Below are positions 1 through 64,000 of a stretch of 64,000 nucleotides of DNA, piece after piece. The stretch's first letter is position 1. Every line of letters starts with the position of its first letter. The DNA lies in assembly GCA_017552615.1 (NCBI GenBank), contig JAFZPI010000028.1:78248-142247 (forward strand), given 5' to 3'. Source of the stretch: Clostridia bacterium. GTDB lineage: Bacteria > Bacillota > Clostridia > Christensenellales > Aristaeellaceae. The notes beneath the pieces were generated by a model that searched no databases, was not told the DNA's origin, and saw only the letters and a program-made list of their open reading frames with translations. The translations under genes and the position numbers were made by a program.

Positions 1-935
1 TTGCCGTACAGGGGCGTTTCGTCTACCCGGACGCAGGCCCATCCACTGGTGTCGAGCAGCTTCAACAGTTCCGGTCCGCGGAACACAAGGCTGTCGAGAT
101 CCGCATCTTCCAGCGCCAATGGGAAGGTGACACACCCATAGTGATAATAATTGTTGGTTGTGCCACAATCAAAATCTGACCAGTCATAAAGGACGTGATC
201 GCCAAACCCATAGATGGCATAACCGTTGTTTACGCCTGCCAGAACCCAGTTTCCATCCGCGTCGCAGTCGATATAGGTCAGATAATTCCCGACATGCAGC
301 TCAAGGGAGCCGTATCCGCTGTGGATTGTGTTGAGGAAAAAGCCTGTTTCCCACATGGGCGATGCGATGATCTCCCCATAGGCTTCTCCGTCCCAGGGCG
401 CAACGCGGATGCCCTGGCGGCCTTCCTCGTTCCGCGCGACGCCCACCAGGCCTTCTGCAAAAACACCGAGATCCTCCCAGACTTCTCCATCATTCAGCAT
501 AAAGTCAGCACAGCCGGGTGTCGCTTTGGATGACAGCCATCGGAAACCGTCTACCGTGATGTCCCGTGGCTCCATGGCGGAAATCCGGGCTTCGGCTTCC
601 ACACTCAGCGGCAGCGGGGCGGTGTCGGTTTCCTTATACTCGGGAGCGTTTCCTTCCCAGAGCGGATTGGCGAGAACGGAGAGACTCTTCAGGTGCAGTT
701 GACCATCCCCGATCTTGCAGAGTAGGACGTCCACATGCATGGCGGAGGTATTGCCATAGAGGCCGGTTCCGTAGACATCAGTCTCACAAACTGTCCAGCC
801 AGGATAAGATGTCGGGAGGTCCGCCAGTACGATTTGCCTGCTCTTCTCGGAAAGGGTCATGGTTTCGGCGAATGAGGAGAGGAGGGTGAGGAGGAAGAAA
901 AAGGACAGAAACAGGAGAAGAAACAGCCTTTTCAT
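1..935 (-). CDS. Secreted protein of unknown function, C-terminus outside window
   Basis: The frame is open from the ATG at 935 to the window edge, so 311 codons are visible and the end is missing. It starts with K-R and about 18 hydrophobic residues rich in Leu and Phe, ending S-S-F-A-E, a typical Sec signal peptide with cleavage near residue 24. The mature part is acidic and rich in Trp, Tyr and Gly, with no Cys pattern or catalytic motif that I recognise. AGAGGTG precedes the ATG by about 8 bases and an extended -10 promoter lies just upstream. Probably an extracytoplasmic protein; function unknown. Confidence 0.75.
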   Translation of the reverse strand, partial: MKRLFLLLFLSFFFLLTLLSSFAETMTLSEKSRQIVLADLPTSYPGWTVCETDVYGTGLYGNTSAMHVDVLLCKIGDGQLHLKSLSVLANPLWEGNAPEYKETDTAPLPLSVEAEARISAMEPRDITVDGFRWLSSKATPGCADFMLNDGEVWEDLGVFAEGLVGVARNEEGRQGIRVAPWDGEAYGEIIASPMWETGFFLNTIHSGYGSLELHVGNYLTYIDCDADGNWVLAGVNNGYAIYGFGDHVLYDWSDFDCGTTNNYYHYGCVTFPLALEDADLDSLVFRGPELLKLLDTSGWACVRVDETPLYG

Positions 936-965
936 GATCAACACCTCTGGTATTGGTTTAGAAAC

Positions 966-994
966 AGTATATCATAGGTGGAGACAAAATGACA
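966..994 (-). promoter_or_regulatory. Promoter of the partial secreted-protein gene
   Basis: On the minus strand TGTCAT, a 17-base spacer and TATACT, with the TG of an extended -10 just before the hexamer. It lies about 30 bases upstream of the ATG at 935. Confidence 0.5.
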
Positions 995-1037
995 GGATGA
1001 ACGGGATTTTTACAAAACTGATGAAACCGTTCTAAGC

Positions 1038-1070
1038 GAAAAAGAGGCAGCGCGTGGCTGTCTCCTTTTA
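1038..1070 (-). terminator. Terminator of the GH130 gene
   Basis: Reading leftward, GAGACAGC and GCTGCCTC form a stem with one mismatch, followed by five T. It lies 13 bases after the GH130 stop codon. Confidence 0.6.
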
Positions 1071-1082
1071 TCGCGATATTGA

Positions 1083-2105
1083 TTACCTCCGCCCCGGATC
1101 CGTGTCGTCGAAGGTCGTCCGATTGTTCTCCTTGATGTAGTCGACGATCTCGTCCACATAGCCGAAGGCGAGGCCGACGTAGCTGTCTGCGCAGCCGTAG
1201 TAGATGGCGATGCGGCCGGTATCGGGATCCTGAAGCGTCGCGCAGGGGAAGGTCACGTTCGGTACGAAGCCGCGCTCCTCGTACCACTTTTCGGGCGTGA
1301 GCAGCCAGTTAGAGCAGCGGTACTTGACCTTGGAGGGGTTGTCGATGTCGAGGATCGCGCCGCCGATGGAGTATACATAGCCGTTGCAGGTGCCGCTGAC
1401 GCCGTGGTAGAACAGCAGCCAGCCCTCGCTGGTCTCGATGGGTGCCGCGCCGCCGCCGATCTTCAGGCTCTCCCACCACTCGGAGGAGCGGCCCATGACG
1501 TGACGGTGGTTACCCCAGTAATGCAGGTCCGGGCTCTCGGAGAGGAAGATGTCGCCGAAGGGCGTATGGCCGGAATCGGAAGGCCGGGACAGCATGACAA
1601 AGTTGCCGTTGATCTTCCGGGGAAAGAGGACCGCGTTGCGGTTGAAGGGCAGGAAGGGGTTCTCGACCCGGGTGAAGGTCTTGAAGTCCTTGGTCTTGGC
1701 CAGGCCGATGGACGCGCCATAGAAATCCTGGCACCACATGGTGTAGTAGGTATCCTCGACCTTTACGAGGCGGGGATCATAGGCGTAGATGGGCTGGAAG
1801 GGCTTGCCTTCTTCATCCACGAACTGGATCTTGTCAGGCTCGAACGTCCAGTGGATGCCTTCGTCAGAGTGTCCCAGATAGATGAAGGAAACGCCGTCGC
1901 ACTGTTCCCCGCGGAAGACACCGATGTACTTGCCTTCATAGGGCATCACAGCGCTGTTGAAGATACGGGCCACACCCTTGAGGGGATTCCGGCCGATGAT
2001 GGGATTCTCGTTCCAGCGCCACAGCGGGGAATTGGAGGGCTCGTCGGTGCGTTCCTGCCAGGGCATATTGGGCAGGGCCGGGGCGATGATTTGGACTTTG
2101 CTCAT
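1083..2105 (-). CDS. GH130 family glycoside phosphorylase
   Basis: A 340-residue cytoplasmic enzyme of glycoside hydrolase family 130, whose members phosphorolyse beta-1,4-mannosides and related mannosyl sugars. The five-bladed propeller signature is clear: YDPR (109-112, with the candidate general acid D110), a basic phosphate-site segment around N155-R156-N157, SRPSD at 173-177, K-I-G-G-G-A-A-P near 215-222 and Y-Y-G-C-A-D-S near the end. The length fits the shorter GH130 subgroups, but the exact substrate cannot be read from the sequence. The start at 2105 is chosen because AGAAAGGAAG precedes it and the promoter lies upstream; longer frames would start before the promoter. It is a single-gene unit with its own promoter and terminator. 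Confidence 0.88.
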   Translation of the reverse strand: MSKVQIIAPALPNMPWQERTDEPSNSPLWRWNENPIIGRNPLKGVARIFNSAVMPYEGKYIGVFRGEQCDGVSFIYLGHSDEGIHWTFEPDKIQFVDEEGKPFQPIYAYDPRLVKVEDTYYTMWCQDFYGASIGLAKTKDFKTFTRVENPFLPFNRNAVLFPRKINGNFVMLSRPSDSGHTPFGDIFLSESPDLHYWGNHRHVMGRSSEWWESLKIGGGAAPIETSEGWLLFYHGVSGTCNGYVYSIGGAILDIDNPSKVKYRCSNWLLTPEKWYEERGFVPNVTFPCATLQDPDTGRIAIYYGCADSYVGLAFGYVDEIVDYIKENNRTTFDDTDPGRR

Positions 2106-2178
2106 GCTGAATGCTTCCTTTCTCATTGCTTCTCGTTTGGTTGCCCGGCGCAGCGAAGCGGCGATCCGGATCGTTACC

Positions 2179-2207
2179 ATTATATTAGGTCGCGATTCGG
2201 AATGCAA
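2179..2207 (-). promoter_or_regulatory. Sigma-A promoter of the GH130 gene
   Basis: On the minus strand TTGCAT, 17 bases, TATAAT. It is back to back with the rightward promoter at 2229-2257; the two -35 boxes are about 22 bases apart. Confidence 0.75.
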
Positions 2208-2228
2208 TGGCGAATTCGGACGTGCACC

Positions 2229-2257
2229 TTGCACGAATCGGGCCGGTATGGTACAAT
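2229..2257 (+). promoter_or_regulatory. Sigma-A promoter of the DUF6273 gene
   Basis: TTGCAC, 17 bases, TACAAT, followed 65 bases later by the ATG at 2322. Confidence 0.7.
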
Positions 2258-2321
2258 AAAAGCAGAGAATCCGGGGATACGGGGCGTTGAACACGATTCT
2301 CCGGGATGAGGAGGCAGTGAG

Positions 2322-3068
2322 ATGGCCAATCGAAAGTGGACTGCTTTATTGCTGGCAGCGGTGCTGCTGTTTTCAATGTTCAGTTTTGCTTTGGGAGAAG
2401 AACCTGAAGCGGACACAGAAGCCGCCGTCCCGGTGGAGATCATTGAAGGCGAAACCGTTGCCTTTGGCCGCTATGAGCAGGATAATGACGCGAAGAACGG
2501 CGACGAACCCATTGTGTGGGATGTATTGGCCGTACAAGACGGTAAAGCGCTCATGATCAGCCAGCGCGCGCTGGACGCCAAGCCTTACAATGAAACATAT
2601 GAGAATGTTACATGGGCGACCTGCACCCTGCGGGCATGGCTAAACGCTGCTTTTCTCTCAACTGCCTTTACGGACGCCGAACAGAAATGCATCCTCGTAA
2701 CGACAGTCGACAATAGCGCATCCCAGAATCCCGAGAACGAGAAGTACTGGAAGCAGGGGAGCGAGGACACGGAGGACAAGGTCTTCCTTCTCAGTTATGC
2801 CGAGGCGTGGCAGTATTACAAGAGGGACCGCCGGCGCACCTGCGAAGCCACCGCGACAGCCATTGCGCGCGGCGTGTGGACGGATACCACCAATAGCTGC
2901 TGGTGGTGGCTGCGCTCTCCCGGACAGAAGCCAAACGATGCCGCGGGTGTCAAGAGCCAGGGATATCTCAACCATCGGGACGTGAGCAGCACGACGGCAG
3001 GAGTGCGGCCCGTGATTTGGGTCGATGTGGCCGCTGCTCTTGAACTTCTGAATGGGTCTGCACAGTGA
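2322..3068 (+). CDS. Secreted DUF6273 domain protein
   Basis: A 248-residue protein with a signal peptide (about residues 1-26, N-R-K then a Leu/Ala-rich core). The mature part matches the DUF6273 pattern common in Clostridia: an I-V-W-D-V-L opening, a K-A-L-M-I-S strand, a T-L-R-A-W-L-N core, then W-W-W-L-R-S-P-G and G-V-R-P-V-I-W-V near the C-terminus. The fold resembles carbohydrate- or phage-tail-type extracellular modules, but no activity is established. It stands alone with its own promoter, and GAGGAGGCAGTGAG provides the ribosome site. Confidence 0.78.
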   Translation: MANRKWTALLLAAVLLFSMFSFALGEEPEADTEAAVPVEIIEGETVAFGRYEQDNDAKNGDEPIVWDVLAVQDGKALMISQRALDAKPYNETYENVTWATCTLRAWLNAAFLSTAFTDAEQKCILVTTVDNSASQNPENEKYWKQGSEDTEDKVFLLSYAEAWQYYKRDRRRTCEATATAIARGVWTDTTNSCWWWLRSPGQKPNDAAGVKSQGYLNHRDVSSTTAGVRPVIWVDVAAALELLNGSAQ

Positions 3069-3252
3069 AAAAACAATATGTTGCGCGAGAAAGAAGATTA
3101 AGGAAATATCATTGCCTGTTTCATTAATGTAAAAATCCAAAGGCAGTTTTGTGTAGATATGGTATCCAAAGGGGTGTTATGCCACAAGATAATGTGGGTT
3201 TAAGCGGATTTCTGCGAGTTGAATTCTGTCTGATTTTGTATCCATTTAGTGC

Positions 3253-3281
3253 TTGCTTTTTGTGCGGAACTATGTTATAGT
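3253..3281 (+). promoter_or_regulatory. Promoter of the first secreted paralogue
   Basis: TTGCTT, 17 bases, TATAGT. The same -10 hexamer and the same spacer recur in front of the downstream paralogue. Confidence 0.7.
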
Positions 3282-3294
3282 GTCTCATGCAGAG

Positions 3295-3335
3295 CTTTTG
3301 AACTTTGCAAAAGATTCCGTCATCTGCGGATGCGG
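3295..3335 (+). promoter_or_regulatory. Two-hairpin 5' leader, copy 1
   Basis: The transcript leader can form CTTTTG/CAAAAG (3295-3313), then CCG(T)CATC-TGCG-GATGCGG (3317-3335) just before the ribosome site AAAGAAAGGAAG. The second hairpin is repeated almost base for base at 4119-4137, with only loop changes. Confidence 0.5.
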
Positions 3336-3359
3336 AGGTAAAGAAAGGAAGTAGATCCC

Positions 3360-3971
3360 ATGAAGAAGCTTTTGGCACTGCTTCTCGCCATCATGATGGT
3401 GCTGGCTTCCGTGTCTGTGCTGGCTGAAGGCGAAGCTCCTGCTGAGGGTGGCTCAGGCGGTGAAGCTGCAAGCCCCACTGGTCCTGACGGCCCTGGCGGT
3501 GGCGGCAGCGGCGGTTCTGGTAGCGGCGGCAGCCCTGGCGGCCCCTCTGACGAACCTGCTCTGATCGTGACTGGTCTTGGTCAGCTCGGCAACGAGTATT
3601 TCCAGACGATCAGCGAGAAGATCAATAACGGCGAGAATCCCCTTGCCAACACCTTCTCTGAAGATACCGTGAAGGCCGTGACTGAAGTCGTCGGCGAGAA
3701 CCCCGTCGTGCATGATATGTTCGGCGTTGCGATCGGCCCCGGCTATCAGGAAGGAATGCCTGGCTACACGCTGGTTCCGGATCCCTTCAACACCGAGTAT
3801 AAGGCTGGCGAACCGATCTCTGCGATCCTCGTGCTTGGCGACGGCACTGAGTATGTGCTGGAAGCCAGTGTTCCCGAAGATTTCCAGGTGAGCATCAACT
3901 TCACCGGCGATCAGCTGGCTGCGATTGCTGCTGCGGACGAAGCCTTCGTGACTCTGGTCAACGCTCAGTAA
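3360..3971 (+). CDS. Secreted protein with Gly/Ser/Pro-rich linker, paralogue 1
   Basis: A 203-residue exported protein: signal peptide (residues 1-22, K-K then Leu/Met-rich, ending V-L-A-E), a low-complexity Gly/Ser/Pro linker (about 24-62), then a globular domain of about 135 residues. That domain is shared with the next gene: V-H-(D/E)-M-F-G-V, I-G-P-G-Y-Q-E-G-M, A-G-E and F-T-G-D-Q-L-A. I recognise no family and see no anchor or sorting signal. Promoter, leader, signal peptide, domain and terminator are all repeated in the neighbour, so this is a tandem duplication in which only this copy has the Gly-rich linker. Confidence 0.8.
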   Translation: MKKLLALLLAIMMVLASVSVLAEGEAPAEGGSGGEAASPTGPDGPGGGGSGGSGSGGSPGGPSDEPALIVTGLGQLGNEYFQTISEKINNGENPLANTFSEDTVKAVTEVVGENPVVHDMFGVAIGPGYQEGMPGYTLVPDPFNTEYKAGEPISAILVLGDGTEYVLEASVPEDFQVSINFTGDQLAAIAAADEAFVTLVNAQ

Positions 3972-3985
3972 TTCACGATTGATTC

Positions 3986-4019
3986 AAAGGGAGTGGGACA
4001 TGACGTCTCACTCCTTTTT
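3986..4019 (+). terminator. Terminator of secreted paralogue 1
   Basis: A 10-base-pair stem (3990-3999 with 4005-4014, one G-U pair) and five T. Confidence 0.85.
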
Positions 4020-4053
4020 ACAATTCAGAACAGAATTTGTACCAGAACAAGGC

Positions 4054-4082
4054 TTGTATTCTGTCAGAAGATGTGCTATAGT
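4054..4082 (+). promoter_or_regulatory. Promoter of the second secreted paralogue
   Basis: TTGTAT, 17 bases, TATAGT, placed as in the upstream copy. Confidence 0.7.
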
Positions 4083-4087
4083 AACGC

Positions 4088-4137
4088 CTGCAAAGTAACT
4101 TTCTTTGCAGATCATATTCCGTCATCTGTAGATGCGG
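4088..4137 (+). promoter_or_regulatory. Two-hairpin 5' leader, copy 2
   Basis: CTGCAAAG/CTTTGCAG forms an 8-pair hairpin (4088-4110), followed by CCG(T)CATC-TGTA-GATGCGG (4119-4137). The first hairpin keeps its position but not its sequence relative to copy 1; the second is conserved in sequence. Confidence 0.5.
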
Positions 4138-4164
4138 AGGAAAAAAGAAAGGAAGTAGATTCCC

Positions 4165-4683
4165 ATGAAGAAGCTGTTTGCCCTGCTTCTCGCCGTCATG
4201 ATGGTGCTGGCTTCCGCGTCTGTTCTGGCCGAGGAACCAGCGAGCCCCGATGAGGAGATTCTTGAGCCAACGATCCTGGATGATGCGAGCGTCATCATCA
4301 TCACCGATCTTGGTGAGAAGGGCAACGAAGTTTACGACAAACTCCTCAATGGCGAGAGCGTGCTGGATGTTTTCTCCGAAGAGACAAAGGCTGCTGTTGA
4401 GGCCAAGATTGCGAATCCTGCCGTACACGAGATGTTTGGCGTTGTGATCGGCCCCGGCTATCAGGAAGGCATGGGGGATTATGTCTGCCCCATGAAGTTC
4501 GTCACCGAATATGCTGCCGGCGAAGCGGTCGCTCCGATCCTGACCATCGGTGCGGAAGAGTTCGTGCTGGACGCTGAGGTTGCCGAGGACGGCACCGTGA
4601 ACGTCACCTTTACGGGCGATCAGCTCGCGAAGCTGGCCGAAGGTGCTGAGGCTTTCGTGGTTGTGGTGAACGAAGCCGAATAA
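4165..4683 (+). CDS. Secreted protein, paralogue 2
   Basis: A 172-residue exported protein with a signal peptide almost identical to that of the upstream gene (residues 1-22) and the same C-terminal domain (V-H-E-M-F-G-V, I-G-P-G-Y-Q-E-G-M, F-T-G-D-Q-L-A). It lacks the Gly/Ser/Pro linker and has a short acidic spacer instead. It is very acidic overall. AAAGAAAGGAAG precedes the ATG, as in copy 1. Function unknown; the strong dedicated promoter and terminator suggest an abundant secreted product. Confidence 0.8.
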   Translation: MKKLFALLLAVMMVLASASVLAEEPASPDEEILEPTILDDASVIIITDLGEKGNEVYDKLLNGESVLDVFSEETKAAVEAKIANPAVHEMFGVVIGPGYQEGMGDYVCPMKFVTEYAAGEAVAPILTIGAEEFVLDAEVAEDGTVNVTFTGDQLAKLAEGAEAFVVVVNEAE

Positions 4684-4697
4684 TCCTTTATGGAATC

Positions 4698-4731
4698 AAA
4701 GGGAGCGGGACATTACGCCTCGCTCCTTTTT
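4698..4731 (+). terminator. Terminator of secreted paralogue 2
   Basis: GGAGCGGG pairs with CCTCGCTCC (one G-U pair), followed by five T. The sequence is closely related to the terminator at 3986-4019. It sits between convergent genes. Confidence 0.8.
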
Positions 4732-4738
4732 GCTGCGT

Positions 4739-5452
4739 TTATGACTTCGGCCGGTCTTCGTCCAGCTCCCAGCGAGTGAAGTCCTTTGTGATAATCGCAC
4801 TGGTCTTCCGCCAGATCCCGGCGCGGATAGGGATACCTGCTGCTACAAAGCGGCGTTCGTGCTCGCTGATATAGTTGGGGATCGGAGGATGGTCCGTGTG
4901 CAGGTCTTCGGTCAGCCAAACGGGCTCAAAGCCGCTGATCTCAAAGTAGGTCAGGCTGTCTCGGAAGAGGCCTTCGTCATCGGTCTTGAAACAGAGCTCG
5001 CCGCCCACGGGGAGGAGGGCCCGGTACTGCATCAGCTGACGGGGATGCGTCAGGCGGCGCTTTTTGTGACCGCGACGTGGCCAGGGATTGCAGAAGCGGA
5101 TGTAGATGCGGTTGACTTCATCCTCCGACGATAGAATACCGCTGAGTTGCTCGATGTTAGCGCGGGCCAGCAGGGCGTTCCCGGGATTCTCGCCGCAGAG
5201 GGCGGCGATGTTGCGCCGGGCGTCCCCGAGCACATCGGGGGAGATGTCGATGGCCAGCACGTTTACGCCGGGATTGTCCGCAATCATTGCGGCGGTGGCC
5301 ACACCTTTCCCGCAGCCAAGCTCCAGCCAGAAGGGAGCCTCCGGGTTTGCGAACGCCTGCCGCCAGTGGCCGCGCAGCTTTTCCGGAACGTCAATCACCC
5401 AGGGGCAGGCGGCCAGCTCCGGCCGGGCCCATTTCTTCTTGCGCATGTGCAT
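4739..5452 (-). CDS. trmB: tRNA (guanine-N7)-methyltransferase TrmB
   Basis: A 237-residue SAM-dependent enzyme that methylates G46 in the variable loop of tRNA. Motif I is E-L-G-C-G-K-G (44-50), followed by A-I-D-I-S at the end of strand 2 and F-K-T-D-D near 160. The family signature D-P-W-P-x-x-R-H reads here N-P-W-P-R-R-G-H-K-K-R-R-L (from 122), so the usual Asp is Asn. The start at 5452 is fixed by GGGAGGTGA and by the promoter: its -10 ends about 20 bases upstream, so longer frames would begin before the transcript. It is an isolated minus-strand gene. Confidence 0.92.
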   Translation of the reverse strand: MHMRKKKWARPELAACPWVIDVPEKLRGHWRQAFANPEAPFWLELGCGKGVATAAMIADNPGVNVLAIDISPDVLGDARRNIAALCGENPGNALLARANIEQLSGILSSEDEVNRIYIRFCNPWPRRGHKKRRLTHPRQLMQYRALLPVGGELCFKTDDEGLFRDSLTYFEISGFEPVWLTEDLHTDHPPIPNYISEHERRFVAAGIPIRAGIWRKTSAIITKDFTRWELDEDRPKS

Positions 5453-5471
5453 GCGGGTCACCTCCCGCCGG

Positions 5472-5500
5472 ATTATACCCTGCCTTGCCATGGAAATCAA
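5472..5500 (-). promoter_or_regulatory. Promoter of trmB
   Basis: On the minus strand TTGATT, 17 bases, TATAAT. The predicted leader is only about a dozen bases, placing the Shine-Dalgarno near the 5' end of the RNA. Confidence 0.75.
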
Positions 5501-5562
5501 GCTACGGGTTTGTTCAAATGTAACACTTTCCCCGCAGGATCGTCATATTTTCGTGATACCCC

Positions 5563-5591
5563 TTGCGGAAACAGCCGTGATGTTGTAGAAT
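5563..5591 (+). promoter_or_regulatory. Promoter of the VanY-like gene
   Basis: TTGCGG, 17 bases, TAGAAT, about 70 bases before the ATG at 5661. Confidence 0.55.
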
Positions 5592-5660
5592 GAATAAGCC
5601 GTAACAGCATTTTGCGGCGTTTTGGCACATGGAAATCACGGCAAAGGCGGGATTGACGAT

Positions 5661-6857
5661 ATGAAGAATTCGTTCATTATCGTGCTGGTGGCGACCATCC
5701 TTCTGGCGGCCGGTGGTATCGGCCTGCTGGCGTGGAACAGCGCCCAGAGCCGGACGGATGCGGCTGCGGCCACACAGAAAGCACAGGAAGATTACGAGAA
5801 GGCCCTGCAGGAGTACGAGGAAACCATCCAGCAGATCGAAGCGCAGGACGAGCAGAATCAGCTCAATTACGCGGCAGCCAAGCAAAAGTACGACAACGAG
5901 ATCGCGGAAGCCAATGGCGGCAACAAGGTATGGCCCAAACCGGTGAGCGGCGAGGGTTGGGAGATCGTGGATCTCTCGGAGTTCGCGGTGGACCAGGAGA
6001 GCACCCGGACGGTGGATCGTCAGGATCTGATCTATAACGGCCTCCTGCTGGTCAACCAGTACCATTCCCGTCCAAGCTGGTATGATGACGAGAAGCCGGT
6101 GTCCGTTCACACCTACAACAAGGAACTCCGCGTTTACGACCACAGCATCAAGCTCCTGGAGAGTGCGGCGGCAGCCTGGCTCGAACTGATCACCGACGTG
6201 AGCACCCGGTACGGCTGGAACGACTTTATGATCAACAGAGGCTACCGGACCTACGCCGAACAGGAAAAGCTCTTCAACGAAAAACGCGACAAGCTCCGCA
6301 GCAAGTACAGCAACGATGAGGAATTACTGGCCGCTACGGCCAAGGAAGTGAACCTCCCGGGTACCTCGGAATACAATACCGGCCTGAGCCTCTGGCCGCG
6401 CCTTTACAAGAGCGGCGACGAGACTGTCAATGAGAAAAACAACAATTTCTTCGAGAGCGAGGAAGGCATCTGGCTGGAAGAGAATGCCTGGCAGTACGGC
6501 TTCGTCTTCCGCTTCCCGCTGGCGGACTACCCCGTTCGCGGCACCCAGGACAAGAGCTACAAGACCGGCATCAGCAGCAAGATCCGCCTCTTCCGCTATG
6601 TGGGCAAAGCCAACGCAGCGGCTATGAATATCCTGGACATGTGCCTGGAGGAGTACCTCGAATACCTGCAGCAGCACTGGCACATTGCCATCTATGAGGA
6701 TGGTGAGCTGCGGTACGAGATCTTCCTGCAGGATGTGGAAGGCAGCCTGGACGATAACGAGACCACCACGGTCCGCTACTCCACCAAGCGGGACATCACG
6801 AACCAGGAAGCCATGTACGACAACCTCGGGCACATCGTTACGGTGATGGAATACTGA
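5661..6857 (+). CDS. Membrane-anchored VanY-like (M15) protein, likely catalytically dead
   Basis: A 398-residue protein with an N-terminal signal anchor (about 5-24), a charged coiled coil rich in Ala, Glu and Gln (about 30-75), and a C-terminal half shaped like a D,D-carboxypeptidase of the VanY/M15B family: N-R-G-Y-R-T-Y-A-E-Q, P-G-T-S-E-Y-N-T-G-L-S-L-W (233-245), W-L-E-E-N-A-W-Q-Y-G-F, F-R-F-P and F-R-Y-V-G. In active members the zinc ligands sit in S-E-H-x-x-G-x-x-x-D and E-P-W-H before F/Y-R-Y-V-G. Here the first His is Tyr238, the Asp position holds a non-ligand residue and the last His is replaced around 305-310. I infer a surface protein that keeps the fold but not the peptidase. The start at 5661 follows AAAGGCGGG. 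Confidence 0.82.
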   Translation: MKNSFIIVLVATILLAAGGIGLLAWNSAQSRTDAAAATQKAQEDYEKALQEYEETIQQIEAQDEQNQLNYAAAKQKYDNEIAEANGGNKVWPKPVSGEGWEIVDLSEFAVDQESTRTVDRQDLIYNGLLLVNQYHSRPSWYDDEKPVSVHTYNKELRVYDHSIKLLESAAAAWLELITDVSTRYGWNDFMINRGYRTYAEQEKLFNEKRDKLRSKYSNDEELLAATAKEVNLPGTSEYNTGLSLWPRLYKSGDETVNEKNNNFFESEEGIWLEENAWQYGFVFRFPLADYPVRGTQDKSYKTGISSKIRLFRYVGKANAAAMNILDMCLEEYLEYLQQHWHIAIYEDGELRYEIFLQDVEGSLDDNETTTVRYSTKRDITNQEAMYDNLGHIVTVMEY

Positions 6858-6871
6858 GATCAGACCGTTGG

Positions 6872-6915
6872 AAGGGGTGCGAAGAAGAATATGAAAACCT
6901 TCGCACCTCTTTTTC
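6872..6915 (+). terminator. Terminator after the VanY-like gene
   Basis: GGTGCGAAG pairs perfectly with CTTCGCACC (6876-6884 with 6899-6907) and the stem extends outward with A-T and G-U pairs into a T-rich tract. The next gene begins 22 bases later. Confidence 0.85.
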
Positions 6916-6936
6916 CGTGAAAGGCGGCGAAATGAT

Positions 6937-8526
6937 ATGAAAGTCCGGCTCTCCACGCTTTCTGAAACTTCTTTCTGGGAACAGGCCCATGTAGTTCTCC
7001 CGCAGTTTGATATCCCCGCTATGCGTCAAAACACCGCTGAGCATCCCGCGTGGGTGCATCTCGGCGCGGGAAATATCTTCCGGGCGTTTATCGCGGCCCT
7101 GCAGCAGCGGTTGCTGAACGCGGGACGGGCAGATACCGGTATCATCGCCGCGGACACGTTTGACGTGGACAACATCCGGCAAATCTATGGCGGCTATGAC
7201 AATTTGACCATGGCGGTCACCCTTCTTCCGGACGGCACCACGCACCGGGAGATCATCGCCTCGGTCGCGGAAGCTCTGGTGGCTCAGCCTTCTGAAAAGG
7301 CAGAATGGGAACGGCTGAAGTCGGTTTTCCGCGCTCCTTCTCTACAGATGGTTTCCTATACCATCACAGAGAAAGGTTATGCCCTGAATGCGCTCGCGGA
7401 ACAGGACATGGCTGCCGGCCCCGAAAAGCCACGACATGCAATGGCGGTTACGGCTGCCCTGCTCTATGAGCGCTGGCAGACAGGTGGCGCGCCGATCGCG
7501 GTGGTCAGCATGGACAACTGCTCGCGCAACGGCGAAAAGCTGATGTCATCCGTTTTGACCATCGCAGAGGCTTGGGAGACGAAAGGTTTTGTGCCGAAGG
7601 ATTTCGTCCTCTGGCTCAAAGACGAAAGCAAGGTCACTTTCCCCTGGAGCATGATCGACAAGATCACACCGCGGCCTGCTCCTTCGGTCGAGGCGGGACT
7701 TACCGCGGATGGCATCGAGGAGATGGCGCCGATCGTGACGCCGCGCGGAACCTACCTCGCACCGTTCGTCAATGCGGAGCGCCCGCAGTACCTGGTGGTG
7801 GAAGACGATTTCCCCAACGGGCGTCCGCCGCTGGAGGAAGCCGGGGTCATTTTCACGGATCGCGAGACCGTTGGCCGGGTGGAACGCATGAAGGTCACAA
7901 CTTGCCTGAATCCACTGCATACAGCGCTGGCGGTGTACGGCTGCCTGCTGGGTTACACCCTGATTGCGGACGAAATGAAGGATGCGGATCTCGTGCGCCT
8001 GATCCACCGGATCGGCTACGATGAGGGGCTGCCCGTGGTCACCGATCCCGGGATCGTTAGCCCGAAGGCGTTCATCGACGAGGTGATCGGGGAACGCCTG
8101 CCCAATGTCTTCATGCCCGACACACCCCAGCGAATCGCAACGGACACTTCTCAGAAAGTCCCGATTCGCTTTGGCGAGACCATTAAGCGCTATGCTGCAG
8201 ACCCGGAGCGAAAGCCCACCGACCTGGTAGGCATTCCCTTGGCAATAGCTGGCTGGCTGCGCTATCTCCTGGCGGTGGACGACACCGGGGCACAGATGGC
8301 CTGCTCGGACGACCCGCGCCTACAGGAACTTCAGGCGGCTCTCCAGACTGTGAAGTTCGGCGAGCCGGATTCCTTAAAAGACCAGCTCAAACCCATCCTC
8401 TCGGATGCATCACTTTTCGGAACGGATCTGGTTCAAGCTGGCCTTGCGGAAAAGATCACGGAGATGTTCCGCGAAGAACTGAGAGGGCCCGGAGCTGTGC
8501 GGGAAACATTGGAGAAGTGGCTGTAA
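6937..8526 (+). CDS. Mannitol dehydrogenase family oxidoreductase (fructuronate/tagaturonate reductase-like)
   Basis: A 529-residue NAD(P)-dependent polyol/hexuronate dehydrogenase. The N-terminal nucleotide-binding segment reads H-L-G-A-G-N-I-F-R-A-F (41-51). The catalytic Lys/Asn/His set is visible in M-K-V-T-T-C-L-N-P-L-H (K319, N325, H328). Relatives of this length interconvert fructuronate and mannonate, tagaturonate and altronate, or fructose and mannitol; the sequence does not decide which. No hexuronate operon partner lies next to it, so it stands alone. AAAGGCGG precedes the ATG. It is probably part of pectin or uronic acid use, in keeping with the other sugar genes. Confidence 0.85.
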   Translation: MKVRLSTLSETSFWEQAHVVLPQFDIPAMRQNTAEHPAWVHLGAGNIFRAFIAALQQRLLNAGRADTGIIAADTFDVDNIRQIYGGYDNLTMAVTLLPDGTTHREIIASVAEALVAQPSEKAEWERLKSVFRAPSLQMVSYTITEKGYALNALAEQDMAAGPEKPRHAMAVTAALLYERWQTGGAPIAVVSMDNCSRNGEKLMSSVLTIAEAWETKGFVPKDFVLWLKDESKVTFPWSMIDKITPRPAPSVEAGLTADGIEEMAPIVTPRGTYLAPFVNAERPQYLVVEDDFPNGRPPLEEAGVIFTDRETVGRVERMKVTTCLNPLHTALAVYGCLLGYTLIADEMKDADLVRLIHRIGYDEGLPVVTDPGIVSPKAFIDEVIGERLPNVFMPDTPQRIATDTSQKVPIRFGETIKRYAADPERKPTDLVGIPLAIAGWLRYLLAVDDTGAQMACSDDPRLQELQAALQTVKFGEPDSLKDQLKPILSDASLFGTDLVQAGLAEKITEMFREELRGPGAVRETLEKWL

Positions 8527-8619
8527 AGCTGAATTGTTTCAGAGATTTGGAACTTTTCAAGCATTTTTCAGTCATTTTGCTCTCCCAATGAATCACGACC
8601 GAAAGGAGGCACTCCGTCT

Positions 8620-9225
8620 ATGTCCCTTCCCAACAAACTTGGCCTGGACGGGTTTGCCCTCCAGGAGGCGGAAGAACGCATCAGCAAACGGAAGGCCAAG
8701 GCGCTCTTTGATCAGGGCGTGATTGACACAATTCCCGTGGGGACTTATCCAGGCCTGCAGGCCATCCATCGCTGGCTGTTTGAAGACATTTACGAGTTTG
8801 CCGGGCAGACCCGAACGCTGAATATGGCCAAAGGCGGTTTCCGGTTTGCCTCGGCGTTGTACCTGGACAGTGCGCTGGAACAGATCAGCGCAATGCCGAT
8901 GGAAACTTTTGAGCAAATTGTGGCCAAATATGTGGAGATGAACATTGCCCATCCGTTTTTGGAGGGCAATGGCCGCAGTATGCGGATCTGGCTGGACGTG
9001 ATGCTCAAACAGGCATTGGGCAGAGTTGTGGACTGGCAGAGGATCAGCCGGGAGGATTACCTTGCCGCGATGGAGCGCAGCCCGGTGCGGGATACGGAAC
9101 TCAGGCTGCTCCTGCAGGATGCTCTGACGAAGGATACCATGAACCGTGCGGTCTATATGCACGGCATTGACACAAGTTACGGGTATGAGGGATATACCCG
9201 GTATAAAACCGAAGAACTGGAATAA
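8620..9225 (+). CDS. Class III Fic protein with C-terminal inhibitory motif
   Basis: A 201-residue single-domain Fic protein, expected to transfer AMP (or another NMP) to a target hydroxyl. The active-site loop is [12 protein letters not shown] (111-122), with catalytic H111 and intact G-N-G-R. Near the C-terminus S-Y-G-Y-E-G (186-191) matches the (S/T)-x-x-x-E-(G/N) inhibitory motif that class III Fic proteins carry on the same chain, so E190 should block ATP binding until relieved. No separate antitoxin gene is present. GAAAGGAGG precedes the ATG. Targets cannot be predicted. Confidence 0.9.
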
Positions 9226-9252
9226 GAGAATCGGAACCAAAGGAGAACCACT

Positions 9253-9654
9253 ATGCCAAACCGAAACAGTTACCAGCGCATCGACCGCATCTCCGAGGAG
9301 GTGCGGCGTGAGGTGGACCGCATTATCCGCGACGAGCTCAATGACCCGCGGATCAGCGGAACCTTTTCCATCACCCGGGCGGAGGTAACCCGGGACCTGC
9401 GCTATGCCAAGATCTTTGTGAGCGTCCTCGAGGAGAATAAACGCGAAGGGTTGATGGATGCCCTGAAGAACGCGTCGGGTTTTATCCGGCATGCCCTGGC
9501 GAAGGAGATGATCATCCGGCAGAGCCCGGAGCTGATCTTTACCGAGGACCGCAATATCGCTTACGGCGCGCATATCGCCCAGGTGCTGCGCGAAGTGTAT
9601 GTGCCGGAAACAGAAGCCGAGACAGAGGACGGGGAGGAGTCCGGCGATGCGTGA
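9253..9654 (+). CDS. rbfA: Ribosome-binding factor A
   Basis: A 133-residue KH-fold assembly factor for the 30S subunit, needed for maturation of the 5' end of 16S rRNA. Typical features are R-I-D-R-I-S-E-E-V-R-R-E near the N-terminus, L-N-D-P-R-I-S-G, V-S-V-L and the final H-I-A-Q-V-L. The tail is acidic. AAAGGAG lies at the right distance. It overlaps nrnA by 8 bases, starting the rbfA-nrnA-truB translational cluster common in Bacillota. Confidence 0.94.
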   Translation: MPNRNSYQRIDRISEEVRREVDRIIRDELNDPRISGTFSITRAEVTRDLRYAKIFVSVLEENKREGLMDALKNASGFIRHALAKEMIIRQSPELIFTEDRNIAYGAHIAQVLREVYVPETEAETEDGEESGDA

Positions 9655-10633
9655 GGGGATCGCGGCGATCGCCGAACTCGTGCGGCAGACGAAGACCGTG
9701 GCGATCTGCTGCCATGTGAGCCCTGACGGCGATACCATCGGCTCGGCCCTGGCTTTGAAGCTGGCCATGGAACGTCTCGGCAAACGTGTGGAGGTCTTCT
9801 GCGCGGATAAGGTCCCGGGTGTGATGGCCATGCTGCCGGGGGCCGGAACGGTCCGCACGTATGCAAGCCTTGCACTGGGACAGCGGTTTGATTTACTTTT
9901 CCCGGTGGACACCGCTAGTGAGGACCGGTTGGGAAATGGTGTGCTGGAGCAGATGCGCGTTCTTTGCACCGACAGCTGCCAGATCGATCATCACGGGACC
10001 AATCCGGGTTATTGCCGGGTGAACTGCATCGACGGTACGGCACCGGCGGCAGGCCTGATCGTGCGGGAACTCCTGGCGGCGCTGGAAGTTCCCCTGGACC
10101 GTGACCTGGCTTGCTGCCTCTACACGGCCATCAGCACCGATACCGGGAACTTCAGCTTCAATAATGTGACGGCGGAAGCTTTCCGCGTGGCGGCGGAACT
10201 TGTCGAAGCCGGGCTTCCGCTGGCTGAGATGAACCGACAGCTCTTTGTGGTCCAGCCTGAGGCACAGGTCCGCCTGACAGCCCGCGCAGTGGAGGGAATG
10301 AAAATCCTGCACAGCGGCGAGGTTGCGGTCATGGTACTGAAGAAAGCCGACTTTGAGGCTCTTGAAGCGTTGCCGGAACATGCGGAAAACGTCGTGAACC
10401 GCGCGCTGGCCGTGCGCGGGGTTCGGATGGCGGCCCTGCTGCGCGAGCACGAGGGCCGGGTGAAAGCTAGCCTACGCGCGGTGGCGCCGTACGTGGTGAG
10501 CGGGATCGCGGCCCGCTTCGGAGGCGGTGGCCATGCCCAGGCGGCGGGCTGCACCCTGAACGGGCCCATCGAGGAGGCCGCGGCGCGCATCGGGGAGGCG
10601 CTCTGCGCGGCGCTGGACGAGGCGCGTGTATGA
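9647..10633 (+). CDS. nrnA: Oligoribonuclease / pAp phosphatase NrnA (DHH/DHHA1)
   Basis: A 328-residue Mn-dependent DHH phosphoesterase that removes nucleotides from nano-RNA and dephosphorylates 3'-phosphoadenosine 5'-phosphate. Motifs: H-V-S-P-D-G-D-T-I-G-S (23-33), I-D-H-H-G (113-117), and the DHHA1 signature G-G-G-G-H-A-Q-A-A-G near the C-terminus. The ATG at 9647 lies inside the end of rbfA and is preceded by GGGGAGGAG, so translation is probably coupled. Its stop overlaps the truB start (ATGA). Confidence 0.92.
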   Translation: MREGIAAIAELVRQTKTVAICCHVSPDGDTIGSALALKLAMERLGKRVEVFCADKVPGVMAMLPGAGTVRTYASLALGQRFDLLFPVDTASEDRLGNGVLEQMRVLCTDSCQIDHHGTNPGYCRVNCIDGTAPAAGLIVRELLAALEVPLDRDLACCLYTAISTDTGNFSFNNVTAEAFRVAAELVEAGLPLAEMNRQLFVVQPEAQVRLTARAVEGMKILHSGEVAVMVLKKADFEALEALPEHAENVVNRALAVRGVRMAALLREHEGRVKASLRAVAPYVVSGIAARFGGGGHAQAAGCTLNGPIEEAAARIGEALCAALDEARV

Positions 10634-11559
10634 ACGGTTTCCTGAACATCCTCAAACCCCCGGGCATGTCCTCGGCGGCGGTGGTGGCGGTGGTCAAACA
10701 CCTGACCGGGGAGAAACGGATCGGCCATGCCGGGACGCTTGACCCGGAGGCTGCCGGCGTTCTGCCGGTCATGGTCGGACAGGCCACACGGCTCTTTGAC
10801 TACCTGGTGGACAAAGAGAAGACCTATGTCGCGGAGTGTGCTTTCGGCCAGGCGACGGATACCCAGGACGCCCAGGGCCGCATAACGGATGAAGGCGAAA
10901 CCTGGCCGACGCTCGAACAGGTACGCGCCGCGGCGGACGCACTGACCGGCGACATTAAACAGCGCCCCGGGATCTACAGCGCGGTCAAACAGGGCGGACG
11001 CCCCCTCTACATGCTGGCCCGCAAAGGCCGGGAAGCGGAAGCTCCCCTGCGGACGGTCCACATTGAACGCATCGTGCTTCACGGCGAAACAGAGAACCAC
11101 GGCGTGCTGATGACTGTGGACTGCGGGCGCGGCACTTACATCCGCTCGCTCTGCGAGGACATCGGCCGGCTCTGCGGCTGCCCGGCGCACATGCGCTTCC
11201 TGCTCCGCACGCGCAGCGGGGCCTTCACCCTCGACACGGCAATGACCCTCGAGGAAGTAACGACACTCCGGGATGACGGGACGCTCGCACAGCGCCTCCT
11301 GCCGATGGACTGGCCCCTGCAGCATCTACCCGCTCTCCAGGTACCGGAAGGGATGACGCGTATGGCCCGGAGCGGGGCCGCGCTGCCTGCTCAGTGGATT
11401 CCAGGCGCAATGGCATTGACAGAAGGGGCTCCGATCCGTATGATAACAGGCGATGGCTTCGCCGGGATCGCCGTGCGGCAGGAGGATCAGCTCCGCTGGC
11501 GGATGGTCACGGCAGAAAGTCAGGAACCCCGCGAAAAGACTTCAGAAACAAAAGATTGA
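10630..11559 (+). CDS. truB: tRNA pseudouridine-55 synthase
   Basis: A 309-residue enzyme that makes the T-loop pseudouridine of tRNA. The catalytic motif G-H-A-G-T-L-D-P-E-A-A-G-V-L holds D38; K-P-x-G near residue 9 and the later G-T-Y-I-R-S-L segment are also present. The last 70 residues form a degenerate PUA-like tail. It overlaps nrnA by 4 bases, indicating coupled translation. The usual downstream ribF is absent; a DUF1292 gene follows. Confidence 0.94.
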   Translation: MNGFLNILKPPGMSSAAVVAVVKHLTGEKRIGHAGTLDPEAAGVLPVMVGQATRLFDYLVDKEKTYVAECAFGQATDTQDAQGRITDEGETWPTLEQVRAAADALTGDIKQRPGIYSAVKQGGRPLYMLARKGREAEAPLRTVHIERIVLHGETENHGVLMTVDCGRGTYIRSLCEDIGRLCGCPAHMRFLLRTRSGAFTLDTAMTLEEVTTLRDDGTLAQRLLPMDWPLQHLPALQVPEGMTRMARSGAALPAQWIPGAMALTEGAPIRMITGDGFAGIAVRQEDQLRWRMVTAESQEPREKTSETKD

Positions 11560-11580
11560 AACCTTAAGGAGGCAAAAACC

Positions 11581-11880
11581 ATGGAAGAATTTGACGACAT
11601 CATTGAACTGATCGACGACGAGGGCGAGGAAGTCTCTTTCCGCCTGGTGGACGTGATCGAGTACAGGGACGACACCTATCTGGCCCTGGAGGCTGTCGAG
11701 GACGAAGACGAAGCTTCCGAAGAAGCGGAGATCGTCTTCATGCTGGTAACCCGAGACGAAAAAGACGAGGACTGCTACGAGCCTGTCCTCGACGATGATA
11801 TGAACGAAGCCCTCTTCGAGATTTTCATGCAGCACATGGAAGAGACTGAAGAAGAGGAAGATGGAGAGCAGGAGCAGTGA
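11581..11880 (+). CDS. DUF1292 family protein
   Basis: A 99-residue, extremely acidic cytoplasmic protein. D-D-I-I-E-L-I-D-D-E-G-E-E opens it, Y-L-A-L-E follows, and F-M-L-V-T-R-D-E marks the second strand set, all typical of DUF1292 (YrzB-like). Members are usually near the mreB/yrrK region; function unknown. It lies 21 bases after truB behind TTAAGGAGG, so it is probably the last gene of that operon. Confidence 0.85.
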   Translation: MEEFDDIIELIDDEGEEVSFRLVDVIEYRDDTYLALEAVEDEDEASEEAEIVFMLVTRDEKDEDCYEPVLDDDMNEALFEIFMQHMEETEEEEDGEQEQ

Positions 11881-11905
11881 AGTCCCCCTGCCGCTTCGTG
11901 GCTTT

Positions 11906-11931
11906 CCCCCCAGCAGAGCTGGGGGGATTTT
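11906..11931 (+). terminator. Terminator of the rbfA-truB operon
   Basis: CCCCCCAGC pairs perfectly with GCTGGGGGG around a 3-base loop, followed by ATTTT. It forms part of the repeat-rich spacer up to 12030. Confidence 0.75.
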
Positions 11932-11951
11932 GGATTTCGGTAATGTTGTAG

Positions 11952-11973
11952 GGGCGACCCTGTGTGGTCGCCC
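11952..11973. repeat. Short palindromic intergenic repeat
   Basis: GGGCGACC and GGTCGCCC form a perfect 8-pair hairpin around a 6-base loop. This unit resembles short dispersed repeats seen between genes of gut Clostridia; no protein or RNA gene is apparent. Confidence 0.5.
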
Positions 11974-11976
11974 TGA

Positions 11977-12029
11977 CCAAAGGCGCCCCGGAACGGGGAA
12001 CTGGCACCGCGCAGCGGTGACTGAAGGGT
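11977..12029 (-). repeat. Dispersed REP-like repeat, copy A
   Basis: Read on the minus strand it aligns over about 53 bases with the plus strand at 25877-25932. Shared blocks are CAGTCAC, CGCGGTGCCAG, TCCCC and GGGGCGCCTTT, and both copies form a CCCC/GGGG hairpin followed by T residues. It is probably a non-coding mobile repeat that also acts as a terminator. Confidence 0.6.
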
Positions 12030-12059
12030 TTATGAAGATCTGGCAAACCCAAGGATGTA

Positions 12060-12314
12060 TTAGTCTTCATAATGGCCGCGGCAGGATGCAATGAGCAGTT
12101 TTCCATCTTTGATGTCAAAGACAAGGCGGTTTGATTGATCAATCCGTCTGCTCCAGCCGGAACGGTGTTTCAATGGTTCGGATTTGCCGATCCCCTGAAG
12201 GCCGTTCCGGTCAATATCCTTGATGAGATCATTGATCTTTTTCAGCGTTTTCTTGTCTTGCATTTGCCAGTACAGATAATCTTCCCATGCGTCATCAGAC
12301 CATACTTTGATCAT
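12060..12314 (-). CDS. yoeB: YoeB-type mRNA interferase toxin
   Basis: An 84-residue toxin of the Txe/YoeB family, which cleaves mRNA at the ribosomal A site. It aligns closely with E. coli YoeB: W-S-D-D-A-W-E-D-Y-L-Y-W-Q at the start, K-S-E-P-L-K-H, W-S-R-R-I and the C-terminal C-R-G-H-Y. The catalytic residues map to E46, R63 and H81 with Y82 after it, so it should be active. It follows the antitoxin with a 3-base gap, the usual order for this family. Confidence 0.93.
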   Translation of the reverse strand: MIKVWSDDAWEDYLYWQMQDKKTLKKINDLIKDIDRNGLQGIGKSEPLKHRSGWSRRIDQSNRLVFDIKDGKLLIASCRGHYED

Positions 12315-12317
12315 GGC

Positions 12318-12563
12318 TTATTCCTCGATCAGCTCATGTTCCTGGCCTTCTCCGGCATACAACTGTTCAAAAGCCCTGTCCAGCTTGGCCAGATACTGTG
12401 CATTGCGGATGGCTTTTTCCATCAGGTTATAGCGATCAAGGCTCATGATGACAACATTCTTGTTTGCCTTCCGGGTGACAATGACGGTTTCTCCGTTACT
12501 GGAAGCCATATCGCAATAACCTTTCAGGTTGTTGCGTACAGCCGTATAATTCGCGGCAATCAC
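12318..12563 (-). CDS. yefM: YefM-type antitoxin
   Basis: An 81-residue Phd/YefM antitoxin: an N-terminal DNA-binding part (A-A-N-Y-T-A-V-R-N-N-L, then V-I-V-T-R and N-V-V-I-M-S-L-D-R-Y-N) and an acidic C-terminal tail that would wrap the toxin. It starts at GTG 12563, eight bases after AGGAGG. It should neutralise YoeB and repress its own promoter through the TGTACA sites just upstream. Confidence 0.92.
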   Translation of the reverse strand: MIAANYTAVRNNLKGYCDMASSNGETVIVTRKANKNVVIMSLDRYNLMEKAIRNAQYLAKLDRAFEQLYAGEGQEHELIEE

Positions 12564-12576
12564 TGGATCAACCTCC

Positions 12577-12618
12577 TGTACAGTAAAATGTCAATGATAT
12601 TGTACAGAATTCTGTGCA
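12577..12618. promoter_or_regulatory. YefM operator, three hexamer sites
   Basis: TGTACA occurs at 12577-12582 and 12601-12606 (24 bases centre to centre), with a variant TGTGCA at 12613-12618. TGTACA is the known core of the E. coli YefM operator. One site overlaps the -10 box and one lies beside the ribosome site. Confidence 0.75.
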
Positions 12619-12627
12619 AAAGGTCAA
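12599..12627 (-). promoter_or_regulatory. Promoter of yefM-yoeB
   Basis: On the minus strand TTGACC, 17 bases, TACAAT. The -10 overlaps the second TGTACA operator site, fitting autorepression. Confidence 0.8.
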
Positions 12628-12651
12628 GAGGATTTCAGCAAATCAAATATC

Positions 12652-13920
12652 TCAATATCCCCCCAGTGGTCCTTCCTCCAGCCAGTCCATCAGTGCGGTG
12701 ACCGCGGAGGTGGGGGCAGCGGCGATGAGGGGGACGAGGCCGCGCACCATGGGGGCGGCGACATCCTTGATCAGCTGGGTAAGGGTGCTGTCGTCGAGGG
12801 AGTAGAAATTGCGGCCCTGAACCTTCTCCGCGGTCCAGTCGGGCCAGCGGGACGGAGTCCAGTCCGCGGTGCGGAAGGTGACGCGGGCGAAGGGTTCTTT
12901 GGTTTCGCCTTCCGCGAGGGTGATGGTTTCTCCGGCGCGGGTTACGGTATAGACAAGGGTGTTCTCGGAGAGGAGTGTGCCGGTGGCGCGGACGGAGAGA
13001 TTCCAGTTTTCACTGTCGGTAAAGTCAAAGACCGCATTGCATTCGAGCTTGGGATTTACCCGGGCGCCCAGGCGCAGGTTCAGTTCGAGGTTCTCACCGT
13101 CCTGCTCGAAGGTGGCATTCAGCGCGCAGCCCCACCAGGGGAGCTTGGGAAGGCTGAGGCTATAGCGTCCGCCGACCTTCGTGAGAAAGGTGAGTTCGCC
13201 GTCGCCCGTGATGGCAGCCCAGGTTTCCCGGTCATCCTCCACGGTGATGCGGATGCCGTGAGGGGCGTAGAGCTCGACCCACTCAGACGGCGACTGGATC
13301 ATTGAGAGCAGGATCCCGCCGAGCTCCTCCTCTTCCTCGCCGAGGGCCATGAGGAGGTTCGAGAAAGCGCGGTCTGTCTCAGCCGTCTCGCTGAGGGCTT
13401 CCGCGAAAGCTACGCAGTCCTCCGTCGGGATCTCCCGGGTACCCTCTTCGGCGAGAAAAGTCGTGCGAAAGGCTTCGAGCGGCGCTTCCAGCGCGTTCTC
13501 CCAGGCGTAGGGATAGAGGAGGGTGAGCTTTTCCAGAGGAAGCCCCAAATGATTGCGGATCTTGTTCCCAAACTCGATCATGGCGGGGTTGTTGAACATC
13601 AGCGCCACGTCCCCAAGCAGGGGAGAAGTCAGCTGCCAGTGGCTGGCTACGCCGCCGAGCGTGAACAAAGCCTTTGCGTCGGAACCGGCAAAGTTCGTTT
13701 CGACGGTCAGGTCAAAGGCGCCGTCTTTTTCCGCCCAAGTGCCGCGAAATTCCATCGCGTTCAGCAGGTCAAACACCGCCTGCAGGGCAGGATCCTCGCT
13801 TTGCCGGAGAACGGTGACGCTTGCCTCCCAGCGGCAGGCGGATTCTCCCAGGACACAGGCGGGCAGGCATAGCGTGAGCAGGAAAGCGATGAATCGGATG
13901 ATCGGTTTGATCGGTTTCAT
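12652..13920 (-). CDS. Exported protein of unknown function
   Basis: A 422-residue protein with a signal peptide (about 1-26, I-K-P-I-I-R then a Leu-rich core ending C-V-L-G-E-S). The mature part is made of beta-strand-like segments rich in Thr, Glu and Trp (for example W-N-L-S-V-R-A-T-G and F-A-R-V-T-F-R-T-A-D-W), suggesting a large beta-rich fold. No family is recognised. It overlaps the CHAP gene by 4 bases and ends the ispE-to-CHAP operon, so it probably works at the cell envelope. Confidence 0.75.
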   Translation of the reverse strand: MKPIKPIIRFIAFLLTLCLPACVLGESACRWEASVTVLRQSEDPALQAVFDLLNAMEFRGTWAEKDGAFDLTVETNFAGSDAKALFTLGGVASHWQLTSPLLGDVALMFNNPAMIEFGNKIRNHLGLPLEKLTLLYPYAWENALEAPLEAFRTTFLAEEGTREIPTEDCVAFAEALSETAETDRAFSNLLMALGEEEEELGGILLSMIQSPSEWVELYAPHGIRITVEDDRETWAAITGDGELTFLTKVGGRYSLSLPKLPWWGCALNATFEQDGENLELNLRLGARVNPKLECNAVFDFTDSENWNLSVRATGTLLSENTLVYTVTRAGETITLAEGETKEPFARVTFRTADWTPSRWPDWTAEKVQGRNFYSLDDSTLTQLIKDVAAPMVRGLVPLIAAAPTSAVTALMDWLEEGPLGGY

Positions 13921-14999
13921 GTCGGGTTCTCCTCAATCCATTCCGGAACACTGTCCTCCTGGAGATCCTCCGGGGCGCCGGTCCCGATCCAGTTCTCGTC
14001 CGCCGGAAAATCGAAGTCCTCGTCCACGGCCTGCGAGGGGGTACTGATCATTGAAAACGCGTCGTAGAAATCGTCCAGGGAGAGGGGATCGTCTACAGAG
14101 GCGCCGGTGACGAGCCAGTTGGCGGGGTTATCGATGATCATGATGCGGATCTTGTGGTCGATGGCATTCTGGGTGGCGATGTTGGCGATGCCGTTGCCGG
14201 AGAGTCCCTCTGCCGCCTGGAAGTCCTTGATGATCTGGATGGTGTCGGGGCCGTAAATGCCGTCCACGGCGGCGGGATCCATGAGACCGAGCTGCACCAG
14301 TTTTTCCTGCAGCTGGCGGACCTTGACCCCGCTGCAGCCGCTGCGGATCGTCCAGTTGCAGGCGTCATACACGGTGCCATAGCCGAGGATGCGGCTGTAG
14401 GTGAGGGGATATTCCGCGCGCTTCACGGCGACAGGCGTATTGCCCTCGATACAGTGGATCGTGACGTTGCCCGCGTCGTCCCTTGTGCAGTACTCGACCA
14501 GGGCGACATGGTCCGTGTCGAGGTCGCTCGTCCAGGTGAAGAAGACCCAGTCTCCGGGCTGGGGGATGTAGTCTCCCGTGGTCAGGAAATGGTCACTGCC
14601 GATCAGCCACTGATAGCCCCAGCCGTCAAGGTTCCCCCAGCGCACGAGATAGCGCCCCTGGTTGACAAACCAGCCGCGGCCTGTGTTCGAGCCCGAGTAC
14701 ATCGGATAGACTTCGTTCAATAGGTGGGTGCCGTGCTGCTCATCGACCTGGTTCACACACCAGCACAGGAACTCCGCGCACCACTGGGCATAAGGGTCGC
14801 CTGCCCATTCGCCGTACTTGGACCAGCCATGGTCGCCTTCCCGGTAGCCAAGTTCTCCGGTAGCGACTTCCAACAGCCAGGTCACATAGTCCGGCACGGG
14901 CCACTCCGGATCGATGCGCGTCTCATCTGCCATTGCAGTCCCGGCAAGGAGTAGGCCGAGAATCAGGACAATGAAAAGAGCCATGAAGGGTCTTTTCAC
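13917..14999 (-). CDS. Secreted CHAP amidase with peptidoglycan-binding domain
   Basis: A 360-residue exported cell-wall hydrolase candidate. Signal peptide about 1-24; CHAP domain about 35-205 with catalytic Cys in Q-W-C-A-E-F (C74) and His in D-T-D-H-V-A-L-V-E-Y (H164); PG_binding_1 domain about 223-280 (V-R-Q-L-Q-E-K-L, V-D-G-I-Y-G-P-D-T). The tail is acidic. The GTG at 14999 is preferred over the ATG at 15017 because AAAGGAGG occupies codons 2-4 of the longer frame at ideal spacing. It sits between VanW and an exported protein in one operon. Confidence 0.88.
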   Translation of the reverse strand: MKRPFMALFIVLILGLLLAGTAMADETRIDPEWPVPDYVTWLLEVATGELGYREGDHGWSKYGEWAGDPYAQWCAEFLCWCVNQVDEQHGTHLLNEVYPMYSGSNTGRGWFVNQGRYLVRWGNLDGWGYQWLIGSDHFLTTGDYIPQPGDWVFFTWTSDLDTDHVALVEYCTRDDAGNVTIHCIEGNTPVAVKRAEYPLTYSRILGYGTVYDACNWTIRSGCSGVKVRQLQEKLVQLGLMDPAAVDGIYGPDTIQIIKDFQAAEGLSGNGIANIATQNAIDHKIRIMIIDNPANWLVTGASVDDPLSLDDFYDAFSMISTPSQAVDEDFDFPADENWIGTGAPEDLQEDSVPEWIEENPT

Positions 15000-15032
15000 A
15001 GCGATGCCTCCTTTCATGGCTCTGGAATAACC

Positions 15033-16280
15033 TTATTCACCCTGTCCCATCATCGTGTCCGCGCGGTAGACGACCATCAGCAGCGCACCGTCATAGGACG
15101 TGTGGCCCTCGATGCGGATGGGGAAGTCGTAGTCGTTGCGGAAACGTAGGTTCAGCGAGGAGTTGCCGACCGCGGCGTCGACGCCGTGGGGCAGGTACTT
15201 GGCCCCGCTGGGCCCGTGGGGACGGCGGTAGAGAATCGTGACACCCGGGCACTGCATCAGCGCGTTGTACAGCGTGGAGGATACCTGGCAGGTGCCGCCG
15301 CCGTAGCCCAGACCTGTGGTGCCGCCGCTCAGGACGGGGGCCTGCTTGTAGCCGGTGGAGGCATTGTAGGGTCCGACCATGCGGTTGAAGTCAAAGCGTT
15401 CGCCGGGTTGCATGACGCGGGTGAGGCGCTGGCAGGCCACGTCGATGTTCACGAGGCGGTTCAGGTTGGTCTCGGCGGTGGACATCGAGTAGTAGGAAGT
15501 GTAGGCCGCGATGGGCGTGTCGTCGCGGATTGGGGTGTCCGTCGGGGAGACCGGGATCAGGTCGGTCAGCTCTTCCATGCGGATGTAGCCGTAAGTGCGC
15601 CAGTACGGGACCACAGCCCAGCCGTCCTGGATGCGCCAGATCGAGAGCATGGTGCCGGGATTCAGCACGACCCAACAGTCATCCTCGTCGCTCATGGACT
15701 TGCGGACGTGGCACTCGGAAGCGGTCTCGCAGATGTAGGTGGACTTCTGTACGCCGTAGGGCGGGGTGTTCACCGGGTCCACCGGGGTGACATTCGTGAG
15801 CTTTTCGCGCTTGATGTAGCCCAGGGTCTTCTTATAGCGGACGATGCACCAGTTCGCGCCGACGAACAGGACCTCGGCCCGCTGGTCGCCGGAGACGCGG
15901 GTCAGCACCTTGCTCTTGGCTTCCGGGGCGCTGGCATCCGCGACGCGCTCGGAGTAGATCGGTGTGCCGGCGTCGGTCTTGATGATCTTGCAGGTATAGA
16001 GGACGGGCGTGCTGCTTGTGACCTCGCTGAGTTCCATCTCGTGCCAGGTCTCACCGACGACGAACTGCGGCTCTTCGTCCGCTTCGTTGATCTCGTCCAG
16101 GTCGGCCAGGGCTGCCAGTTCCTCATCGGTCAGGGTGCCGATATCTTCCTCGGCCTCGTCGTACTCGCTCCCGGTGTCTTCACCGATGCCGTCCAGATCG
16201 TCCCCGGACTCCGCCAGGGCAGGGACACAGGTAAACAGAATGAGCAGAGCCAGCATAAGGCCAGTCAGTCGCTTCAACAT
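15033..16280 (-). CDS. Secreted VanW family protein with SH3-like repeats
   Basis: A 415-residue exported protein: signal peptide (1-24), an acidic stretch (25-75), two SH3-like segments (about 92-165 and 180-243, each ending G-Y-I-(K/R)-x-E-x-L), then a VanW domain (about 262-410) with the invariant G-G-G-T-C-Q-V-S-S-T-L-Y-N-A (327-340). VanW proteins accompany vancomycin resistance clusters and many Clostridia envelopes, but their reaction is unknown. AAGGAGATG precedes the ATG. Gaps of 13 and 33 bases tie it to its operon neighbours. Confidence 0.9.
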   Translation of the reverse strand: MLKRLTGLMLALLILFTCVPALAESGDDLDGIGEDTGSEYDEAEEDIGTLTDEELAALADLDEINEADEEPQFVVGETWHEMELSEVTSSTPVLYTCKIIKTDAGTPIYSERVADASAPEAKSKVLTRVSGDQRAEVLFVGANWCIVRYKKTLGYIKREKLTNVTPVDPVNTPPYGVQKSTYICETASECHVRKSMSDEDDCWVVLNPGTMLSIWRIQDGWAVVPYWRTYGYIRMEELTDLIPVSPTDTPIRDDTPIAAYTSYYSMSTAETNLNRLVNIDVACQRLTRVMQPGERFDFNRMVGPYNASTGYKQAPVLSGGTTGLGYGGGTCQVSSTLYNALMQCPGVTILYRRPHGPSGAKYLPHGVDAAVGNSSLNLRFRNDYDFPIRIEGHTSYDGALLMVVYRADTMMGQGE

Positions 16281-16293
16281 TCAGGGCATCTCC

Positions 16294-16521
16294 TTAGTTT
16301 GCTTCATTGGGGTCAACGATGACCGTCGGCGGTCCCTGGGATATCAGCTTTTTCCGCCGTTTGAGGAAGGTCTCGCGGTCAAGCATCACGACGCGACCGC
16401 AGCCGGAACAGCGCATTTTGATGTCCGCGCCGATGCGGGTGACGGTCCATTCGCTGCTGCCGCAGGGGTGCTGCTTGCGGGTCTGCACTACATCGCCGAT
16501 CCGGATCTCCTCTACAGTCAA
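16294..16521 (-). CDS. DUF951 family protein
   Basis: A small protein (75 residues from TTG 16521) with the DUF951 pattern: I-R-I-G-D-V-V, K-Q-H-P-C-G-S-S-E-W-T-V, R-I-G-A-D-I-K-M-R-C-S-G-C-G and R-V-V-M-L. Three Cys (one in C-G-S, two in C-x-x-C) suggest a metal site. DUF951 is a small beta protein of Bacillota with unknown role. I prefer TTG 16521 because GAGGGGGTGAAC lies before it and family members start close to I-R-x-G-D; an ATG at 16557 without a ribosome site is the alternative. Confidence 0.78.
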   Translation of the reverse strand: MTVEEIRIGDVVQTRKQHPCGSSEWTVTRIGADIKMRCSGCGRVVMLDRETFLKRRKKLISQGPPTVIVDPNEAN

Positions 16522-16560
16522 GCCGTTCACCCCCTCGTTCAGATGCCATGATACCATCAA

Positions 16561-17427
16561 TCAGGCCAGAATGCAAGCGGAATCCAAGGTTTTACAAGCC
16601 AATGCCTTCGGCCAGCGCAAACGGATCTGCGAGAGCGCGTCGTCCCTCTCCGCAGCATCCCGGAACACTCCGAACACCGCTGAACCGCTCCCGGACATTT
16701 GCGCACACACAGCCCCGCAGCCAAAGAGCGCCTCGATTGCTTCCCCGATCGCTGGCTGCATCCCGATGCTCACCGCTTCGAGTGCATTCCCCGGCCTGCG
16801 GGGAAGAATTCCCGGGTCATTTGCCTTCATGGCGGCAAGGAGCCTTTCCGTCTCTGGCCTGTTATGCTCTCCCGCTTCCCGCCAGGCCCTGAAGACCAAT
16901 CCGGTCGAGAGCCCTCCGCAGGGCTGGAGCACGATCAGCGGCCATTCCCGCGCGTGGGGCAGAGGTGTGATCGTTTCCCCGATCCCCTCGACCCGGCAAA
17001 GACCTCCGTTCAGGCAGTAGGGAACATCCGCGCCGATTTTCAGACCGAGTGTTTCCAGTTGCGCTCCAGTCAAACCAAGATTCCAGAGCTGATTCAATCC
17101 GATGAGTGCAGCCGCCGCGTCAGAGGACCCGCCGCCGAGACCTGCCTGGGAGGGGATGCGTTTGGCAAGGCGAAGGGCAGCCCCGGTCGGAACCCCGTAT
17201 GTTTCCTTCAGCAGATGCGCGGCGCGCATGATGATATTGCGCTCATCCGTCGGGATATCGGACGAACCCCCTTCGACAGACAACGAAAGCGTATCGCTCG
17301 CTTCGAATTCAAGCGTGTCATGCAGTGATATGGGCTGCATGATCATGGACAGCAGGTGGTAGCCGTCCTTGCGCTGGCCGAGGATATCAAGGGTCCAGTT
17401 GATCTTGGCGTGGGCGGAAAGGCGCAT
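16561..17427 (-). CDS. ispE: 4-diphosphocytidyl-2-C-methyl-D-erythritol kinase
   Basis: A 288-residue GHMP kinase of the MEP isoprenoid pathway that phosphorylates CDP-methylerythritol. A-K-I-N (7-10) provides the substrate Lys, P-S-Q-A-G-L-G-G-G-S-S-D-A-A (92-105) the ATP loop, and I-G-A-D-V-P the catalytic D134; M-S-G-S-G-S-A-V-F-G closes the fold. The start at 17427 follows AGAAAGAAGGA and matches the family N-terminus. It is the first gene of the minus-strand operon running to 12652, so isoprenoid supply is transcribed with wall genes. Confidence 0.94.
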   Translation of the reverse strand: MRLSAHAKINWTLDILGQRKDGYHLLSMIMQPISLHDTLEFEASDTLSLSVEGGSSDIPTDERNIIMRAAHLLKETYGVPTGAALRLAKRIPSQAGLGGGSSDAAAALIGLNQLWNLGLTGAQLETLGLKIGADVPYCLNGGLCRVEGIGETITPLPHAREWPLIVLQPCGGLSTGLVFRAWREAGEHNRPETERLLAAMKANDPGILPRRPGNALEAVSIGMQPAIGEAIEALFGCGAVCAQMSGSGSAVFGVFRDAAERDDALSQIRLRWPKALACKTLDSACILA

Positions 17428-17461
17428 GGAGGTCCTTCTTTCTTCAGGACTGTCCAGTTTG

Positions 17462-17583
17462 TTTACCTCATCCACCACCGCCTGCGGCGGCGGTCCCCCT
17501 TCCCCTGAAGGGGAAGGCTTCTGGCTACTTTTCTTGCCTTCCCCTTTAGGGGAAGGTGCCTCCGCAGAGGCAGATGAGGTTAA
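17462..17583. repeat. Palindromic miniature repeat element
   Basis: The two ends are inverted copies (TTTACCTCATC and GATGAGGTTAA). Inside lie two hairpins, CCTTCCCCTGAAGGGGAAGG at 17498-17517 and a near-copy at 17537-17556. The left arm resembles the reverse complement of the right arm over about 50 bases, with GC-rich insertions. No ORF of its own. It fills the space between the divergent ispE and DUF1934 genes and is best read as a MITE- or REPIN-like element. Confidence 0.65.
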
Positions 17584-17609
17584 CCTGGAGGTCAGTTCCC
17601 CTGTTTTTC

Positions 17610-17639
17610 TTTACATACCTGCAAACAGTGTGCTATACT
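17610..17639 (+). promoter_or_regulatory. Promoter of the DUF1934 gene
   Basis: TTTACA, 18 bases, TATACT, 21 bases before the GTG at 17660. It lies just right of the palindromic element. Confidence 0.55.
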
Positions 17640-17659
17640 CATTGCAGGAGGATGAGATC

Positions 17660-18109
17660 GTGGAAGAATGGCGGCGGGCAATGATCCGCGTGGAGAGCGA
17701 ATCGGAAGGCGAGCGGATGGACATTTCCGTGACGGGGGAGGCTCTGGTGACAGAGGGAAGTGTTCGCCTGCGCTGGACCGAGCGGCTGGAAGAGGACAGC
17801 GGTTTTTCGCAGGAGACGCGCGCGGCACTCCAGGCCCGGGACGGTCACGCAATGATGCAGCGGAAGGGCTCCTATGCCGTGAGCATGGTCTTTGCCCCGG
17901 GAGAATCGCATGAGACGGTGTACCGCACCCCCTACGGGGAACTCCCGGTTGCTGTCCGTGCGGAAACGGTGCGGCTTACAATGCCTTTGAACGCAGAAGG
18001 CGGTGAAATCTTTCTCGCGTACAGCCTGCAGATTCAGGGCGGTGCGGAGGATCAGCGCCGGATGAGACTGACCTGGAGGTGGGCGGATGCTGACCCGGGC
18101 GCGGACTGA
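17660..18109 (+). CDS. DUF1934 (YwiB-like) beta-barrel protein
   Basis: A 149-residue calycin-like protein of the DUF1934/YwiB family: I-R-V-E-S-E-S-E-G-E-R-M, V-R-L-R-W-T-E-R-L-E-E, S-M-V-F-A-P-G and T-P-Y-G-E-L-P-V-A-V-R. YwiB often precedes argS in Bacillota; argS is not here. The GTG at 17660 is chosen because GCAGGAGGATGA precedes it and the promoter lies immediately upstream; earlier in-frame starts run through the repeat element. The next gene overlaps it by 23 bases. Confidence 0.82.
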   Translation: MEEWRRAMIRVESESEGERMDISVTGEALVTEGSVRLRWTERLEEDSGFSQETRAALQARDGHAMMQRKGSYAVSMVFAPGESHETVYRTPYGELPVAVRAETVRLTMPLNAEGGEIFLAYSLQIQGGAEDQRRMRLTWRWADADPGAD

Positions 18110-18524
18110 AGCGGCGGAATTGCTGAAAGGGCTTCCGGTCAGCCGTTCTGCGGTGATCCGCCGCGCGATCCCGGATGAGTGGATGCTGGCCTGTGATCTC
18201 CCGCAGTGCGCGGAACCGGAAATTGTTTGTGAGTTTCAGGCAAAAGCTGTTGCAGAAGGCTGGGAAACGGAACTTCGTGACGGCTGGGTCTTGCTGGACA
18301 AGACAGAACTCCTGACCATGCCGGAAATTCCCATATCCTACCCGGACGGGGAAATGGGCTGTGTTCTCTCCCTGATTTCCCGTCATCCGGAATTCCTGAA
18401 AGGGGAATCTCTCCTCAGAAACCTCGCCAAAGCCACAGAACTCTCCTCGACAGCCGCCGAAATCATCTTCAAGAAACTTCATGCCGAACTAGCAACCAGG
18501 CTCCGACAAACTCCCCGTACCTGA
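18087..18524 (+). CDS. Hypothetical protein coupled to DUF1934 gene
   Basis: A 145-residue soluble protein, mostly helical by composition, overlapping the DUF1934 gene by 23 bases with GAGGTGGGCGG before its ATG. It has two Cys in C-D-L-P-Q-C and a C-terminal run of charged helices; no signal peptide or membrane segment. I recognise no family. The overlap implies co-translation. Confidence 0.65.
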   Translation: MLTRARTEAAELLKGLPVSRSAVIRRAIPDEWMLACDLPQCAEPEIVCEFQAKAVAEGWETELRDGWVLLDKTELLTMPEIPISYPDGEMGCVLSLISRHPEFLKGESLLRNLAKATELSSTAAEIIFKKLHAELATRLRQTPRT

Positions 18525-18529
18525 TTCCT

Positions 18530-18575
18530 CACACTACTCACTACTCTCTACTCACTATACCCTATTCCCTATGCC
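18530..18575. repeat. Low-complexity CTCACTA-type tract
   Basis: About 45 bases made almost only of C, T and A in variants of ACTCACTA and CCCTATTCC, between the hypothetical gene and the next ribosome site. Nothing else is seen in it. Confidence 0.5.
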
Positions 18576-18597
18576 TTATCAAGAAAGGAGCTTCCCC

Positions 18598-19251
18598 ATG
18601 ATCATCGAATGCATCGGCCACGCGGAATTCCTGATCGAACTGGCGGACGGTTACCGCATTGTTACGGATCCCTATGACGCTTCCACGGGCTACCCGGTTT
18701 TCGACCTGAAGGCTGACGCGGTGCTGGTGAGCCACGGACATCACGACCACAACGCCGTGGAGAATGTAAAGGGCTGGACTGTGAAGATCGACCGGCCTGG
18801 CACCTATACCCAGTCCAAGGATGTGACGGTCGAGGCGATCCCCTGCTTCCATGATAATGAAAAGGGCGCCAAGCGCGGGAGCAACCTGATCTTCGTTCTG
18901 AAAGCCGAAGGCCTGACCGTCGCGCATCTGGGTGACCTCGGCCACCTGCCGGACGCAGTACTCGCGGAGAAAGTCGGCCCCGTGGACATCCTCATGATTC
19001 CCGTGGGCGGGTTCTTCACGATCGACGCGGACACAGCGGTGGATGTCGTCCGCATGCTCAAGGCCCGGGTCGTGCTCCCGATGCACTTCCGCACGGAGGT
19101 CAACGAGGGCTGGCCGATCGCCCCGGTGGACGGCTTCCTTCAGGCGATGGGGACGCCGCAGGCCGAGACCCTGCGCCTGCTCCGTGTCACGAAGGAAGAC
19201 CTGTCCCTGCAGCCGCACGTAGCGGTCATGGAGCGGCGCAAGGCCGAATGA
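18598..19251 (+). CDS. Metallo-beta-lactamase-fold hydrolase (UPF0173/YtkL-like)
   Basis: A 217-residue cytoplasmic MBL-fold protein. The metal site S-H-G-H-H-D-H (about 49-55) is intact, with later ligands in C-F-H-D, H-L-G-D-L-G-H and M-H-F. The layout I-x-C-I-G-H-A-E-F-L-I-E at the start is that of the UPF0173 group, whose substrates are not settled. The ATG at 18598 follows AAAGGAG. It is monocistronic and ends before a convergent gene. Confidence 0.85.
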   Translation: MIIECIGHAEFLIELADGYRIVTDPYDASTGYPVFDLKADAVLVSHGHHDHNAVENVKGWTVKIDRPGTYTQSKDVTVEAIPCFHDNEKGAKRGSNLIFVLKAEGLTVAHLGDLGHLPDAVLAEKVGPVDILMIPVGGFFTIDADTAVDVVRMLKARVVLPMHFRTEVNEGWPIAPVDGFLQAMGTPQAETLRLLRVTKEDLSLQPHVAVMERRKAE

Positions 19252-19317
19252 GGGATTCCCGGGTACAGCGCAAGCCGCCATCCTGCCGGATGACGGCTTT
19301 TCACGTACTGTGGTTCT

Positions 19318-21171
19318 TTAATGGTCATAGGAGTAGCGGACCTCCAGCTTGGGCATGCTGTCGTATTTGCCGGAGACATCCGCGTAAAGGCGGTAGTAGT
19401 TGCCTTTTTCCCAGACCATCTTCGTATGGTTTTCGATGACCACCGGCTGGCTTTGGCCGTCGGCGGAGGTATTGATGACGGCGATCTGCGGCTTGTCGGA
19501 GATGATCTCCCGGATGATGCCCTTGACCTCGTAGCCCCGGGATTCGTTGGCGCGCACGTCAAGGTTGGAAACCAGCTCGTTGTAACCGCCGTCCTGCAGG
19601 GTCCAGACATGTTTCGTGTATACGTCCACGTTGGGCACATAGTAAATCGTGTATTCGATGACCGAGGTCTTCTTGCCTGGATAGGAGGACTCGATGTGTA
19701 CGATGTTGTCGCCGTATTTCTCGAACACGGCGTAGAAGCTGAATTCACCCTTGGTGGCCAGGTTCGTGATATCCAAATCCGTGAAAGGAGACTTCACGTC
19801 CACGGTGGCGCCGGGGAGGGTCGTACAGGAAATTTGGAGCTGTTTGAGCGTGGTCGAGGTGTAGGTGTCCGCAGCCAGGTCGAGGGGGATCTCCTGCTTT
19901 TCGCGGTACAGGACGATGTTCAGGGTGTTGTCGCGGCAATACTGGCTGCGGCAGGTGAGGGTGAAGACGTTGTCGCCCACGGGCTGCACGTTGGCGTTGT
20001 AGGAAACGACGCCGGTTTCATAGTTGACGGTATCGGAGATATCCAGTCCGTTCATCTTGACCACGGAACCCGGGCGCACGACGAATTCCATCGTGTACAT
20101 CGTCGAGGCCACATTGGTCCGCAGGCCGTCCGGGGTCACCAGGGTGATGGGGCTCAGCGGGATCTCGATTTCATAACGGATCGGGTCCATGGCTTCCTGC
20201 CGCCCGCTGGTTGTGGTGAGGTACGGCGTCAGGGTGATCTCCATCGTGGGATCGGTGATGCTCTCCAGACTGTCGTACCAGGTATGGTCCTGGATCTGGA
20301 TGGTGGCGTAGCCGCCGGTGACTTCATAGGTGGAGTAGAGCTCGCGGATGAAGATCCGTTGGCCGTCTTCGCCGGGGATCTGGATCGTGTGTGCTGCCAG
20401 GTCGTCCATCATGGTCGCGCTGATCAGCACGCCGGAGCCAGCGCTGTTGCTGTTCCGGTTCAGCGGGCGGATGATGCCGAACAGGCCGTTGTCCCCGAGC
20501 ACGCCCGTCAGGGCGAGGATCACCGCGATCACCACGGTCAGCACTAAGGCGGAAGAGACGCCAATGCAGACGGCACCGAGCTGGCGCATGAAACGCTCGC
20601 GGGGCAGGGGCGGCGGCACGGCGCGGCTCTCGTCGCGTGTGCGCCAGCTGTAGGCGTATTGTTCCTGTTCCTGCCAGAGGGGATCTTCCCGCAGGGTGTT
20701 GCCCCATTCCGCCCCGGTATCGGCCCGCAGGTCCGTGAGCACGGCGGTGCGGCTGTCGTTGGCCGGGCGGGCGTCCTTCTGGGCAAAGCGTGTCGCGGGC
20801 TTGACGGGGTCGTCCTCCATCTGCCAGAAGGTGTCGGCGCCTTCGCTTCCGCGGATGTCCAGGCCGCGGTTCGCGGCCTTGCGGTAAGCGGTCCGTCCGC
20901 GCAGGCCCCGCAGGCGGGAACTGCCGGCCGTTTTGCGGGTTTTCAGGTCCGCCATTTCCTCCGCCAGCTGGTCCCGGGCATCGGTTTCCGCGTCGCTCTC
21001 CCCGTGCTCGTCCATACGGAAATAAGCCGTTCCGTGTTCGCCGTCCTTCAGGCGGCTCTTCCAGGACGGCTCAGCGTCCGCCGGACGTTCCTCCGGCCAG
21101 AGCTCCGCGCCGCATTGCAGGCAGCGCGGATTCGTATCGCGGTTCCATTGGCCGCAGACGGGACACTTCAT
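19318..21171 (-). CDS. Zinc-ribbon membrane protein with large extracytoplasmic part
   Basis: A 617-residue protein. An N-terminal zinc ribbon has C3-x-x-C6 and C17-x-x-C20. A charged cytoplasmic linker (about 25-190) follows, then one membrane helix (about 195-225), then about 390 residues outside the cell made of beta-sandwich-like repeats (V-T-P-D-G-L-R-T-N, T-L-T-C-R-S-Q-Y-C, L-P-G-A-T-V-D-V) with bacterial-Ig character. No enzyme motif. It follows the LCP gene by 41 bases behind GAGGAGAAG, so both are likely one envelope operon. Zinc-ribbon plus TM proteins are frequent in Clostridia but functionally undefined. Confidence 0.75.
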   Translation of the reverse strand: MKCPVCGQWNRDTNPRCLQCGAELWPEERPADAEPSWKSRLKDGEHGTAYFRMDEHGESDAETDARDQLAEEMADLKTRKTAGSSRLRGLRGRTAYRKAANRGLDIRGSEGADTFWQMEDDPVKPATRFAQKDARPANDSRTAVLTDLRADTGAEWGNTLREDPLWQEQEQYAYSWRTRDESRAVPPPLPRERFMRQLGAVCIGVSSALVLTVVIAVILALTGVLGDNGLFGIIRPLNRNSNSAGSGVLISATMMDDLAAHTIQIPGEDGQRIFIRELYSTYEVTGGYATIQIQDHTWYDSLESITDPTMEITLTPYLTTTSGRQEAMDPIRYEIEIPLSPITLVTPDGLRTNVASTMYTMEFVVRPGSVVKMNGLDISDTVNYETGVVSYNANVQPVGDNVFTLTCRSQYCRDNTLNIVLYREKQEIPLDLAADTYTSTTLKQLQISCTTLPGATVDVKSPFTDLDITNLATKGEFSFYAVFEKYGDNIVHIESSYPGKKTSVIEYTIYYVPNVDVYTKHVWTLQDGGYNELVSNLDVRANESRGYEVKGIIREIISDKPQIAVINTSADGQSQPVVIENHTKMVWEKGNYYRLYADVSGKYDSMPKLEVRYSYDH

Positions 21172-21212
21172 GCGGTCTTCTCCTCAGCGCATGGGGGTTT
21201 GATCTCAAAAAC

Positions 21213-22184
21213 TCAGAAATCGTCAAACGTCTCGAATTCACCGAATTCATCATCGGCCGTGCTGTTCAGAACAAGGAAGCTGTTCTGCAGGTAGCGGTTC
21301 AGGGAATCGCGGCACATGGCCCAGTCGATCTCCTTCACGCTCATCCCGGCGTAGGTGATCCCGTGATAGGCACCTTCGACCGGCAGGCGCAGTTCCTCGA
21401 TCGTGCAGCCGCGCAGCGTGTATGCCTGCTCCATAGCCGCCAGCATGTCCGTCAGGGACATGTTGGAGAGCGTGGTCTCGGACATGATTACGTTCACCAG
21501 GTCCTGGGCTTTCTCATACGTGATCTCCCGGCACATGTCGGCCAGGGTCGAGAGCACGGTCCGCATGCGCTGGCTCCGCATCAGTTCGCCGCCGTTGTCG
21601 CCCTTGCGGATGCGCATGTAGACGACGGCGGTCCGGCCGCACAGGTGGTATGTGCCGGCCCGGCTGATGATCGGCTCACCCGGGCTGGGCCGGACTTCGT
21701 TGCGCTTCATGTAGGAAGCTTCGTTGGCGGTGAGGGTCACATCCACGCCGCCGAAGTAGTCCACGATGTCGCGGATCTGCCCGAAATTGAAGAGAATGTA
21801 TTTCTCGATCCGGATGCCGAAGTGCGTGCTCAGCACCTGGCAGAGCGCTTCCGGGCTGTAGTTCGCGGCGATATAGGTCACGCGGCCGATCACGCCGTCC
21901 GGACGCTCCACCAGCGCGTCGCGGCTGAGGGTCGTCAGCATGACGCGGTGGGCCCGTGTGTCCAGCGTCACCAGCATGATGCCGTCGGTGTTGCCCAGAT
22001 TCGTGGGCTTGGCGGTCCACTGGTCGACGCAGAGCAGCAGGTAGTGGTGCTGCCCCTCGATCACGGGCGGGAGCTGGTCATAGGGGATGGTGGACACGGG
22101 CTGGGGCTGGGTGTCGGCGGACGCCGCACCGGCGAGCAGCAGCACGGCTGCCAAGCAGCAGAGCGCAAAGATCAATTTCTTCAT
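21213..22184 (-). CDS. LytR-CpsA-Psr (LCP) family protein
   Basis: A 323-residue LCP-domain protein, a family that attaches teichoic acids or polysaccharides from lipid carriers to peptidoglycan. Seen: signal peptide or anchor (1-24), L-L-L-C-V-D near 52, T-D-G-I-M-L-V-T-L-D, L-S-R-D, N-Y-S-P-E-A-L, then F-G-G-V-D-V and Y-M-R-I-R-K-G-D-N-G-G-E-L-M-R-S-Q-R-M. The Arg and Asp residues of the phosphate-lipid site are kept. GACAGGAGAC precedes the ATG. It is transcribed with the zinc-ribbon membrane protein. Confidence 0.88.
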   Translation of the reverse strand: MKKLIFALCCLAAVLLLAGAASADTQPQPVSTIPYDQLPPVIEGQHHYLLLCVDQWTAKPTNLGNTDGIMLVTLDTRAHRVMLTTLSRDALVERPDGVIGRVTYIAANYSPEALCQVLSTHFGIRIEKYILFNFGQIRDIVDYFGGVDVTLTANEASYMKRNEVRPSPGEPIISRAGTYHLCGRTAVVYMRIRKGDNGGELMRSQRMRTVLSTLADMCREITYEKAQDLVNVIMSETTLSNMSLTDMLAAMEQAYTLRGCTIEELRLPVEGAYHGITYAGMSVKEIDWAMCRDSLNRYLQNSFLVLNSTADDEFGEFETFDDF

Positions 22185-22254
22185 GGCGGTCTCCTGTCAG
22201 TCTTGGTGTTGAAATGCGGGTACAGCAACAGACGCGCCGCAGGCCGCATACTCA

Positions 22255-22283
22255 ATTATAACACAGAGCGCACAAAAATGAAA
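22255..22283 (-). promoter_or_regulatory. Promoter of the LCP operon
   Basis: On the minus strand TTTCAT, 17 bases, TATAAT, about 70 bases before the LCP start. Confidence 0.5.
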
Positions 22284-22338
22284 TGCTTTCTTCGCAATTT
22301 TGTCATCTTTTACAAATTTATTGATTCGAGTGGAATGA

Positions 22339-23196
22339 TTATACAGGCTCGACGATCGCGCCTAGGAGTCCCGGACCGGTGTGGATGGCCAGGGCGGGAC
22401 TGACAGGGCTCAGGAAGGAGTCGGCCACGTCGAGGTTGGCGCGGAACTCTTCGAGGAGCTTCTGTCCGTCTTCCTCCGCGTTGCCGTGGACGATGGCCAG
22501 GCGGACCCGCTGTCCGGCATAGCGCTGGAAGAAGCTGTCGCGCATCGCGGTCAGGGCCTTCGAGAAGCCGCGGGCTTTGACCAGGGTATCATAGATGCCG
22601 TCGTCGTTGACGTAGATCACGGGCTTGATCTGCAGGAGGTTCCCCAGCACGCCTTCCACCAGGCCGATGCGGCCGCCCTTGCGCAGGTATTCCAGCGTGC
22701 GGATGACAAAGGTCCCCAGTTGTTTGCCGCGGCACTTTTTCACCAGGGCGACGGCGTCTTCGACGCTCCCGCCCGAGGCGAGGCATTCGGCGGCGTCCAG
22801 CACCAGCAGGCCTTCGCCGGCGGAGAGGGTCAGGGTGTCCACGACCTGGACCGGGAAGGGCGCGAAGTCTTCTGCCACAATGGTGGCCATATTGTAGGTC
22901 CCGGAGAGGCCCGAGGAGATCGAGAGATGAAGGATGCGGTCCGCGCTGTCCTCCATGGCCTGCCGGTAGATTGCCGCCACATCCCCGGGCAGGGGGAGGG
23001 AGGTCTTTGGCAGCTCCGTCTCCATGATTTCATAAAGCCGGGTCGGGTTGATCTCCAGCCGGTCGCGGAACTCGCCCTTTGAGGTCGAGACCCGCAGGGG
23101 GATGGGCCGGATGTCGTAGGCCTGGAGCTGTTCGTCGCTCAGGTCACAGGCCGTATCGCACACAAGCGCCACGCGCTCGCCGTTGACGTCAAACAT
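22339..23196 (-). CDS. DegV family fatty-acid-binding protein
   Basis: A 285-residue DegV protein; the family binds fatty acids (FakB-like) and presents them to the FakA kinase for phospholipid synthesis. V-C-D-T-A-C-D-L-S opens the fold, S-S-G-L-S-G-T-Y-N and T-L-S-A-G-E-G line the ligand site, and E-Y-L-R-K-G-G-R-I-G is conserved. The start at 23196 is used because GAAAGGAGG lies just before it (inside the longer ATG frame at 23214). It follows the small membrane protein gene by 36 bases. Confidence 0.88.
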   Translation of the reverse strand: MFDVNGERVALVCDTACDLSDEQLQAYDIRPIPLRVSTSKGEFRDRLEINPTRLYEIMETELPKTSLPLPGDVAAIYRQAMEDSADRILHLSISSGLSGTYNMATIVAEDFAPFPVQVVDTLTLSAGEGLLVLDAAECLASGGSVEDAVALVKKCRGKQLGTFVIRTLEYLRKGGRIGLVEGVLGNLLQIKPVIYVNDDGIYDTLVKARGFSKALTAMRDSFFQRYAGQRVRLAIVHGNAEEDGQKLLEEFRANLDVADSFLSPVSPALAIHTGPGLLGAIVEPV

Positions 23197-23232
23197 GGCA
23201 CGGCCTCCTTTCATACATCAATGGGCCGGCGG

Positions 23233-23535
23233 TCATTTCCGCGCCTTTTTCTCGAACAGCCAGGTGGCACCCGACCGGCCGAGGCGCAGCAGAAGAACGC
23301 TGGTGAGGAGATAAAGCCCCACGATGATCACCAGTTCGACCAGGATCGCGGGGAATGAAGTCGGGTCCGGGAAGAGCAGGTGACCGATCAGGACGGCGGG
23401 GATGCAGCAGAACAGCAGCTGCAGCCACAGGTATCCCAGGCTGATCATGTGTCGCTTTCCCTTCTCGTCTGTCATATACAGGCCCTTCAGGAGCGAGAAT
23501 TCGACCTTGGGTTGCTTCGGTGCGGTGTTTTTCAT
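23233..23535 (-). CDS. Small membrane protein
   Basis: A 100-residue protein with two or three membrane helices (about 34-55 and 62-83) and basic ends. No family recognised. It overlaps the upstream Mrp gene by 4 bases (ATGA), indicating translational coupling. Confidence 0.65.
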   Translation of the reverse strand: MKNTAPKQPKVEFSLLKGLYMTDEKGKRHMISLGYLWLQLLFCCIPAVLIGHLLFPDPTSFPAILVELVIIVGLYLLTSVLLLRLGRSGATWLFEKKARK

Positions 23536-24374
23536 GCTTTCTTCCCCGCGAGCATGCCTTCCAGGGCGTCTGCGGCCCCGGAGAGCAGGCCGGCGCCGAG
23601 GGTCTCGGCCAGGCCTTTGTCACAGCCGGAAGACAGGGCCGGGTCGATCGGCAGCTGGGCCAGCAGCGGGATGCTGTGGGCCGAGGCGATCTCCAGGGTG
23701 CGCCCCTGGCCGAACGGATAAAGCCGCTCGCCGCAGTGCGGGCAGGGCATCCAGCTCATGTTCTCGATCAGGCCGAGGACGGGGATGTTCATCATGCCCG
23801 CCATGTTCACGGCCTTCTCCACGATCATGCCCACGAGCTCCTGGGGAGACAGGACGATCAGGATGCCGTCCACCGGCAGGGACTGGAACACGGTCAGCGG
23901 CACGTCGCCCGTTCCGGGAGGCATGTCCACGAACATATAATCGACGTCGCCCCAGACCACATCGGTCCAGAACTGCTTGACGGTCCCAGAGATCAGGCTC
24001 CCGCGCCAGACGACGGGGTCGGTGTCGTTTTCCAGAAGCATATTGACCGAGATCAGCTTGATGCCGCCGGCGCTCATGCCGGGCAGGATGCCCCGTTCGT
24101 CGCCGTAGGCTTTGTCGGTATAGCCGAACATTTTCGGGATACTCGGACCGGTGATATCCGCGTCGAGGATGGCCACCTCGCGCCCGCGGCGGCGCATTTC
24201 GGCCGCCATCAGCCCGGTCACAAGGCTCTTACCGACACCGCCCTTTCCGCTGACGACGGCGATGACGTGCTTAATGTTGGAATATTGGTTTGCCGGTGCC
24301 TGGAGGGATTCCGGCGCGTTCCGGGAGGGACAGTCCACCCCGCAGGTGGAACAGTCATGGGTGCATTCAGACAT
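23532..24374 (-). CDS. mrp: Mrp/NBP35-family Fe-S carrier ATPase
   Basis: A 280-residue ParA-like ATPase that loads and delivers Fe-S clusters. Deviant Walker A G-K-G-G-V-G-K-S (43-50), D-A-D-I-T-G-P-S, F-V-D-M-P-P-G-T-G-D, and the bridging C-P-H-C (211-214). The first 15 residues carry four Cys (4, 8, 11, 15), like the N-terminal ferredoxin-type site of NBP35, which many bacterial Mrp proteins lack. AAAGGAGATC precedes the ATG at 24374. It is the first gene of a unit with a membrane protein and DegV. Confidence 0.9.
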   Translation of the reverse strand: MSECTHDCSTCGVDCPSRNAPESLQAPANQYSNIKHVIAVVSGKGGVGKSLVTGLMAAEMRRRGREVAILDADITGPSIPKMFGYTDKAYGDERGILPGMSAGGIKLISVNMLLENDTDPVVWRGSLISGTVKQFWTDVVWGDVDYMFVDMPPGTGDVPLTVFQSLPVDGILIVLSPQELVGMIVEKAVNMAGMMNIPVLGLIENMSWMPCPHCGERLYPFGQGRTLEIASAHSIPLLAQLPIDPALSSGCDKGLAETLGAGLLSGAADALEGMLAGKKA

Positions 24375-24421
24375 AACGAGATCTCCTTTGATGAGGTCGG
24401 CGTCCATAATACGCCATCTAC

Positions 24422-24450
24422 AGTATAGCAGAAAATGCTGGGGAGTACAA
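24422..24450 (-). promoter_or_regulatory. Promoter of the mrp operon
   Basis: On the minus strand TTGTAC, 17 bases, TATACT, about 48 bases before the mrp start. Confidence 0.65.
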
Positions 24451-24484
24451 GGGAGGGAGAAGTTTGCTGCGCCGAAATTCACTC

Positions 24485-24512
24485 TTGTCAACAAGGTACA
24501 AACCTGTATAAT
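24485..24512 (+). promoter_or_regulatory. Promoter of the anchored protein at 24560
   Basis: TTGTCA, 16 bases, TATAAT. It is divergent from the mrp promoter. Confidence 0.6.
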
Positions 24513-24559
24513 ATGGAGCGAAAACACACAAAACCGTGAAGCAGACGGGAGGGACCAGC

Positions 24560-25360
24560 ATGTCCGAGAACCATCCGAACCCATCCAATAACGAAAACAA
24601 CGCCCAGAAGAAGCGAATCCTGCAGTTCGTGATTATCGGCCTGGTTGTGGCGGCGGTCGTGGTCGGCATTCTTTTAGCCGCGGGGGTCTTTGGCACCGGG
24701 GAGCAGCAGGCGGACAAGTCCGTGAATGAAACCGAAAACACGGAGCAGGCAATCGCAGACACTGCCGAGGAAAAACAGCTCCCCGATCCGCAGTTCCCCG
24801 ATAACGTAACATCGAGCAAACTGATCAGCCGGGAGAGCGACGCGTCCGGTAGCCGGACCGGCGTGTGGGAAGTGACATCCAGCGAGTCGATCGGCAACAC
24901 GGGGATCGCGGCAGAGCTGGTGGTGCGGCGCACCTATACGGTTTCGGAGCAGAACGAGACCTGGTGCGATGACTATGAAACGGAGCCTGTGTCCATCACG
25001 TGCGATGTCGCCGAAACCGCATGGGAGCCTGCAGAATATGACTGGCAGCCCGGCACGAGCGTCCGCCTCGCGAGCTTCGACGGCCAGACTCTGGTCATCC
25101 AGAGCGCATATCATTCTTTCATGATCAACGGCGAGGCCACGAAGATCGACATCTCAGGCACTTACCCGTTGCAGAAAGCGGCGCTGGTTGACAATACATA
25201 CATCCAGCGGACGGAGACAACGAAACTGAATTTCGACGACGAGCCGCTCGAATACTGGTTTGAAGTCGATTTGCCGCTTGACAGCCAGGCTGACCCGACC
25301 ATCAAGCTCTATACGACAGGAGAGAAGAATCCGGTCACGCTGGATTTCAAGACCCGCTAA
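24560..25360 (+). CDS. Membrane-anchored extracytoplasmic protein
   Basis: A 266-residue protein: a short Asn/Pro-rich cytoplasmic N-terminus, K-K-R then one membrane helix (about 23-45), an acidic linker, and a soluble outer domain of about 190 residues with strand-like T-S-S-K-L-I-S-R and W-E-V-T-S-S. No family recognised. GGGAGGG precedes the ATG at 24560. It has its own promoter and is not linked to the convergent gene. Confidence 0.7.
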   Translation: MSENHPNPSNNENNAQKKRILQFVIIGLVVAAVVVGILLAAGVFGTGEQQADKSVNETENTEQAIADTAEEKQLPDPQFPDNVTSSKLISRESDASGSRTGVWEVTSSESIGNTGIAAELVVRRTYTVSEQNETWCDDYETEPVSITCDVAETAWEPAEYDWQPGTSVRLASFDGQTLVIQSAYHSFMINGEATKIDISGTYPLQKAALVDNTYIQRTETTKLNFDDEPLEYWFEVDLPLDSQADPTIKLYTTGEKNPVTLDFKTR

Positions 25361-25394
25361 TCGCGGGAAAAACCGTGAGCGCCCCAAATCTGGC

Positions 25395-25709
25395 TTATTC
25401 CGCCTCTTCGTCCAGGGCTTCCAGCAGGAAGCTCACCGGGCGGAAACCGTCGTTGCAGGAGATCATCGCGGACTTCGGGTTCTTCATCCAGCCGTCGTAG
25501 AAGTTCTCCCCGCCGTGCGCCAGCGTCATGACGAACGGGGATACCGTGTCCCACGCGCTGCCGCAGAATCCTTCCGGCCGTTCCCAGCCGTTGCAGATAA
25601 AGGTCTGGCCCAACTGTATCGTGCAGGCGTGCTCGATCGGGTTTTCGTACTGTTCCATCAGATCGCCGTAACGGGCGATCTTTTTGACGGTGATCCTGAC
25701 TTTCTTCAT
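25395..25709 (-). CDS. TIGR04076 family protein
   Basis: A 104-residue protein with the TIGR04076 pattern: K-K-V-R-I-T-V, D-L-M-E-Q-Y, P-E-G-F-C-G-S-A-W, L-A-H-G-G, F-Y-D-G-W-M-K and C-N-D-G-F-R-P-V-S-F. The conserved Cys residues hint at metal or redox chemistry; function unknown. GGAGGCC precedes the ATG at 25709; the longer frame has no ribosome site. Confidence 0.78.
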   Translation of the reverse strand: MKKVRITVKKIARYGDLMEQYENPIEHACTIQLGQTFICNGWERPEGFCGSAWDTVSPFVMTLAHGGENFYDGWMKNPKSAMISCNDGFRPVSFLLEALDEEAE

Positions 25710-25811
25710 TGGAAGGCCTCCGAACGTGAAATGGGGGACTTTCTGATGGATTCGACGGAAGGGCGGGATATCCTTTATATGATGTCTGGCGAAATGGCCG
25801 GTGAACAAACA

Positions 25812-25839
25812 AAAGAAGCCGGAAATCTTCGGCTTCTTT
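25812..25839 (-). terminator. Terminator of the double-glycine peptide cluster
   Basis: AAAGAAGCCG and CGGCTTCTTT form a 10-pair stem. Reading leftward it runs into TTTTGTTTGTT, so it best serves the minus-strand peptide genes upstream. Confidence 0.7.
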
Positions 25840-25876
25840 CTTGGCAACGGTTCGGAACCTCACCGCCGCCGCGCTT

Positions 25877-25932
25877 ACCCCTCAGTCACTGCTTCGCGGT
25901 GCCAGCTCCCCAGCAAGCTGGGGCGCCTTTTG
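25877..25932 (+). repeat. Dispersed REP-like repeat, copy B
   Basis: It matches the minus strand of 11977-12029 with only scattered changes (CAGTCAC, CGCGGTGCCAG, TCCCC, GGGGCGCCTTT). CCCCAGC/GCTGGGG forms a hairpin followed by TTTT. Non-coding. Confidence 0.6.
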
Positions 25933-25976
25933 AATACCAAACCTGTTGAAAACCCGCATAAAACCTTATGAGAGGT

Positions 25977-26192
25977 TCACCACCCGCCGTTCGCACCGAG
26001 GCTTGGCATACGAGCCAGTTCCATAAAACGCTTGAATTCCTCATCAGTCAGGTAATCCATGATTTTGATGTTATTGACGTCAATGTTGTATTTCTCGGCC
26101 ATCGTCTTCAGGAATTCCCAGGCTTCCTTGGTATCCCCGCCATTGGCGTTTTTCAGTTCTTCCAGATTCAGTTCCATCATGTTGTTTTCCAT
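25977..26192 (-). CDS. Double-glycine leader microprotein C
   Basis: A 71-residue protein whose first 19 residues (M-E-N-N-M-M-E-L-N-L-E-E-L-K-N-A-N-G-G) fit the double-glycine leaders removed by peptidase-containing ABC exporters (E-L-N-x-x-E-L/M, hydrophobic spacing, G-G). The predicted product of 52 residues is helical and charged, with K-E-A-W-E-F, an L-T-D-E-E-F-K-R-F-M motif and no Cys. It resembles product B in order and spacing. AGGAGA precedes the ATG. No exporter, modification enzyme or immunity gene is adjacent. Bacteriocin, signal or surface peptide are all possible. Confidence 0.7.
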   Translation of the reverse strand: MENNMMELNLEELKNANGGDTKEAWEFLKTMAEKYNIDVNNIKIMDYLTDEEFKRFMELARMPSLGANGGW

Positions 26193-26216
26193 TTTCTGAT
26201 TCTCCTGCCCTTCGGC

Positions 26217-26390
26217 TCAATGGTTGAGAAGCCACTGCATGTGCTCGAATTCTTCCGCGGTCACAAGGTTATTGAGCTCACAGCCGCTATTGGTTCCGTA
26301 CTTCTTGCACAGTTCGAAGAAATAAGCCTGTGCTTCCTTCCATGCCCCGCCGTTAGCCTGATTCAGCATTTCCATGTTTAGTTCCTTCAT
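26217..26390 (-). CDS. Double-glycine leader microprotein B
   Basis: A 57-residue protein: leader M-K-E-L-N-M-E-M-L-N-Q-A-N-G-G (15 residues), then a 42-residue product with K-E-A-Q-A-Y-F, two Cys about 11 residues apart (possible disulfide) and L-V-T-A-E-E-F-E-H-M, clearly related to product C. AGGAGG lies 8 bases before the ATG at 26390. The segment ACGCCCACAGGGC before the ribosome site is repeated before gene A, so the genes arose by cassette duplication. Confidence 0.7.
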   Translation of the reverse strand: MKELNMEMLNQANGGAWKEAQAYFFELCKKYGTNSGCELNNLVTAEEFEHMQWLLNH

Positions 26391-26463
26391 TGTCTGATCC
26401 TCCTGCCCTGTGGGCGTAATCGTTATTTCAGAATCCCTGTTGTCAGCACTGATGTCCGAATCA

Positions 26464-26709
26464 TCAGCCGATGTACCGCACATGCTCGTCCGATGTGACC
26501 TCTTTTCCGTACTTGATCACCATCTGGCGCTTGAACTCTTCGATCATCGCTTCGAGCCGGTCCCATTCATCGGCGTATACGCAATCCCATTTGCGCTTCA
26601 TCATGTCCAGATAAGCGGCACGCTCCTCGGGGGTCAGCATCTCAGTCCGGAGGCCACCGGCGGCCTTTTCCATTTCCTTCAGATTCAGTTCCTTCATATT
26701 GTTTTCCAT
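26464..26709 (-). CDS. Double-glycine leader microprotein A
   Basis: An 81-residue protein, first in the tandem set. The leader is M-E-N-N-M-K-E-L-N-L-K-E-M-E-K-A-A-G-G (19 residues), almost the same as in C. The 62-residue product is helical and highly charged, with L-T-P-E-E-R-A-A-Y-L-D-M-M and one Cys. AAAGGAG precedes the ATG at 26709; the longer frame upstream is not supported. I found no convincing -35/-10 pair for the set. Confidence 0.7.
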   Translation of the reverse strand: MENNMKELNLKEMEKAAGGLRTEMLTPEERAAYLDMMKRKWDCVYADEWDRLEAMIEEFKRQMVIKYGKEVTSDEHVRYIG

Positions 26710-26878
26710 TGTTTTAATCTCCTTTTGCCCTGTGGGCGTTTTGTATTGTCTTGGAACACCTGTTGATACGGACGAATTTGGAGGGTGGCAGTGGAAAATG
26801 AAAACTTCGTTACTGTATGCTTCCGTCACAAGAGGATATGGGCTGCTGGGGACAGCGCCCTAATTCATTGCTTTTTTC

Positions 26879-26907
26879 TTGAAGTGTGTCTGAGTATATG
26901 ATATAAT
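26879..26907 (+). promoter_or_regulatory. Orphan sigma-A promoter
   Basis: TTGAAG, 17 bases, TATAAT, pointing right into the gap and away from the microprotein genes. A small CTGC/GCAG hairpin follows the predicted start site. No clear gene lies downstream. Confidence 0.6.
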
Positions 26908-27124
26908 AGCTCTGCAAACGCAGCAGTTATATGAACGCCCAAGACAAACAAGTAAACCGTGAGATGGAAAAACTTGCATCTTACCTGACAAAAATCTGAC
27001 TTCTTGGAACACATTAGAACAAGAAGGACACCCTGTCAGCCCTTACAAAATAAGGCTTTACAGAGACCCATCAAATCAACCTTGGAACATTTCACCCCAT
27101 TTTTTGAACCCCAAAACCACAAAA

Positions 27125-27179
27125 AGACAAAGAAAAAGTGAGCATCTGCTGCCCTTCAAGCCTTGCAAATACTCACTTT
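27125..27179 (-). terminator. Terminator of the tRNA-Met pair
   Basis: Reading leftward, AAAGTGAG and CTCACTTT pair around a loop of about 28 bases and run into TTTCTTTGTC. It lies 10 bases after the second tRNA. Confidence 0.6.
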
Positions 27180-27188
27180 CTTGTCGAG

Positions 27189-27262
27189 TGGCTCCGATTG
27201 GACTCGAACCAATGACACTCCGGGTATGAACCGAATGCTCTAGCCAACTGAGCTACGGAGCC
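27189..27262 (-). tRNA. tRNA-Met(CAT), elongator
   Basis: A complete cloverleaf on the minus strand: acceptor GGCTCCG/CGGAGCC, D-loop A-G-C-T-C-A-G-T-T-G-G, anticodon loop TTCATAC with CAT, T-loop GGTTCGAGTCC. The discriminator is A and CCA is not encoded. The anticodon stem lacks the three G-C pairs of initiators, so this is the elongator species. Confidence 0.95.
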
Positions 27263-27265
27263 AGG

Positions 27266-27342
27266 TGGTTGCGGGGGTAGGACTCGAACCTACGACCTCC
27301 GGGTTATGAGCCCGACGAGCTGCCAAACTGCTCCACCCCGCG
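27266..27342 (-). tRNA. tRNA-fMet(CAT), initiator
   Basis: A 77-base gene with encoded CCA. Initiator marks are clear: an unpaired C1-A72 at the acceptor end and three G-C pairs (GGG/CCC) next to the anticodon loop CTCATAA. It lies 3 bases upstream of the elongator tRNA-Met and shares its promoter. Confidence 0.96.
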
Positions 27343-27366
27343 TCATCGCCGCAAGCGGCATAGGTG

Positions 27367-27395
27367 AATATACACGAACCCGGGCGGTTTGTCAA
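27367..27395 (-). promoter_or_regulatory. Strong promoter of the tRNA pair
   Basis: On the minus strand TTGACA, 17 bases, TATATT, about 25 bases before the initiator tRNA. Close to consensus, as expected for stable RNA. Confidence 0.85.
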
Positions 27396-27407
27396 GCTGT
27401 TTTTTTC

Positions 27408-27436
27408 TTGACGGAATCAAGTTCCTGTGTTACTAT
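27408..27436 (+). promoter_or_regulatory. Promoter of the coiled-coil protein operon
   Basis: TTGACG, 17 bases, TACTAT, 60 bases before the ATG at 27497. It is back to back with the tRNA promoter. Confidence 0.7.
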
Positions 27437-27496
27437 TTTCTCCGGTACTGTGACAGGGCGCTGCCCACAGAAAAAGTTCATTGGAGGCTTGCAGAG

Positions 27497-29482
27497 ATGG
27501 ATCTCCAGCACGAAGTCGTGCTTGCATATATCGAGGAGGACGATATCCGGAACGGGTATTTCCGTGCGTTTCCGATGCTGACACCCAGCGGCGATATTCG
27601 CGAGGAAGCCAAGGTCAGCTGGCCGGACGACGGCGCGCTGCGCATCATCCCGGACCGGAAGGACCACTTCAGCTTCAAGGAGCGCATGCGGGAGCTCGGT
27701 TCCTGGTGCATGATCGACCTGAAAGGCTTTGACATGCGTGCGAGCAAGATCCGCACGAACAAGAACTATAACCCGGAGCGCGGTGAGCGCAACCATTTTA
27801 TTGTTTTCTCGGATACCGTGTTCGCCCTGCAGGACGGACCGTTCGCCGAGGTCCTGGACGGTACGCCGGCGCAGGCCGCGCAGCTGGCCGCGAAGAGTGT
27901 CACGCCGCTGTTTTATGTGAAGGACGGGGATACATGGTACGGGCCTGTCCGGAAGGCGGAGCCCGCGGAACCGAAGCCCGCGGCCGAATTCGAGGCCAAC
28001 CTGTACCGGATCACCGCGCCGGACGGGGCGGAGCACTGCATCGTCTGCGCTGACGTGACCCAGCAGATCCCGATCGGGCAGAGCCTGGAGATCCTGGACC
28101 AGACTAAGTCCTTTGAGGAAACCATCGAGGCGCTCTCACAGCCGCTGTCGGAGAAGGCCAACCTGATCGCGAGCCGCCAGGAACCGCTGCAGCCGGACAC
28201 CGCGGAGGGCGACACGGAGCATAAACTTTCCGGGACGCCGCTGGTCCGGACGAGCTTCCGGGCCTCGGAGCCGCCGCTGCGCAACCGCGTGCAGGAGATC
28301 GTCTCCGGCCGGGCTGTCATGGCCCGCAACGCGGAACCGCCTGCGCCGCCGGTGCCCTTCTCGACCGACCTGCCCATTGTCGAGAACCCGGTGGAAAAGG
28401 CTGAGGCCGCGTTTCGCAAGGCCTGGATGAACGCCAGCGCCCGTCCGGCGCTCGCGCACTTCCTGCTCTCCCTGGAGGGCATGAAGCCGGCCCTGGACAA
28501 CGCGGCCGCGAACAAGCACAACACCGCGCTGGCTTCCGCCCTGCGCTACCACCTGGAGAACCTCGAGGTCGAGCGCCTGCGCCTGCTGATTGAGCTCGAC
28601 CACGCCAAAGAGGACATGGCGGCATTCCGCGCCAAGGCCATTGAGGAGGCTTCACAGAAGACCCGCCGCGAGCTGGACAAGCTGCGCCGGGACCGTGACA
28701 GCCTCGCGGACGCGGTGGAGCGTCTGAAGGCAGAGGCCGATGAACTGCTGGTCAGCCGACAGAACGCCGGTGTGCAGATCGGCATTTCCCTCAACGGCCA
28801 TGAGATCCTGCATCGCGTGGAGTCGGCCTTCGGCGCGGAAGCGCTGCCCTATCAGCGGGAGAACGCCGCCGCATGGCTGGCCCTCATGAGCCGTCCCTGC
28901 CGGGTGGCGATCCTCAGTCACGATATCGAAGCCGCGACCCGTTTCGCGGAAAAACACGCCGCTATCCTCGGCTGGCCCTGTACCACCGTCCAGGATGCCT
29001 CGCCCGTCCAGGCCCTCCCGTGTGCCATCCCTGTGATCCGCGTCTCCCTCGAGCCGGATACCGAGGTCGGCTCCTGCGAGCGCGTGATCGTTGTGCTGCC
29101 CGACCGGGAAGCCCTGGCTCAAACGGATTTGCCCGTCATGCCTGTCGGCAACCTGCGCTACACGCCGCCGGCTGAAGCAGACAAGACAATCGTCGGGCAG
29201 GAGAGCCTGCAGGCCATCCTGGACGAGGCACCAATCAGCGCGGAGGAGGCAAGGGCCGCGCTGGCTCCGGTCTTTACCGCCTGCGGACTGCCGGATGATA
29301 TGCTTGACAAGGCGGCTGCCTTCGCGGCTGTTGCGGCGGGACTGTTCGACGGCGGCATGATCGCGGCCTGTGACTGGGCCCTGGCCCTGTGGGTGGCCCC
29401 GCGCGTCCCGGCGGACGGAAACCGGGAGACGGTCCTGACCCTGCTGGAGGAGTATCCCCGCACCCGCGCGCTGGTCGGGTGA
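27497..29482 (+). CDS. Large coiled-coil protein of unknown function
   Basis: A 661-residue soluble protein with no signal peptide or membrane helix. The N-terminal domain (about 1-75) has Y-F-R-A-F-P and S-F-K-E-R-M-R-E-L-G-S-W-C-M. A linker rich in Ala, Pro and Glu follows, then a strong coiled coil (about 348-421) and a C-terminal alpha/beta domain with C-R-V-A-I-L-S-H-D and V-I-V-V-L-P-D-R that could be a degenerate nucleotide-binding fold lacking a Walker A. No family recognised. GGAGG precedes the ATG at 27497. It is followed after 27 bases by a sugar kinase, suggesting one operon. Confidence 0.75.
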   Translation: MDLQHEVVLAYIEEDDIRNGYFRAFPMLTPSGDIREEAKVSWPDDGALRIIPDRKDHFSFKERMRELGSWCMIDLKGFDMRASKIRTNKNYNPERGERNHFIVFSDTVFALQDGPFAEVLDGTPAQAAQLAAKSVTPLFYVKDGDTWYGPVRKAEPAEPKPAAEFEANLYRITAPDGAEHCIVCADVTQQIPIGQSLEILDQTKSFEETIEALSQPLSEKANLIASRQEPLQPDTAEGDTEHKLSGTPLVRTSFRASEPPLRNRVQEIVSGRAVMARNAEPPAPPVPFSTDLPIVENPVEKAEAAFRKAWMNASARPALAHFLLSLEGMKPALDNAAANKHNTALASALRYHLENLEVERLRLLIELDHAKEDMAAFRAKAIEEASQKTRRELDKLRRDRDSLADAVERLKAEADELLVSRQNAGVQIGISLNGHEILHRVESAFGAEALPYQRENAAAWLALMSRPCRVAILSHDIEAATRFAEKHAAILGWPCTTVQDASPVQALPCAIPVIRVSLEPDTEVGSCERVIVVLPDREALAQTDLPVMPVGNLRYTPPAEADKTIVGQESLQAILDEAPISAEEARAALAPVFTACGLPDDMLDKAAAFAAVAAGLFDGGMIAACDWALALWVAPRVPADGNRETVLTLLEEYPRTRALVG

Positions 29483-29509
29483 CAACATAAACCAATCAGG
29501 AGGCGCACG

Positions 29510-31105
29510 ATGGATTACCGCAAAATGATCGAAGAAGGCCGGGTGTGGCTGGGCATCGAGTTTGGCTCTACCCGCATCAAGGCCGTGCTGATCGGCCCGG
29601 ACCACCAGCCCATGGCGTCCGGCAGCCACACCTGGGCGGACAAGCTCGAGAACGGCGTCTGGACATACTCCCTTGACGCGATCCACGAGGGCTTCCGCGA
29701 TTGCTACCGCGACCTGAAGGAAGAAGTGAAGCGGCTCTACGGCGTGACCCTGCGCCGCCTTGGCGGGATGGGCGTCAGCGCCATGATGCACGGTTACCTG
29801 CCCTTTGACGCGGACATGAAGCTGCTCGCGCCCTTCCGGACCTGGCGCAACACGATCACCGGCCAGGCCGCGGACGAGCTGACGGAGAAGATGCAGTTCA
29901 ACATTCCCCAGCGCTGGTCCATCTCCCACCTGCACCAGGCGGTGCTGAAAGATGAGGCGCATCTGGGACAGCTGCGCTTCTTCACGACGCTGGCGGGTTA
30001 CGCCCACTGGCTGCTCACCGGCGAGAAGGTGCTGGGTGTCGGCGACGCCGCGGGCATGTTCCCGATCGACAGCGACCGCTGCGACTGGGACGCCGCCAAG
30101 CTGGACCTCTATGAAAACCTGATCGCGGACAAGGGCTATCCCTGGAAGCTCCGGGACATCCTGCCGAAGGTGCTGGCCGCAGGCGAGAACGCCGGGACCC
30201 TGACCGAGACCGGCGCGCGTTTCCTCGACCCCGAGGGCGACCTTGAGCCCGGCGTGCCGCTGTGCCCGCCGGAAGGTGACGCGGGTACCGGCATGGTCGC
30301 GACGAACTCGATCGCGCCGCGCACGGGCAACGTATCCGCGGGCACGTCGATCTTCGCCATGATCGTGCTGGAGAAGGCGCTCAAGCGCCTGCACCGCGAG
30401 ATCGACATGGTGACGACGCCCACCGGCAAGCCCGTGGCGATGGTGCACTGCAACACCTGCACCTCCGACGTGAACGCCTGGATCCGTCTCCTAGGCGAAG
30501 TGCTGGAAGCGTACGGGATCCCCGCGAACCGCGACGAGCTCTATGTCCGTTTCTATACCCTGGCTCTGCAGGGCGATCCGGACGCGGGCGGACTGACGAC
30601 CTTCAACTATTACTCCGGCGAGCCCGTCACCGAAACGGAAGACGGCGTGCCGATGCTGGTGCGCCGCCCGGACCAGCCCCTGACCCTGGCGAACTTCATG
30701 CGCGCGCACATCCTCTCCGCCCTGGCCACGCTGTCCATCGGCATGGAAACCCTGACGGTCGAGGAACAGGTGGGCATCGACAGTGTCCTTGGTCACGGCG
30801 GCCTGTTCAAGACCCCGGTCGTGGGCCAGCGCCTGCTGGCCGCAGCCATCGGCTGCCCGGTGACCGTGATGGAGACCGCGGGCGAGGGCGGCGCCTGGGG
30901 CATTGCCCTGCTGGCAGCGTATGCCACGGAGCACAGCGAGAGCGAAACCCTGGACCGCTACCTGAAGGAGCGGGTCTTCGCCGAAGCCAACACCGTCACC
31001 CTGGCCCCGGAGAAGGAAGACCGCGACGGCATGGCAGCCTACCTCGAGCGCTACCGCGCCCTGATTCCCGCGGAGCGTGCGGCCTGCAAGGCGGTTAAGG
31101 GATAA
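29510..31105 (+). CDS. FGGY family carbohydrate kinase
   Basis: A 531-residue sugar kinase. [15 protein letters not shown] (13-27) is the phosphate-1 loop, [10 protein letters not shown] the substrate strand, and [10 protein letters not shown] and G-H-G-G-L-F-K the ATP motifs. It is clearly distinct from the xylulokinase at 44877 and closer in layout to ribulokinase-like members; the sugar is not determined. GGAGGCGC precedes the ATG. It is co-directional with and 27 bases from the coiled-coil protein, an unusual partner. Confidence 0.85.
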
Positions 31106-31117
31106 CGCGAATACAAT

Positions 31118-31177
31118 AAAACCCGCATCGCGCAACATCATTTATTCTCGAATGACATTCGCTCGATGCGGGTTTTT
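31118..31177. terminator. Bidirectional terminator
   Basis: AAAACCCGCATCG and CGATGCGGGTTTT form a 13-pair stem, with a small inner hairpin in the loop. A- and T-tracts on both sides serve the convergent kinase and phosphatase genes. Confidence 0.88.
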
Positions 31178-31196
31178 CAATGGGTCTTTTTTGTCT

Positions 31197-32345
31197 TTAC
31201 TCTGCCAGCTTGGTGCGGACGGCGTCGATCTCTTCCTGGGTCAGGCCGATCTCCAGGAGATACTCTTCCGCTTCTTTGGCCAGGTCGGCACCTTCAATGG
31301 TTTCGATACCGAAGGCGGTGGCCAGGCTCTTGCGGATGTTCGCGTTGGCGATGATGTCGTACTGTTCCGTGCCGGGCTGCACGCCGTAGTAGTTAAAGTA
31401 GGTCACCATGTAGTCTGCCGTCACTTCGTCGGCGGAGGCGCCCATCAGACACTCAAGCATCGCGCTGACGAAGCCCGCGCGGTCCTTGCCCTCGTTGCAG
31501 TGCACCAGGTAGGGGCCGTCATTGGCTGCGAGGAATCGGAAACCGTCCGCCAGGCCGGCGCGGAAGTCCTCGGCGGCAAAGTCAACGCCCAGGTTCAGTG
31601 CGATGATAGCCTGCTGGCTGTAGTAGCTCTCGGCGAAGCCCTCATAGCCCTGCATGGTCTCGACAGCGTCGGCCAGGTTGATGAAGGTCTTCACGCCCGC
31701 GGCAGCGGCAGCAGCGTCGGCTTCCTTGTTGCGGTTGATTTCCGGGTTCACGGGGGAGGAGGAGCGGTAGAGCCTGCCCGCGGCGATATTGCCGATGGTG
31801 ATTTCGCGGAAGTTGGCATACGCTTCGTCCGACAGGTCCGGATAGTCCTCGCGGTTCTCGCTGCGCACGAGCTGGTTCATGACCCACTGGTCATAGTAGC
31901 CGCCCTGTTCCTTCATGGCGAAGGTGACAGTTACGGGTTCCTCGACGCCTTCGTTCATGTGCCAGACATAGCCGGGGTCTTCCTCGATCTTTTCTTTGGT
32001 GGCGATGCCGAGGGTGGTGGCCAGGTCGCCCATGTTGATGGCGAGGATGATCATGTCCTCTCCGGTTTCTTCCTTCACGACCACGCGGCAGATCATGCTG
32101 CCCTGCTCCACGTCGGAATAGTTGGAGCCGACAGGCATCTCGCAGGCCTGGCCATTGAGGGTGACGGTGACCACGTCGCCGTAGGTGTAGCCCTGGGCGA
32201 GCAATTCAGAGCCCTTCAGGGACAGGACCAGGTTGCCGTACTTTTGGATCTCGGTGACGGTGACTACGGCTTCCTCAGCCAGCGCGGGGACCAGGGTCAG
32301 GGCGAGCATCAGCGTGAGTATCAGTGCCCACAGACGTTTCATCAT
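31197..32345 (-). CDS. Secreted tyrosine phosphatase with N-terminal beta-barrel domain
   Basis: A 382-residue exported protein. Signal peptide 1-24. Residues about 28-125 resemble the C-terminal barrel of SAM hydroxide adenosyltransferases (Y-G-N-L-V, G-Y-T-Y-G-D-V-V-T-V, I-N-M-G-D-L-A). The C-terminal domain is a dual-specificity type phosphatase with the P-loop V-H-C-N-E-G-K-D-R-A-G near residue 280 (Cys nucleophile, +6 Arg) and an upstream R-L-Y-R-S-S-S-P. Such phosphatases can act on phosphotyrosine, phosphoinositides or inositol phosphates. GGAGGTCAA precedes the first of two ATG codons. Confidence 0.85.
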   Translation of the reverse strand: MMKRLWALILTLMLALTLVPALAEEAVVTVTEIQKYGNLVLSLKGSELLAQGYTYGDVVTVTLNGQACEMPVGSNYSDVEQGSMICRVVVKEETGEDMIILAINMGDLATTLGIATKEKIEEDPGYVWHMNEGVEEPVTVTFAMKEQGGYYDQWVMNQLVRSENREDYPDLSDEAYANFREITIGNIAAGRLYRSSSPVNPEINRNKEADAAAAAAGVKTFINLADAVETMQGYEGFAESYYSQQAIIALNLGVDFAAEDFRAGLADGFRFLAANDGPYLVHCNEGKDRAGFVSAMLECLMGASADEVTADYMVTYFNYYGVQPGTEQYDIIANANIRKSLATAFGIETIEGADLAKEAEEYLLEIGLTQEEIDAVRTKLAE

Positions 32346-32481
32346 GCGGTTGACCTCCTTTTCGGTTTGCGTTTGTGACAGGGTGTCCGGAAAGACGTTC
32401 TTTCCTGATGTGATTATACCAGAATGAAGCAATCACTTCAAGGCAGGCGAAAAGAAAACCCTTGAATCATGGCTTGAAAAC

Positions 32482-33879
32482 TTACGGCTCATCCAGCCAT
32501 TGTTCATCCAGCCAGGCGATGCGTCCGCGAACGAAGGCCACGATGTTTTCGCCGGCCTGGATCCGCCAGGATTCGTTTGCAGGCAGATCGGAGCGCAGGG
32601 AAGCGAGTTCTTTCTGCACATCATTCAGAACATTTTCGAGAATGTCTGTTTCGCGAAGCGCTTTCCAGCGGGCCTGGACGAGTTCCCGAAATTCCGGCAT
32701 CTTCATCGCCAGGATGAACCACGCGCTGGACCGGTCCCAGTCCGCGGCGGGAGGCTGGAATGTGCAGGCGTACCAGCCGCCTTCCGGCGAGCCGTCATAG
32801 GCCCAGTTAAAGTCCCAGGGGGCGACGAACGTCAGTTTCGGATACTTGCTCTGTTCCGAAAAGTCCACTGCCATGTAGAAACTGCCTTCGCCCACGTCAT
32901 AATTGTGAACCAGTTCTTCAAGGATCAGCATATCCGCCACGGATTCCAGGTCGATGACCGCGCTGACCGCCTCAAAAGCCGTGATGGAAACGTCGGTGAC
33001 ATCCACGGCCTGTCCGTTGAGACCGTGCCGCATCGCATGTCCATGGACTGCTGCTTCGTAGAGGATGGTATAGGTTCCTTCAAGCCACCGTGAGATCCAC
33101 CGCTTCTGCGAGGGCGTATTGTAGTCGCTCTTGATGCTGTAGATGCGTCCGCGGAGAACTCGGGTTTCCCCGGCGATGTCGGTGACTTCCGGGTATTCGG
33201 GAATCCAGAAGCTCGGGTGCTCGTCGTCCGGATAGTTGTCCAGCTCCAGCAGGTACCCGATTTGGTTGCTGCTGTCACCGGGTTCGGGTTCGTAAACCTC
33301 CACCCGTCCTTTAGCGGCCTGATTCTGCTCGCAGAGGAGATACAGCCCCATGGACTCGCCGTTCACATACACATTCACATAAGCGCAGTCCGACACATAA
33401 GCGTCGGGTCCGAGAATGGCGCGTCCCAGCCGGAAAGCCGTGAAGTCCGCCGCGAGGTTCCACTGGGCCCGCAGTAGCACCCAGCTCTTGAAGACCCTGC
33501 CGTCATGGAGGCCCAGCATGCCCTGCTTCCGGTCGAATTTGATGCGGTAGGGCTTTTCGTCACCGTTGGCTGTGGAGTTTCCCCGCACCTTGACCCCGCC
33601 CGTGGCGATGAGCCGGTAGGTATCCTCGCAGTTAAACACATCGACCACGGCCGGGACATATTCGTCTTTGGAGAGAATGGGCTGGCTGTCCAATGTGGTG
33701 ATGTGGATGCAGGGATGCCGCCGCTGGAGTGCGGCCTGATCCATCAGGGTTTCCAGAGATGGCAATGCTTCCTGATATTGTTGGGAAAGCGTATCTGTTG
33801 TTTCTTCCCCGAACGAAAGAAAAGGAAAGAGAAGGAGAAATGCAAACGAAAGGAAAAAGAGAAAGCGCAGTTTCTTCAT
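32482..33879 (-). CDS. Secreted CotH kinase family protein
   Basis: A 465-residue exported protein of the CotH family, atypical protein kinases first known from Bacillus spore coats. Signal peptide 1-24 (Phe/Leu-rich). V-K-V-R-G-N-S-T and K-P-Y-R-I-K-F-D (ATP-side motifs), F-K-S-W-V-L-L and F-V-A-P-W-D-F-N-W-A-Y-D (catalytic Asp region) are present. Outside spore formers, CotH domains often occur on extracellular or cellulosome-like proteins. The start at 33879 is chosen because GAGGA lies 6 bases before it; the ATG at 33885 is too close to that site. Confidence 0.88.
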   Translation of the reverse strand: MKKLRFLFFLSFAFLLLFPFLSFGEETTDTLSQQYQEALPSLETLMDQAALQRRHPCIHITTLDSQPILSKDEYVPAVVDVFNCEDTYRLIATGGVKVRGNSTANGDEKPYRIKFDRKQGMLGLHDGRVFKSWVLLRAQWNLAADFTAFRLGRAILGPDAYVSDCAYVNVYVNGESMGLYLLCEQNQAAKGRVEVYEPEPGDSSNQIGYLLELDNYPDDEHPSFWIPEYPEVTDIAGETRVLRGRIYSIKSDYNTPSQKRWISRWLEGTYTILYEAAVHGHAMRHGLNGQAVDVTDVSITAFEAVSAVIDLESVADMLILEELVHNYDVGEGSFYMAVDFSEQSKYPKLTFVAPWDFNWAYDGSPEGGWYACTFQPPAADWDRSSAWFILAMKMPEFRELVQARWKALRETDILENVLNDVQKELASLRSDLPANESWRIQAGENIVAFVRGRIAWLDEQWLDEP

Positions 33880-33911
33880 AAACATTCCTCAACATTCCTC
33901 CTGTCAGAGAA

Positions 33912-34643
33912 TCATCTCCGCGGCCGCAGGGTACCGCCGATATCGAAGTGGCGCTCGTCGCCGACGAAACCGCAGTAGGAGAAGTCGCGGCCCAGTCGGC
34001 GGAACTGGGTCCGCACCTCCTGGCCGGGTTTGACTTCCATGTCATAGTTGACGGTGAAACGGGCCAGTTCGTTCTCCGCCATGCAGTCGACGCCGAGGGC
34101 GTCGCAGGCCCAGTCGACATAGCGCGTGTTGTTCACGTGACGGTTGGCGTCGAGGTCGCTGTACAGGGGGACACGGCGGGACTCTTCCAGCACACCGGAG
34201 ACCTCCGTGACGCTGCCGGGCAGGCCGAGCGGCGCGGGCAGGTCGCGGTTGTCGGGCATCAGCGCGGCGATGCCGCCGGGCTGTGCCATGCGCCGGGTGA
34301 CGAGGTCGAGCAGCACCCACAGACTGGCGGCCCGGCCGATCTCGTGGTCCTCCGCGTCCCGGATGACGAAATAGCGTGGGAAGAACCAGCGGCGCACCGG
34401 CGCCGGAAAGGTTTCCAACGATATTTCCTCTCCGATGGTGGGATAGCGGTCCATCTCGAGTTCGATGCGGGTCAGCACCCAGGCCAGGTTTTGCAGAGCC
34501 AGGACGTTGCGGCCGGCTCCGAGACGCTCGGAGTGGGCGCCTCCCACCTCCTGCATGGCAAGGAGAATGGCGCCGGGACGCCAGGCGCTGTTCAGGTCAC
34601 AATCCCGGGTGAGAAGCGAAAAGTGTTCGGTGTAGGTTTTCAT
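33912..34643 (-). CDS. Acyl-ACP thioesterase
   Basis: A 243-residue double hot-dog thioesterase of the bacterial FatA/FatB group, which releases fatty acids from acyl-ACP. Seen: A-M-Q-E-V-G-G-A-H-S-E near 30 (first hot dog), W-V-L-T-R-I-E-L-E, then D-L-D-A-N-R-H-V-N-N-T-R-Y-V-D-W in the second half with the catalytic Asn/His set. AAAAGGAGGCC precedes the ATG at 34643. It lies 32 bases upstream of CotH on the same strand. Confidence 0.9.
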   Translation of the reverse strand: MKTYTEHFSLLTRDCDLNSAWRPGAILLAMQEVGGAHSERLGAGRNVLALQNLAWVLTRIELEMDRYPTIGEEISLETFPAPVRRWFFPRYFVIRDAEDHEIGRAASLWVLLDLVTRRMAQPGGIAALMPDNRDLPAPLGLPGSVTEVSGVLEESRRVPLYSDLDANRHVNNTRYVDWACDALGVDCMAENELARFTVNYDMEVKPGQEVRTQFRRLGRDFSYCGFVGDERHFDIGGTLRPRR

Positions 34644-34768
34644 GGAAAAGGCCTCCTTTTCGGTCGCCCGAATTGTAGCACTTGGCTGGGAAAAAGGCAA
34701 GAAGAGGCGGATTTCTGCATTCTTGTAAACATTTTGTAACAAATATTTCATTATTTCGCAAAATACTA

Positions 34769-34797
34769 TTGTGAAGCCCGGGATTTTGCGGTATAAT
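34769..34797 (+). promoter_or_regulatory. Promoter of the 34846-39068 operon
   Basis: TTGTGA, 17 bases, TATAAT, 48 bases before the ATG at 34846. Confidence 0.75.
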
Positions 34798-34845
34798 CCA
34801 TCCGGGTGTATCCGCCCGGAGACATTGCAGTAGGAGAGATTGAAT

Positions 34846-36021
34846 ATGAAGCGGAAGATCACGGCTTTTGTCCTTATCCTGGCGCTGCTGACAGTCGCGG
34901 TCCAGGCTTTTGCGGCGGACAGGGGGGCGGACCCCCTGACCTGGGCGGAGCTGAAGACCTGGGCGGAGGGCCTCGTGGAAATGACGAAGGACACCGAGCC
35001 CCTGAACGATCCGAAAGCGGATGAGTCGAAGACGGAGGACGGCTATGCCTTCCAGTATGATTTCGGCACGCTGTTTTTCAGCCAGCCGGAACGGAATGAG
35101 GACGCGGTTCTGACCGGTGCTGTGATCTATGACGACGCGATCGTCTGCCCGCGGGCTACCAACACGCTGACGACGCTGCCGGAGCTTTTGGAGGCTTACT
35201 ATAACGAGAATCCCTCGCTGGTGGGCAGCTACGGGGAAGCCTTGCTCTACGTGGGCGGCGACCTGGACAGCGGCCTGTGGAACGGCATGGTGCAGCGGGA
35301 CGGCCAGCGGGTGGATACCGTGGTTTACACGGTGCATGAACCCCTGGAAAACGGCGGCTACACGAACGCGGGCCTGCTCTACACCCTGCAGCAGAACACC
35401 GTGGTGGCCATCCGCGCCTGGGGCCTGAACGACGTGGCCACCGCGAAGATCGTGGAAGCCGGATTGCGGGAAGCGGGACGTATCGCGAGCCTGAGCGATT
35501 ATGCCATGGTGCCCTATTCCGAAGACGGGACGGCCATGGAGCCATTCGATGCCGACGATCTGTTCTTTGCAGGGATCGATTTCCTGAACTGTACACCCGA
35601 AAGCGCTGTTGAGGCGCTGGGCGAACCTGATTTTGACGACAAACTGGAAGACGGTGACGGACTGCGGGTGATGGGCTGGCAGGAATGCGAACTGGTTTTT
35701 GCTCCGGATAACGGCGGCGCGGAATACCTGCGCTCCTTCACGATCCTGGACGATACAATCGAAGGTCCCCGGGCCCTTCGGCTTGGTGACAGCATCAACC
35801 AGGCCCTGCAGCGCTTCCGCTTCGGCGAGGGCGAACTGGAGGGGAACACGGAGACCCTGTACGGCGATCCCGGCACCAGCGCGTGGGCGACAGCGGAATA
35901 CGGCGAGGACGCCTCGGCTGTCGTGCGCTACGGACTGACCCTGGAGGACGGCCGCCAGGTCGTGATCATGCTGACCTTTGAAATGCTCGAACTGATGGAC
36001 ATCACGGTTTACCTGACCTGA
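34846..36021 (+). CDS. Secreted protein of unknown function
   Basis: A 391-residue exported protein: signal peptide 1-23 (K-R-K then Leu/Val-rich, A-F-A-A), then an acidic soluble domain with two similar-looking halves (G-A-V-I-Y-D-D-A-I-V and F-T-I-L-D-D-T-I-E-G-P-R-A). No family recognised. GTAGGAGAG precedes the ATG. The 1008-residue repeat protein follows after 20 bases, so the two are probably made together. Confidence 0.75.
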   Translation: MKRKITAFVLILALLTVAVQAFAADRGADPLTWAELKTWAEGLVEMTKDTEPLNDPKADESKTEDGYAFQYDFGTLFFSQPERNEDAVLTGAVIYDDAIVCPRATNTLTTLPELLEAYYNENPSLVGSYGEALLYVGGDLDSGLWNGMVQRDGQRVDTVVYTVHEPLENGGYTNAGLLYTLQQNTVVAIRAWGLNDVATAKIVEAGLREAGRIASLSDYAMVPYSEDGTAMEPFDADDLFFAGIDFLNCTPESAVEALGEPDFDDKLEDGDGLRVMGWQECELVFAPDNGGAEYLRSFTILDDTIEGPRALRLGDSINQALQRFRFGEGELEGNTETLYGDPGTSAWATAEYGEDASAVVRYGLTLEDGRQVVIMLTFEMLELMDITVYLT

Positions 36022-36041
36022 AGCTCTGAGAGGGCGAGGCC

Positions 36042-39000
36042 ATGAAGATAGATCTGAACTGCCCCGTCGAGGTCTGGCGCTGTCAGTTGCCGGGCACGGC
36101 GGAAGAACCCTGCGAGATCACGCTCTACAATCTCGGAGACAAACCTGCGATCTCCGTCGAAGTCATGCTGATCTTTGTGGACGGGAGCGGACGGGAGATC
36201 CAGCGGCTGGTGGAACGCCGCCACGAGGTCACCGGCGCCCCGGGCCAGTCCTTTTCGATGCAGATGGCCATCCCGGAAGATATGCTGAAGCTGCACCCTG
36301 ACCGGGTGGAGGTCAGCGTGGAAAAGATCTGGTTCAGCGACGGACTCGTGTGGCGGCGGGTCCGGGCCAACATGACGGAATACAAAACCAACGCCCTGCG
36401 CCGGGGCCGTGCCCTGAATACCCTTCGCTATATCGCCGGGGAGGATGCCATCGGTTACCCGGTACTGGAAGAAACCCATTGGATGTGCGTCTGCGGCCGC
36501 CCGAACCGGCTGGACACCGATGCCTGTGCCCGTTGCGGCCGTGTCCGGTCCGACGTGTTTGCGAACTTCAACCGCCAGGCGGTGGAACTGGCGATGTCCC
36601 GGCAGGAAGCCCGCCTGGCGGAGGTCACCGCCGGGGCGGAGCGCCTAGGTTCCGGGGACGAGGATGACCATATTGTCCGCCCCAAGCACATCGGCCGCAG
36701 GATTATGATCGCACTGGCTGTGCTGGCGCTATTGAGTGCCGGTGCCTATGCCGGTTATCGCTTTCTGCTCAAACCGTACCTGACCTACCGCCAAGCCGCC
36801 GACTTCCAGCAGCGCGGCCGTTATGACGAAGCCATCGCAGCATACGAGAGCATCGCAGGATACCAGGACGCGGACGAGAAACTCCTCACGGCACGGTACG
36901 ACCGGGCCAACGCGCTGCTTGCGCGCGGCGACTATGACGCGGCGGTCGAGGCCTTTGAGGCGCTGAACGCCCCGGACAAAGAAAACCGCGTGAAGGAGGT
37001 CCGCTACCGCCAGGCAGCGGCTCTGCTCGGTGACGGCCACATGAGCGAGGCGAGGGCGATCTTTGAGAGTCTCGGCGATTACCGCCCGAGCAGCGAGGAA
37101 CCCGACAGCCGGGCCATGGTGAAACAGTGCGACCGGCAGCGGGCTGACGCCCTGTACGAGGGCGGGAACTGGGAAGAGGCTTATGCCGCCTACCGGGAGC
37201 TCTCGGATGACGCATACGCGGCGGAACGGCTGCTTCTCTGCTTCTACACCCCCGGAAAGACAGCCCTTGAGGCGGGAGACCCGGACGAAGCCCTCAAATG
37301 GCTGACACGCCCGGAACTCGCCGGATACGCCGACACGGGGGAACTGATCAGCCGGGCCTATTATGACAAAGCCGTGATCCTGCTGGCGGAGGGTGAAACC
37401 ACCCAGGCCGGGCTGGCCTTCGCGGAAGCGGGCGACTATCTGGACGCGGAAGAGCAGGCGCGCGCCTGCATCTACACCCCGGCGCTCGAAAAAGCCGAAG
37501 CCGGGGAATGGGCTGAGGCTGCAACCCTGTTTTCCGAACTGCCGGGATACGAGGATGCGGATGACCAGTGGCGGCGCTGCGTGCTGTCGGCTGCAAGGGA
37601 ACTGATGGATGCCGGGAGTTGGAACGAGGCAGCCGAGTTCCTGGCCTCCCTGCCAGCGGAGGACGAGGAAGCCGCGGAGATGCGGCTGATATGCATTTAT
37701 TCGGATGCCTGCGAGCGGCAGGCGCGGGGTGAGTACGGCCAGGCGCTGCTGAAACTGGGCCAGCTTCCGGAAGACTATGAGGACACGGCGGAACGCCGCC
37801 TGGCCTGTGCTTACGGAGAGGCCCGGGCGATGTCCAGCCGGGGTGAGTACGGCAACGCGGCCCAGGTCTTCGACGAGCTGGGCGACTATCTGGACAGCGC
37901 CGCGCGCGCCAACGACGCCCGGTACAGCGACGCGGCGGCCTCTTTTGCCGCCGGGGACTGGGAGACGGCCTATGAGCTTTTCGACGCGCTCGGGGATTAT
38001 CGCAACGCGCGTGCCGAGGCTCTCCGGGCCCGCTACCGCCAGGCACAGGCGCTTTACACACTGGGAGACACAGATTCCCTGACCCAGGCGGAACGCATCT
38101 ATGAAGAACTCGGGGACTATGAACAATCGGCTGAAATGCTGCAACTCACGCGGTACGCCGTCGGTGTGCAGCTGTTGGAAGCCGGACGGTACAAAGAAGC
38201 CCGAGAGCGCTTCGAGAAGCTCGGGGATTACAACGACAGCGCCGAGCGGATCAAAGCCTGCGATTACGCCGCTGCGGAGGCGGATCTCAAGGCCGGGAGC
38301 AAGCGCACGGCGATGGAGAGCTTTGACAATCTGGGCGATTATGCGGACGCGGCCGACCGCGCCAAAGCCCTGCGCTATGAACTGGCCGGGGAAGCCCTGG
38401 CCGCGGGCAACCTGACGGAAGCCGCCGCTCTCTACGGACAGCTGGGCGATTACCGGGACAGCGCCGAGCGGCTGGAAGACATCCGTCACCAGGTCTACGG
38501 CGGACCCGCCGAACTGGCTCAGGCTGCGCTGGATGCCGGGAACTATGCCGCGGCGGCCTGGATTCTCGACGCGATGGTGCAGAAGGGCGTGCCGGAGAGC
38601 TATGCTTTCCTCCGGGATATCCACCGGACAGCCTGCCTGCAGGAAGGCCTGCGGCTGATGGCCATGGGCGGAGAGGAAGACCGGGAGGCTGCCTATCCCT
38701 ACCTGCAGCGCTGCGCGGATGATCCCGACGCAGCGGCGCAGCTGAAGATGAAAACCCTCTGGCGTATGCTGGGGACCTGGAAGGACGACGGCGGGAACCA
38801 CACCCTGATCCTGCGCAAGGACGGGACGATGACCGAAGACGGCGAAGCTCACACCTACGAGGTCTCGGGCTATTCCCTGCTGATCGATGGCCAGGAATCC
38901 TATAAGCTGGTCCGCATTGACGACGACGATCCCACGGCCGTGGTCATGGTCCTGCGGGATGTCCGGAACGGGAGCAACCTTGTCCTGACCCTGAAACGCA

Positions 39001-39068
39001 CGGCCACGGATGGCCTGCAGCCTCTGCCGGAGGTTTCCTTTGCCACGATGACCGACCTGCCCGCATGA
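36042..39068 (+). CDS. Giant zinc-ribbon membrane protein with TPR-like repeats
   Basis: A 1008-residue protein. N-terminal beta domain (about 1-125), a zinc ribbon with C-V-C-G and C-A-R-C-G (about 149-166), one membrane helix (about 220-240), then some 14-15 helical repeats of about 39 residues (about 245-890) marked by A-x-x-x-F-x-x-L-G-D-Y-x-D-S/A-x-E, a TPR/Sel1-like pattern. The final 100 residues form a beta domain (G-T-W-K-D-D-G, T-L-I-L-R-K-D-G-T-M). The orientation puts the repeats outside the cell. No enzymatic motif; a scaffold role is likely. It is co-transcribed with the secreted protein before it. Confidence 0.82.
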   Translation: MKIDLNCPVEVWRCQLPGTAEEPCEITLYNLGDKPAISVEVMLIFVDGSGREIQRLVERRHEVTGAPGQSFSMQMAIPEDMLKLHPDRVEVSVEKIWFSDGLVWRRVRANMTEYKTNALRRGRALNTLRYIAGEDAIGYPVLEETHWMCVCGRPNRLDTDACARCGRVRSDVFANFNRQAVELAMSRQEARLAEVTAGAERLGSGDEDDHIVRPKHIGRRIMIALAVLALLSAGAYAGYRFLLKPYLTYRQAADFQQRGRYDEAIAAYESIAGYQDADEKLLTARYDRANALLARGDYDAAVEAFEALNAPDKENRVKEVRYRQAAALLGDGHMSEARAIFESLGDYRPSSEEPDSRAMVKQCDRQRADALYEGGNWEEAYAAYRELSDDAYAAERLLLCFYTPGKTALEAGDPDEALKWLTRPELAGYADTGELISRAYYDKAVILLAEGETTQAGLAFAEAGDYLDAEEQARACIYTPALEKAEAGEWAEAATLFSELPGYEDADDQWRRCVLSAARELMDAGSWNEAAEFLASLPAEDEEAAEMRLICIYSDACERQARGEYGQALLKLGQLPEDYEDTAERRLACAYGEARAMSSRGEYGNAAQVFDELGDYLDSAARANDARYSDAAASFAAGDWETAYELFDALGDYRNARAEALRARYRQAQALYTLGDTDSLTQAERIYEELGDYEQSAEMLQLTRYAVGVQLLEAGRYKEARERFEKLGDYNDSAERIKACDYAAAEADLKAGSKRTAMESFDNLGDYADAADRAKALRYELAGEALAAGNLTEAAALYGQLGDYRDSAERLEDIRHQVYGGPAELAQAALDAGNYAAAAWILDAMVQKGVPESYAFLRDIHRTACLQEGLRLMAMGGEEDREAAYPYLQRCADDPDAAAQLKMKTLWRMLGTWKDDGGNHTLILRKDGTMTEDGEAHTYEVSGYSLLIDGQESYKLVRIDDDDPTAVVMVLRDVRNGSNLVLTLKRTATDGLQPLPEVSFATMTDLPA

Positions 39069-39069
39069 C

Positions 39070-39098
39070 TTGCGGAATTGCCCTTTCTGTGATAGGAT
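39070..39098 (+). promoter_or_regulatory. Promoter of rex
   Basis: TTGCGG, 17 bases, TAGGAT, about 60 bases before the rex ATG. No clear Rex operator (TTGTTAA dyad) is visible here. Confidence 0.55.
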
Positions 39099-39157
39099 AA
39101 CGACGTTACGCGCCGGGCGCAGTTCACACGCAGCAAGTGAATGTTGGGAGGAAGAGG

Positions 39158-39793
39158 ATGAATCATTTTGTTTCGGACGCAGTCATCCGCAGACTGCCGG
39201 GTTATTATCGCCATTTGCGGGAACTGGAGGCGGAGGGTGTAAGCCAGATCTCGTCCAAGGAGCTCGGGGAGCGGATGCACCAGACGCCTTCCCAGATCCG
39301 GCAGGACATCAACTGCTTCGGCGGGTTTGGGCGGCAGGGCTACGGTTACCATGTCCCGGAATTGAAGGAACAGATCCGGCGGATCCTGGGCCTAGACCGG
39401 GAGCATACGATGATCATCATCGGCGCGGGCAGTATCGGCTCGGCGGTGGCCCACTATCCCAACTTCGTGAAAGAGGGCTTTCACACCCTGGCCCTGTTCG
39501 ACGCGGACAAGAACAGGATCGGCACGACCGTGAACGGGATCCGGGTCCTGGATATCCATGATCTGGAAAGCTTCCTGAGCGAGAACATAGTGGACATTGC
39601 CGTGCTGGCGGTCCCTGTGGAGGCGGCCCGGGACATCTGTGACCGGCTGAAAGCCTGCGGCATCGACGCCATCTGGAACTTTGCCCCCCTGGACCTGGAG
39701 GGCGAAAACCGGCGCATGACCATCGTCAACGTACACCTGAGCGATACCCTGCACATCCTGTCCTACAAGATGCTGCACCGGGAGACCAACTGA
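39158..39793 (+). CDS. rex: Redox-sensing transcriptional repressor Rex
   Basis: A 211-residue NADH/NAD+ sensor that represses fermentation and respiration genes when NADH is low. The winged helix contains T-P-S-Q-I-R-Q-D-I-N-C-F-G-G-F-G-R-Q-G-Y-G-Y (44-64) and the Rossmann domain G-A-G-S-I-G-S-A (89-96); the C-terminal helix for domain swapping is present. Length is normal. The ATG at 39158 follows GGGAGGAAG. The VanW gene starts 18 bases downstream, an unusual operon partner. Confidence 0.94.
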   Translation: MNHFVSDAVIRRLPGYYRHLRELEAEGVSQISSKELGERMHQTPSQIRQDINCFGGFGRQGYGYHVPELKEQIRRILGLDREHTMIIIGAGSIGSAVAHYPNFVKEGFHTLALFDADKNRIGTTVNGIRVLDIHDLESFLSENIVDIAVLAVPVEAARDICDRLKACGIDAIWNFAPLDLEGENRRMTIVNVHLSDTLHILSYKMLHRETN

Positions 39794-39810
39794 TTCCGGA
39801 AGGCATAAGC

Positions 39811-41565
39811 ATGAAGAAATACCGGCAGCCCCTCGGCCGCACCCGGAGCCTGCAGCGCCGGGAGGCGGAGATCTGGCGCGAGGAAGAAGCCTGGCGCCAG
39901 CACCAGGAACAGCAGCATGGCCCGAAGAAACACACGGGCCTCTTTGTTGTGCTCTCGGTGCTTTTCACCGTCGGGATCCTGGCCTGCGGCGCGCTGATGC
40001 TGAGCGTGGCCGGCGGGGAGAACGCCTCGTTCACGGTGATCGGGGGGAAGTTCATCCGGCGCAACAGCGTGGAGGAACGCCGTTTCGCCGCCCGGAAGCA
40101 GGAGGAACAGACCCTGCGCGCGAAGCAGCAGGCGCGCACGGCGCAGGGTGACCCGGAAGACGGGGATCGCTGGCCGCTCATTCAGCAATACCAGGGAAAG
40201 TTTGCCCCGGGGGTCATCATCGACGGGCTGGATGTGGCCGGGATGACCCGCGACGAGGCCCAGGCCGCGCTCCAGCGTCTCTCGGCAGGAGAAGGCGGCA
40301 CCTATTCCGTCACCGTGGAGGCGGCGGGAACGCGCTATGTCGTGACCTCCGAGACGGCACCCATGATCCGCGACATCGATGAACAGCTGGACCACGCCTG
40401 GGAGTATGCCTGGGAGGACATGCCCTGCACGGACCTCAGCGGCCCGGTGACCAGCAGCGCGGTTCTGCCAGAGGACGGGGAGACCCCATTCGAGGCGCGC
40501 CTGCGCAGCCTGCAGGAGGCCGAGAAAGCGCGAGAGGATGCCCTGGACGAGACGGAGCGCCTGCTGGAGGAACGGGCCCAGCAGCCGATGCACTTCTCCA
40601 CGGACTATACGTTCGACCGCGATGCCATCCGGGTCATCACGAACAGCATTGCGAAAACCTGCACGAAAGAGCCCGTGGACGCGGTCATCGCGGGGTTTGA
40701 CCCGGAGAGCAAGACCTTTGCGGTCACGGAGGACATCCCCGGCGCCAACCTGGACCCGGACCTGCTCTTTGATCAGGTCATGGCAGCCCTGGACCGCGGC
40801 GACACAACCGCCACGCTGTACATCACGCCGGAATCGATTTCTGCCGGAGTGAAAAAAGCCGAACTGGAATCCCGCCTGGGCTGCATTTCCTCTTTCACGA
40901 CAACCACCACGAGCAATGCCAACCGCAACACGAACATCCGCCTCAGCGCCGAGGCGATCAACGGATACCGCGTGAACCCCGGGGACAGCTTTTCTTTCAA
41001 CCACGCGACCGGGCAGCGCACCGAGCGCAAGGGATACAAAGAAGCAGCCGCGATTTCCGGCGGCCAGACCAGGGACGAGGTCGGCGGCGGGGTCTGCCAG
41101 ACATCGTCGACGCTGTTCAATGCGGTGGCACGCGGGAACTTCGAGGTCCTGCAGCGCAGCCCGCACGCCTGGCCCTCCAGCTATGTGGAAAAGGGCATGG
41201 ACGCCACGGTCGACACCCCGAGCCCGGACTTTGTCTGGCGGAACAACAGCGAGTACCCGGTCTTTATCTGGGCGCACTATGAGAATCAAAAGATCACGGT
41301 TGCCCTTTATGGCGTGCGCCTGGAGGACGGGATCACCTATGATCTGGAGAGCGAAGTCGTCCAGACCCTCCCCAAGCCTGAGGGCATCAAGGAAGTCCGG
41401 AACGAGGAACTGCCCCACGGCACCCGCCGCAAAACGGTCACAGCCCGCAAGGGTTATGTTGTGAAAACCTACAAAGTAAAACGCCTGGACGGCGAAGAGA
41501 TCGAGCGCACCCTCTTCTGTGAGTCGACTTACAAGGCTTATCAGGAAACCTGGGAATATAACTGA
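39811..41565 (+). CDS. Membrane-anchored VanW protein with G5 domain
   Basis: A 584-residue protein (YoaR-like). A charged cytoplasmic N-terminus (1-42), one membrane helix (43-66), a peptidoglycan-binding-4-type region starting at I-D-G-L-D-V-A-G-M-T (about 135-380), a VanW domain (about 385-500) with G-G-G-V-C-Q-T-S-S-T-L-F-N-A near 425, and a C-terminal G5 domain (about 505-584). All point to wall-associated work outside the membrane. It differs in architecture from the SH3-VanW protein at 15033. Being 18 bases after rex, it may share redox-dependent expression, which is inference. Confidence 0.9.
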   Translation: MKKYRQPLGRTRSLQRREAEIWREEEAWRQHQEQQHGPKKHTGLFVVLSVLFTVGILACGALMLSVAGGENASFTVIGGKFIRRNSVEERRFAARKQEEQTLRAKQQARTAQGDPEDGDRWPLIQQYQGKFAPGVIIDGLDVAGMTRDEAQAALQRLSAGEGGTYSVTVEAAGTRYVVTSETAPMIRDIDEQLDHAWEYAWEDMPCTDLSGPVTSSAVLPEDGETPFEARLRSLQEAEKAREDALDETERLLEERAQQPMHFSTDYTFDRDAIRVITNSIAKTCTKEPVDAVIAGFDPESKTFAVTEDIPGANLDPDLLFDQVMAALDRGDTTATLYITPESISAGVKKAELESRLGCISSFTTTTTSNANRNTNIRLSAEAINGYRVNPGDSFSFNHATGQRTERKGYKEAAAISGGQTRDEVGGGVCQTSSTLFNAVARGNFEVLQRSPHAWPSSYVEKGMDATVDTPSPDFVWRNNSEYPVFIWAHYENQKITVALYGVRLEDGITYDLESEVVQTLPKPEGIKEVRNEELPHGTRRKTVTARKGYVVKTYKVKRLDGEEIERTLFCESTYKAYQETWEYN

Positions 41566-41590
41566 AAACCTCTTTATCAAATTGCTTACA

Positions 41591-41615
41591 AAAACCGCCT
41601 GCATAGGCGGTTTTC
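41591..41615. terminator. Bidirectional terminator
   Basis: AAAACCGCCT and AGGCGGTTTT form a perfect 10-pair stem around GCAT, between convergent VanW and response-regulator genes. Confidence 0.85.
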
Positions 41616-41623
41616 GCATGGGA

Positions 41624-42436
41624 TCAGTCTTCTTCCTGCATATTGTAGCTGATTTCATCCAGCTCGGCGTGGACATATTCCGCCCAGCTGTACTGGTTCA
41701 TGTAATCACCCAAGTAGTGATAGCGGGAGGCCTGTTTCTTTTCCAGCCAGTCGTATAGGTCGCACTCGATGCGGTCCGTCGCGATGCCGAGGCTTCCGCG
41801 CTGCTTGACAATGATGCCCGAGAGGTTCAGACGGGTCATGGTATTTTGCAGGTCCTGCCGGAGGTTGCTCAGGTAGGACGCTTTCTTTTCCGGATCACCG
41901 TCGTCTTCCCACAGGGCCGCGATGATCTCGCCGTTGGTGGTCTGGGCGCCCAGGTTGTTCACCAGCAGGGCCACGATCTCCTTGGTGCGGGAATACTTGA
42001 ACGGGACGCTTTTCCCGTCCACAAAGAACTCGAAATTGCCGAACGTTTGGGCAAAGACGCGCTTGTGGCTTTTATCTTCCCGGGAATAGCGCAGGTCCCG
42101 CAGTTCCCGGCGCAGGGCATCCTCTGTGGCGGGCTTGAGCAGGTAGCCGCTGGCGTGGATGGTCAGCGCCTCATAGCCGTGCCTGCGTTGATCGGTCAGG
42201 TAGATCAGGTTGGCCAGGGGGTAGAGATCCCGCAGATAGCGGCCCAGGTCCAGTCCGTTGAGCTCGGGGAGCTCTGTCTCCAGCAGGGCGATGTCGATCT
42301 CGTGTTGCCGGGCGGCAGCCAGGGCTTCGAGGGGATCGAGAAAGGTCATCAGCTCGGCTTCGGGCTCAAGGGCTGCGGCGATCCGGGCGGTCTCCCGCAG
42401 GCTCTGTTCCGAGGCATCCACAGCAAGGATCCTCAT
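41624..42436 (-). CDS. Atypical response regulator, Asp replaced by Glu, SARP-like output
   Basis: A 270-residue regulator. The receiver-like domain (1-120) ends in L-L-K-P-A-T with the conserved Lys (K101), but the phosphorylated Asp is Glu53 (A-L-L-E-T-E-L-P) and the acidic pair at the N-terminus is V-D-A-S. The output domain (about 130-270) is a winged helix of the SARP/BTAD or OmpR-like kind (R-T-K-E-I-V-A-L-L-V-N-N, A-S-Y-L-S-N-L-R-Q-D-L). No histidine kinase lies nearby. I infer a phosphorylation-independent regulator. It overlaps the upstream gene by 4 bases. Confidence 0.85.
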   Translation of the reverse strand: MRILAVDASEQSLRETARIAAALEPEAELMTFLDPLEALAAARQHEIDIALLETELPELNGLDLGRYLRDLYPLANLIYLTDQRRHGYEALTIHASGYLLKPATEDALRRELRDLRYSREDKSHKRVFAQTFGNFEFFVDGKSVPFKYSRTKEIVALLVNNLGAQTTNGEIIAALWEDDGDPEKKASYLSNLRQDLQNTMTRLNLSGIIVKQRGSLGIATDRIECDLYDWLEKKQASRYHYLGDYMNQYSWAEYVHAELDEISYNMQEED

Positions 42437-42927
42437 GCTTCCACCTCCCCGGGACCGACGGTTCGCACTTGCTGCAGGCGGCGCTGGTCGGGCGTCATAT
42501 GCAGGGGATCCATCCCCCCGACGAGCAGCATGTCCCCGCCGTTGACGGCAGCTTCCCGCAGGGGGCCCGCGTTCAGGTCCGCGATGACCAGCGCGGCAAA
42601 CCGGTCATAGTTGTCTTCGTCAATCACCGGGAAATGGTGCTGCATGCGGTACCAGTGGGCGGGGTCAAACCCCATGGAGCCAGTATAAAGCCGATCCGCG
42701 GTGGCTTCGACCTCGTCGGCTCCGGCGGGCTGACCGGGCGCCATGTTCAGTTCGTCGCAGAAGAGCATCGCGTAAGCCCGGAGGATCTGTGTCCGGATGG
42801 TCTCCCGACGGCCGTTTCGTTCTGTGACGGTATCCATGACACGGTAAAAAGTCTCCTGGGCCGCTTCATCCGTGTCAAAACGGATGATGGCTTCGTAAAA
42901 ATCGCGGTTGATCAGCGGATGCGCCAT
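42433..42927 (-). CDS. Hypothetical protein coupled to the atypical regulator
   Basis: A 164-residue soluble protein, helical in its first 90 residues, with H-W-Y-R-M-Q-H-H-F-P and F-A-A-L-V-I-A-D-L-N later. No family recognised. Its stop overlaps the start of the response regulator (ATGA), implying a functional link such as a sensor or partner. GGAGGGGG precedes the ATG at 42927. Confidence 0.68.
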   Translation of the reverse strand: MAHPLINRDFYEAIIRFDTDEAAQETFYRVMDTVTERNGRRETIRTQILRAYAMLFCDELNMAPGQPAGADEVEATADRLYTGSMGFDPAHWYRMQHHFPVIDEDNYDRFAALVIADLNAGPLREAAVNGGDMLLVGGMDPLHMTPDQRRLQQVRTVGPGEVEA

Positions 42928-43025
42928 AGGAAAATTCCCCCTCCCATTGCCCAAATGGTAGCACAAACCGCGTCAAAACACAATGAGCGAAGGATTCAGA
43001 AAAACTTTTGAAAAATCACAAAGAG

Positions 43026-43092
43026 TGTGACACTTCTGTGACGAATCCCATGATATGCTCTATTCGCGGGTGAGGGAAAGGCCCTCCCGCAG
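43026..43092 (+). promoter_or_regulatory. Promoter and leader of the LysM microprotein
   Basis: TGTGAC occurs twice (43026-43031, 43037-43042), followed by an extended -10 TGATATGCT (43051-43059) without a clear -35. The leader can fold GCGG(GT)GAGGG/CCCTCCCGC (43066-43090). Confidence 0.4.
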
Positions 43093-43151
43093 AATCAAAA
43101 AACTTGCAAATGAATGCGATTGGCCGATGAAGGCCGGAGAGGAGAATCCCC

Positions 43152-43388
43152 ATGACTGAAAACACTGAACTGAATCTCAACGAACTCGACGAAGCTGTTG
43201 GCGGTTACAAGCGCCCAAAGGAAAAGGCCGGCTTCATCATCTATCAGATCCAGAAGGGTGACACCGTGACCCGCATTGCCGAGAAGTTCCAGTTCACAAA
43301 GAAGGACATCCTGGCCTGGAATCCCAAGATCACCAACCCCAGCCTGATCTATGCGGGTGACTATCTGTACATCAAAGAGAAGAAGTAA
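43152..43388 (+). CDS. LysM microprotein with double-glycine leader
   Basis: A 78-residue protein in two parts. Residues 1-18 (T-E-N-T-E-L-N-L-N-E-L-D-E-A-V-G-G) are a double-glycine leader like those of the microproteins at 25977-26709. Residues about 29-75 are one complete LysM domain (Y-Q-I-Q-K-G-D-T-V-T-R-I-A-E-K-F, then L-A-W-N-P-K-I and I-Y-A-G-D-Y-L-Y-I), which binds N-acetylglucosamine polymers such as peptidoglycan. The mature product of about 60 residues would be exported by a peptidase-containing ABC transporter, not Sec, and dock on the wall. GGAGAGGAG precedes the ATG. It stands alone. Confidence 0.82.
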   Translation: MTENTELNLNELDEAVGGYKRPKEKAGFIIYQIQKGDTVTRIAEKFQFTKKDILAWNPKITNPSLIYAGDYLYIKEKK

Positions 43389-43407
43389 GCATTCCGAAGC
43401 ATATCTT

Positions 43408-43445
43408 CAAACTGCCACAGACCTTTCCGGCTTGCGGCAGTTTTT
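43408..43445 (+). terminator. Terminator of the LysM microprotein gene
   Basis: AAACTGCC and GGCAGTTT form an 8-pair stem, followed by further T. Confidence 0.7.
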
Positions 43446-43489
43446 GCGTTCCTTGTTTGCAGGCTTAATGTTTTCAGAAAGGGTGATCC

Positions 43490-44638
43490 TTAGTCAAACA
43501 GGAAAGGGAGAATGTAGTAGAAATAGGTGTATAACGCGCTGACCGTATGGGTACCGTCAATCATCATGGAGCAGAAAGTATTCTCATCCAGAAAGAACAT
43601 TTCGTCATATTCCAGTAAGGAAATCATTTGCTTTGTGGAAATATCAAAAGCTTCATCATCCGTACCTGTTGCAACAAACAACATGAAGTCATTCCATCCG
43701 TAACCTTGCAGCATGACAGCGTCATACAGTGCCCGAGCGGACACTTCGCTGTCGAAAATGCCGGATGTATTGCCTTCTCCGTCATCCCAACTGGCTTCAC
43801 TGATGGGCAGGAACCATTTGAAGGCCTGCATCTGCTGAAGGAACACATACCAAGTGGCGACACCGCCCAGGGAGAATCCCGCGATCCCGCGGTGATTTCT
43901 TGACGCGACGATGTCCTCAAGGGACGTGGATGCAGCATAGGTTCTGCACTGCTCTTCGACTTGCGGAATGAGGTCTTCCACCAATTCCCAGGGAAAAGAT
44001 GTGGTCACTTCCACTTGCTTTTCGAGCGGAAGCTGCCGACCGGAACCATCGGCGGGATAGTAGGTTGCGGCGACAATAATCATGGGTTCCATTAGTCTGT
44101 CTTCGATCATATGGTCCAGCAGGTTCTGCAGCTTTGTAGGTTCGTCAGGGCTCAGGTATCCCAAGGGTGAGCCGTTCGAACCGTGCAGGAGGTACAGGAC
44201 ATTGTACGGTTGATCCGACTCGTCATAACCGGCCGGAAAGTAAACCATGACGGATTTCACGGTTTCTTCTGCGGAAGTCCCATCCGTTGTACTCCCGGCT
44301 GTAAAATAATAGATTTTCTCCACGCGTCCCGGGTGTTCCGCCGCTGTCAGATAGCTTTCCGGGACATCGTCAGAGGAAAACTCACTCAACGCAAGCATCG
44401 GAGAATCGGAAAGTTCATCCGTCTCCATATCCGATTCCGTGTCTATTTCATCTTCAACCAGAGACCAATCGACGTCCTTAGGGGAAACGCCATCGATCGG
44501 AGCCGGGAGTTCCGGTGTTTCCGCGTGTGAAATACTGCACGAGAAGCAAATGATCAAGGCACTGCACAAGGCAATCATCTTATGTCTGGTATAGTTTTTC
44601 TTGCATGTTTTCCGGTGCTGGTCGGATGTCTGATTCAT
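43490..44638 (-). CDS. Secreted esterase (EsteraseD/feruloyl-esterase-like)
   Basis: A 382-residue exported alpha/beta hydrolase. Basic N-terminus, signal peptide near 20-40 ending S-H-A-E, an acidic linker (to about 100), then the hydrolase: V-M-V-Y-F-P-A-G-Y, L-Y-L-L-H-G-S, nucleophile elbow G-I-A-G-F-S-L-G-G, and D-G-T-H-T-V for the catalytic His. The family includes feruloyl and acetyl-xylan esterases, which would suit plant fibre use. The gene looks more AT-rich than its neighbours. AAAAGGAGC precedes the ATG. Confidence 0.85.
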   Translation of the reverse strand: MNQTSDQHRKTCKKNYTRHKMIALCSALIICFSCSISHAETPELPAPIDGVSPKDVDWSLVEDEIDTESDMETDELSDSPMLALSEFSSDDVPESYLTAAEHPGRVEKIYYFTAGSTTDGTSAEETVKSVMVYFPAGYDESDQPYNVLYLLHGSNGSPLGYLSPDEPTKLQNLLDHMIEDRLMEPMIIVAATYYPADGSGRQLPLEKQVEVTTSFPWELVEDLIPQVEEQCRTYAASTSLEDIVASRNHRGIAGFSLGGVATWYVFLQQMQAFKWFLPISEASWDDGEGNTSGIFDSEVSARALYDAVMLQGYGWNDFMLFVATGTDDEAFDISTKQMISLLEYDEMFFLDENTFCSMMIDGTHTVSALYTYFYYILPFLFD

Positions 44639-44664
44639 GTCGTTTGCTCCTTTTCCGATATGGT

Positions 44665-44693
44665 CATATAGATCCTGTCTTTATCGTAGTCAA
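44665..44693 (-). promoter_or_regulatory. Promoter of the esterase gene
   Basis: On the minus strand TTGACT, 17 bases, TATATG, 27 bases before the ATG. Confidence 0.7.
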
Positions 44694-44788
44694 TATATCA
44701 CGGCTTTGTGAAAACAAGATGATACCAATTGAAAAGTAGCTGAAAACGGGATGTACACAGATGCTTCTGCATTTGCACTTTTTCCTCG

Positions 44789-44817
44789 TTGACACAATTC
44801 TTTTGCGTGGGTATAAT
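44789..44817 (+). promoter_or_regulatory. Consensus promoter of xylB-nrdR
   Basis: A perfect TTGACA, 17 bases, TATAAT, about 60 bases before xylB. No catabolite or XylR site is obvious. Confidence 0.9.
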
Positions 44818-44876
44818 GAAAACCGACACTGACGAACCGATATCCAATCTATTCGAACGACAGGGAGGAAAACGCC

Positions 44877-46400
44877 ATGAAATATGTTCTCGGTATTGAC
44901 CTGGGCACTTCCGGAACCAAGACCGTTCTCTTTGACCAGGAAGGCAAAGCGCAGGCTTCGTGCACCGTGGAGTATCCGATGTACCAGCCCCACAACGGCT
45001 GGGCGGAACAGGATCCCATGGACTGGTACAACGCTTCCGTGACCACGATCCGCACGGTGCTCGAGAAGAGCGGTGTGGACAAGAAAGACGTGGTGGCGCT
45101 GGGCATTTCCGGCCAGATGCACGGCCTGGTCATGCTGGACGAAAAGGGCCAGGTACTGCGCCGGTCGATCATTTGGTGCGACCAGCGCACGGCGAAGGAG
45201 TGCGACGAGATCCACGCGAAGGTCGGCAAGGCCCGGCTGATCGAGATCACGGCAAACCCGGCACTGACCGGCTTTACCCTGTCCAAGCTCCTCTGGGTCC
45301 GCAACAACGAGCCTGAGAACTACAAGAAGTGCGCGCACATTCTCCTGCCGAAGGACTTCGTGCGCTATATGCTGACCGGCGACTTCGCCACGGAGGTCAG
45401 CGATGCCAGCGGCATGCAGATGCTCGACGTGCCGAACCGCTGCTGGTCCAAGGAACTGCTGAAGACCCTGGATATCGACGAGAGCCTGCTGGCGAAGGTC
45501 TATGAGAGCCCCGAAGTCACCGGCCATATCTCCGACGAGGCCGCGAAGCTGACCGGCCTGTCCCCGGAGACGCTCGTCGTAGGCGGCGCGGGCGACAACG
45601 CGGCGGCAGCCGTGGGCACCGGCGTGGTGGAGGACGGCAAGGCTTTCACGACGATCGGCACCAGCGGCGTGGTCTTCGCGCACACCGACAAGCTGGCCAT
45701 CGACCCGAAGGGCCGTGTGCACACCTTCTGCTGCGCTGTCCCCGGCGCGTGGCACGTGATGGGCGTGACCCAGGGCGCGGGACTGAGTCTGAAATGGTTC
45801 CGCGATACGTTCTGCGGCCCGGAGAAGGACGCGGCTGTCCAGCTCGGTGTGGATCCCTATGACCTGCTGAACAAGGAAGCGGCACTCTCGCCGATCGGCT
45901 CCAATAAGCTGCTCTATGCGCCTTATCTGATGGGCGAGCGCACCCCGCACCTTGACGCGGACTGCCGCGGCATGTTCTTCGGTCTTTCCGCCATGCACAC
46001 GCGCCGCGACCTGCTGCGCGCCGTGATGGAGGGCGTGACGTTCTCCCTGGCCGACTGCCTGGGCGTCCTGCATGAAATGGGCGTTGAACCTGCCGAAATG
46101 CTGGCCTGCGGCGGCGGCGGGCGCTCTCCGCTGTGGCGCCAGATGCTGGCGGATGTCTTCGGCTGCCCGGTTGCGACGACCGTCAACACCGAAGGCCCGG
46201 CTCTGGGCGTGGCGATCCTCGCGGGCGTCGGCGCCGGCCTGTACAAGTCCGTACCCGAGGCCTGCCGCGCGATGATCCGACAGAATCCGGCCCAACAGCC
46301 CATCGCGGAGAACGTACCGGTGTACGCGAAGTTCTATGAAGTGTACAAGGGCCTTTATCCCGCAAACCGGGAGATGTTCAAGGCGCTGGCGGCGCTGTAA
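44877..46400 (+). CDS. xylB: Xylulokinase
   Basis: A 507-residue FGGY kinase that phosphorylates D-xylulose for entry into the pentose phosphate pathway. G-I-D-L-G-T-S-G-T-K (6-15), S-G-Q-M-H-G (78-83), G-A-G-D-N-A-A-A-A-V-G-T-G, G-T-S-G-V-V, Y-L-M-G-E-R-T-P-H and G-G-G-G-R-S-P-L-W are the hallmark motifs. Length is normal. GGGAGGAAAA precedes the ATG. nrdR follows after 18 bases, so the two may share the consensus promoter; xylose isomerase is not in the window. Confidence 0.95.
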   Translation: MKYVLGIDLGTSGTKTVLFDQEGKAQASCTVEYPMYQPHNGWAEQDPMDWYNASVTTIRTVLEKSGVDKKDVVALGISGQMHGLVMLDEKGQVLRRSIIWCDQRTAKECDEIHAKVGKARLIEITANPALTGFTLSKLLWVRNNEPENYKKCAHILLPKDFVRYMLTGDFATEVSDASGMQMLDVPNRCWSKELLKTLDIDESLLAKVYESPEVTGHISDEAAKLTGLSPETLVVGGAGDNAAAAVGTGVVEDGKAFTTIGTSGVVFAHTDKLAIDPKGRVHTFCCAVPGAWHVMGVTQGAGLSLKWFRDTFCGPEKDAAVQLGVDPYDLLNKEAALSPIGSNKLLYAPYLMGERTPHLDADCRGMFFGLSAMHTRRDLLRAVMEGVTFSLADCLGVLHEMGVEPAEMLACGGGGRSPLWRQMLADVFGCPVATTVNTEGPALGVAILAGVGAGLYKSVPEACRAMIRQNPAQQPIAENVPVYAKFYEVYKGLYPANREMFKALAAL

Positions 46401-46418
46401 TCGGACGGAGGAAATGCC

Positions 46419-46895
46419 ATGAGATGTCAGTTTTGCAACTGCACCGAGAGCAAGGTGATGGATTCCCGGCCCACCGAGGACGGGAGCATCCGGCGCCGCC
46501 GGGAGTGTGTCCAGTGCGGAAGGCGCTTCACCACCTATGAGAAGATCGAACAGCTGCCCCTGATCGTCGTCAAGCGCGACGGCCGCAGGGAGCCTTTCGA
46601 CGCGGGCAAGATCCGTACAGGCATCCTCCACGCCTGTGACAAGCTCCCGGTTTCCGCACAGCAGATCGAAGCGGTCTGCCAGCGCGTGGAACAGGCGGCG
46701 TACCGCTCCGGTGACGGGGAGATCGCCACCGAGCGCATCGGCGACATGGTCATGGCCGAGCTCAAGCAGCTCAATGACGTGGCCTATGTCCGCTTTGCCG
46801 CGGTGTATCGCAAGTTTACGGACCTGGGGACTTTCATGGATGAGCTCCAGAAACTCCTGAATGAGAACAAGGCCGATCTCGACCACGAGGAATAA
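46419..46895 (+). CDS. nrdR: Ribonucleotide reductase repressor NrdR
   Basis: A 158-residue repressor of ribonucleotide reductase genes that senses dATP/ATP. Zinc ribbon C3-x-x-C6 and C30-x-x-C33, then the ATP-cone domain (I-V-V-K-R-D-G-R-R-E-P-F-D, about 49-140). Length normal. GGACGGAGG precedes the ATG. It lies downstream of xylB and before a terminator. Confidence 0.95.
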   Translation: MRCQFCNCTESKVMDSRPTEDGSIRRRRECVQCGRRFTTYEKIEQLPLIVVKRDGRREPFDAGKIRTGILHACDKLPVSAQQIEAVCQRVEQAAYRSGDGEIATERIGDMVMAELKQLNDVAYVRFAAVYRKFTDLGTFMDELQKLLNENKADLDHEE

Positions 46896-46904
46896 GCGAA
46901 ATCA

Positions 46905-46945
46905 AAAAGGGAGGCACAGTCGAAAGCCGTGTCTCCCTATTCTTT
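46905..46945 (+). terminator. Terminator of xylB-nrdR
   Basis: GGGAGGCAC pairs with GTGTCTCCC (one G-U pair), followed by TATTCTTT. Confidence 0.75.
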
Positions 46946-46964
46946 GCGGGTTTTCAGGGACTTT

Positions 46965-47366
46965 TCAACCGCGCTTTCCCGTATCGATAAACCGGATCAG
47001 TGCCTCCAGGTCGTCAAAATCATCATAGTCGCCCATGATCCCTTCCCTGTGGTAGACGATCCCGGCCTTTTCGTTGGCTTCCAGGCGGTCCAACAGCGCT
47101 TCCGTGCCAAACCGGCGGGCATATTCCGTAAATGCCAGGGCTTTGATCTTGTTGGCGAAAAGCCCTTTCCGGCAAGCTGTCTCCGGGCATGCCCAGCAGG
47201 CAGCCACACCTTTGGCCAGGCAGCATTTCCTGTTTTCGCACCAGTCAGCGTCCTTGCACCAAGAGAGGTCCTTGAACCCATCCTGTTTGCAGCCTTTGCA
47301 TTTCACATTTTCAGAGCACAGGCAACAGGCCAGCCCGCACCTGGCGATCCCCAATTCGCGTTTCAT
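46965..47366 (-). CDS. DUF3795 cysteine-rich protein
   Basis: A 133-residue cytoplasmic protein with about 13 Cys in its first 70 residues: C-G-L-A-C-C-L-C, C-K-G-C, W-C, K-C-C and A-C-W-A-C-P-E, as in DUF3795. The Cys arrangement suggests one or two metal or Fe-S sites. The second half is an ordinary helical domain. AAGGAGG precedes the ATG. Confidence 0.82.
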   Translation of the reverse strand: MKRELGIARCGLACCLCSENVKCKGCKQDGFKDLSWCKDADWCENRKCCLAKGVAACWACPETACRKGLFANKIKALAFTEYARRFGTEALLDRLEANEKAGIVYHREGIMGDYDDFDDLEALIRFIDTGKRG

Positions 47367-47426
47367 CGGTTTCCTCCTTGGATAATCATGCCGAAATCAA
47401 ACGAACAGTGATATACTACAGTTGTG

Positions 47427-47455
47427 ATTATAGACTTTGTGTGGCAGCCAGTCAA
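47427..47455 (-). promoter_or_regulatory. Promoter of the DUF3795 gene
   Basis: On the minus strand TTGACT, 17 bases, TATAAT; the leader is about 55 bases. Confidence 0.75.
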
Positions 47456-47530
47456 GAATTAGAGCAGGAGAAACCGCAACATCGAAAAAACGGATTTGTA
47501 TTGATGCATGTGAGGAAGAAGTAAGGTACA

Positions 47531-48019
47531 ATGAATATCATCCAAATCGATGAAACAAACTTCAACCGGCTTGCCTCGCTGGTCGCGGAATTCCGTGTCA
47601 CCCTGCGTTCGTACAAGGGGATCGTGTCTGAGCCGGACCCGGAAGAGGGGAGAGAGGACCTTCAGTTCTTTCAGGAAGCCGGGTATCCGATCTTTGCGGC
47701 CGAAGAAGCGGGTAGGCTCACGGGGTATATCGTCTGCCGGATCGAAGGCAGCCTGCTTTGGGTGGAGCAGATCTATGCCTGTGAAGATTGCCGCCGAAGG
47801 GGCGTGGCTTCGCTGCTGTTTGCCAAAGCGGAGGAGCTTGCGCGTTCCCTGGGCGAAGAGACGGTTTTTAATTATGTGCACCCGAACAACGACGGCATGA
47901 TCGCGTTTCTCCGTTCCAAAGGGTATACTGTGCTCAACCTGATCGAGATCCGCAAACCGTTTCCGGGGGAGAAACTGACCACGAAGATCAGCGTGGACAA
48001 CCAATCCTTCGATTACTGA
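47531..48019 (+). CDS. GNAT family N-acetyltransferase
   Basis: A 162-residue acetyltransferase. C-R-R-R-G-V-A-S-L-L-F (about 92-102) is the acetyl-CoA loop, preceded by V-E-Q-I-Y-A strand 4; N-N-D-G-M-I-A-F-L-R-S-K-G-Y-T forms the C-terminal motif. The substrate is unknown; the layout resembles small-molecule or aminoglycoside acetyltransferases but gives no proof. AGTAAGG is a modest ribosome site. The methyltransferase gene follows after 17 bases. Confidence 0.85.
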   Translation: MNIIQIDETNFNRLASLVAEFRVTLRSYKGIVSEPDPEEGREDLQFFQEAGYPIFAAEEAGRLTGYIVCRIEGSLLWVEQIYACEDCRRRGVASLLFAKAEELARSLGEETVFNYVHPNNDGMIAFLRSKGYTVLNLIEIRKPFPGEKLTTKISVDNQSFDY

Positions 48020-48036
48020 CGTTTTGAGGTGACACC

Positions 48037-48936
48037 ATGGACCCGCGAATTCCCGAATACCTTCGTACCGCCCTTATCCGCGATTACGGCGAAGCCGAAG
48101 CGGAAACCATCGCGGCGGGTTTTCCGTCCCGCCGCCCGGTCACGCTGCGCCTGAATCCTCTTCGTGGCGACAGAGAAGACACCGAAGCTTCACTCCGGGC
48201 TGCCGGGTTGAATCCCCAGCCCTTGGTTTGGTATACCGATGCCCGGATTCTGCCGGACGCAGCAGAAAAGGATGTACAGGCTCTTCCCCTGTACAGCGAA
48301 GGAAAGGTCTATCTGCAAAGTCTGTCCGCTATGCTTCCGGCGCTGATGATGCCACTGAAGGCCGGAATGAGCGTTCTCGATATGTGCGCGGCGCCGGGCG
48401 GAAAGTCTACCCAGATGGCGGCTTTGGTGGACGGACAGATTGACCTGACCTGTTGTGAGCGGGACGCCGCCCGAGCCGAGCGCTTGCGGCACAACCTGCA
48501 GATGCAGGGGGTTCGCCGCGCCGTGGTGATGAACACCGATGCCCGACAACTCGACCCGATGTTCCGCTTTGATGCGGTGCTGCTGGATGCCCCTTGCACC
48601 GGCAGCGGAACGATCCTGCTGGGTGAGGGTATTCCGCCCCGCCGCATGGAGCCAGCCTGGGTGCAGAAAACCGTGAAAACGCAAAAGGCGCTGATGAAGA
48701 AAGCCATCAGCGTCTTAAAGCCGGGCGGAACACTGGTTTATGCAACATGTTCGATTCTTCGGGAGGAAAACGAAGAAGTCGTGCACACTGCGATGGATGC
48801 CGGATTGGCGCTTGTCCCGGTTCGGGAGGATCTGCGGGAGGCGATTCCTGCGCTGCCGGTGAGAATTCCCGGGACGCTTTGCGTCAGGCCTACGGAGTTG
48901 TTTGAGGGGTTCTTTGTGGCGGTGCTGAAGCGATGA
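48037..48936 (+). CDS. RsmB/NOP family RNA (cytosine-5) methyltransferase
   Basis: A 299-residue SAM-dependent m5C methyltransferase. Motif I D-M-C-A-A-P-G-G-K-S-T-Q (about 112-123), D-A-P-C-T-G-S-G with one catalytic Cys, and V-Y-A-T-C-S-I-L-R-E-E-N-E-E with the second. A short N-terminal RNA-recognition part is present, but the NusB-like domain of RsmB is missing, so it is closer to RsmF/YebU-type or archaeal-type short members. The target (rRNA or tRNA) is not decided. Confidence 0.9.
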   Translation: MDPRIPEYLRTALIRDYGEAEAETIAAGFPSRRPVTLRLNPLRGDREDTEASLRAAGLNPQPLVWYTDARILPDAAEKDVQALPLYSEGKVYLQSLSAMLPALMMPLKAGMSVLDMCAAPGGKSTQMAALVDGQIDLTCCERDAARAERLRHNLQMQGVRRAVVMNTDARQLDPMFRFDAVLLDAPCTGSGTILLGEGIPPRRMEPAWVQKTVKTQKALMKKAISVLKPGGTLVYATCSILREENEEVVHTAMDAGLALVPVREDLREAIPALPVRIPGTLCVRPTELFEGFFVAVLKR

Positions 48937-48979
48937 ACAGGACACTGCATTGGTTTAGTATCAAGATGCGCTTTTACAG

Positions 48980-49012
48980 AAGAGCAACCGTGTTAAGCTG
49001 CTCTTTTGATTT
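48980..49012 (+). terminator. Terminator after the methyltransferase gene
   Basis: AAGAGCA and TGCTCTT pair around 12 bases, followed by TTGATTTGG. Confidence 0.6.
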
Positions 49013-49080
49013 GGAATTGTGATTGGGAAAAGATTCTATTGTGAATGGAGCAAAACGCCATTTTTGTGCATCTATAGAGT

Positions 49081-49092
49081 GTATCCGGATAC
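49081..49092. promoter_or_regulatory. Perfect 12-base palindrome before the sigma factor
   Basis: GTATCCGGATAC is a perfect dyad ending 19 bases before the sigma-factor ATG. It could be an operator or chance; no partner site was seen. Confidence 0.35.
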
Positions 49093-49111
49093 GAAAGCGA
49101 GGACCCAAACC

Positions 49112-49603
49112 ATGGAATCAAGGAAGGAGCAGGCGTTTGTGGATGCGGTACAGGTGTGGTCACATCAGATGTATCGTGTTGCCATGAGCTACCTGCACAC
49201 TGAACAGGATGCGGAAGACGCGGTTTCGGCCGCGATCGAAGCCGCCTGGAAAAACCTGAGCCGGATTCGGAAAGAAGAGGCGATTCCAGCGTATTTGGTT
49301 CGTTGTACGGTTAATGCGGCCAAAGCGGAGTTGCGACGGAAGCGGCGAACAGAGCCAATTGAAGCCTATCAGGAGATAATGGCGGCAGATGAACCGGAAG
49401 ACCGGATTATGGATTATTTGTCGGGACTCAGGGAAAAGGACCGGCTGCTCCTGATCCTGAAATACCAGGAAGATTTGCGGGAAGCAGAGATTGCGTCAAT
49501 TCTCCGCATCCCGAGAGGCACAGTTTCGTCTCGCATCAACAGACTGCTGAAGCGCCTGCGGGAAGAATTGACGAAGGAGGAATCGAAACATGACGGAAGA
49601 TAG
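49112..49603 (+). CDS. ECF-type RNA polymerase sigma factor
   Basis: A 163-residue sigma-70 family protein with region 2 (Y-L-H-T-E-Q-D-A-E-D-A-V-S-A-A, about 27-41) and region 4 (R-E-A-E-I-A-S-I-L-R-I-P-R-G-T-V-S-S-R-I-N-R, about 123-144), with no region 3 or 1. It should direct RNA polymerase to a small stress or envelope regulon. The ATG at 49112 follows GCGAGGA. The anti-sigma gene overlaps it by 14 bases. Confidence 0.92.
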   Translation: MESRKEQAFVDAVQVWSHQMYRVAMSYLHTEQDAEDAVSAAIEAAWKNLSRIRKEEAIPAYLVRCTVNAAKAELRRKRRTEPIEAYQEIMAADEPEDRIMDYLSGLREKDRLLLILKYQEDLREAEIASILRIPRGTVSSRINRLLKRLREELTKEESKHDGR

Positions 49604-50672
49604 GATTTATGAAGTACTGCATGAAAAAAAGCCGGTCCCGCCGGAAGGCTTTGACGAGCGGATTCATCTTCAGATGGCCCGCCTTCGCACACAGGAAAGG
49701 CCGAAAGCAAGGATCAGGACTGCGCTTGTGGTTGCTGTCTCATTGGTGCTGGTCATCGGAGCCACAACGGCCCTGGCGGCTTTCAACGACGATGTCAACC
49801 AACTGCTGTACCAGATCTGGCCGCGGGCTGCGCTGACCCTGAAGCCGGTCAACCTAGTCAGTGAAAGTAAGGGAATACGAATGGAAGTCGTTTCCGCATC
49901 CCTGTGCGGGTCGGAATCGATCGTGACCCTGACCATGCAGGACCTTGAAGGAGACCGGATCGACGAGACCATGGATCTTTTCGACTCCGCGATCCTACAG
50001 TTGCCCTACGACGGTGCCGGAACTTGTATCCAGACCGGCTATGATCCGGAGACGAAAACAGCTTCCTTTGCCGTTTATATGGATTTCAAAACGGATGGCA
50101 GACCTGTTGAAAGCGACAAAGTGACGTTCAGCGTGAGCAGCTTTCTCTCGCATAAGAAGACACAGATTGTGGACCTGACGCCGCTGGTTGCCGGGAAGGT
50201 TGCGGAAGCGGATTCGATGCCGGTTCCGACTATCCGGGGATGGAGCGGTTCACCGAAGGATGGGGAGAGAGATGCTGCGTCAGAAAAAGCCCGGCAAATC
50301 CGGGTGCTGAATGTGAAGGACAGCCTTGAGATCCCAGTCATGGAAGGCGTTACGCTGACCGGTGTCGGAATTATTGACGGGGCGCTGCATGTACAGATCC
50401 GTTATACCGATATCCATCATACGGACAACCACGGGTTTGTCACGCTGGCGGATACCGATGGCAGGACCTATGACGAAAGCTGTCTGGATCAGGAAATCGG
50501 CAGTGTCAGCTGGTATGGGGAGAATTACGACAGCTGGGAGGAGTATATCTTCGACCAGTATCCCGAAGACCTCTCAAAGATTGTTCTCTCGGGTGAATTT
50601 GTCACGGCAGAGCCAGCTATTGAAGGTGACTGGCGCGTGACATTTCCGCTGTCGCTGATCCGGAGCGAATGA
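49590..50672 (+). CDS. DUF4179-type membrane anti-sigma factor
   Basis: A 360-residue single-pass membrane protein. A short cytoplasmic part (1-41) that would hold the sigma factor, one helix (about 42-65), and an outer sensor domain of about 290 residues with V-S-E-S-K-G-I-R-M-E-V and I-T-V/V-T-L-T strands as in DUF4179 proteins, which regularly follow ECF sigma genes in Clostridia. No classical HxxxCxxC zinc motif. GAAGGAGG precedes the ATG, inside the end of the sigma gene, so synthesis is coupled. Confidence 0.85.
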   Translation: MTEDRIYEVLHEKKPVPPEGFDERIHLQMARLRTQERPKARIRTALVVAVSLVLVIGATTALAAFNDDVNQLLYQIWPRAALTLKPVNLVSESKGIRMEVVSASLCGSESIVTLTMQDLEGDRIDETMDLFDSAILQLPYDGAGTCIQTGYDPETKTASFAVYMDFKTDGRPVESDKVTFSVSSFLSHKKTQIVDLTPLVAGKVAEADSMPVPTIRGWSGSPKDGERDAASEKARQIRVLNVKDSLEIPVMEGVTLTGVGIIDGALHVQIRYTDIHHTDNHGFVTLADTDGRTYDESCLDQEIGSVSWYGENYDSWEEYIFDQYPEDLSKIVLSGEFVTAEPAIEGDWRVTFPLSLIRSE

Positions 50673-50691
50673 GGTTGTACAGTTCTATTCG

Positions 50692-51474
50692 TCAGAACAA
50701 CTCATCCAACAACAGATAATACCTTAGCCTTTCCTCATCCTTCTCGACCCCCGCTGCCCGGAAAAGATCTTCCGGGTCGACCGCGTAATACTTGCCGTAG
50801 TGCCCATCGCTGTTGTGCTTGAGGCTGCGCCAGCCGAGGCTCAGGTCGCGCCAGGGATCGGCAATGCCGCAGTCGCCGAGGTCGATCATCCCGGTGAAGC
50901 GGCGGCCGTCGGTGAAGAGGTTGGGCAGGCAATAATCCCCGTGGGACAGCACCCGCTGCTCCGGCGGGGTGTTTTTGCGCAGCCAGTCGAGCAGCGCCAT
51001 GGGGCTCTCAAAACCACCCGGTCCGAAAGTGTCCGGCTCGCAATTGGATGGGTCGTAGGTCCCGGCACGGATGGCGCGCTCGGCCTGGTCCAGTTCGACC
51101 ATCCAAGTGCGCTCGAAGGGACAGTCGGAGATATCCGTTGCCCACAGGGTCTGCAGGCCCTCCGCGAGGCAGTCCAGGAGCAGGGTGGGATTGTTCATCA
51201 CGGACGGGTCACAGAGCATTTTCCCGCGGATGCGGGTCATGAGCAGCCAGTCGGTCCCATCCTGAACAGTATGTGCGGCGACCTTCGGTGCGGGGAGCCC
51301 TTTGGACTGCAGCCATGAGAGGATGGTGAACTCGCGAGCGGCGGCAGGGGATGCCGGGCGGACTTTCAGCACATGGTCGGGATATTCGAATACCGCAGCG
51401 CCGGACATGCCGGTGGTATTGGAGTCGCCGTTCTGCGTACCGACAACGGCGGTGATTTCAGCGGGAAGGGTCAT
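50692..51474 (-). CDS. APH(3')-like aminoglycoside phosphotransferase
   Basis: A 260-residue kinase of the aminoglycoside phosphotransferase fold, laid out like APH(3'): V-L-K-V-R (ATP Lys), the catalytic loop L-S-H-G-D-Y-C-L-P-N-L-F, the metal motif M-I-D-L-G-D-C-G-I-A-D-P-W-R-D-L, and a C-terminal L-L-L-D-E-L-F close to the family ending. The sequence resembles APH(3') more than choline or homoserine kinases, but activity against kanamycin-type drugs is unproven. AAAAGGAG precedes the ATG. No mobile element flanks it, so it looks chromosomal. Confidence 0.85.
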   Translation of the reverse strand: MTLPAEITAVVGTQNGDSNTTGMSGAAVFEYPDHVLKVRPASPAAAREFTILSWLQSKGLPAPKVAAHTVQDGTDWLLMTRIRGKMLCDPSVMNNPTLLLDCLAEGLQTLWATDISDCPFERTWMVELDQAERAIRAGTYDPSNCEPDTFGPGGFESPMALLDWLRKNTPPEQRVLSHGDYCLPNLFTDGRRFTGMIDLGDCGIADPWRDLSLGWRSLKHNSDGHYGKYYAVDPEDLFRAAGVEKDEERLRYYLLLDELF

Positions 51475-51570
51475 GCCAGTTTCTCCTTTTCCTTGGAAGA
51501 TACATGTTAAAACAGCGCGAGGAGGATATCAATGCCCATGAGGATATCGCTTTTCGTTTGATTGGGCTGA

Positions 51571-52488
51571 TTACCAGATGAGTCCCGCCAGTCCCACCAG
51601 CGCGGGGATGGTGATGAGGGACAGGAGCGTGGAGACGACGACAGTCTCCACCGCATAGGCATAATCTTTGTTGTGCAGTTGGGCGTACACCGCCACGTTG
51701 ACACCGACCGGACAGGCGGAGGCGATCAGTAGGGCTGTTTTCATGTCCAGCAGGTCTTTGGGCAGCAAGGTCAATAAAAGCAGTGAAATCAGCGGGATCA
51801 ACAGCAATCTGACACCGGCCACGATGTAGACAGCCTTGTGCCTGAGCATCTTCAGCAGGTCCACCTGGGCCAGATAGACGCCAACGGTGAACATGGCCAG
51901 GGGGGTGTTCAGCGCGGCCACGGTGGAGAGGCAGCCGCTGACGATGTCCGGGAGCTGGAGCTGTGTGAAGAACAGGAAGAGTCCAATGAGGATCGCGATG
52001 ATGAACGGAGCGCGGATGAGTTTGCCCGGCTGAAAGCCCTGCCGGATGGGCTGGCCGTTGAGAATGGAAACCCCGTAGGTCCACTGCCCGACGTTCAGAA
52101 AAGCAATGAAGCAGGCCACATAGAACACGGCGTCTTGCCCCGATGAGGCAATGATCAGCGGTACCCCGAAGAAGCCCGGATTGGAGAAGGCCCCGGCAAA
52201 CGCGGCAATCGGGTCTTTCCTGAACAGATACCGGGAGACGAGGATGGAAAGGAGCAGCAGCACTGACGCGCCCAGTCCGCTGAACAGCAGACCCTGCAGG
52301 TGCTCCGCTGTTCGCTCCACACGGAAACCGTTGATGATGACGGCGGGTAAGGCAAGGTAAATCAGGATGTTCCCGAGAGCTTTGCTGCCCTCCAGCGTAA
52401 TTTTCCCGATGCGGAACAGCCAATACCCCAGGCCCGCCAGGATAAACATCTGGAGGATCTGCTTGATGAGGATTAGAACGGTGTCCAT
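51571..52488 (-). CDS. AEC family transporter
   Basis: A 305-residue membrane protein of the auxin efflux carrier family with about ten hydrophobic helices in two halves. N-I-L-I-Y-L-A-L-P-A-V-I, G-A-F-S-N-P-G-F-F-G-V-P-L, P-L-A-M-F-T-V-G and the helix-break I-A-S-A-C-P-V-G-V-N are conserved positions. Bacterial members export or import organic acids such as malate. AAAGGGGG precedes the ATG. It follows the small membrane protein gene by 12 bases. Confidence 0.9.
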   Translation of the reverse strand: MDTVLILIKQILQMFILAGLGYWLFRIGKITLEGSKALGNILIYLALPAVIINGFRVERTAEHLQGLLFSGLGASVLLLLSILVSRYLFRKDPIAAFAGAFSNPGFFGVPLIIASSGQDAVFYVACFIAFLNVGQWTYGVSILNGQPIRQGFQPGKLIRAPFIIAILIGLFLFFTQLQLPDIVSGCLSTVAALNTPLAMFTVGVYLAQVDLLKMLRHKAVYIVAGVRLLLIPLISLLLLTLLPKDLLDMKTALLIASACPVGVNVAVYAQLHNKDYAYAVETVVVSTLLSLITIPALVGLAGLIW

Positions 52489-52500
52489 CGAACGCCCCCT

Positions 52501-52818
52501 TTACGGCTTTTCCATCCGGCGGAGGATGACCTGATAAGCAATGACCAATCCGATGGTGAGGATAGGCACGCCCAGCAGAATGACTGCGATCAGTGCTTTG
52601 TTCTGTTCAAGAAACAGAAGCGGGATTCCCAGCCCTTCAAACAACAGCGCATAGACGATCCACAGGACAGCTACAGCGCAGTTATACTTCCGGACATCCC
52701 GCACCTCCGGCGGCTTGACACCGGTGAAGAATGCGGCGGGCTTTCGGGACCGCCAGGTGACGGCCGCGATGAACAGGAACATCAGCGCGACGATACTCCA
52801 GATGATAAAGCCCATCAT
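52501..52818 (-). CDS. Small three-helix membrane protein
   Basis: A 105-residue membrane protein: helix 1 (about 3-21), a loop with W-R-S-R-K-P-A-A-F-F-T-G and V-R-K-Y-N, then two helices (about 50-100). It resembles DUF3784-like Clostridia proteins but I cannot be certain. The start at 52818 sits two bases after the HD stop codon with GGGAGTG upstream; an ATG at 52839 inside the HD gene is the alternative. Confidence 0.65.
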   Translation of the reverse strand: MMGFIIWSIVALMFLFIAAVTWRSRKPAAFFTGVKPPEVRDVRKYNCAVAVLWIVYALLFEGLGIPLLFLEQNKALIAVILLGVPILTIGLVIAYQVILRRMEKP

Positions 52819-52820
52819 GA

Positions 52821-53462
52821 TTATCGCACTCCCTGCCATTCGGCGAAGAACTCATCGAGATACGTCACCATATAGCGGTGGCGGGCTTCCGCAATCTCGC
52901 GGGCGGTCTTTGTGTTCATCAGGTCGCGCAGGAGGAGGAGTTTTTCGTAGAAGTGGTTGACGGTGCACCCACCGCCGGTCTGGTAGTTCCGCGCATTGAT
53001 TTCCGTGCGGGGTTTTTCTTCCGGGTCCCAGAGGGTGCGTCCCCGGCTGCCGCCGAAGGCGAAAGTCCGGGCGATGCCGATGGCGCCGATGGCGTCCAGC
53101 CGGTCCGCGTCCTGGACGCACATGCCTTCCAGGCTGTCCGGGGTTTCACTGTCGGAGCCCTTGTAGCTGACCTGGCCGATGATGTGCAGGATGCGGGCGA
53201 TGGCAGCCTCGTCCACGCTTTCGGATTCGAGGAAACTTCTCGCGCGGAGTTTACCCGCATACGTCTCCGGGGAAAGCTTGGCGTCATCCACGTCGTGCAG
53301 GAGTGCGGCCAGTTCGCAGATAAGGATGTCCGCGCCTTCGGCCTCCGCCAGGCGGCGGGCCAGCTTCCAGACCCGGAAAGTGTGCCAGTAATCGTGGCCG
53401 GAGGCATCCCCGGCAAAGGTTTCCCTTGCAAAAGCCAGGGCGTGATCAATGATGTCCGGCAT
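52821..53462 (-). CDS. HD domain phosphohydrolase
   Basis: A 213-residue HD-domain metal hydrolase of the YedJ/YpgQ type. H-D-Y-W-H-T (about 23-28) and L-L-H-D-V-D-D (about 54-60) carry the HD metal ligands; Q-D-A-D-R-L-D-A-I-G-A-I-G-I-A-R-T-F gives the later Asp. Relatives hydrolyse nucleotides. GGAGGGGAG precedes the ATG. It heads a minus-strand unit with the small membrane protein and AEC transporter. Confidence 0.88.
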   Translation of the reverse strand: MPDIIDHALAFARETFAGDASGHDYWHTFRVWKLARRLAEAEGADILICELAALLHDVDDAKLSPETYAGKLRARSFLESESVDEAAIARILHIIGQVSYKGSDSETPDSLEGMCVQDADRLDAIGAIGIARTFAFGGSRGRTLWDPEEKPRTEINARNYQTGGGCTVNHFYEKLLLLRDLMNTKTAREIAEARHRYMVTYLDEFFAEWQGVR

Positions 53463-53551
53463 GGCTTTGGTCTCCCCTCCAATGCTTTTCTTCTCACAGC
53501 ATAGCCCAATCTGCCGGGAAACACAACCGTCTGAAGAAAAGAATTTTCAAA

Positions 53552-53577
53552 ATATCCACTCATACGGTGAATGATAT
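53552..53577. promoter_or_regulatory. Possible LysR operator
   Basis: An imperfect dyad (ATATC, 16 bases, GATAT, with CAC/GTG inside) sits between the divergent HD and LysR genes, where LysR regulators normally bind. Confidence 0.3.
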
Positions 53578-53611
53578 GCTACAATAAGATATACTGAACG
53601 GGAGGGATCGC

Positions 53612-54484
53612 ATGCACCGACAGATGCGCTATTTCATTGCCGTGGTGGAGAACGGCAGCTTTTTCGAGGCCGGGGAGGCTTGCCATATTTCGCAGTCCGC
53701 CATCTCCCAGCAGATCAAGGCGCTGGAGAGCGAACTGCAGGTCACGTTGCTGGAGCGGCACGGGCGGAAGTTCACGGTGACGCCGGCCGGACAGTATTTC
53801 TATGCACAGGCCAAGCGGCAGGTGGCATCGCTGGACGTGCTGATCCGCGAGGTGCGGCGCATCGACAGCGACGAGTACCAGAGCCTGCGGGTCGGCGTGC
53901 TGAACGGATTCAGCCCGCGCATCATGAGGCTGGCCATCCAGGAGTTCACCCGGAACCATCCCCATGTCCGCCTGTTCCTGACCACCGGGACCCATGAAGA
54001 GCTCTTTCACGGACAGCACGACGGGCGGCTGGACATGGCCGTCAACGACCAGTGGCGGAAACTCTCGGAGCAGGCGATCAACGAGGAACTGGCGGACCAG
54101 CCGCTCTTCGCCATGCTCCGGCAGGACCATCCGCTGGCGGCCGCGCCGGTCGCGGCCCTGGAAGCGCTGAAGGACTGGATGTGCATCCTCGTCACGCCGG
54201 AGGAACAGCGGGAAAACGAGGTCGTGCACTGGCGGGATTACTTCGGCCTGCAGAGCGACTTCCTGTTTGTGGAGAATGTGGAGACTGCCTGCATGGACGC
54301 CGCGTCGGGAGCCGGATTCTACCTGTGCGACGGGGATATGCCTTGTCCTGAAGGCACGGTCCTGCTGCCCCTGACCCGGGGCGGCGCCCCTATGACCCGC
54401 AAGATGTTCGCCTTCTGGCCGGAGAGCCGCGACTCCTCCCTGCAGTGGGAGTTCACCCAAGCGCTCCACACGGTCATCAAATAA
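53612..54484 (+). CDS. LysR family transcriptional regulator
   Basis: A 290-residue regulator with the LysR winged helix (F-F-E-A-G-E-A-C-H-I-S-Q-S-A-I-S-Q-Q-I-K, about 17-36) and a periplasmic-binding-protein-like effector domain (about 90-290). GGGAGG precedes the ATG. It has its own terminator and lies upstream of the flavodoxin-SDR-AKR-MATE genes, which it may control; no ligand can be deduced. Confidence 0.92.
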   Translation: MHRQMRYFIAVVENGSFFEAGEACHISQSAISQQIKALESELQVTLLERHGRKFTVTPAGQYFYAQAKRQVASLDVLIREVRRIDSDEYQSLRVGVLNGFSPRIMRLAIQEFTRNHPHVRLFLTTGTHEELFHGQHDGRLDMAVNDQWRKLSEQAINEELADQPLFAMLRQDHPLAAAPVAALEALKDWMCILVTPEEQRENEVVHWRDYFGLQSDFLFVENVETACMDAASGAGFYLCDGDMPCPEGTVLLPLTRGGAPMTRKMFAFWPESRDSSLQWEFTQALHTVIK

Positions 54485-54499
54485 GTTTTGCTTATCGAT

Positions 54500-54540
54500 C
54501 AGCCCCGAAATCGGAATTGATTGGGGGCTGGTTTTTTTTT
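54500..54540 (+). terminator. Terminator of the LysR gene
   Basis: CAGCCCC and GGGGCTG pair around 17 bases, followed by at least eight T. Confidence 0.85.
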
Positions 54541-54607
54541 ATGATGAAGATGCAGCAGGGAGATAGCTGCTGAAGCAGAGACTGACGGACAGAAAGGCGG
54601 ATGCGGT

Positions 54608-55120
54608 ATGGGCACTCTCATCGCGTATTATTCCCGGAAGGGACAGAACTACTGGAATGGCAATATCGTTGATCTGGCTAAAGGCAACACGGAACGGGCC
54701 GCGGAGTTCGTGCAGAAGGCGGTCGGCGGCGACCTGTTCGAGATCGAAACCGTGCGGACGTACAGCAAGGACTATCACGCCTGTACCGTCGAGGCCAAGG
54801 CCGAACTGCAGGAAGGCGCACGACCGGAGCTGAAAGCGGTTCCGGAAAGCCTGGACGCTTACGACACGATCTTTATGGGCTTTCCCAACTGGTGGGGCAC
54901 GATGCCCATGGCAGTATGTACGTTCCTGGAGCACTTCGACCTGACCGGCAAGAAGATCGTTCCCTTCTGCACCAACGAGGGCAGCGGCATGGGCAGCAGC
55001 GAAAGCGACCTGAAGAAGATTTGCAAAGGTGCGACCGTTGTATCCGGCCTTTCGATCCATGGGTCGGAAGTGACCCGCAGTGAGGACAAAATCGCGACTT
55101 GGGCGAAAAAGAACGTGTAA
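54608..55120 (+). CDS. Flavodoxin
   Basis: A 170-residue flavodoxin-fold protein of the Flavodoxin_4 kind. I-A-Y-Y-S-R-K-G-Q-N-Y (5-15) is the FMN phosphate loop; M-G-F-P-N-W-W-G-T-M-P-M (about 88-99) and T-N-E-G-S-G-M-G line the isoalloxazine ring. It would carry electrons for neighbouring reductases. AAAGGCGGATG precedes the ATG. First gene of a four-gene run with gaps of 17-33 bases. Confidence 0.9.
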   Translation: MGTLIAYYSRKGQNYWNGNIVDLAKGNTERAAEFVQKAVGGDLFEIETVRTYSKDYHACTVEAKAELQEGARPELKAVPESLDAYDTIFMGFPNWWGTMPMAVCTFLEHFDLTGKKIVPFCTNEGSGMGSSESDLKKICKGATVVSGLSIHGSEVTRSEDKIATWAKKNV

Positions 55121-55153
55121 TCATCATACAGATTGAGAAGGAGGAACCAAATC

Positions 55154-56002
55154 ATGTATTTCGATCGCAATGAGCATAAGGAAGTTATCGCCCTGCTGGG
55201 TGCGGGCAGCATGGGTACAGCCATCATCCGCAGGTTTGCGGCTGGGAGGAAGATCTTACTGGGAGACATCAGTGAAAAGAATCTGGAACGTGTCTCAAGA
55301 GAATTTACCTACAGCGGCTACGACGTGGAAACCATGATCGTCAATGCGCTGGAGAAAGACAGCGTCAGAGCCTTTGCGCAGAAGGCCGCCAGCCTCGGTC
55401 CGGTGAAGTATTTCATTGATACGGCAGGAGCTTCACCCAATCAGGCAAAGCCGGAGCACATCGTGGCCCTGGATATGATCGGCACGGGTTATGCCGTGGA
55501 CGCCTTTGGCGAGGTCATGGCAGAGGGCGGCGCCGGTCTTATCATCTCCAGCCAGGCCGGCTATATGTACGCCATTCCCTATGAGACGGAGCAGGAAATC
55601 CTTCGGACACCTACTGAAGAACTGATGAATCTTCCCATTGTAAAGGACACAGCCATGCAGAACGTCGGCTATGCCTATATGATTGCCAAGCGGGTCAATC
55701 ATCTGCAGGCCATGAAGGCCGCGGCCGCCACATGGAAAGCACGCCGCGCCCGTATCAATTCCATGAGCCCGGGTGTCATCGTGACACCGCTCGCTTACGA
55801 CGAGTTTGCCGCTGCCGGGGAAAGCTACCAGCGGATGATCGATGCGTCGGCTGCCATGCGGACGGGTTCATCGGACGAGATCGCCGAAGCCGCCGCTTTC
55901 CTTCTGGGTGATCACGCCGGCTTTGTGAATGGCATCGATCTGCTGATCGACGGGGGCACCATTGCGGCGGTCCGCACGGGAGAGTACCAATTGGGCAGAT
56001 GA
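55154..56002 (+). CDS. SDR family oxidoreductase
   Basis: A 282-residue short-chain dehydrogenase. The dinucleotide loop is G-A-G-S-M-G-T-A near 15-22, an unusual variant of T-G-x-x-x-G-x-G; the catalytic Tyr/Lys pair is in Y-A-Y-M-I-A-K, with S-S-Q-A before it; S-P-G-V-I-V-T-P and D-G-G-T near the end fit the family. AAGGAGG precedes the ATG at 55154. The substrate is unknown; the setting with flavodoxin and an Fe-S aldo-keto reductase suggests quinone or aldehyde reduction. Confidence 0.88.
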   Translation: MYFDRNEHKEVIALLGAGSMGTAIIRRFAAGRKILLGDISEKNLERVSREFTYSGYDVETMIVNALEKDSVRAFAQKAASLGPVKYFIDTAGASPNQAKPEHIVALDMIGTGYAVDAFGEVMAEGGAGLIISSQAGYMYAIPYETEQEILRTPTEELMNLPIVKDTAMQNVGYAYMIAKRVNHLQAMKAAAATWKARRARINSMSPGVIVTPLAYDEFAAAGESYQRMIDASAAMRTGSSDEIAEAAAFLLGDHAGFVNGIDLLIDGGTIAAVRTGEYQLGR

Positions 56003-56032
56003 ACCGAGCGATGAACTGAGAGGAGAATCATC

Positions 56033-57166
56033 ATGACAGAAAACCGCTTTTTCCCAGAAATCCACGGTAACTTCGGTTTCGGCTGCATGCGCCTGCCCAT
56101 GAAGGACGGCGCGGTCGACCACGAGCTCTTCTGCCGGATGGCGGACGCCTTTATCGCCGCGGGCCTCAACTACTTCGACACCGCCCACGGCTATCTGGGC
56201 GGCAGGAGCGAGACCGCGATCCGCGAGGCCGTCGTCAAGCGGTACGACCGCAGCGAATTCATCCTGACGGATAAGCTGACGACCTCCTTCTTCAAAAAGC
56301 AGGAGGACATCCGCCCCTTCTTTGAGAGCCAACTGGAAGCCTGCGGAGTGGAGTACTTCGACTTCTACCTGATGCACGCCCAGGACCGGAACAACTATCA
56401 GAAGTACAAGGCCTGCCGAGCCTATGAGACCGCCCTCGAGCTGAAAGCCGAAGGCAAGATCCGCCACTTCGGCATTTCCTTCCATGACAAGGCCGAGGTA
56501 CTGGACATGATCCTCACCGAGCACCCGGAGATCGAGATCGTGCAGATCCAGTTCAACTACGTGGACTACGCAGACGCCTCTGTGGAATCCGGCAAGGTCT
56601 ATGAGGTCTGCGAGAAGCACGGCAAGCCTGTCCTGGTCATGGAGCCGGTGAAGGGCGGGAGCCTGGTCAATCTTCCGGCGGACGCGGACCGGATCCTCCG
56701 GGAGCTGAAAGGCGGTAGCAATGCCAGCTACGCCCTGCGTTTCGCGGCCAGCTTCCCGAATATGTGCGTGGTGCTCTCCGGCATGAGCACAATGGATCAG
56801 ATGGAGGACAACCTCAGCGCGATGCAGGACTTCCGTCCGCTCTCGGACACTGAGCGCGAAGCCGTCGACCGAGTCTGTGCCATCTTCCGCGGCCTGAACC
56901 TGATCCCCTGCACCTCCTGTCGGTACTGCATCGAGGAGAGCACCTGCCCCAAAGGCATCCGCATCCCGGACATGTTCTCCTCCCTGAACGCGCACGAGGC
57001 TTTCCACAACTGGAACACGGCCTATTACTACAACAACGTCATCACCGGCGAGGGACACGGCAAGGCCTCGGAGTGCATCCGATGCGGCAAGTGTGAGCGG
57101 GTCTGCCCCCAGCACCTGCCGATCCGGGAACTGCTGAAGAAAGTCGCCGGCGTGTTTGAAGAATAA
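56033..57166 (+). CDS. Aldo-keto reductase with C-terminal 4Fe-4S domain
   Basis: A 377-residue protein: an aldo-keto reductase barrel (about 10-285; F-G-F-G-C-M-R-L, D-T-A-H-G-Y, L-T-D-K-L, Y-L-M-H-A-Q) fused to a ferredoxin-like tail with two Cys sets, C-T-S-C-R-Y-C-I-E-E-S-T-C-P and C-I-R-C-G-K-C-E-R-V-C-P. This fusion is common in anaerobes. The catalytic Tyr/Lys/His appear present. GAGGAG precedes the ATG. It could receive electrons from the flavodoxin before it. Confidence 0.92.
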   Translation: MTENRFFPEIHGNFGFGCMRLPMKDGAVDHELFCRMADAFIAAGLNYFDTAHGYLGGRSETAIREAVVKRYDRSEFILTDKLTTSFFKKQEDIRPFFESQLEACGVEYFDFYLMHAQDRNNYQKYKACRAYETALELKAEGKIRHFGISFHDKAEVLDMILTEHPEIEIVQIQFNYVDYADASVESGKVYEVCEKHGKPVLVMEPVKGGSLVNLPADADRILRELKGGSNASYALRFAASFPNMCVVLSGMSTMDQMEDNLSAMQDFRPLSDTEREAVDRVCAIFRGLNLIPCTSCRYCIEESTCPKGIRIPDMFSSLNAHEAFHNWNTAYYYNNVITGEGHGKASECIRCGKCERVCPQHLPIRELLKKVAGVFEE

Positions 57167-57183
57167 GGAAAGAGGTCATCCCC

Positions 57184-58659
57184 ATGACATTCATCCAGAG
57201 ACTGATCGAACCCAAAGCACCGCTTGATGACAGTCGCAAGACCTTCACCAACGCCATGCTGAAGGCGATGATCGTTCCGCTGGTCATCGAGAGCGTCCTG
57301 CAGATGGTGGTCGGCCTGGCCGACGGCATCATGTCGTCCCGCGCAGGCTATGGCGTCAACACCGGCGTCGGCCTGGACAACATGATCATCACGGTGTTCA
57401 TCTATCTGTTCACCGCGCTGTCCGCCGGCGGCGCGGTGGTGGTCTCGCAGTATATCGGGAGCAGGGATGAGCGGAACGCCAACCTCGCCGCCTCCCAGAT
57501 CTTTCACATCGCGGGGCTGCTGTCCCTGGTGAGCATGGCGCTGATGCTTTTCTTCGGCTCCGCGCTCATCGACGCCGTCTTCAGTGAGCGCGAGCCCGAG
57601 GTCCTGGAAGCCTGCCGCACGTACATGTGGATCGTGGCTTTATCCTTCCCGGCCAACGCGGTCTACAACGCGGGCGCGGCGGTCTTCCGGGCCATGGGCT
57701 CGACCCGGATCACCATGTGGGTGACCCTCGCGGCCAACATCGTCAACGTGATCGGCAACGCCATCGGCGTGTTTGGCCTTCAGGCGGCGGAGCATGGCGC
57801 GTCTTTCGGCGCGGCGGCGGTCGCCTGGCCCACCACCATCGCCTGGTACGTGGCCGCCGGCATCATGACCTGGCTCTGCTTCGGCTCGGCGAAAAGCGAA
57901 ACCCTGCTGAAGCGTCTGAAGATCGTCAAGAAGGCAAACGTCACCGTTCAGCTGCCGGATATCCTGAAGCTGAACCCCTCCATGTCCCGGCGTATCCTCG
58001 GTGTCGCCATCCCCAACTCCATCGAAAACACCCTGTTTCAGGCCTCGAAGGTGGTCATCAGCTTCGTCCTGATCGCGAGCCTGGCCAAGCAGCATGTGGA
58101 CGCCAACTCCAATGGACAGACCTTCTGGTCGCTGGCGGCCTGCATGGGGACCGCCATGAACACGGTTTTCATGACCGTGGTCGGACAGTGCGTGGGCGCC
58201 GGGGACAATGACGCCGCGGAATGGTATATGCGCAAGCTCATGCGGCTGTCCTTCGTGCTGGCCCTGGTGTGGAACGTCCTGGTGATGCTCCTGACGCCCC
58301 TGCTGATGCCGCTGTATGATTTCAGCCCCGCCGACGCCGAAACCAAAGCGTTGATCATCCTGGTGGTCGCCATCCACAACCTGTTCTCCGGCACGGTGCA
58401 GCCCTTCTCCGGCCCCCTTTCCGGCGGCCTGCGGGCCGCGGGCGACATAAAGTTCACCATGTGGGCGTCGATCTTCTGCACGGTGGTCTTCCGCACGTTT
58501 TTGTCCTTCCTCCTGGTGAGGTGGATTGCCTGGCCCAACGGCTTTGAGATGGGCGTGATCGGCATCGCCATCGCCATGGTGCTGGACTGGTGCCTCAAGG
58601 CCGCGCTGGACATCTGGCGCTTCCGGAGCGGAAAGTGGAAGGATCGGAAACTCATCTGA
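57184..58659 (+). CDS. MATE family efflux transporter
   Basis: A 491-residue polytopic protein with about 12 helices in two MatE halves (P-L-V-I-E-S-V-L-Q-M-V-V-G-L-A-D, G-A-V-V-V-S-Q-Y-I-G near 84-93, G-V-A-I-P-N-S-I-E-N in the second half). MATE proteins expel cationic drugs by Na+ or H+ antiport. GAAAGAGG precedes the ATG. It is the last gene of the flavodoxin-SDR-AKR unit, suggesting a detoxification set. Confidence 0.92.
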   Translation: MTFIQRLIEPKAPLDDSRKTFTNAMLKAMIVPLVIESVLQMVVGLADGIMSSRAGYGVNTGVGLDNMIITVFIYLFTALSAGGAVVVSQYIGSRDERNANLAASQIFHIAGLLSLVSMALMLFFGSALIDAVFSEREPEVLEACRTYMWIVALSFPANAVYNAGAAVFRAMGSTRITMWVTLAANIVNVIGNAIGVFGLQAAEHGASFGAAAVAWPTTIAWYVAAGIMTWLCFGSAKSETLLKRLKIVKKANVTVQLPDILKLNPSMSRRILGVAIPNSIENTLFQASKVVISFVLIASLAKQHVDANSNGQTFWSLAACMGTAMNTVFMTVVGQCVGAGDNDAAEWYMRKLMRLSFVLALVWNVLVMLLTPLLMPLYDFSPADAETKALIILVVAIHNLFSGTVQPFSGPLSGGLRAAGDIKFTMWASIFCTVVFRTFLSFLLVRWIAWPNGFEMGVIGIAIAMVLDWCLKAALDIWRFRSGKWKDRKLI

Positions 58660-58803
58660 CAAGAAATCAAGACGGGAAATGTTTGTATTACACAAAAGCC
58701 TGAAAACTGACATATGCGAAACGAAAGAGGGATGGCACCGACAGCCTGGAATGAATAACATATAACAGTTTCGCCCAATTACAGAAACAGTTTTGCCCCA
58801 AGC

Positions 58804-58832
58804 TTGCCAAACCCGTCTGTTTCTGCTACAAT
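58804..58832 (+). promoter_or_regulatory. Promoter of the MFS gene
   Basis: TTGCCA, 17 bases, TACAAT, about 46 bases before the ATG. Confidence 0.75.
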
Positions 58833-58878
58833 GGACAAAACAAACTCCCTCTCCGGACCGATATGAGGAGGGTGTCGC

Positions 58879-60111
58879 ATGCCAACCCTGAAAATCACCC
58901 GCGGAAAATACCTGATGGTGCTCATCGCGATGTGTGGCCTGGTGGCCTCGTCGATTGGCATCATGACGAATACTGCAGGGCTCTTCCTGAGCCCCATTGC
59001 CGCCGAACTGGGTAAGGAAACCGCCGCTGTCAACCTGACCCTGACGATCAGCAACATCTCGTTTGCAATTGCGGGCGTAGTGTCAGCGCGCTTTGTTGGC
59101 GCGAAAAACCTGAAGCTGATGCTGATCGTTTGCACGATTGCCTGCGCCTCTGCGACGGCAGGGCTGTCCCTCTGCCATAGCCTGGTGCCGCTCTATGCCC
59201 TCAACGGGGTTCGCGGCTTTTCCTGCGGTATGATCGGCAGCGTCCTTGCGACGACGATGATCGGCTACTGGTTCCGCACCGACACGGGCCTGATCAGCAG
59301 CCTGGCGTTGGGCTGCTCGGGTATCATCGGCGCGCTGTTCAATCCTATCCTTGAGGCGATCATCAACAGCGCAGGCTGGCGTACGGCGTACATGGTGGCG
59401 GCTGCCGCAGTGGTGGCACTGAACCTTCCTGCGATCCTGCTGCCCATCAGTTTCCGACCGATGGACACCGGCATGGAGCCGCTCCGTGCGGAGACTGCTG
59501 CTTCCGGGAAGAAGACCGTCAAACCTCCGCGTACTGGGAATTCCACTTCGATTGTTGTCGTCCTGCTGGCTGGCTGCCTGTGCTCGTTTGGATCCTTTGT
59601 CAGCGCAACGCCACAGCTGTTTAAGTCGCTGGCAGGGAGCATTGGCCTGGCGGAGACCGGCGTGCTGATGATGACGGTGGTGCTGATCGCGAACACCGCT
59701 GGCAAGTTCATCTTCGGCGCAATGACGGACCGCATTGGTGTCAAGCTTTCCGTCCTAATCTATGGCGCTGTCATCGCGTCGGGCCTGGTGCTGCTGCTGA
59801 CGGTGCAGGTACCCGGGGCCATGCTGGTCAGCGCCGCGATGATCGGCATGTGCTACTCGATCCCCACGGTCGGTGCGGTGATGATCTGCCGCGAGCTCTT
59901 CAGTCCCGAGCGCTACACGCGCATCTACCCGAAGATTGCCCTCTCGGTCTCAACAACGAACGCCCTCGGTTACCCGCTGATCGGCGCGATCTACGACGCC
60001 ACCGGCAGTTACAACGGCGCATTGATCCTGGTGATCGCCCTGATGCTGAGCGCGATGGCCGGGGTGGTGCTGGTCTATCGAATTGCGGACAAAGAGAAGA
60101 GCGAAGCGTAA
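58879..60111 (+). CDS. Major facilitator superfamily transporter
   Basis: A 410-residue membrane protein with 12 predicted helices and a charged central loop (about 193-220). G-I-M-T-N-T-A-G-L-F near the start and G-A-M-T-D-R-I-G-V-K after helix 8 are MFS loop motifs. The layout resembles monocarboxylate/oxalate-formate type members. The substrate is unknown. GAGGAGGG precedes the ATG. It is monocistronic with its own promoter and terminator. Confidence 0.9.
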   Translation: MPTLKITRGKYLMVLIAMCGLVASSIGIMTNTAGLFLSPIAAELGKETAAVNLTLTISNISFAIAGVVSARFVGAKNLKLMLIVCTIACASATAGLSLCHSLVPLYALNGVRGFSCGMIGSVLATTMIGYWFRTDTGLISSLALGCSGIIGALFNPILEAIINSAGWRTAYMVAAAAVVALNLPAILLPISFRPMDTGMEPLRAETAASGKKTVKPPRTGNSTSIVVVLLAGCLCSFGSFVSATPQLFKSLAGSIGLAETGVLMMTVVLIANTAGKFIFGAMTDRIGVKLSVLIYGAVIASGLVLLLTVQVPGAMLVSAAMIGMCYSIPTVGAVMICRELFSPERYTRIYPKIALSVSTTNALGYPLIGAIYDATGSYNGALILVIALMLSAMAGVVLVYRIADKEKSEA

Positions 60112-60134
60112 ACGCCCATTATCATTTCACCAAC

Positions 60135-60168
60135 AAAGGACGGCCCTTGCGACAGAGCCGTCCTTTTT
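60135..60168 (+). terminator. Terminator of the MFS gene
   Basis: AAAGGACGGC and GCCGTCCTTT form a 10-pair stem, followed by T. Confidence 0.85.
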
Positions 60169-60188
60169 CATGGACTTATCCGGTTCGA

Positions 60189-60737
60189 TTATCCTTTTCC
60201 TCCGTGCAAGACCCGGTGGAAGCTCTTTTCAAGGCCTGCCGGGAAGAGCAGCAGGATGGCGACGACAACGCCGAAAGCGCCTTGTACGATCTCCCACGGA
60301 AGCTTCAGAATGGCCATTTCAGGGGTGGAGTAAACCCACGCGCGGCCAACGGTGTATCCGATGACCATAAGGATGGCGCCGACGGTCGTGCCGAGGGAGA
60401 CGGAGAGCACCCGGTGCTCCTGGAGCACATGATGGGAGATCAGCGAGACGACAACAGCCTGCAGTCCGTGTGTGACGAGCGAGACAAACATTGGGGCCGG
60501 ATAGAAGAAGAAGTCCCCGAGGAAGGAACCCACGCCGCCCACGAAGAATGCGGCCAGCGGATCCAGCAGTACCGCCGCAATGTTGATGATCGCGTCACAA
60601 AAATAAAGATGTCCACCCGGAACCGGGACGGAAAACACACTCATGCTCAGCAGGATGTTCATGCCCATGAGCAGGGCGGTCAGGGTGATCCACAGGGGGG
60701 AGCCCCGGCGGATCGGGTCATGCGTCGCTTTGGTCAT
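60189..60737 (-). CDS. ECF transporter S component
   Basis: A 182-residue membrane protein with about six helices. G-G-H-L-Y-F-C-D-A-I-I-N-I near 43-55 and A-A-F-F-V-G-G-V-G-S-F-L-G-D-F match vitamin-type substrate-binding S components of energy-coupling factor transporters. The vitamin is not identifiable and the ATPase/EcfT genes are not here, as usual for shared ECF modules. The ATG at 60737 is used because GGAGGTG precedes it; a GTG at 60746 overlaps that site. Confidence 0.78.
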   Translation of the reverse strand: MTKATHDPIRRGSPLWITLTALLMGMNILLSMSVFSVPVPGGHLYFCDAIINIAAVLLDPLAAFFVGGVGSFLGDFFFYPAPMFVSLVTHGLQAVVVSLISHHVLQEHRVLSVSLGTTVGAILMVIGYTVGRAWVYSTPEMAILKLPWEIVQGAFGVVVAILLLFPAGLEKSFHRVLHGGKG

Positions 60738-60738
60738 G

Positions 60739-60793
60739 ACAATCACCTCCGGTGTAATGGCTCCGGCAAGACCGGGAGCCTTGTGGTGATTGT
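60739..60793. promoter_or_regulatory. Inverted repeat around the ECF S leader
   Basis: ACAATCACC (60739-60747) and GGTGATTGT (60785-60793) are perfect inverted copies. One overlaps the ribosome site, the other the -10 box. A GC-rich hairpin (GGCTCC/GGAGCC) lies between them. Confidence 0.4.
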
Positions 60794-60816
60794 AATGATT
60801 TTGATTGCTTTGTCAA
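60789..60816 (-). promoter_or_regulatory. Promoter of the ECF S component
   Basis: On the minus strand TTGACA, 16 bases, TACAAT. Confidence 0.65.
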
Positions 60817-60853
60817 ATTGTTCTTGGTGAAAGAACAGAAGAAATACCGAGGC

Positions 60854-61807
60854 TTACCCGGCCGGGGTGAACGAATCCAGGAAGCGCAGGCATTCGGCGC
60901 GGGTGCGGGGCTCGATGGTGCCGGGAGCAAGGGAAGGGGTTGTTTCCCGGGGGTGAAGCGCATCCTGCAGGCCGGTTTCCCGGAACTCGGCCGGGGTGCA
61001 GCCGTAACGCTCCACGAACCCTTGCGTCATATACTTGAGCGCGGAGAACCCGCAGGCCAGGCTGATATCGGAAAGGCTCTGGTCGGTCTGCATCAGCAGA
61101 GCCACGGCCCGCCGGCAGCGCAGGCCGGTCAGGTAGGTCTGGAAGGACATGCCGACCTCCTGGCTGAAAAGATGGGAGAGGTAGGCGAGGGTCAGACCCT
61201 CCTTCCGGGCAAGATCTCCTAACAGAAGCTTTTCGCCCATGTGGTCTTCGATATAGCTCGTGATGCGCTGCATGCGGGCGGCGCGGATATCGGCCTGCTG
61301 CAGGTCCTGGTCGCTCATGACCGCGTGGGGGACCTTTTCGAGGAGAAGGGCCATCAGCTCGTTGATGCGGGCGGCAGTGCGCAGGGGATAGAAGGGTTCT
61401 TCCTGCCAGTAGCAGCGCGCCGCTTCGGTCAGCAGGCCGCGAAGGCGGGAAAGATCCGTCTCTTCAAGGGTGGCGCTGGTCAGGTCGGTGGCATTGAAGC
61501 GCACATGCTCCGCCTGCGGGAAGTACTGCCGGAAGAAACTCAGCGGCAGTTGCAGGGCAATGTAGGCACAGGCCGTGCGGATGGACCGGGTGCGCAGGCT
61601 GTGGCTCTCAAAGGGATTGATCAACCAGAGACTCCCGGGCCGCAGCAGGCAGTCCGCCGAGCCGGTTTTCATCCGGGGCTGGCCCTTCAGGACGAGGCCG
61701 AGCTCGAGTTCCCGGTGCGTGTGCGGCAGGACCGAGGCGATCTCTCTTGCCACAAATGTAAAATTTGTCGCGTCATATCGGATGACTTCATAGGTATTTT
61801 CCGGCAT
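60854..61807 (-). CDS. AraC family regulator with cupin sensor
   Basis: A 317-residue regulator. A cupin-like N-terminal domain (about 10-100; H-T-H-R-E-L-E-L-G-L-V-L, P-G-S-L-W-L-I-N-P-F-E-S-H) for a small ligand and two AraC helix-turn-helix motifs (about 188-290; L-L-L-G-D-L-A-R-K-E-G-L-T-L-A-Y-L-S-H-L-F, C-G-F-S-A-L-K-Y-M-T-Q-G-F). Such regulators often control sugar genes. GGAGGCC precedes the ATG. It is divergent from the small basic protein at 61955, with a direct repeat between them. Confidence 0.92.
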   Translation of the reverse strand: MPENTYEVIRYDATNFTFVAREIASVLPHTHRELELGLVLKGQPRMKTGSADCLLRPGSLWLINPFESHSLRTRSIRTACAYIALQLPLSFFRQYFPQAEHVRFNATDLTSATLEETDLSRLRGLLTEAARCYWQEEPFYPLRTAARINELMALLLEKVPHAVMSDQDLQQADIRAARMQRITSYIEDHMGEKLLLGDLARKEGLTLAYLSHLFSQEVGMSFQTYLTGLRCRRAVALLMQTDQSLSDISLACGFSALKYMTQGFVERYGCTPAEFRETGLQDALHPRETTPSLAPGTIEPRTRAECLRFLDSFTPAG

Positions 61808-61839
61808 TGATGGCCTCCAGAAACAGATGTCAAGAAATT

Positions 61840-61873
61840 ATCAATCGCAAATTTGTCACCGGATCATCGCAAA
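61840..61873. promoter_or_regulatory. AraC-type direct repeat operator
   Basis: ATCAATCGCAAA (61840-61851) and ATCATCGCAAA (61863-61873) share TCGCAAA exactly 22 bases apart, about two helical turns, as AraC dimers prefer. The second half-site ends 7 bases before the -35 of the rightward promoter. Confidence 0.6.
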
Positions 61874-61880
61874 CTGATGG

Positions 61881-61909
61881 TTGGCAGCCAGGCGGAATGG
61901 TGCTATGGT
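61881..61909 (+). promoter_or_regulatory. Promoter of the small basic protein
   Basis: TTGGCA, 17 bases, TATGGT, next to the AraC-type repeat; the weak -10 would suit an activated promoter. Confidence 0.55.
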
Positions 61910-61954
61910 GATGCCGTGGTCACCCACTCACATCACCGGCAAAGGAGGTAAACC

Positions 61955-62218
61955 ATGATGACCATGCTGTTGAAACAGAATCCAAACACCTTCGAGATGA
62001 GTTATATAGTCTCCGAAGACGTGCAGGCGGGCGAGCTGAGGGCGGACCTGCACCAGGCCCGCTATAACAGGGCTGCCGTCCGTACCCGCCGTGAGCGCTC
62101 CATGAATGAGCGCGAGCGCTTGGCCGAGGCGGCCTGGGAGCGCTTTGTGGCCCGCCAGGCGGCTCGCACCGAGCCCGGTACCCTGGCTGCTGCGCTGCGC
62201 GAGCGCGCCATCGCGTAA
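61955..62218 (+). CDS. Small Arg/Ala-rich protein facing AraC
   Basis: An 87-residue soluble protein. The N-terminal 30 residues look like one beta unit (F-E-M-S-Y-I-V-S-E-D-V-Q); the rest is a helix rich in Arg, Ala and Glu (R-A-A-V-R-T-R-R-E-R-S, R-E-R-L-A-E-A-A-W-E-R-F-V-A-R). No family recognised. AAAGGAGG gives strong translation. It has its own promoter and terminator. Confidence 0.68.
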   Translation: MMTMLLKQNPNTFEMSYIVSEDVQAGELRADLHQARYNRAAVRTRRERSMNERERLAEAAWERFVARQAARTEPGTLAAALRERAIA

Positions 62219-62230
62219 GGATTCTGAACG

Positions 62231-62262
62231 TCGGACCTCTTCGGGGGTCCGATTTGTGGTTT
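62231..62262 (+). terminator. Terminator of the small basic protein
   Basis: TCGGACC and GGTCCGA pair around TCTTCGGG, followed by TTTGTGGTTTTT. Confidence 0.7.
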
Positions 62263-62323
62263 TTGGGATTCCTCGGGATTATGATAATCGATGGGAATTT
62301 TTGTGTCAATTGAATGTTGGTAC

Positions 62324-62383
62324 CTAATTACGATTAGACTAATTACGATTAGGCATATTATGATTAGCCTAAATTAGATTTGA
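62324..62383. repeat. Four 15-base iterons before the AAA ATPase
   Basis: Units start at 62324, 62339, 62354 and 62369: CTAATTACGATTAGA, CTAATTACGATTAGG, then two diverged copies (CATATTATGATTAGC, CTAAATTAGATTTGA). The first two are also palindromic (CTAAT-TACG-ATTAG). The last overlaps the -35 box of the downstream promoter. Confidence 0.75.
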
Positions 62384-62408
62384 CAAAATGACTGTAATGC
62401 TGTATCAT
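62380..62408 (+). promoter_or_regulatory. Promoter of the AAA ATPase gene
   Basis: TTGACA, 17 bases, TATCAT, directly behind the iterons. The predicted start site lies past 62413, which excludes translation from the ATG at 62388. Confidence 0.75.
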
Positions 62409-62438
62409 GATTTTGTGACAGTAACGGAGGTGATTGTT

Positions 62439-63815
62439 TTGTTTTATTTTCGTGAAGAGGAGTTTCATCAGTTGAGCAAGTTTCTTGATCATTCAGACAA
62501 AAAGGCAATGGCTGTTTACGGGAAGCGGCGTACCGGAAAGACAAGGCTGCTCACAGAGTACATTGGGAAAGCGTCCGGAGACTATGCGTTTCTGTACTAT
62601 CAATGTACCAGTTACGATTATCAGACGTGCCTGAAAGACTTTCTTTCCGTCGCAAGAAGCCTATTTCCAAATGATTCTTTTCTGTCATCCATGCCCTCCT
62701 TCCGGGAGACAATTGCCCTTCTCTCAAAACTTCATCCGGAGAAACTGTGCATCATAATTGATGAATTCCCTTTCCTTGCAAAGAAAAATGAGAATGTCAC
62801 CGTAGAATTCCAGTGGATCATTGACCATGGACTGGGCGCTGATAAACTGATTTTATCCGGATCCAACCTTTCCTTCATGAAAAAGCAGATCGGTGACCGG
62901 GAAGCTCCGCTGTACGGCCGTTTTGACGAGATCATGGAGGTCAGGCCGTTTACTTTTCGTCAGGTACAGTCTTTGTTTCCATCTCCGGAAGATGCCATGA
63001 TGGTTTATTCCATGACCGGTGGTGTCGCACAGTATGTCGTATTCTTCCTGGATTATTCTTCCGTGCGGGAAGCGACCGCCTCCCTCTTCTTTTCCCCGGA
63101 CGGACGTTTGATCCGGGAAGCTCCGAACATGCTACTGCAGGAGTTGCGTGATCCCACAACGTACGAACAGATTCTCCGCGCCATCGGAGGAAATGATAAA
63201 AGCACTCCGCAGGTTGCGGATCGGAGCGGGATTGACAACAAAACACTTTTTCCATACCTGACCCGTCTGCAGGATCTGTATTTGGTAGCGCCTGTTGCCA
63301 ATCCCCTTTCTACAGAAAAAAAGAAACAGCGGTTCCGCATTACAGATGCATTGTTTCGGTTTCACTATACCTTTATTGAGCCAAACATGTCCATGATTAA
63401 TGCCTTGCAGGAGAAGGCAATTGATTATATTCTGGATCATCGCTATCAGGAATTCATCGGAATCACATACGAGGATATCGTCCTTGAAAATACTTTCCAG
63501 TATGCGTTGGATCACGTGATTCCGTTTATGCCGCATACGACAGGAAAATGGTGGGGACCTGTCTGCATCGACAATGCGTGGATGGAATCGGAAGTCGATC
63601 TGGTTGCCTATGACGATTGCCGTCTGCTTGTGGGTGAATGCAAATACCGATCGAAAGCGGTAGGAATGCAGGAATTGGATCATCTGAAACTGAAAGCCCA
63701 GTTTATTCCTTCAAAAGGACGGGAACTGTTTTATCTGCTTGCCAGCAAAAGCGGCTTTACAGAAGAGGTCAAAGCTCTGCGTGATTCACATATCATTCTG
63801 ATCGACCGCGTATGA
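62439..63815 (+). CDS. AAA ATPase with C-terminal nuclease-like domain (DUF234 type)
   Basis: A 458-residue STAND-like ATPase. Walker A G-K-R-R-T-G-K-T (28-35), Walker B C-I-I-I-D-E-F (104-110), sensor L-I-L-S-G-S-N-L, and a winged-helix middle part. Near 385-405, E-V-D-L-V-A-Y and L-L-V-G-E-C-K-Y match the PD-(D/E)xK nuclease pattern seen in the DUF234 domain of this family. The start is TTG 62439, 7 bases after GGAGGTGATT. The gene is more AT-rich than most neighbours, suggesting transfer. Function unproven; defence or mobile-element roles have been proposed for relatives. Confidence 0.85.
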   Translation: MFYFREEEFHQLSKFLDHSDKKAMAVYGKRRTGKTRLLTEYIGKASGDYAFLYYQCTSYDYQTCLKDFLSVARSLFPNDSFLSSMPSFRETIALLSKLHPEKLCIIIDEFPFLAKKNENVTVEFQWIIDHGLGADKLILSGSNLSFMKKQIGDREAPLYGRFDEIMEVRPFTFRQVQSLFPSPEDAMMVYSMTGGVAQYVVFFLDYSSVREATASLFFSPDGRLIREAPNMLLQELRDPTTYEQILRAIGGNDKSTPQVADRSGIDNKTLFPYLTRLQDLYLVAPVANPLSTEKKKQRFRITDALFRFHYTFIEPNMSMINALQEKAIDYILDHRYQEFIGITYEDIVLENTFQYALDHVIPFMPHTTGKWWGPVCIDNAWMESEVDLVAYDDCRLLVGECKYRSKAVGMQELDHLKLKAQFIPSKGRELFYLLASKSGFTEEVKALRDSHIILIDRV

Positions 63816-63964
63816 TTCTGGGCTGTTAATGCTTTCGTCCATGGGAATAGCCATACACAATCACGGCCAACGCATGAATGAAATAAGGATCACAAATATT
63901 ACAAAAGTGTTACCAAAAGGATTTTTGCAAATCATCTCGAATGATAATCGTCGAGGTGATTTAC

Positions 63965-64000
63965 ATGATGGAGAAATACTTTGAGGAAATCCATGATCCA
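63965..64000 (+). CDS. Start of an unidentified gene, cut by the window edge
   Basis: Twelve codons (M-M-E-K-Y-F-E-E-I-H-D-P) follow GTCGAGGTGATTT at ribosome-site spacing. Too short to identify. Confidence 0.5.
   Translation, partial: MMEKYFEEIHDP

Follow-up and report, generated by a model that had tools for sequence, protein, structure and literature searches.

Mining of bacteriocin-type exporters usually aims at antimicrobials. LysM proteins such as SafA and AtlA leave the cell by other routes or carry further domains. In the NHLM/NHLP systems (TIGR03794, TIGR03796 and TIGR03797), precursor genes may be far from the modification and export genes (Haft et al., 2010, PMC2887384). Their leaders are long and nitrile-hydratase- or Nif11-like, with average GG positions of 83 and 70, and modification of the peptides is assumed (PMC2887384). 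In Synechococcus elongatus, the EbfG1-4/PteB system consists of small GG-motif proteins whose export is aided by a C39 peptidase and which serve a biofilm purpose (PMC4997328). The PCAT leader consensus is L(-12)xxxE(-8)L(-7)xxxxG(-2)G(-1) (PMC6959990). In AtlA, a single LysM is enough for peptidoglycan binding, with T13, L14 and I39 being the most important residues (PMC4083421). Papers given by PMC number are cited here and below for the excerpts consulted.

The window (the whole 64,000-nt stretch of DNA that was analysed) encoded a protein in which a GG leader and a LysM domain were combined:

43152..43388, + strand: GG-leader LysM microprotein gene, 78 aa plus stop (ORF list, translation, Pfam, paralogues, relatives)
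43152..43205, + strand: 18-aa double-glycine leader MTENTELNLNELDEAVGG (L7 = -12, E11 = -8, L12 = -7, A15 = -4, G17-G18 = -2/-1)
43206..43385, + strand: predicted mature protein, 60 aa, 7.1 kDa, computed pI 9.8, no Cys (putative cleavage after GG)
43242..43373, + strand: LysM domain, residues 31-74 (Pfam PF01476)

The precursor consisted of MTENTELNLNELDEAVGG (leader) and then YKRPKEKAGFIIYQIQKGDTVTRIAEKFQFTKKDILAWNPKITNPSLIYAGDYLYIKEKK (predicted mature part). The preliminary description of this DNA had claimed a 78-residue protein with a double-glycine leader joined to one intact LysM domain, and the ORF at 43152-43388 (+) and its Pfam match bore this out. The one intact LysM came directly after the 18-aa leader and matched PF01476 at E 1e-11 and 45 bits (cut-off 20.9), over residues 31-74 of the protein and positions 1-42 of the 43-position profile. 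The leader agreed with the PCAT consensus at L7, E11, L12, G17 and G18 (PMC6959990) and, judged by its sequence, is almost certainly a real PCAT leader. Residues -12, -8, -7 and -4 and the GG were the same as in the GG peptides of ComAB/BlpAB/RtgAB (PMC7018657) and PCAT1-CtA (PMC6959990).

By eye, T38, V39 and I66 were the likely counterparts of AtlA T13, L14 and I39, and columns 39 (mostly L) and 66 (I) were at least 90% identical in a set of 33 family members (A2). The LysM structure of SafA (7r1l) aligned with the window protein at E 2.2e-7. The mature protein is predicted with good confidence to bind wall glycan. SafA and AtlA have the LysM family in common with it; the difference is the free-standing single LysM behind a GG leader.

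The window LysM gene was solitary, with likely flanking genes at 42433-42966 and 43490-44638 on the opposite strand of the ORF list. The earlier statement that no exporter or immunity gene is adjacent held for the window copy, where the ORF list contained no adjoining candidate of either kind, but not for two relatives with adjoining exporters (L118 and L195, see below). The adjacent immunity gene of a class II bacteriocin was thus absent from the ORF list at the window copy. A sigma-70-like promoter at 43027-43054 (9/12) was at shuffle level (one found vs. a mean of 0.7), and no terminator-like site was found for the gene.

Homologues of the leader plus LysM architecture, which the preliminary description had proposed to look for, comprised two paralogues in the window's own genome and 103 ORFs in the fetched loci. 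In the locus labels, G stands for genome, C for contig and L for fetched locus; G000 is the window's own genome, an assembly of 2.03 Mb in 49 contigs that is 72.8% complete. The paralogues, on contigs C46 and C14, were 64% and 65% identical to the window protein over leader and LysM. Among 60 relatives, 18 matched the window protein at E ≤ 0.001, many of these matches being ordinary LysM proteins. Profile matches at E ≤ 1e-6, ordinary LysM proteins included, occurred in 95 of 308 genomes of the same taxonomic family, and leader-spanning members with a short frame occurred in at least 39 of the 308 among the matches listed. This 39-genome set was picked by eye among the matches listed (start ≤10, end ≥80, short frame), partial rows such as that of G204 being omitted; G121, which ranked below those matches, was an additional genome with GG-LysM members. 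An order-level scan of 396 genomes gave short leader-spanning rows in at least five genomes: G000, G092, G044, G090 and G121. G044 belongs to another family of the same order, and the leaders of the G044 and G121 copies were read in their sequences. In a phylum-level scan of 398 genomes, 293 matched at E ≤ 1e-10, and among the rows listed only the own genome had a leader-spanning match in a short frame. The single match in a plasmid record was an Aliivibrio muramidase that aligned with query residues 21-76 only, so that the leader was not covered.

The 103 GG-LysM ORFs (100 distinct) were gathered from the window, L001-L003 and L118-L197. They remained from 113 profile hits after removal of six GG-leader proteins without LysM and four defective entries (one leaderless or decayed, one truncated and two N-masked). 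All 100 distinct members had GG at the leader end, GG being part of the filter. Further upstream, position -12 was hydrophobic in all 100 members; E occupied -13 in 92 and -8 in 87, position -7 was M or L in 98, and position -4 was V, A or I in 99. Leader length had a median of about 22 aa. Median charge was -5 for the leader (acidic) and +6 for the mature part (basic). Cys was absent from the window protein and present in 43 of the 100 mature parts, so disulfides or modification are possible for those members. LysM was matched in all 33 members scanned (A2). Members were 29-64% identical to the window protein, with the leader conserved throughout. Over 104 non-independent pairs, the mature parts had a pooled pN/pS of 0.31 and the leaders one of 0.26, which indicates purifying selection on both. 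On these sequence comparisons the GG-LysM proteins form a real family and are not a chance occurrence.

The highest copy number among the matches listed was 10, in G073, and some copies were in tandem. A leaderless, decayed-looking extra LysM copy lay near an intact GG-LysM gene at L138 9583-9828 (G020:C18). Among the 25 largest neighbour groups of the 103 ORFs, no small partner recurred generally except a 62-aa gene (six loci). A mobile element or toxin-antitoxin cassette was considered and set aside, as these groups held no general recurrent neighbour.

Copy number and neighbourhood also bear on the reading of the protein as a bacteriocin, in which the exported LysM would bind and inhibit competitors at their wall, with immunity encoded elsewhere or intrinsic. 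The leader and exporter are of bacteriocin type, and multiple and tandem copies agree with such a role. At three loci of G020 (L001, L002 and L003), a small membrane protein of 77-80 aa was encoded between a promoter shared by the family (see below) and GG-LysM; it is a possible partner or immunity protein, although its group was limited to these three loci of one genome. Among the 25 neighbour groups the 62-aa gene was otherwise the only general small partner, no catalytic or pore-forming part was recognised in the 78 aa, and the LysM is under purifying selection, all of which count against killing and leave a bacteriocin unlikely. Two points favour a coat or adhesin role over killing: the 25 largest neighbour groups contain no recurrent general immunity partner, and the domain is conserved rather than diversified.

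The preliminary description had called for a C39 exporter elsewhere in the genome and had named the lack of one as grounds for refutation; in the own assembly (72.8% complete) peptidase C39 (PF03412) had no match. TIGR03794 likewise had no match there, and the best TIGR03797 match (319.6 bits) was under the cut-off of 709.4, so that export in the window's own organism is something we infer. The expectation fared better in relatives. C39 was found in 150 of the 308 genomes of the taxonomic family: in 34 of the 39 GG-LysM genomes (among the matches listed) vs. 116 of 269 others (Fisher p 1.1e-7, in a test that, like those following, ignores shared descent and genome size). With G121 added, the counts were 35 of 40 vs. 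115 of 268 (p 5.4e-8, the other GG-LysM genomes being those among the matches listed). With the count restricted to genomes of ≥90% completeness and ≤5% contamination (rounded values), C39 was present in 13 of 13 GG-LysM genomes among the matches listed vs. 45 of 107 (p 3.6e-5). The five GG-LysM genomes without C39 (G000, G213, G101, G015 and G307) were 57 to 87% complete.

At L118 (G190) and L195 (G322), GG-LysM was the next gene behind an NHLM-type C39 exporter, with gaps of 94 and 126 nt. The first ABC protein, with C39, scored 910.9 bits (L118) and 899.8 bits (L195) on TIGR03796 (cut-off 853.3). The second scored 716.6 bits (L118) and, just below the cut-off of 709.4, 686.7 bits (L195) on TIGR03797. 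Short HlyD-like neighbours scored 17.4 (L118) and 35.3 (L195) on TIGR03794, far under its cut-off of 156.2. GG-LysM was about 2.3 kb (L119), 2.2 kb (L120) and 9.1 kb (L121) from the last gene of the exporter. Within the fetched stretches, NHLM exporter genes were at most four genes from GG-LysM only in L118, L119, L120 and L195; a fixed operon with the exporter was rejected on this count.

Like NHLM/NHLP, the system has an exporter above the TIGR03796 cut-off beside GG-LysM (L118 and L195), and dispersed precursor genes are common to both (PMC2887384). Unlike NHLM/NHLP, it has a leader of about 22 aa (median), a LysM cargo and a short HlyD-like neighbour under the TIGR03794 cut-off (PMC2887384). 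TIGR03796 and TIGR03797 genes alongside the cargo gene, as expected of NHLM cargo, were seen for L118 and L195 and were absent at the window copy. Nor did the window protein, with its 18-aa leader, resemble an NHLP/Nif11-type precursor, no such model being present among the 16 NCBIfam families listed. It may work like NHLM cargo, yet without being a member of the NHLP/Nif11-type precursor families. Export of the window protein by an NHLM C39 exporter is very probable given the leader, the exporter adjacency and the C39 co-occurrence, and the earlier proposal that a wall-docking microprotein is exported along a C39 route of bacteriocin type gains support from the same evidence.

An ECF-type promoter, TG(C/A)CA-N15/16-CGTAT(A/C), was found in 61 of the 98 distinct upstream regions of GG-LysM genes; the other 37 were without it. 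Half of the 61 sites were 68-81 nt before the start codon, and the sites included one with an off spacing of 25 and one 227 nt away. In a 7-mer count, CGTATCA was present in 33 and ACTGCCA in 32 of the 98 regions; in ten shuffled sets no 7-mer exceeded 12. A strict pattern, CTGCCA-N15/16-CGTATMWAC, had 42 matches in six genomes selected for their GG-LysM genes (G000 3, G009 11, G073 16, G288 1, G286 4, G020 7), and the reversed pattern had none. G288 has many GG-LysM genes, yet only this one strict match. At 22 of the 30 strict matches fetched (of the 42; counted by eye), a GG-leader ORF was at most 500 nt downstream. The remaining eight preceded either other genes (Sec-type ones, one for a small membrane protein, a sigma pair, or others) or a contig end, or had no clear gene behind them. 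The motif is thus a DNA handle for listing much of a genome's GG-leader cargo.

Both LysM paralogues in the own genome carried the site (scores 26.7 and 28.9). The window LysM gene did not: its best upstream score was -4.5, a value that 68 of 400 random stretches reached. Either the site has been lost from this copy, or the gene is under another control. Elsewhere in the window, the promoter was found as follows, with the genes behind it:

26761..26791, - strand: ECF-type promoter CTGCCACCCTCCAAATTCGTCCGTATCAACA common to the family (score 30.7; sole strong site in the window, next best 4.8)
26464..26709, - strand: GG-leader cargo 1, 81 aa, leader ..ELNLKEMEKAAGG (no Pfam family over cut-off)
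26217..26390, - strand: GG-leader cargo 2, 57 aa, MKELNMEMLNQANGG.. (no Pfam match; scanned stretch two codons longer)
25977..26192, - strand: GG-leader cargo 3, 71 aa, MENNMMELNLEELKNANGG.. (no Pfam family over cut-off)

In window positions 25977-26791 (-), three small GG-leader genes therefore stood in succession behind a strong shared promoter. Further GG cargo was found behind the promoter in the own genome on C9 and C45. The HlyD-like and C39 exporter genes of L038 (G021) came directly after two GG-leader genes of SH3 type (185-457 and 557-862); the first of these two scored 34.5 bits on SH3_3 (cut-off 27), and the second was assigned by reading its sequence. A GG-leader protein behind the promoter in L287 scored 19.1 on SH3_3, under the cut-off. 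That of L268 had no SH3 match, only a Bacteriocin_IIc match over the leader (17 bits, under cut-off), and is called SH3-like solely because it resembles L287. Presumably the SH3 and SH3-like GG-leader proteins of L038, L287 and L268 are wall-related cargo.

Could the LysM protein instead be cytoplasmic, with an incidental Gly-Gly? The own genome (72.8% complete) offered no exporter match and the window copy has no shared promoter, both of which would fit. Against this, the leader was kept across members 29-64% identical to the window protein, a like leader was found on unrelated cargo behind the same promoter, and the exporter adjoins family genes in relatives. Conservation of the leader within the family and its recurrence on unrelated cargo led to rejection of an incidental Gly-Gly, and a cytoplasmic protein is highly improbable.

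In the own genome and in others, an ECF sigma gene paired with a small gene of about 62 aa also lay behind the shared promoter. In the own genome the arrangement was:

L333 (G000:C22) 1800-2539: promoter, 62-aa gene and ECF sigma gene (promoter pattern, Pfam)

The C22 sigma gene matched sigma-70 region 2 at 63.7 bits and region 4 at 49.3 bits. No exporter was found within the 14 kb examined around this pair. Although without C39, the own assembly thus retains the pair of sigma and 62-aa genes found with the exporter in relatives. Promoter and pair were divergent from an NHLM exporter in L293 (G073) and L124 (G105), and in L122 (G286) and L292 (G009) the promoter was before the pair on the same contig as the exporter. 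L297 (G020) and L300 (G288) had pair and exporter with no promoter site found in the stretch, the L297 pair lying at the stretch's very edge. Within the same genus, the exporter of L334 (G006) stood in a row with the 62-aa and sigma genes, with no site found, L336 (G008) had site, 62-aa gene and sigma gene, and L335 (G003) had the pair without a site.

The 62-aa gene was present in 85 of the 308 genomes. C39 was found in 76 of these 85 vs. 74 of the 223 others, and the 62-aa gene was found in 31 of the 39 GG-LysM genomes (among the matches listed) vs. 54 of the 269 others. From this gene arrangement, the ECF sigma factor probably drives the shared promoter. At L212 (G121) 1109-2791, an ECF sigma gene shared a strand and a row with a Sec-type protein gene and two tandem GG-LysM genes, the tandem genes being at most about 1.5 kb from the sigma gene.

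Pfam and NCBIfam gave no named family for the 62-aa protein. A stretch in the 62-aa proteins fitted positions -13 to -3 of the GG-leader profile, from which the GG itself was excluded. Among 21 of these proteins, the score was reached by none of 500 shuffles in 14 and by at most 16 of 500 in five; in the other two it was not outstanding, 276 and 149 of 500 shuffles scoring as high. Ala-Ala was in place of GG in 19 of the 21, and the own-genome protein (C22) carried the Ala-Ala leader-like motif. This motif suggests that the 62-aa protein is an uncut leader mimic. As both binding and cleavage require GG (PMC7018657), the AA form might bind poorly. The motif may instead be a mark of descent from GG cargo or serve sigma binding.

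One extension would be a self-monitoring export regulon, in which the ECF sigma drives the GG cargo while the AA mimic docks uncut and reports exporter or cargo load to the sigma. FlgM and flagellar export are a precedent for such export-coupled feedback. We regard this regulon as speculative and rather doubtful. If it were true, wall-binding microproteins on the surface would be made only as fast as they are exported. With the Ala-Ala leader-like protein encoded beside the sigma gene, coupling of gene control to export can be put to a direct test.

Taken as a whole, the best explanation is that the window gene encodes a secreted, basic, single-LysM wall-docking cargo of an NHLM-type export regulon, with a rough probability of 0.78. 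Once made in the cytosol, the precursor would dock through its N-terminal leader on an NHLM/NHLP-type ABC exporter, at the C39 peptidase. This exporter would cut after Gly-Gly and export the 60-residue basic protein, which would then bind GlcNAc-containing cell-wall glycan of its own or neighbouring cells and act as a small, non-enzymatic wall coat or adhesin-like cargo. Alongside SH3 and other classes, LysM proteins would make up one class of cargo in a dispersed GG-leader regulon of this bacterial family. An ECF sigma, whose gene often adjoins the exporter in relatives, probably drives this regulon.

The role within this explanation is tentative: a coat or adhesin, rather than a bacteriocin or decoy, comes at slightly under even odds. 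As a decoy or shield, the exported LysM would cover the producer's glycan against hydrolases, phages or host lectins. The lone wall-binding domain without an enzyme suits this role. ECF-type regulation, which is common for envelope stress, suits it as well. The closest solved sequence relative of the window protein was fungal Ecp6 (phmmer, E 3.9e-11), which sequesters chitin fragments, but this likeness is at the domain level only. The decoy is improbable, and a wall coat or adhesin is retained as the working role.

The GG leader, the C39 exporter and LysM are each already known separately. Their combination as a large family, the exporter linkage and the shared ECF-type promoter appear new, in so far as the open-licence full text among the best matches listed of longer lists contained no description of a leader plus LysM plus C39-route architecture. 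LysM was not mentioned in the excerpts of PMC2887384, PMC4997328 and PMC13289728, and in that of PMC10100652 it occurred only in an aggregation factor. EbfG1-4/PteB resembles the GG-LysM system in its small GG-motif proteins, C39 peptidase and non-bacteriocin purpose (PMC4997328). It differs in that mature EbfG proteins are without a domain of known function, and the excerpt of PMC4997328 mentions no LysM and describes no ECF-type promoter. PCAT GG peptides are coregulated, leader-recognised cargo, as in the GG-LysM system (PMC7018657, PMC6959990). Pneumococcal cargo consists of pheromones, bacteriocins and rtg peptides under peptide-pheromone control (PMC7018657), whereas the GG-LysM system has a wall-binding domain as cargo and, likely, an ECF-type sigma switch. 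A large GG-leader wall-binding family, in part exporter-adjacent and with an ECF promoter often common to other cargo, suggests that these bacteria also use the bacteriocin-type route for decorating the surface or interacting with the wall.

Two smaller observations concern the surroundings of exporters and other cargo. Near the NHLM exporters of L121, L195, L292, L293, L298, L299 and L301 there were genes that, judged by their sequence, look like those of STAS-domain and anti-sigma-kinase proteins, hinting at additional regulation. At L295 (G000:C45) 438-667, a short GG-leader peptide behind the promoter had a 26-aa core (VDDAPGRRDNKGGLIDLIVDLFKKLF) and looks like a classical bacteriocin-type or signal peptide.
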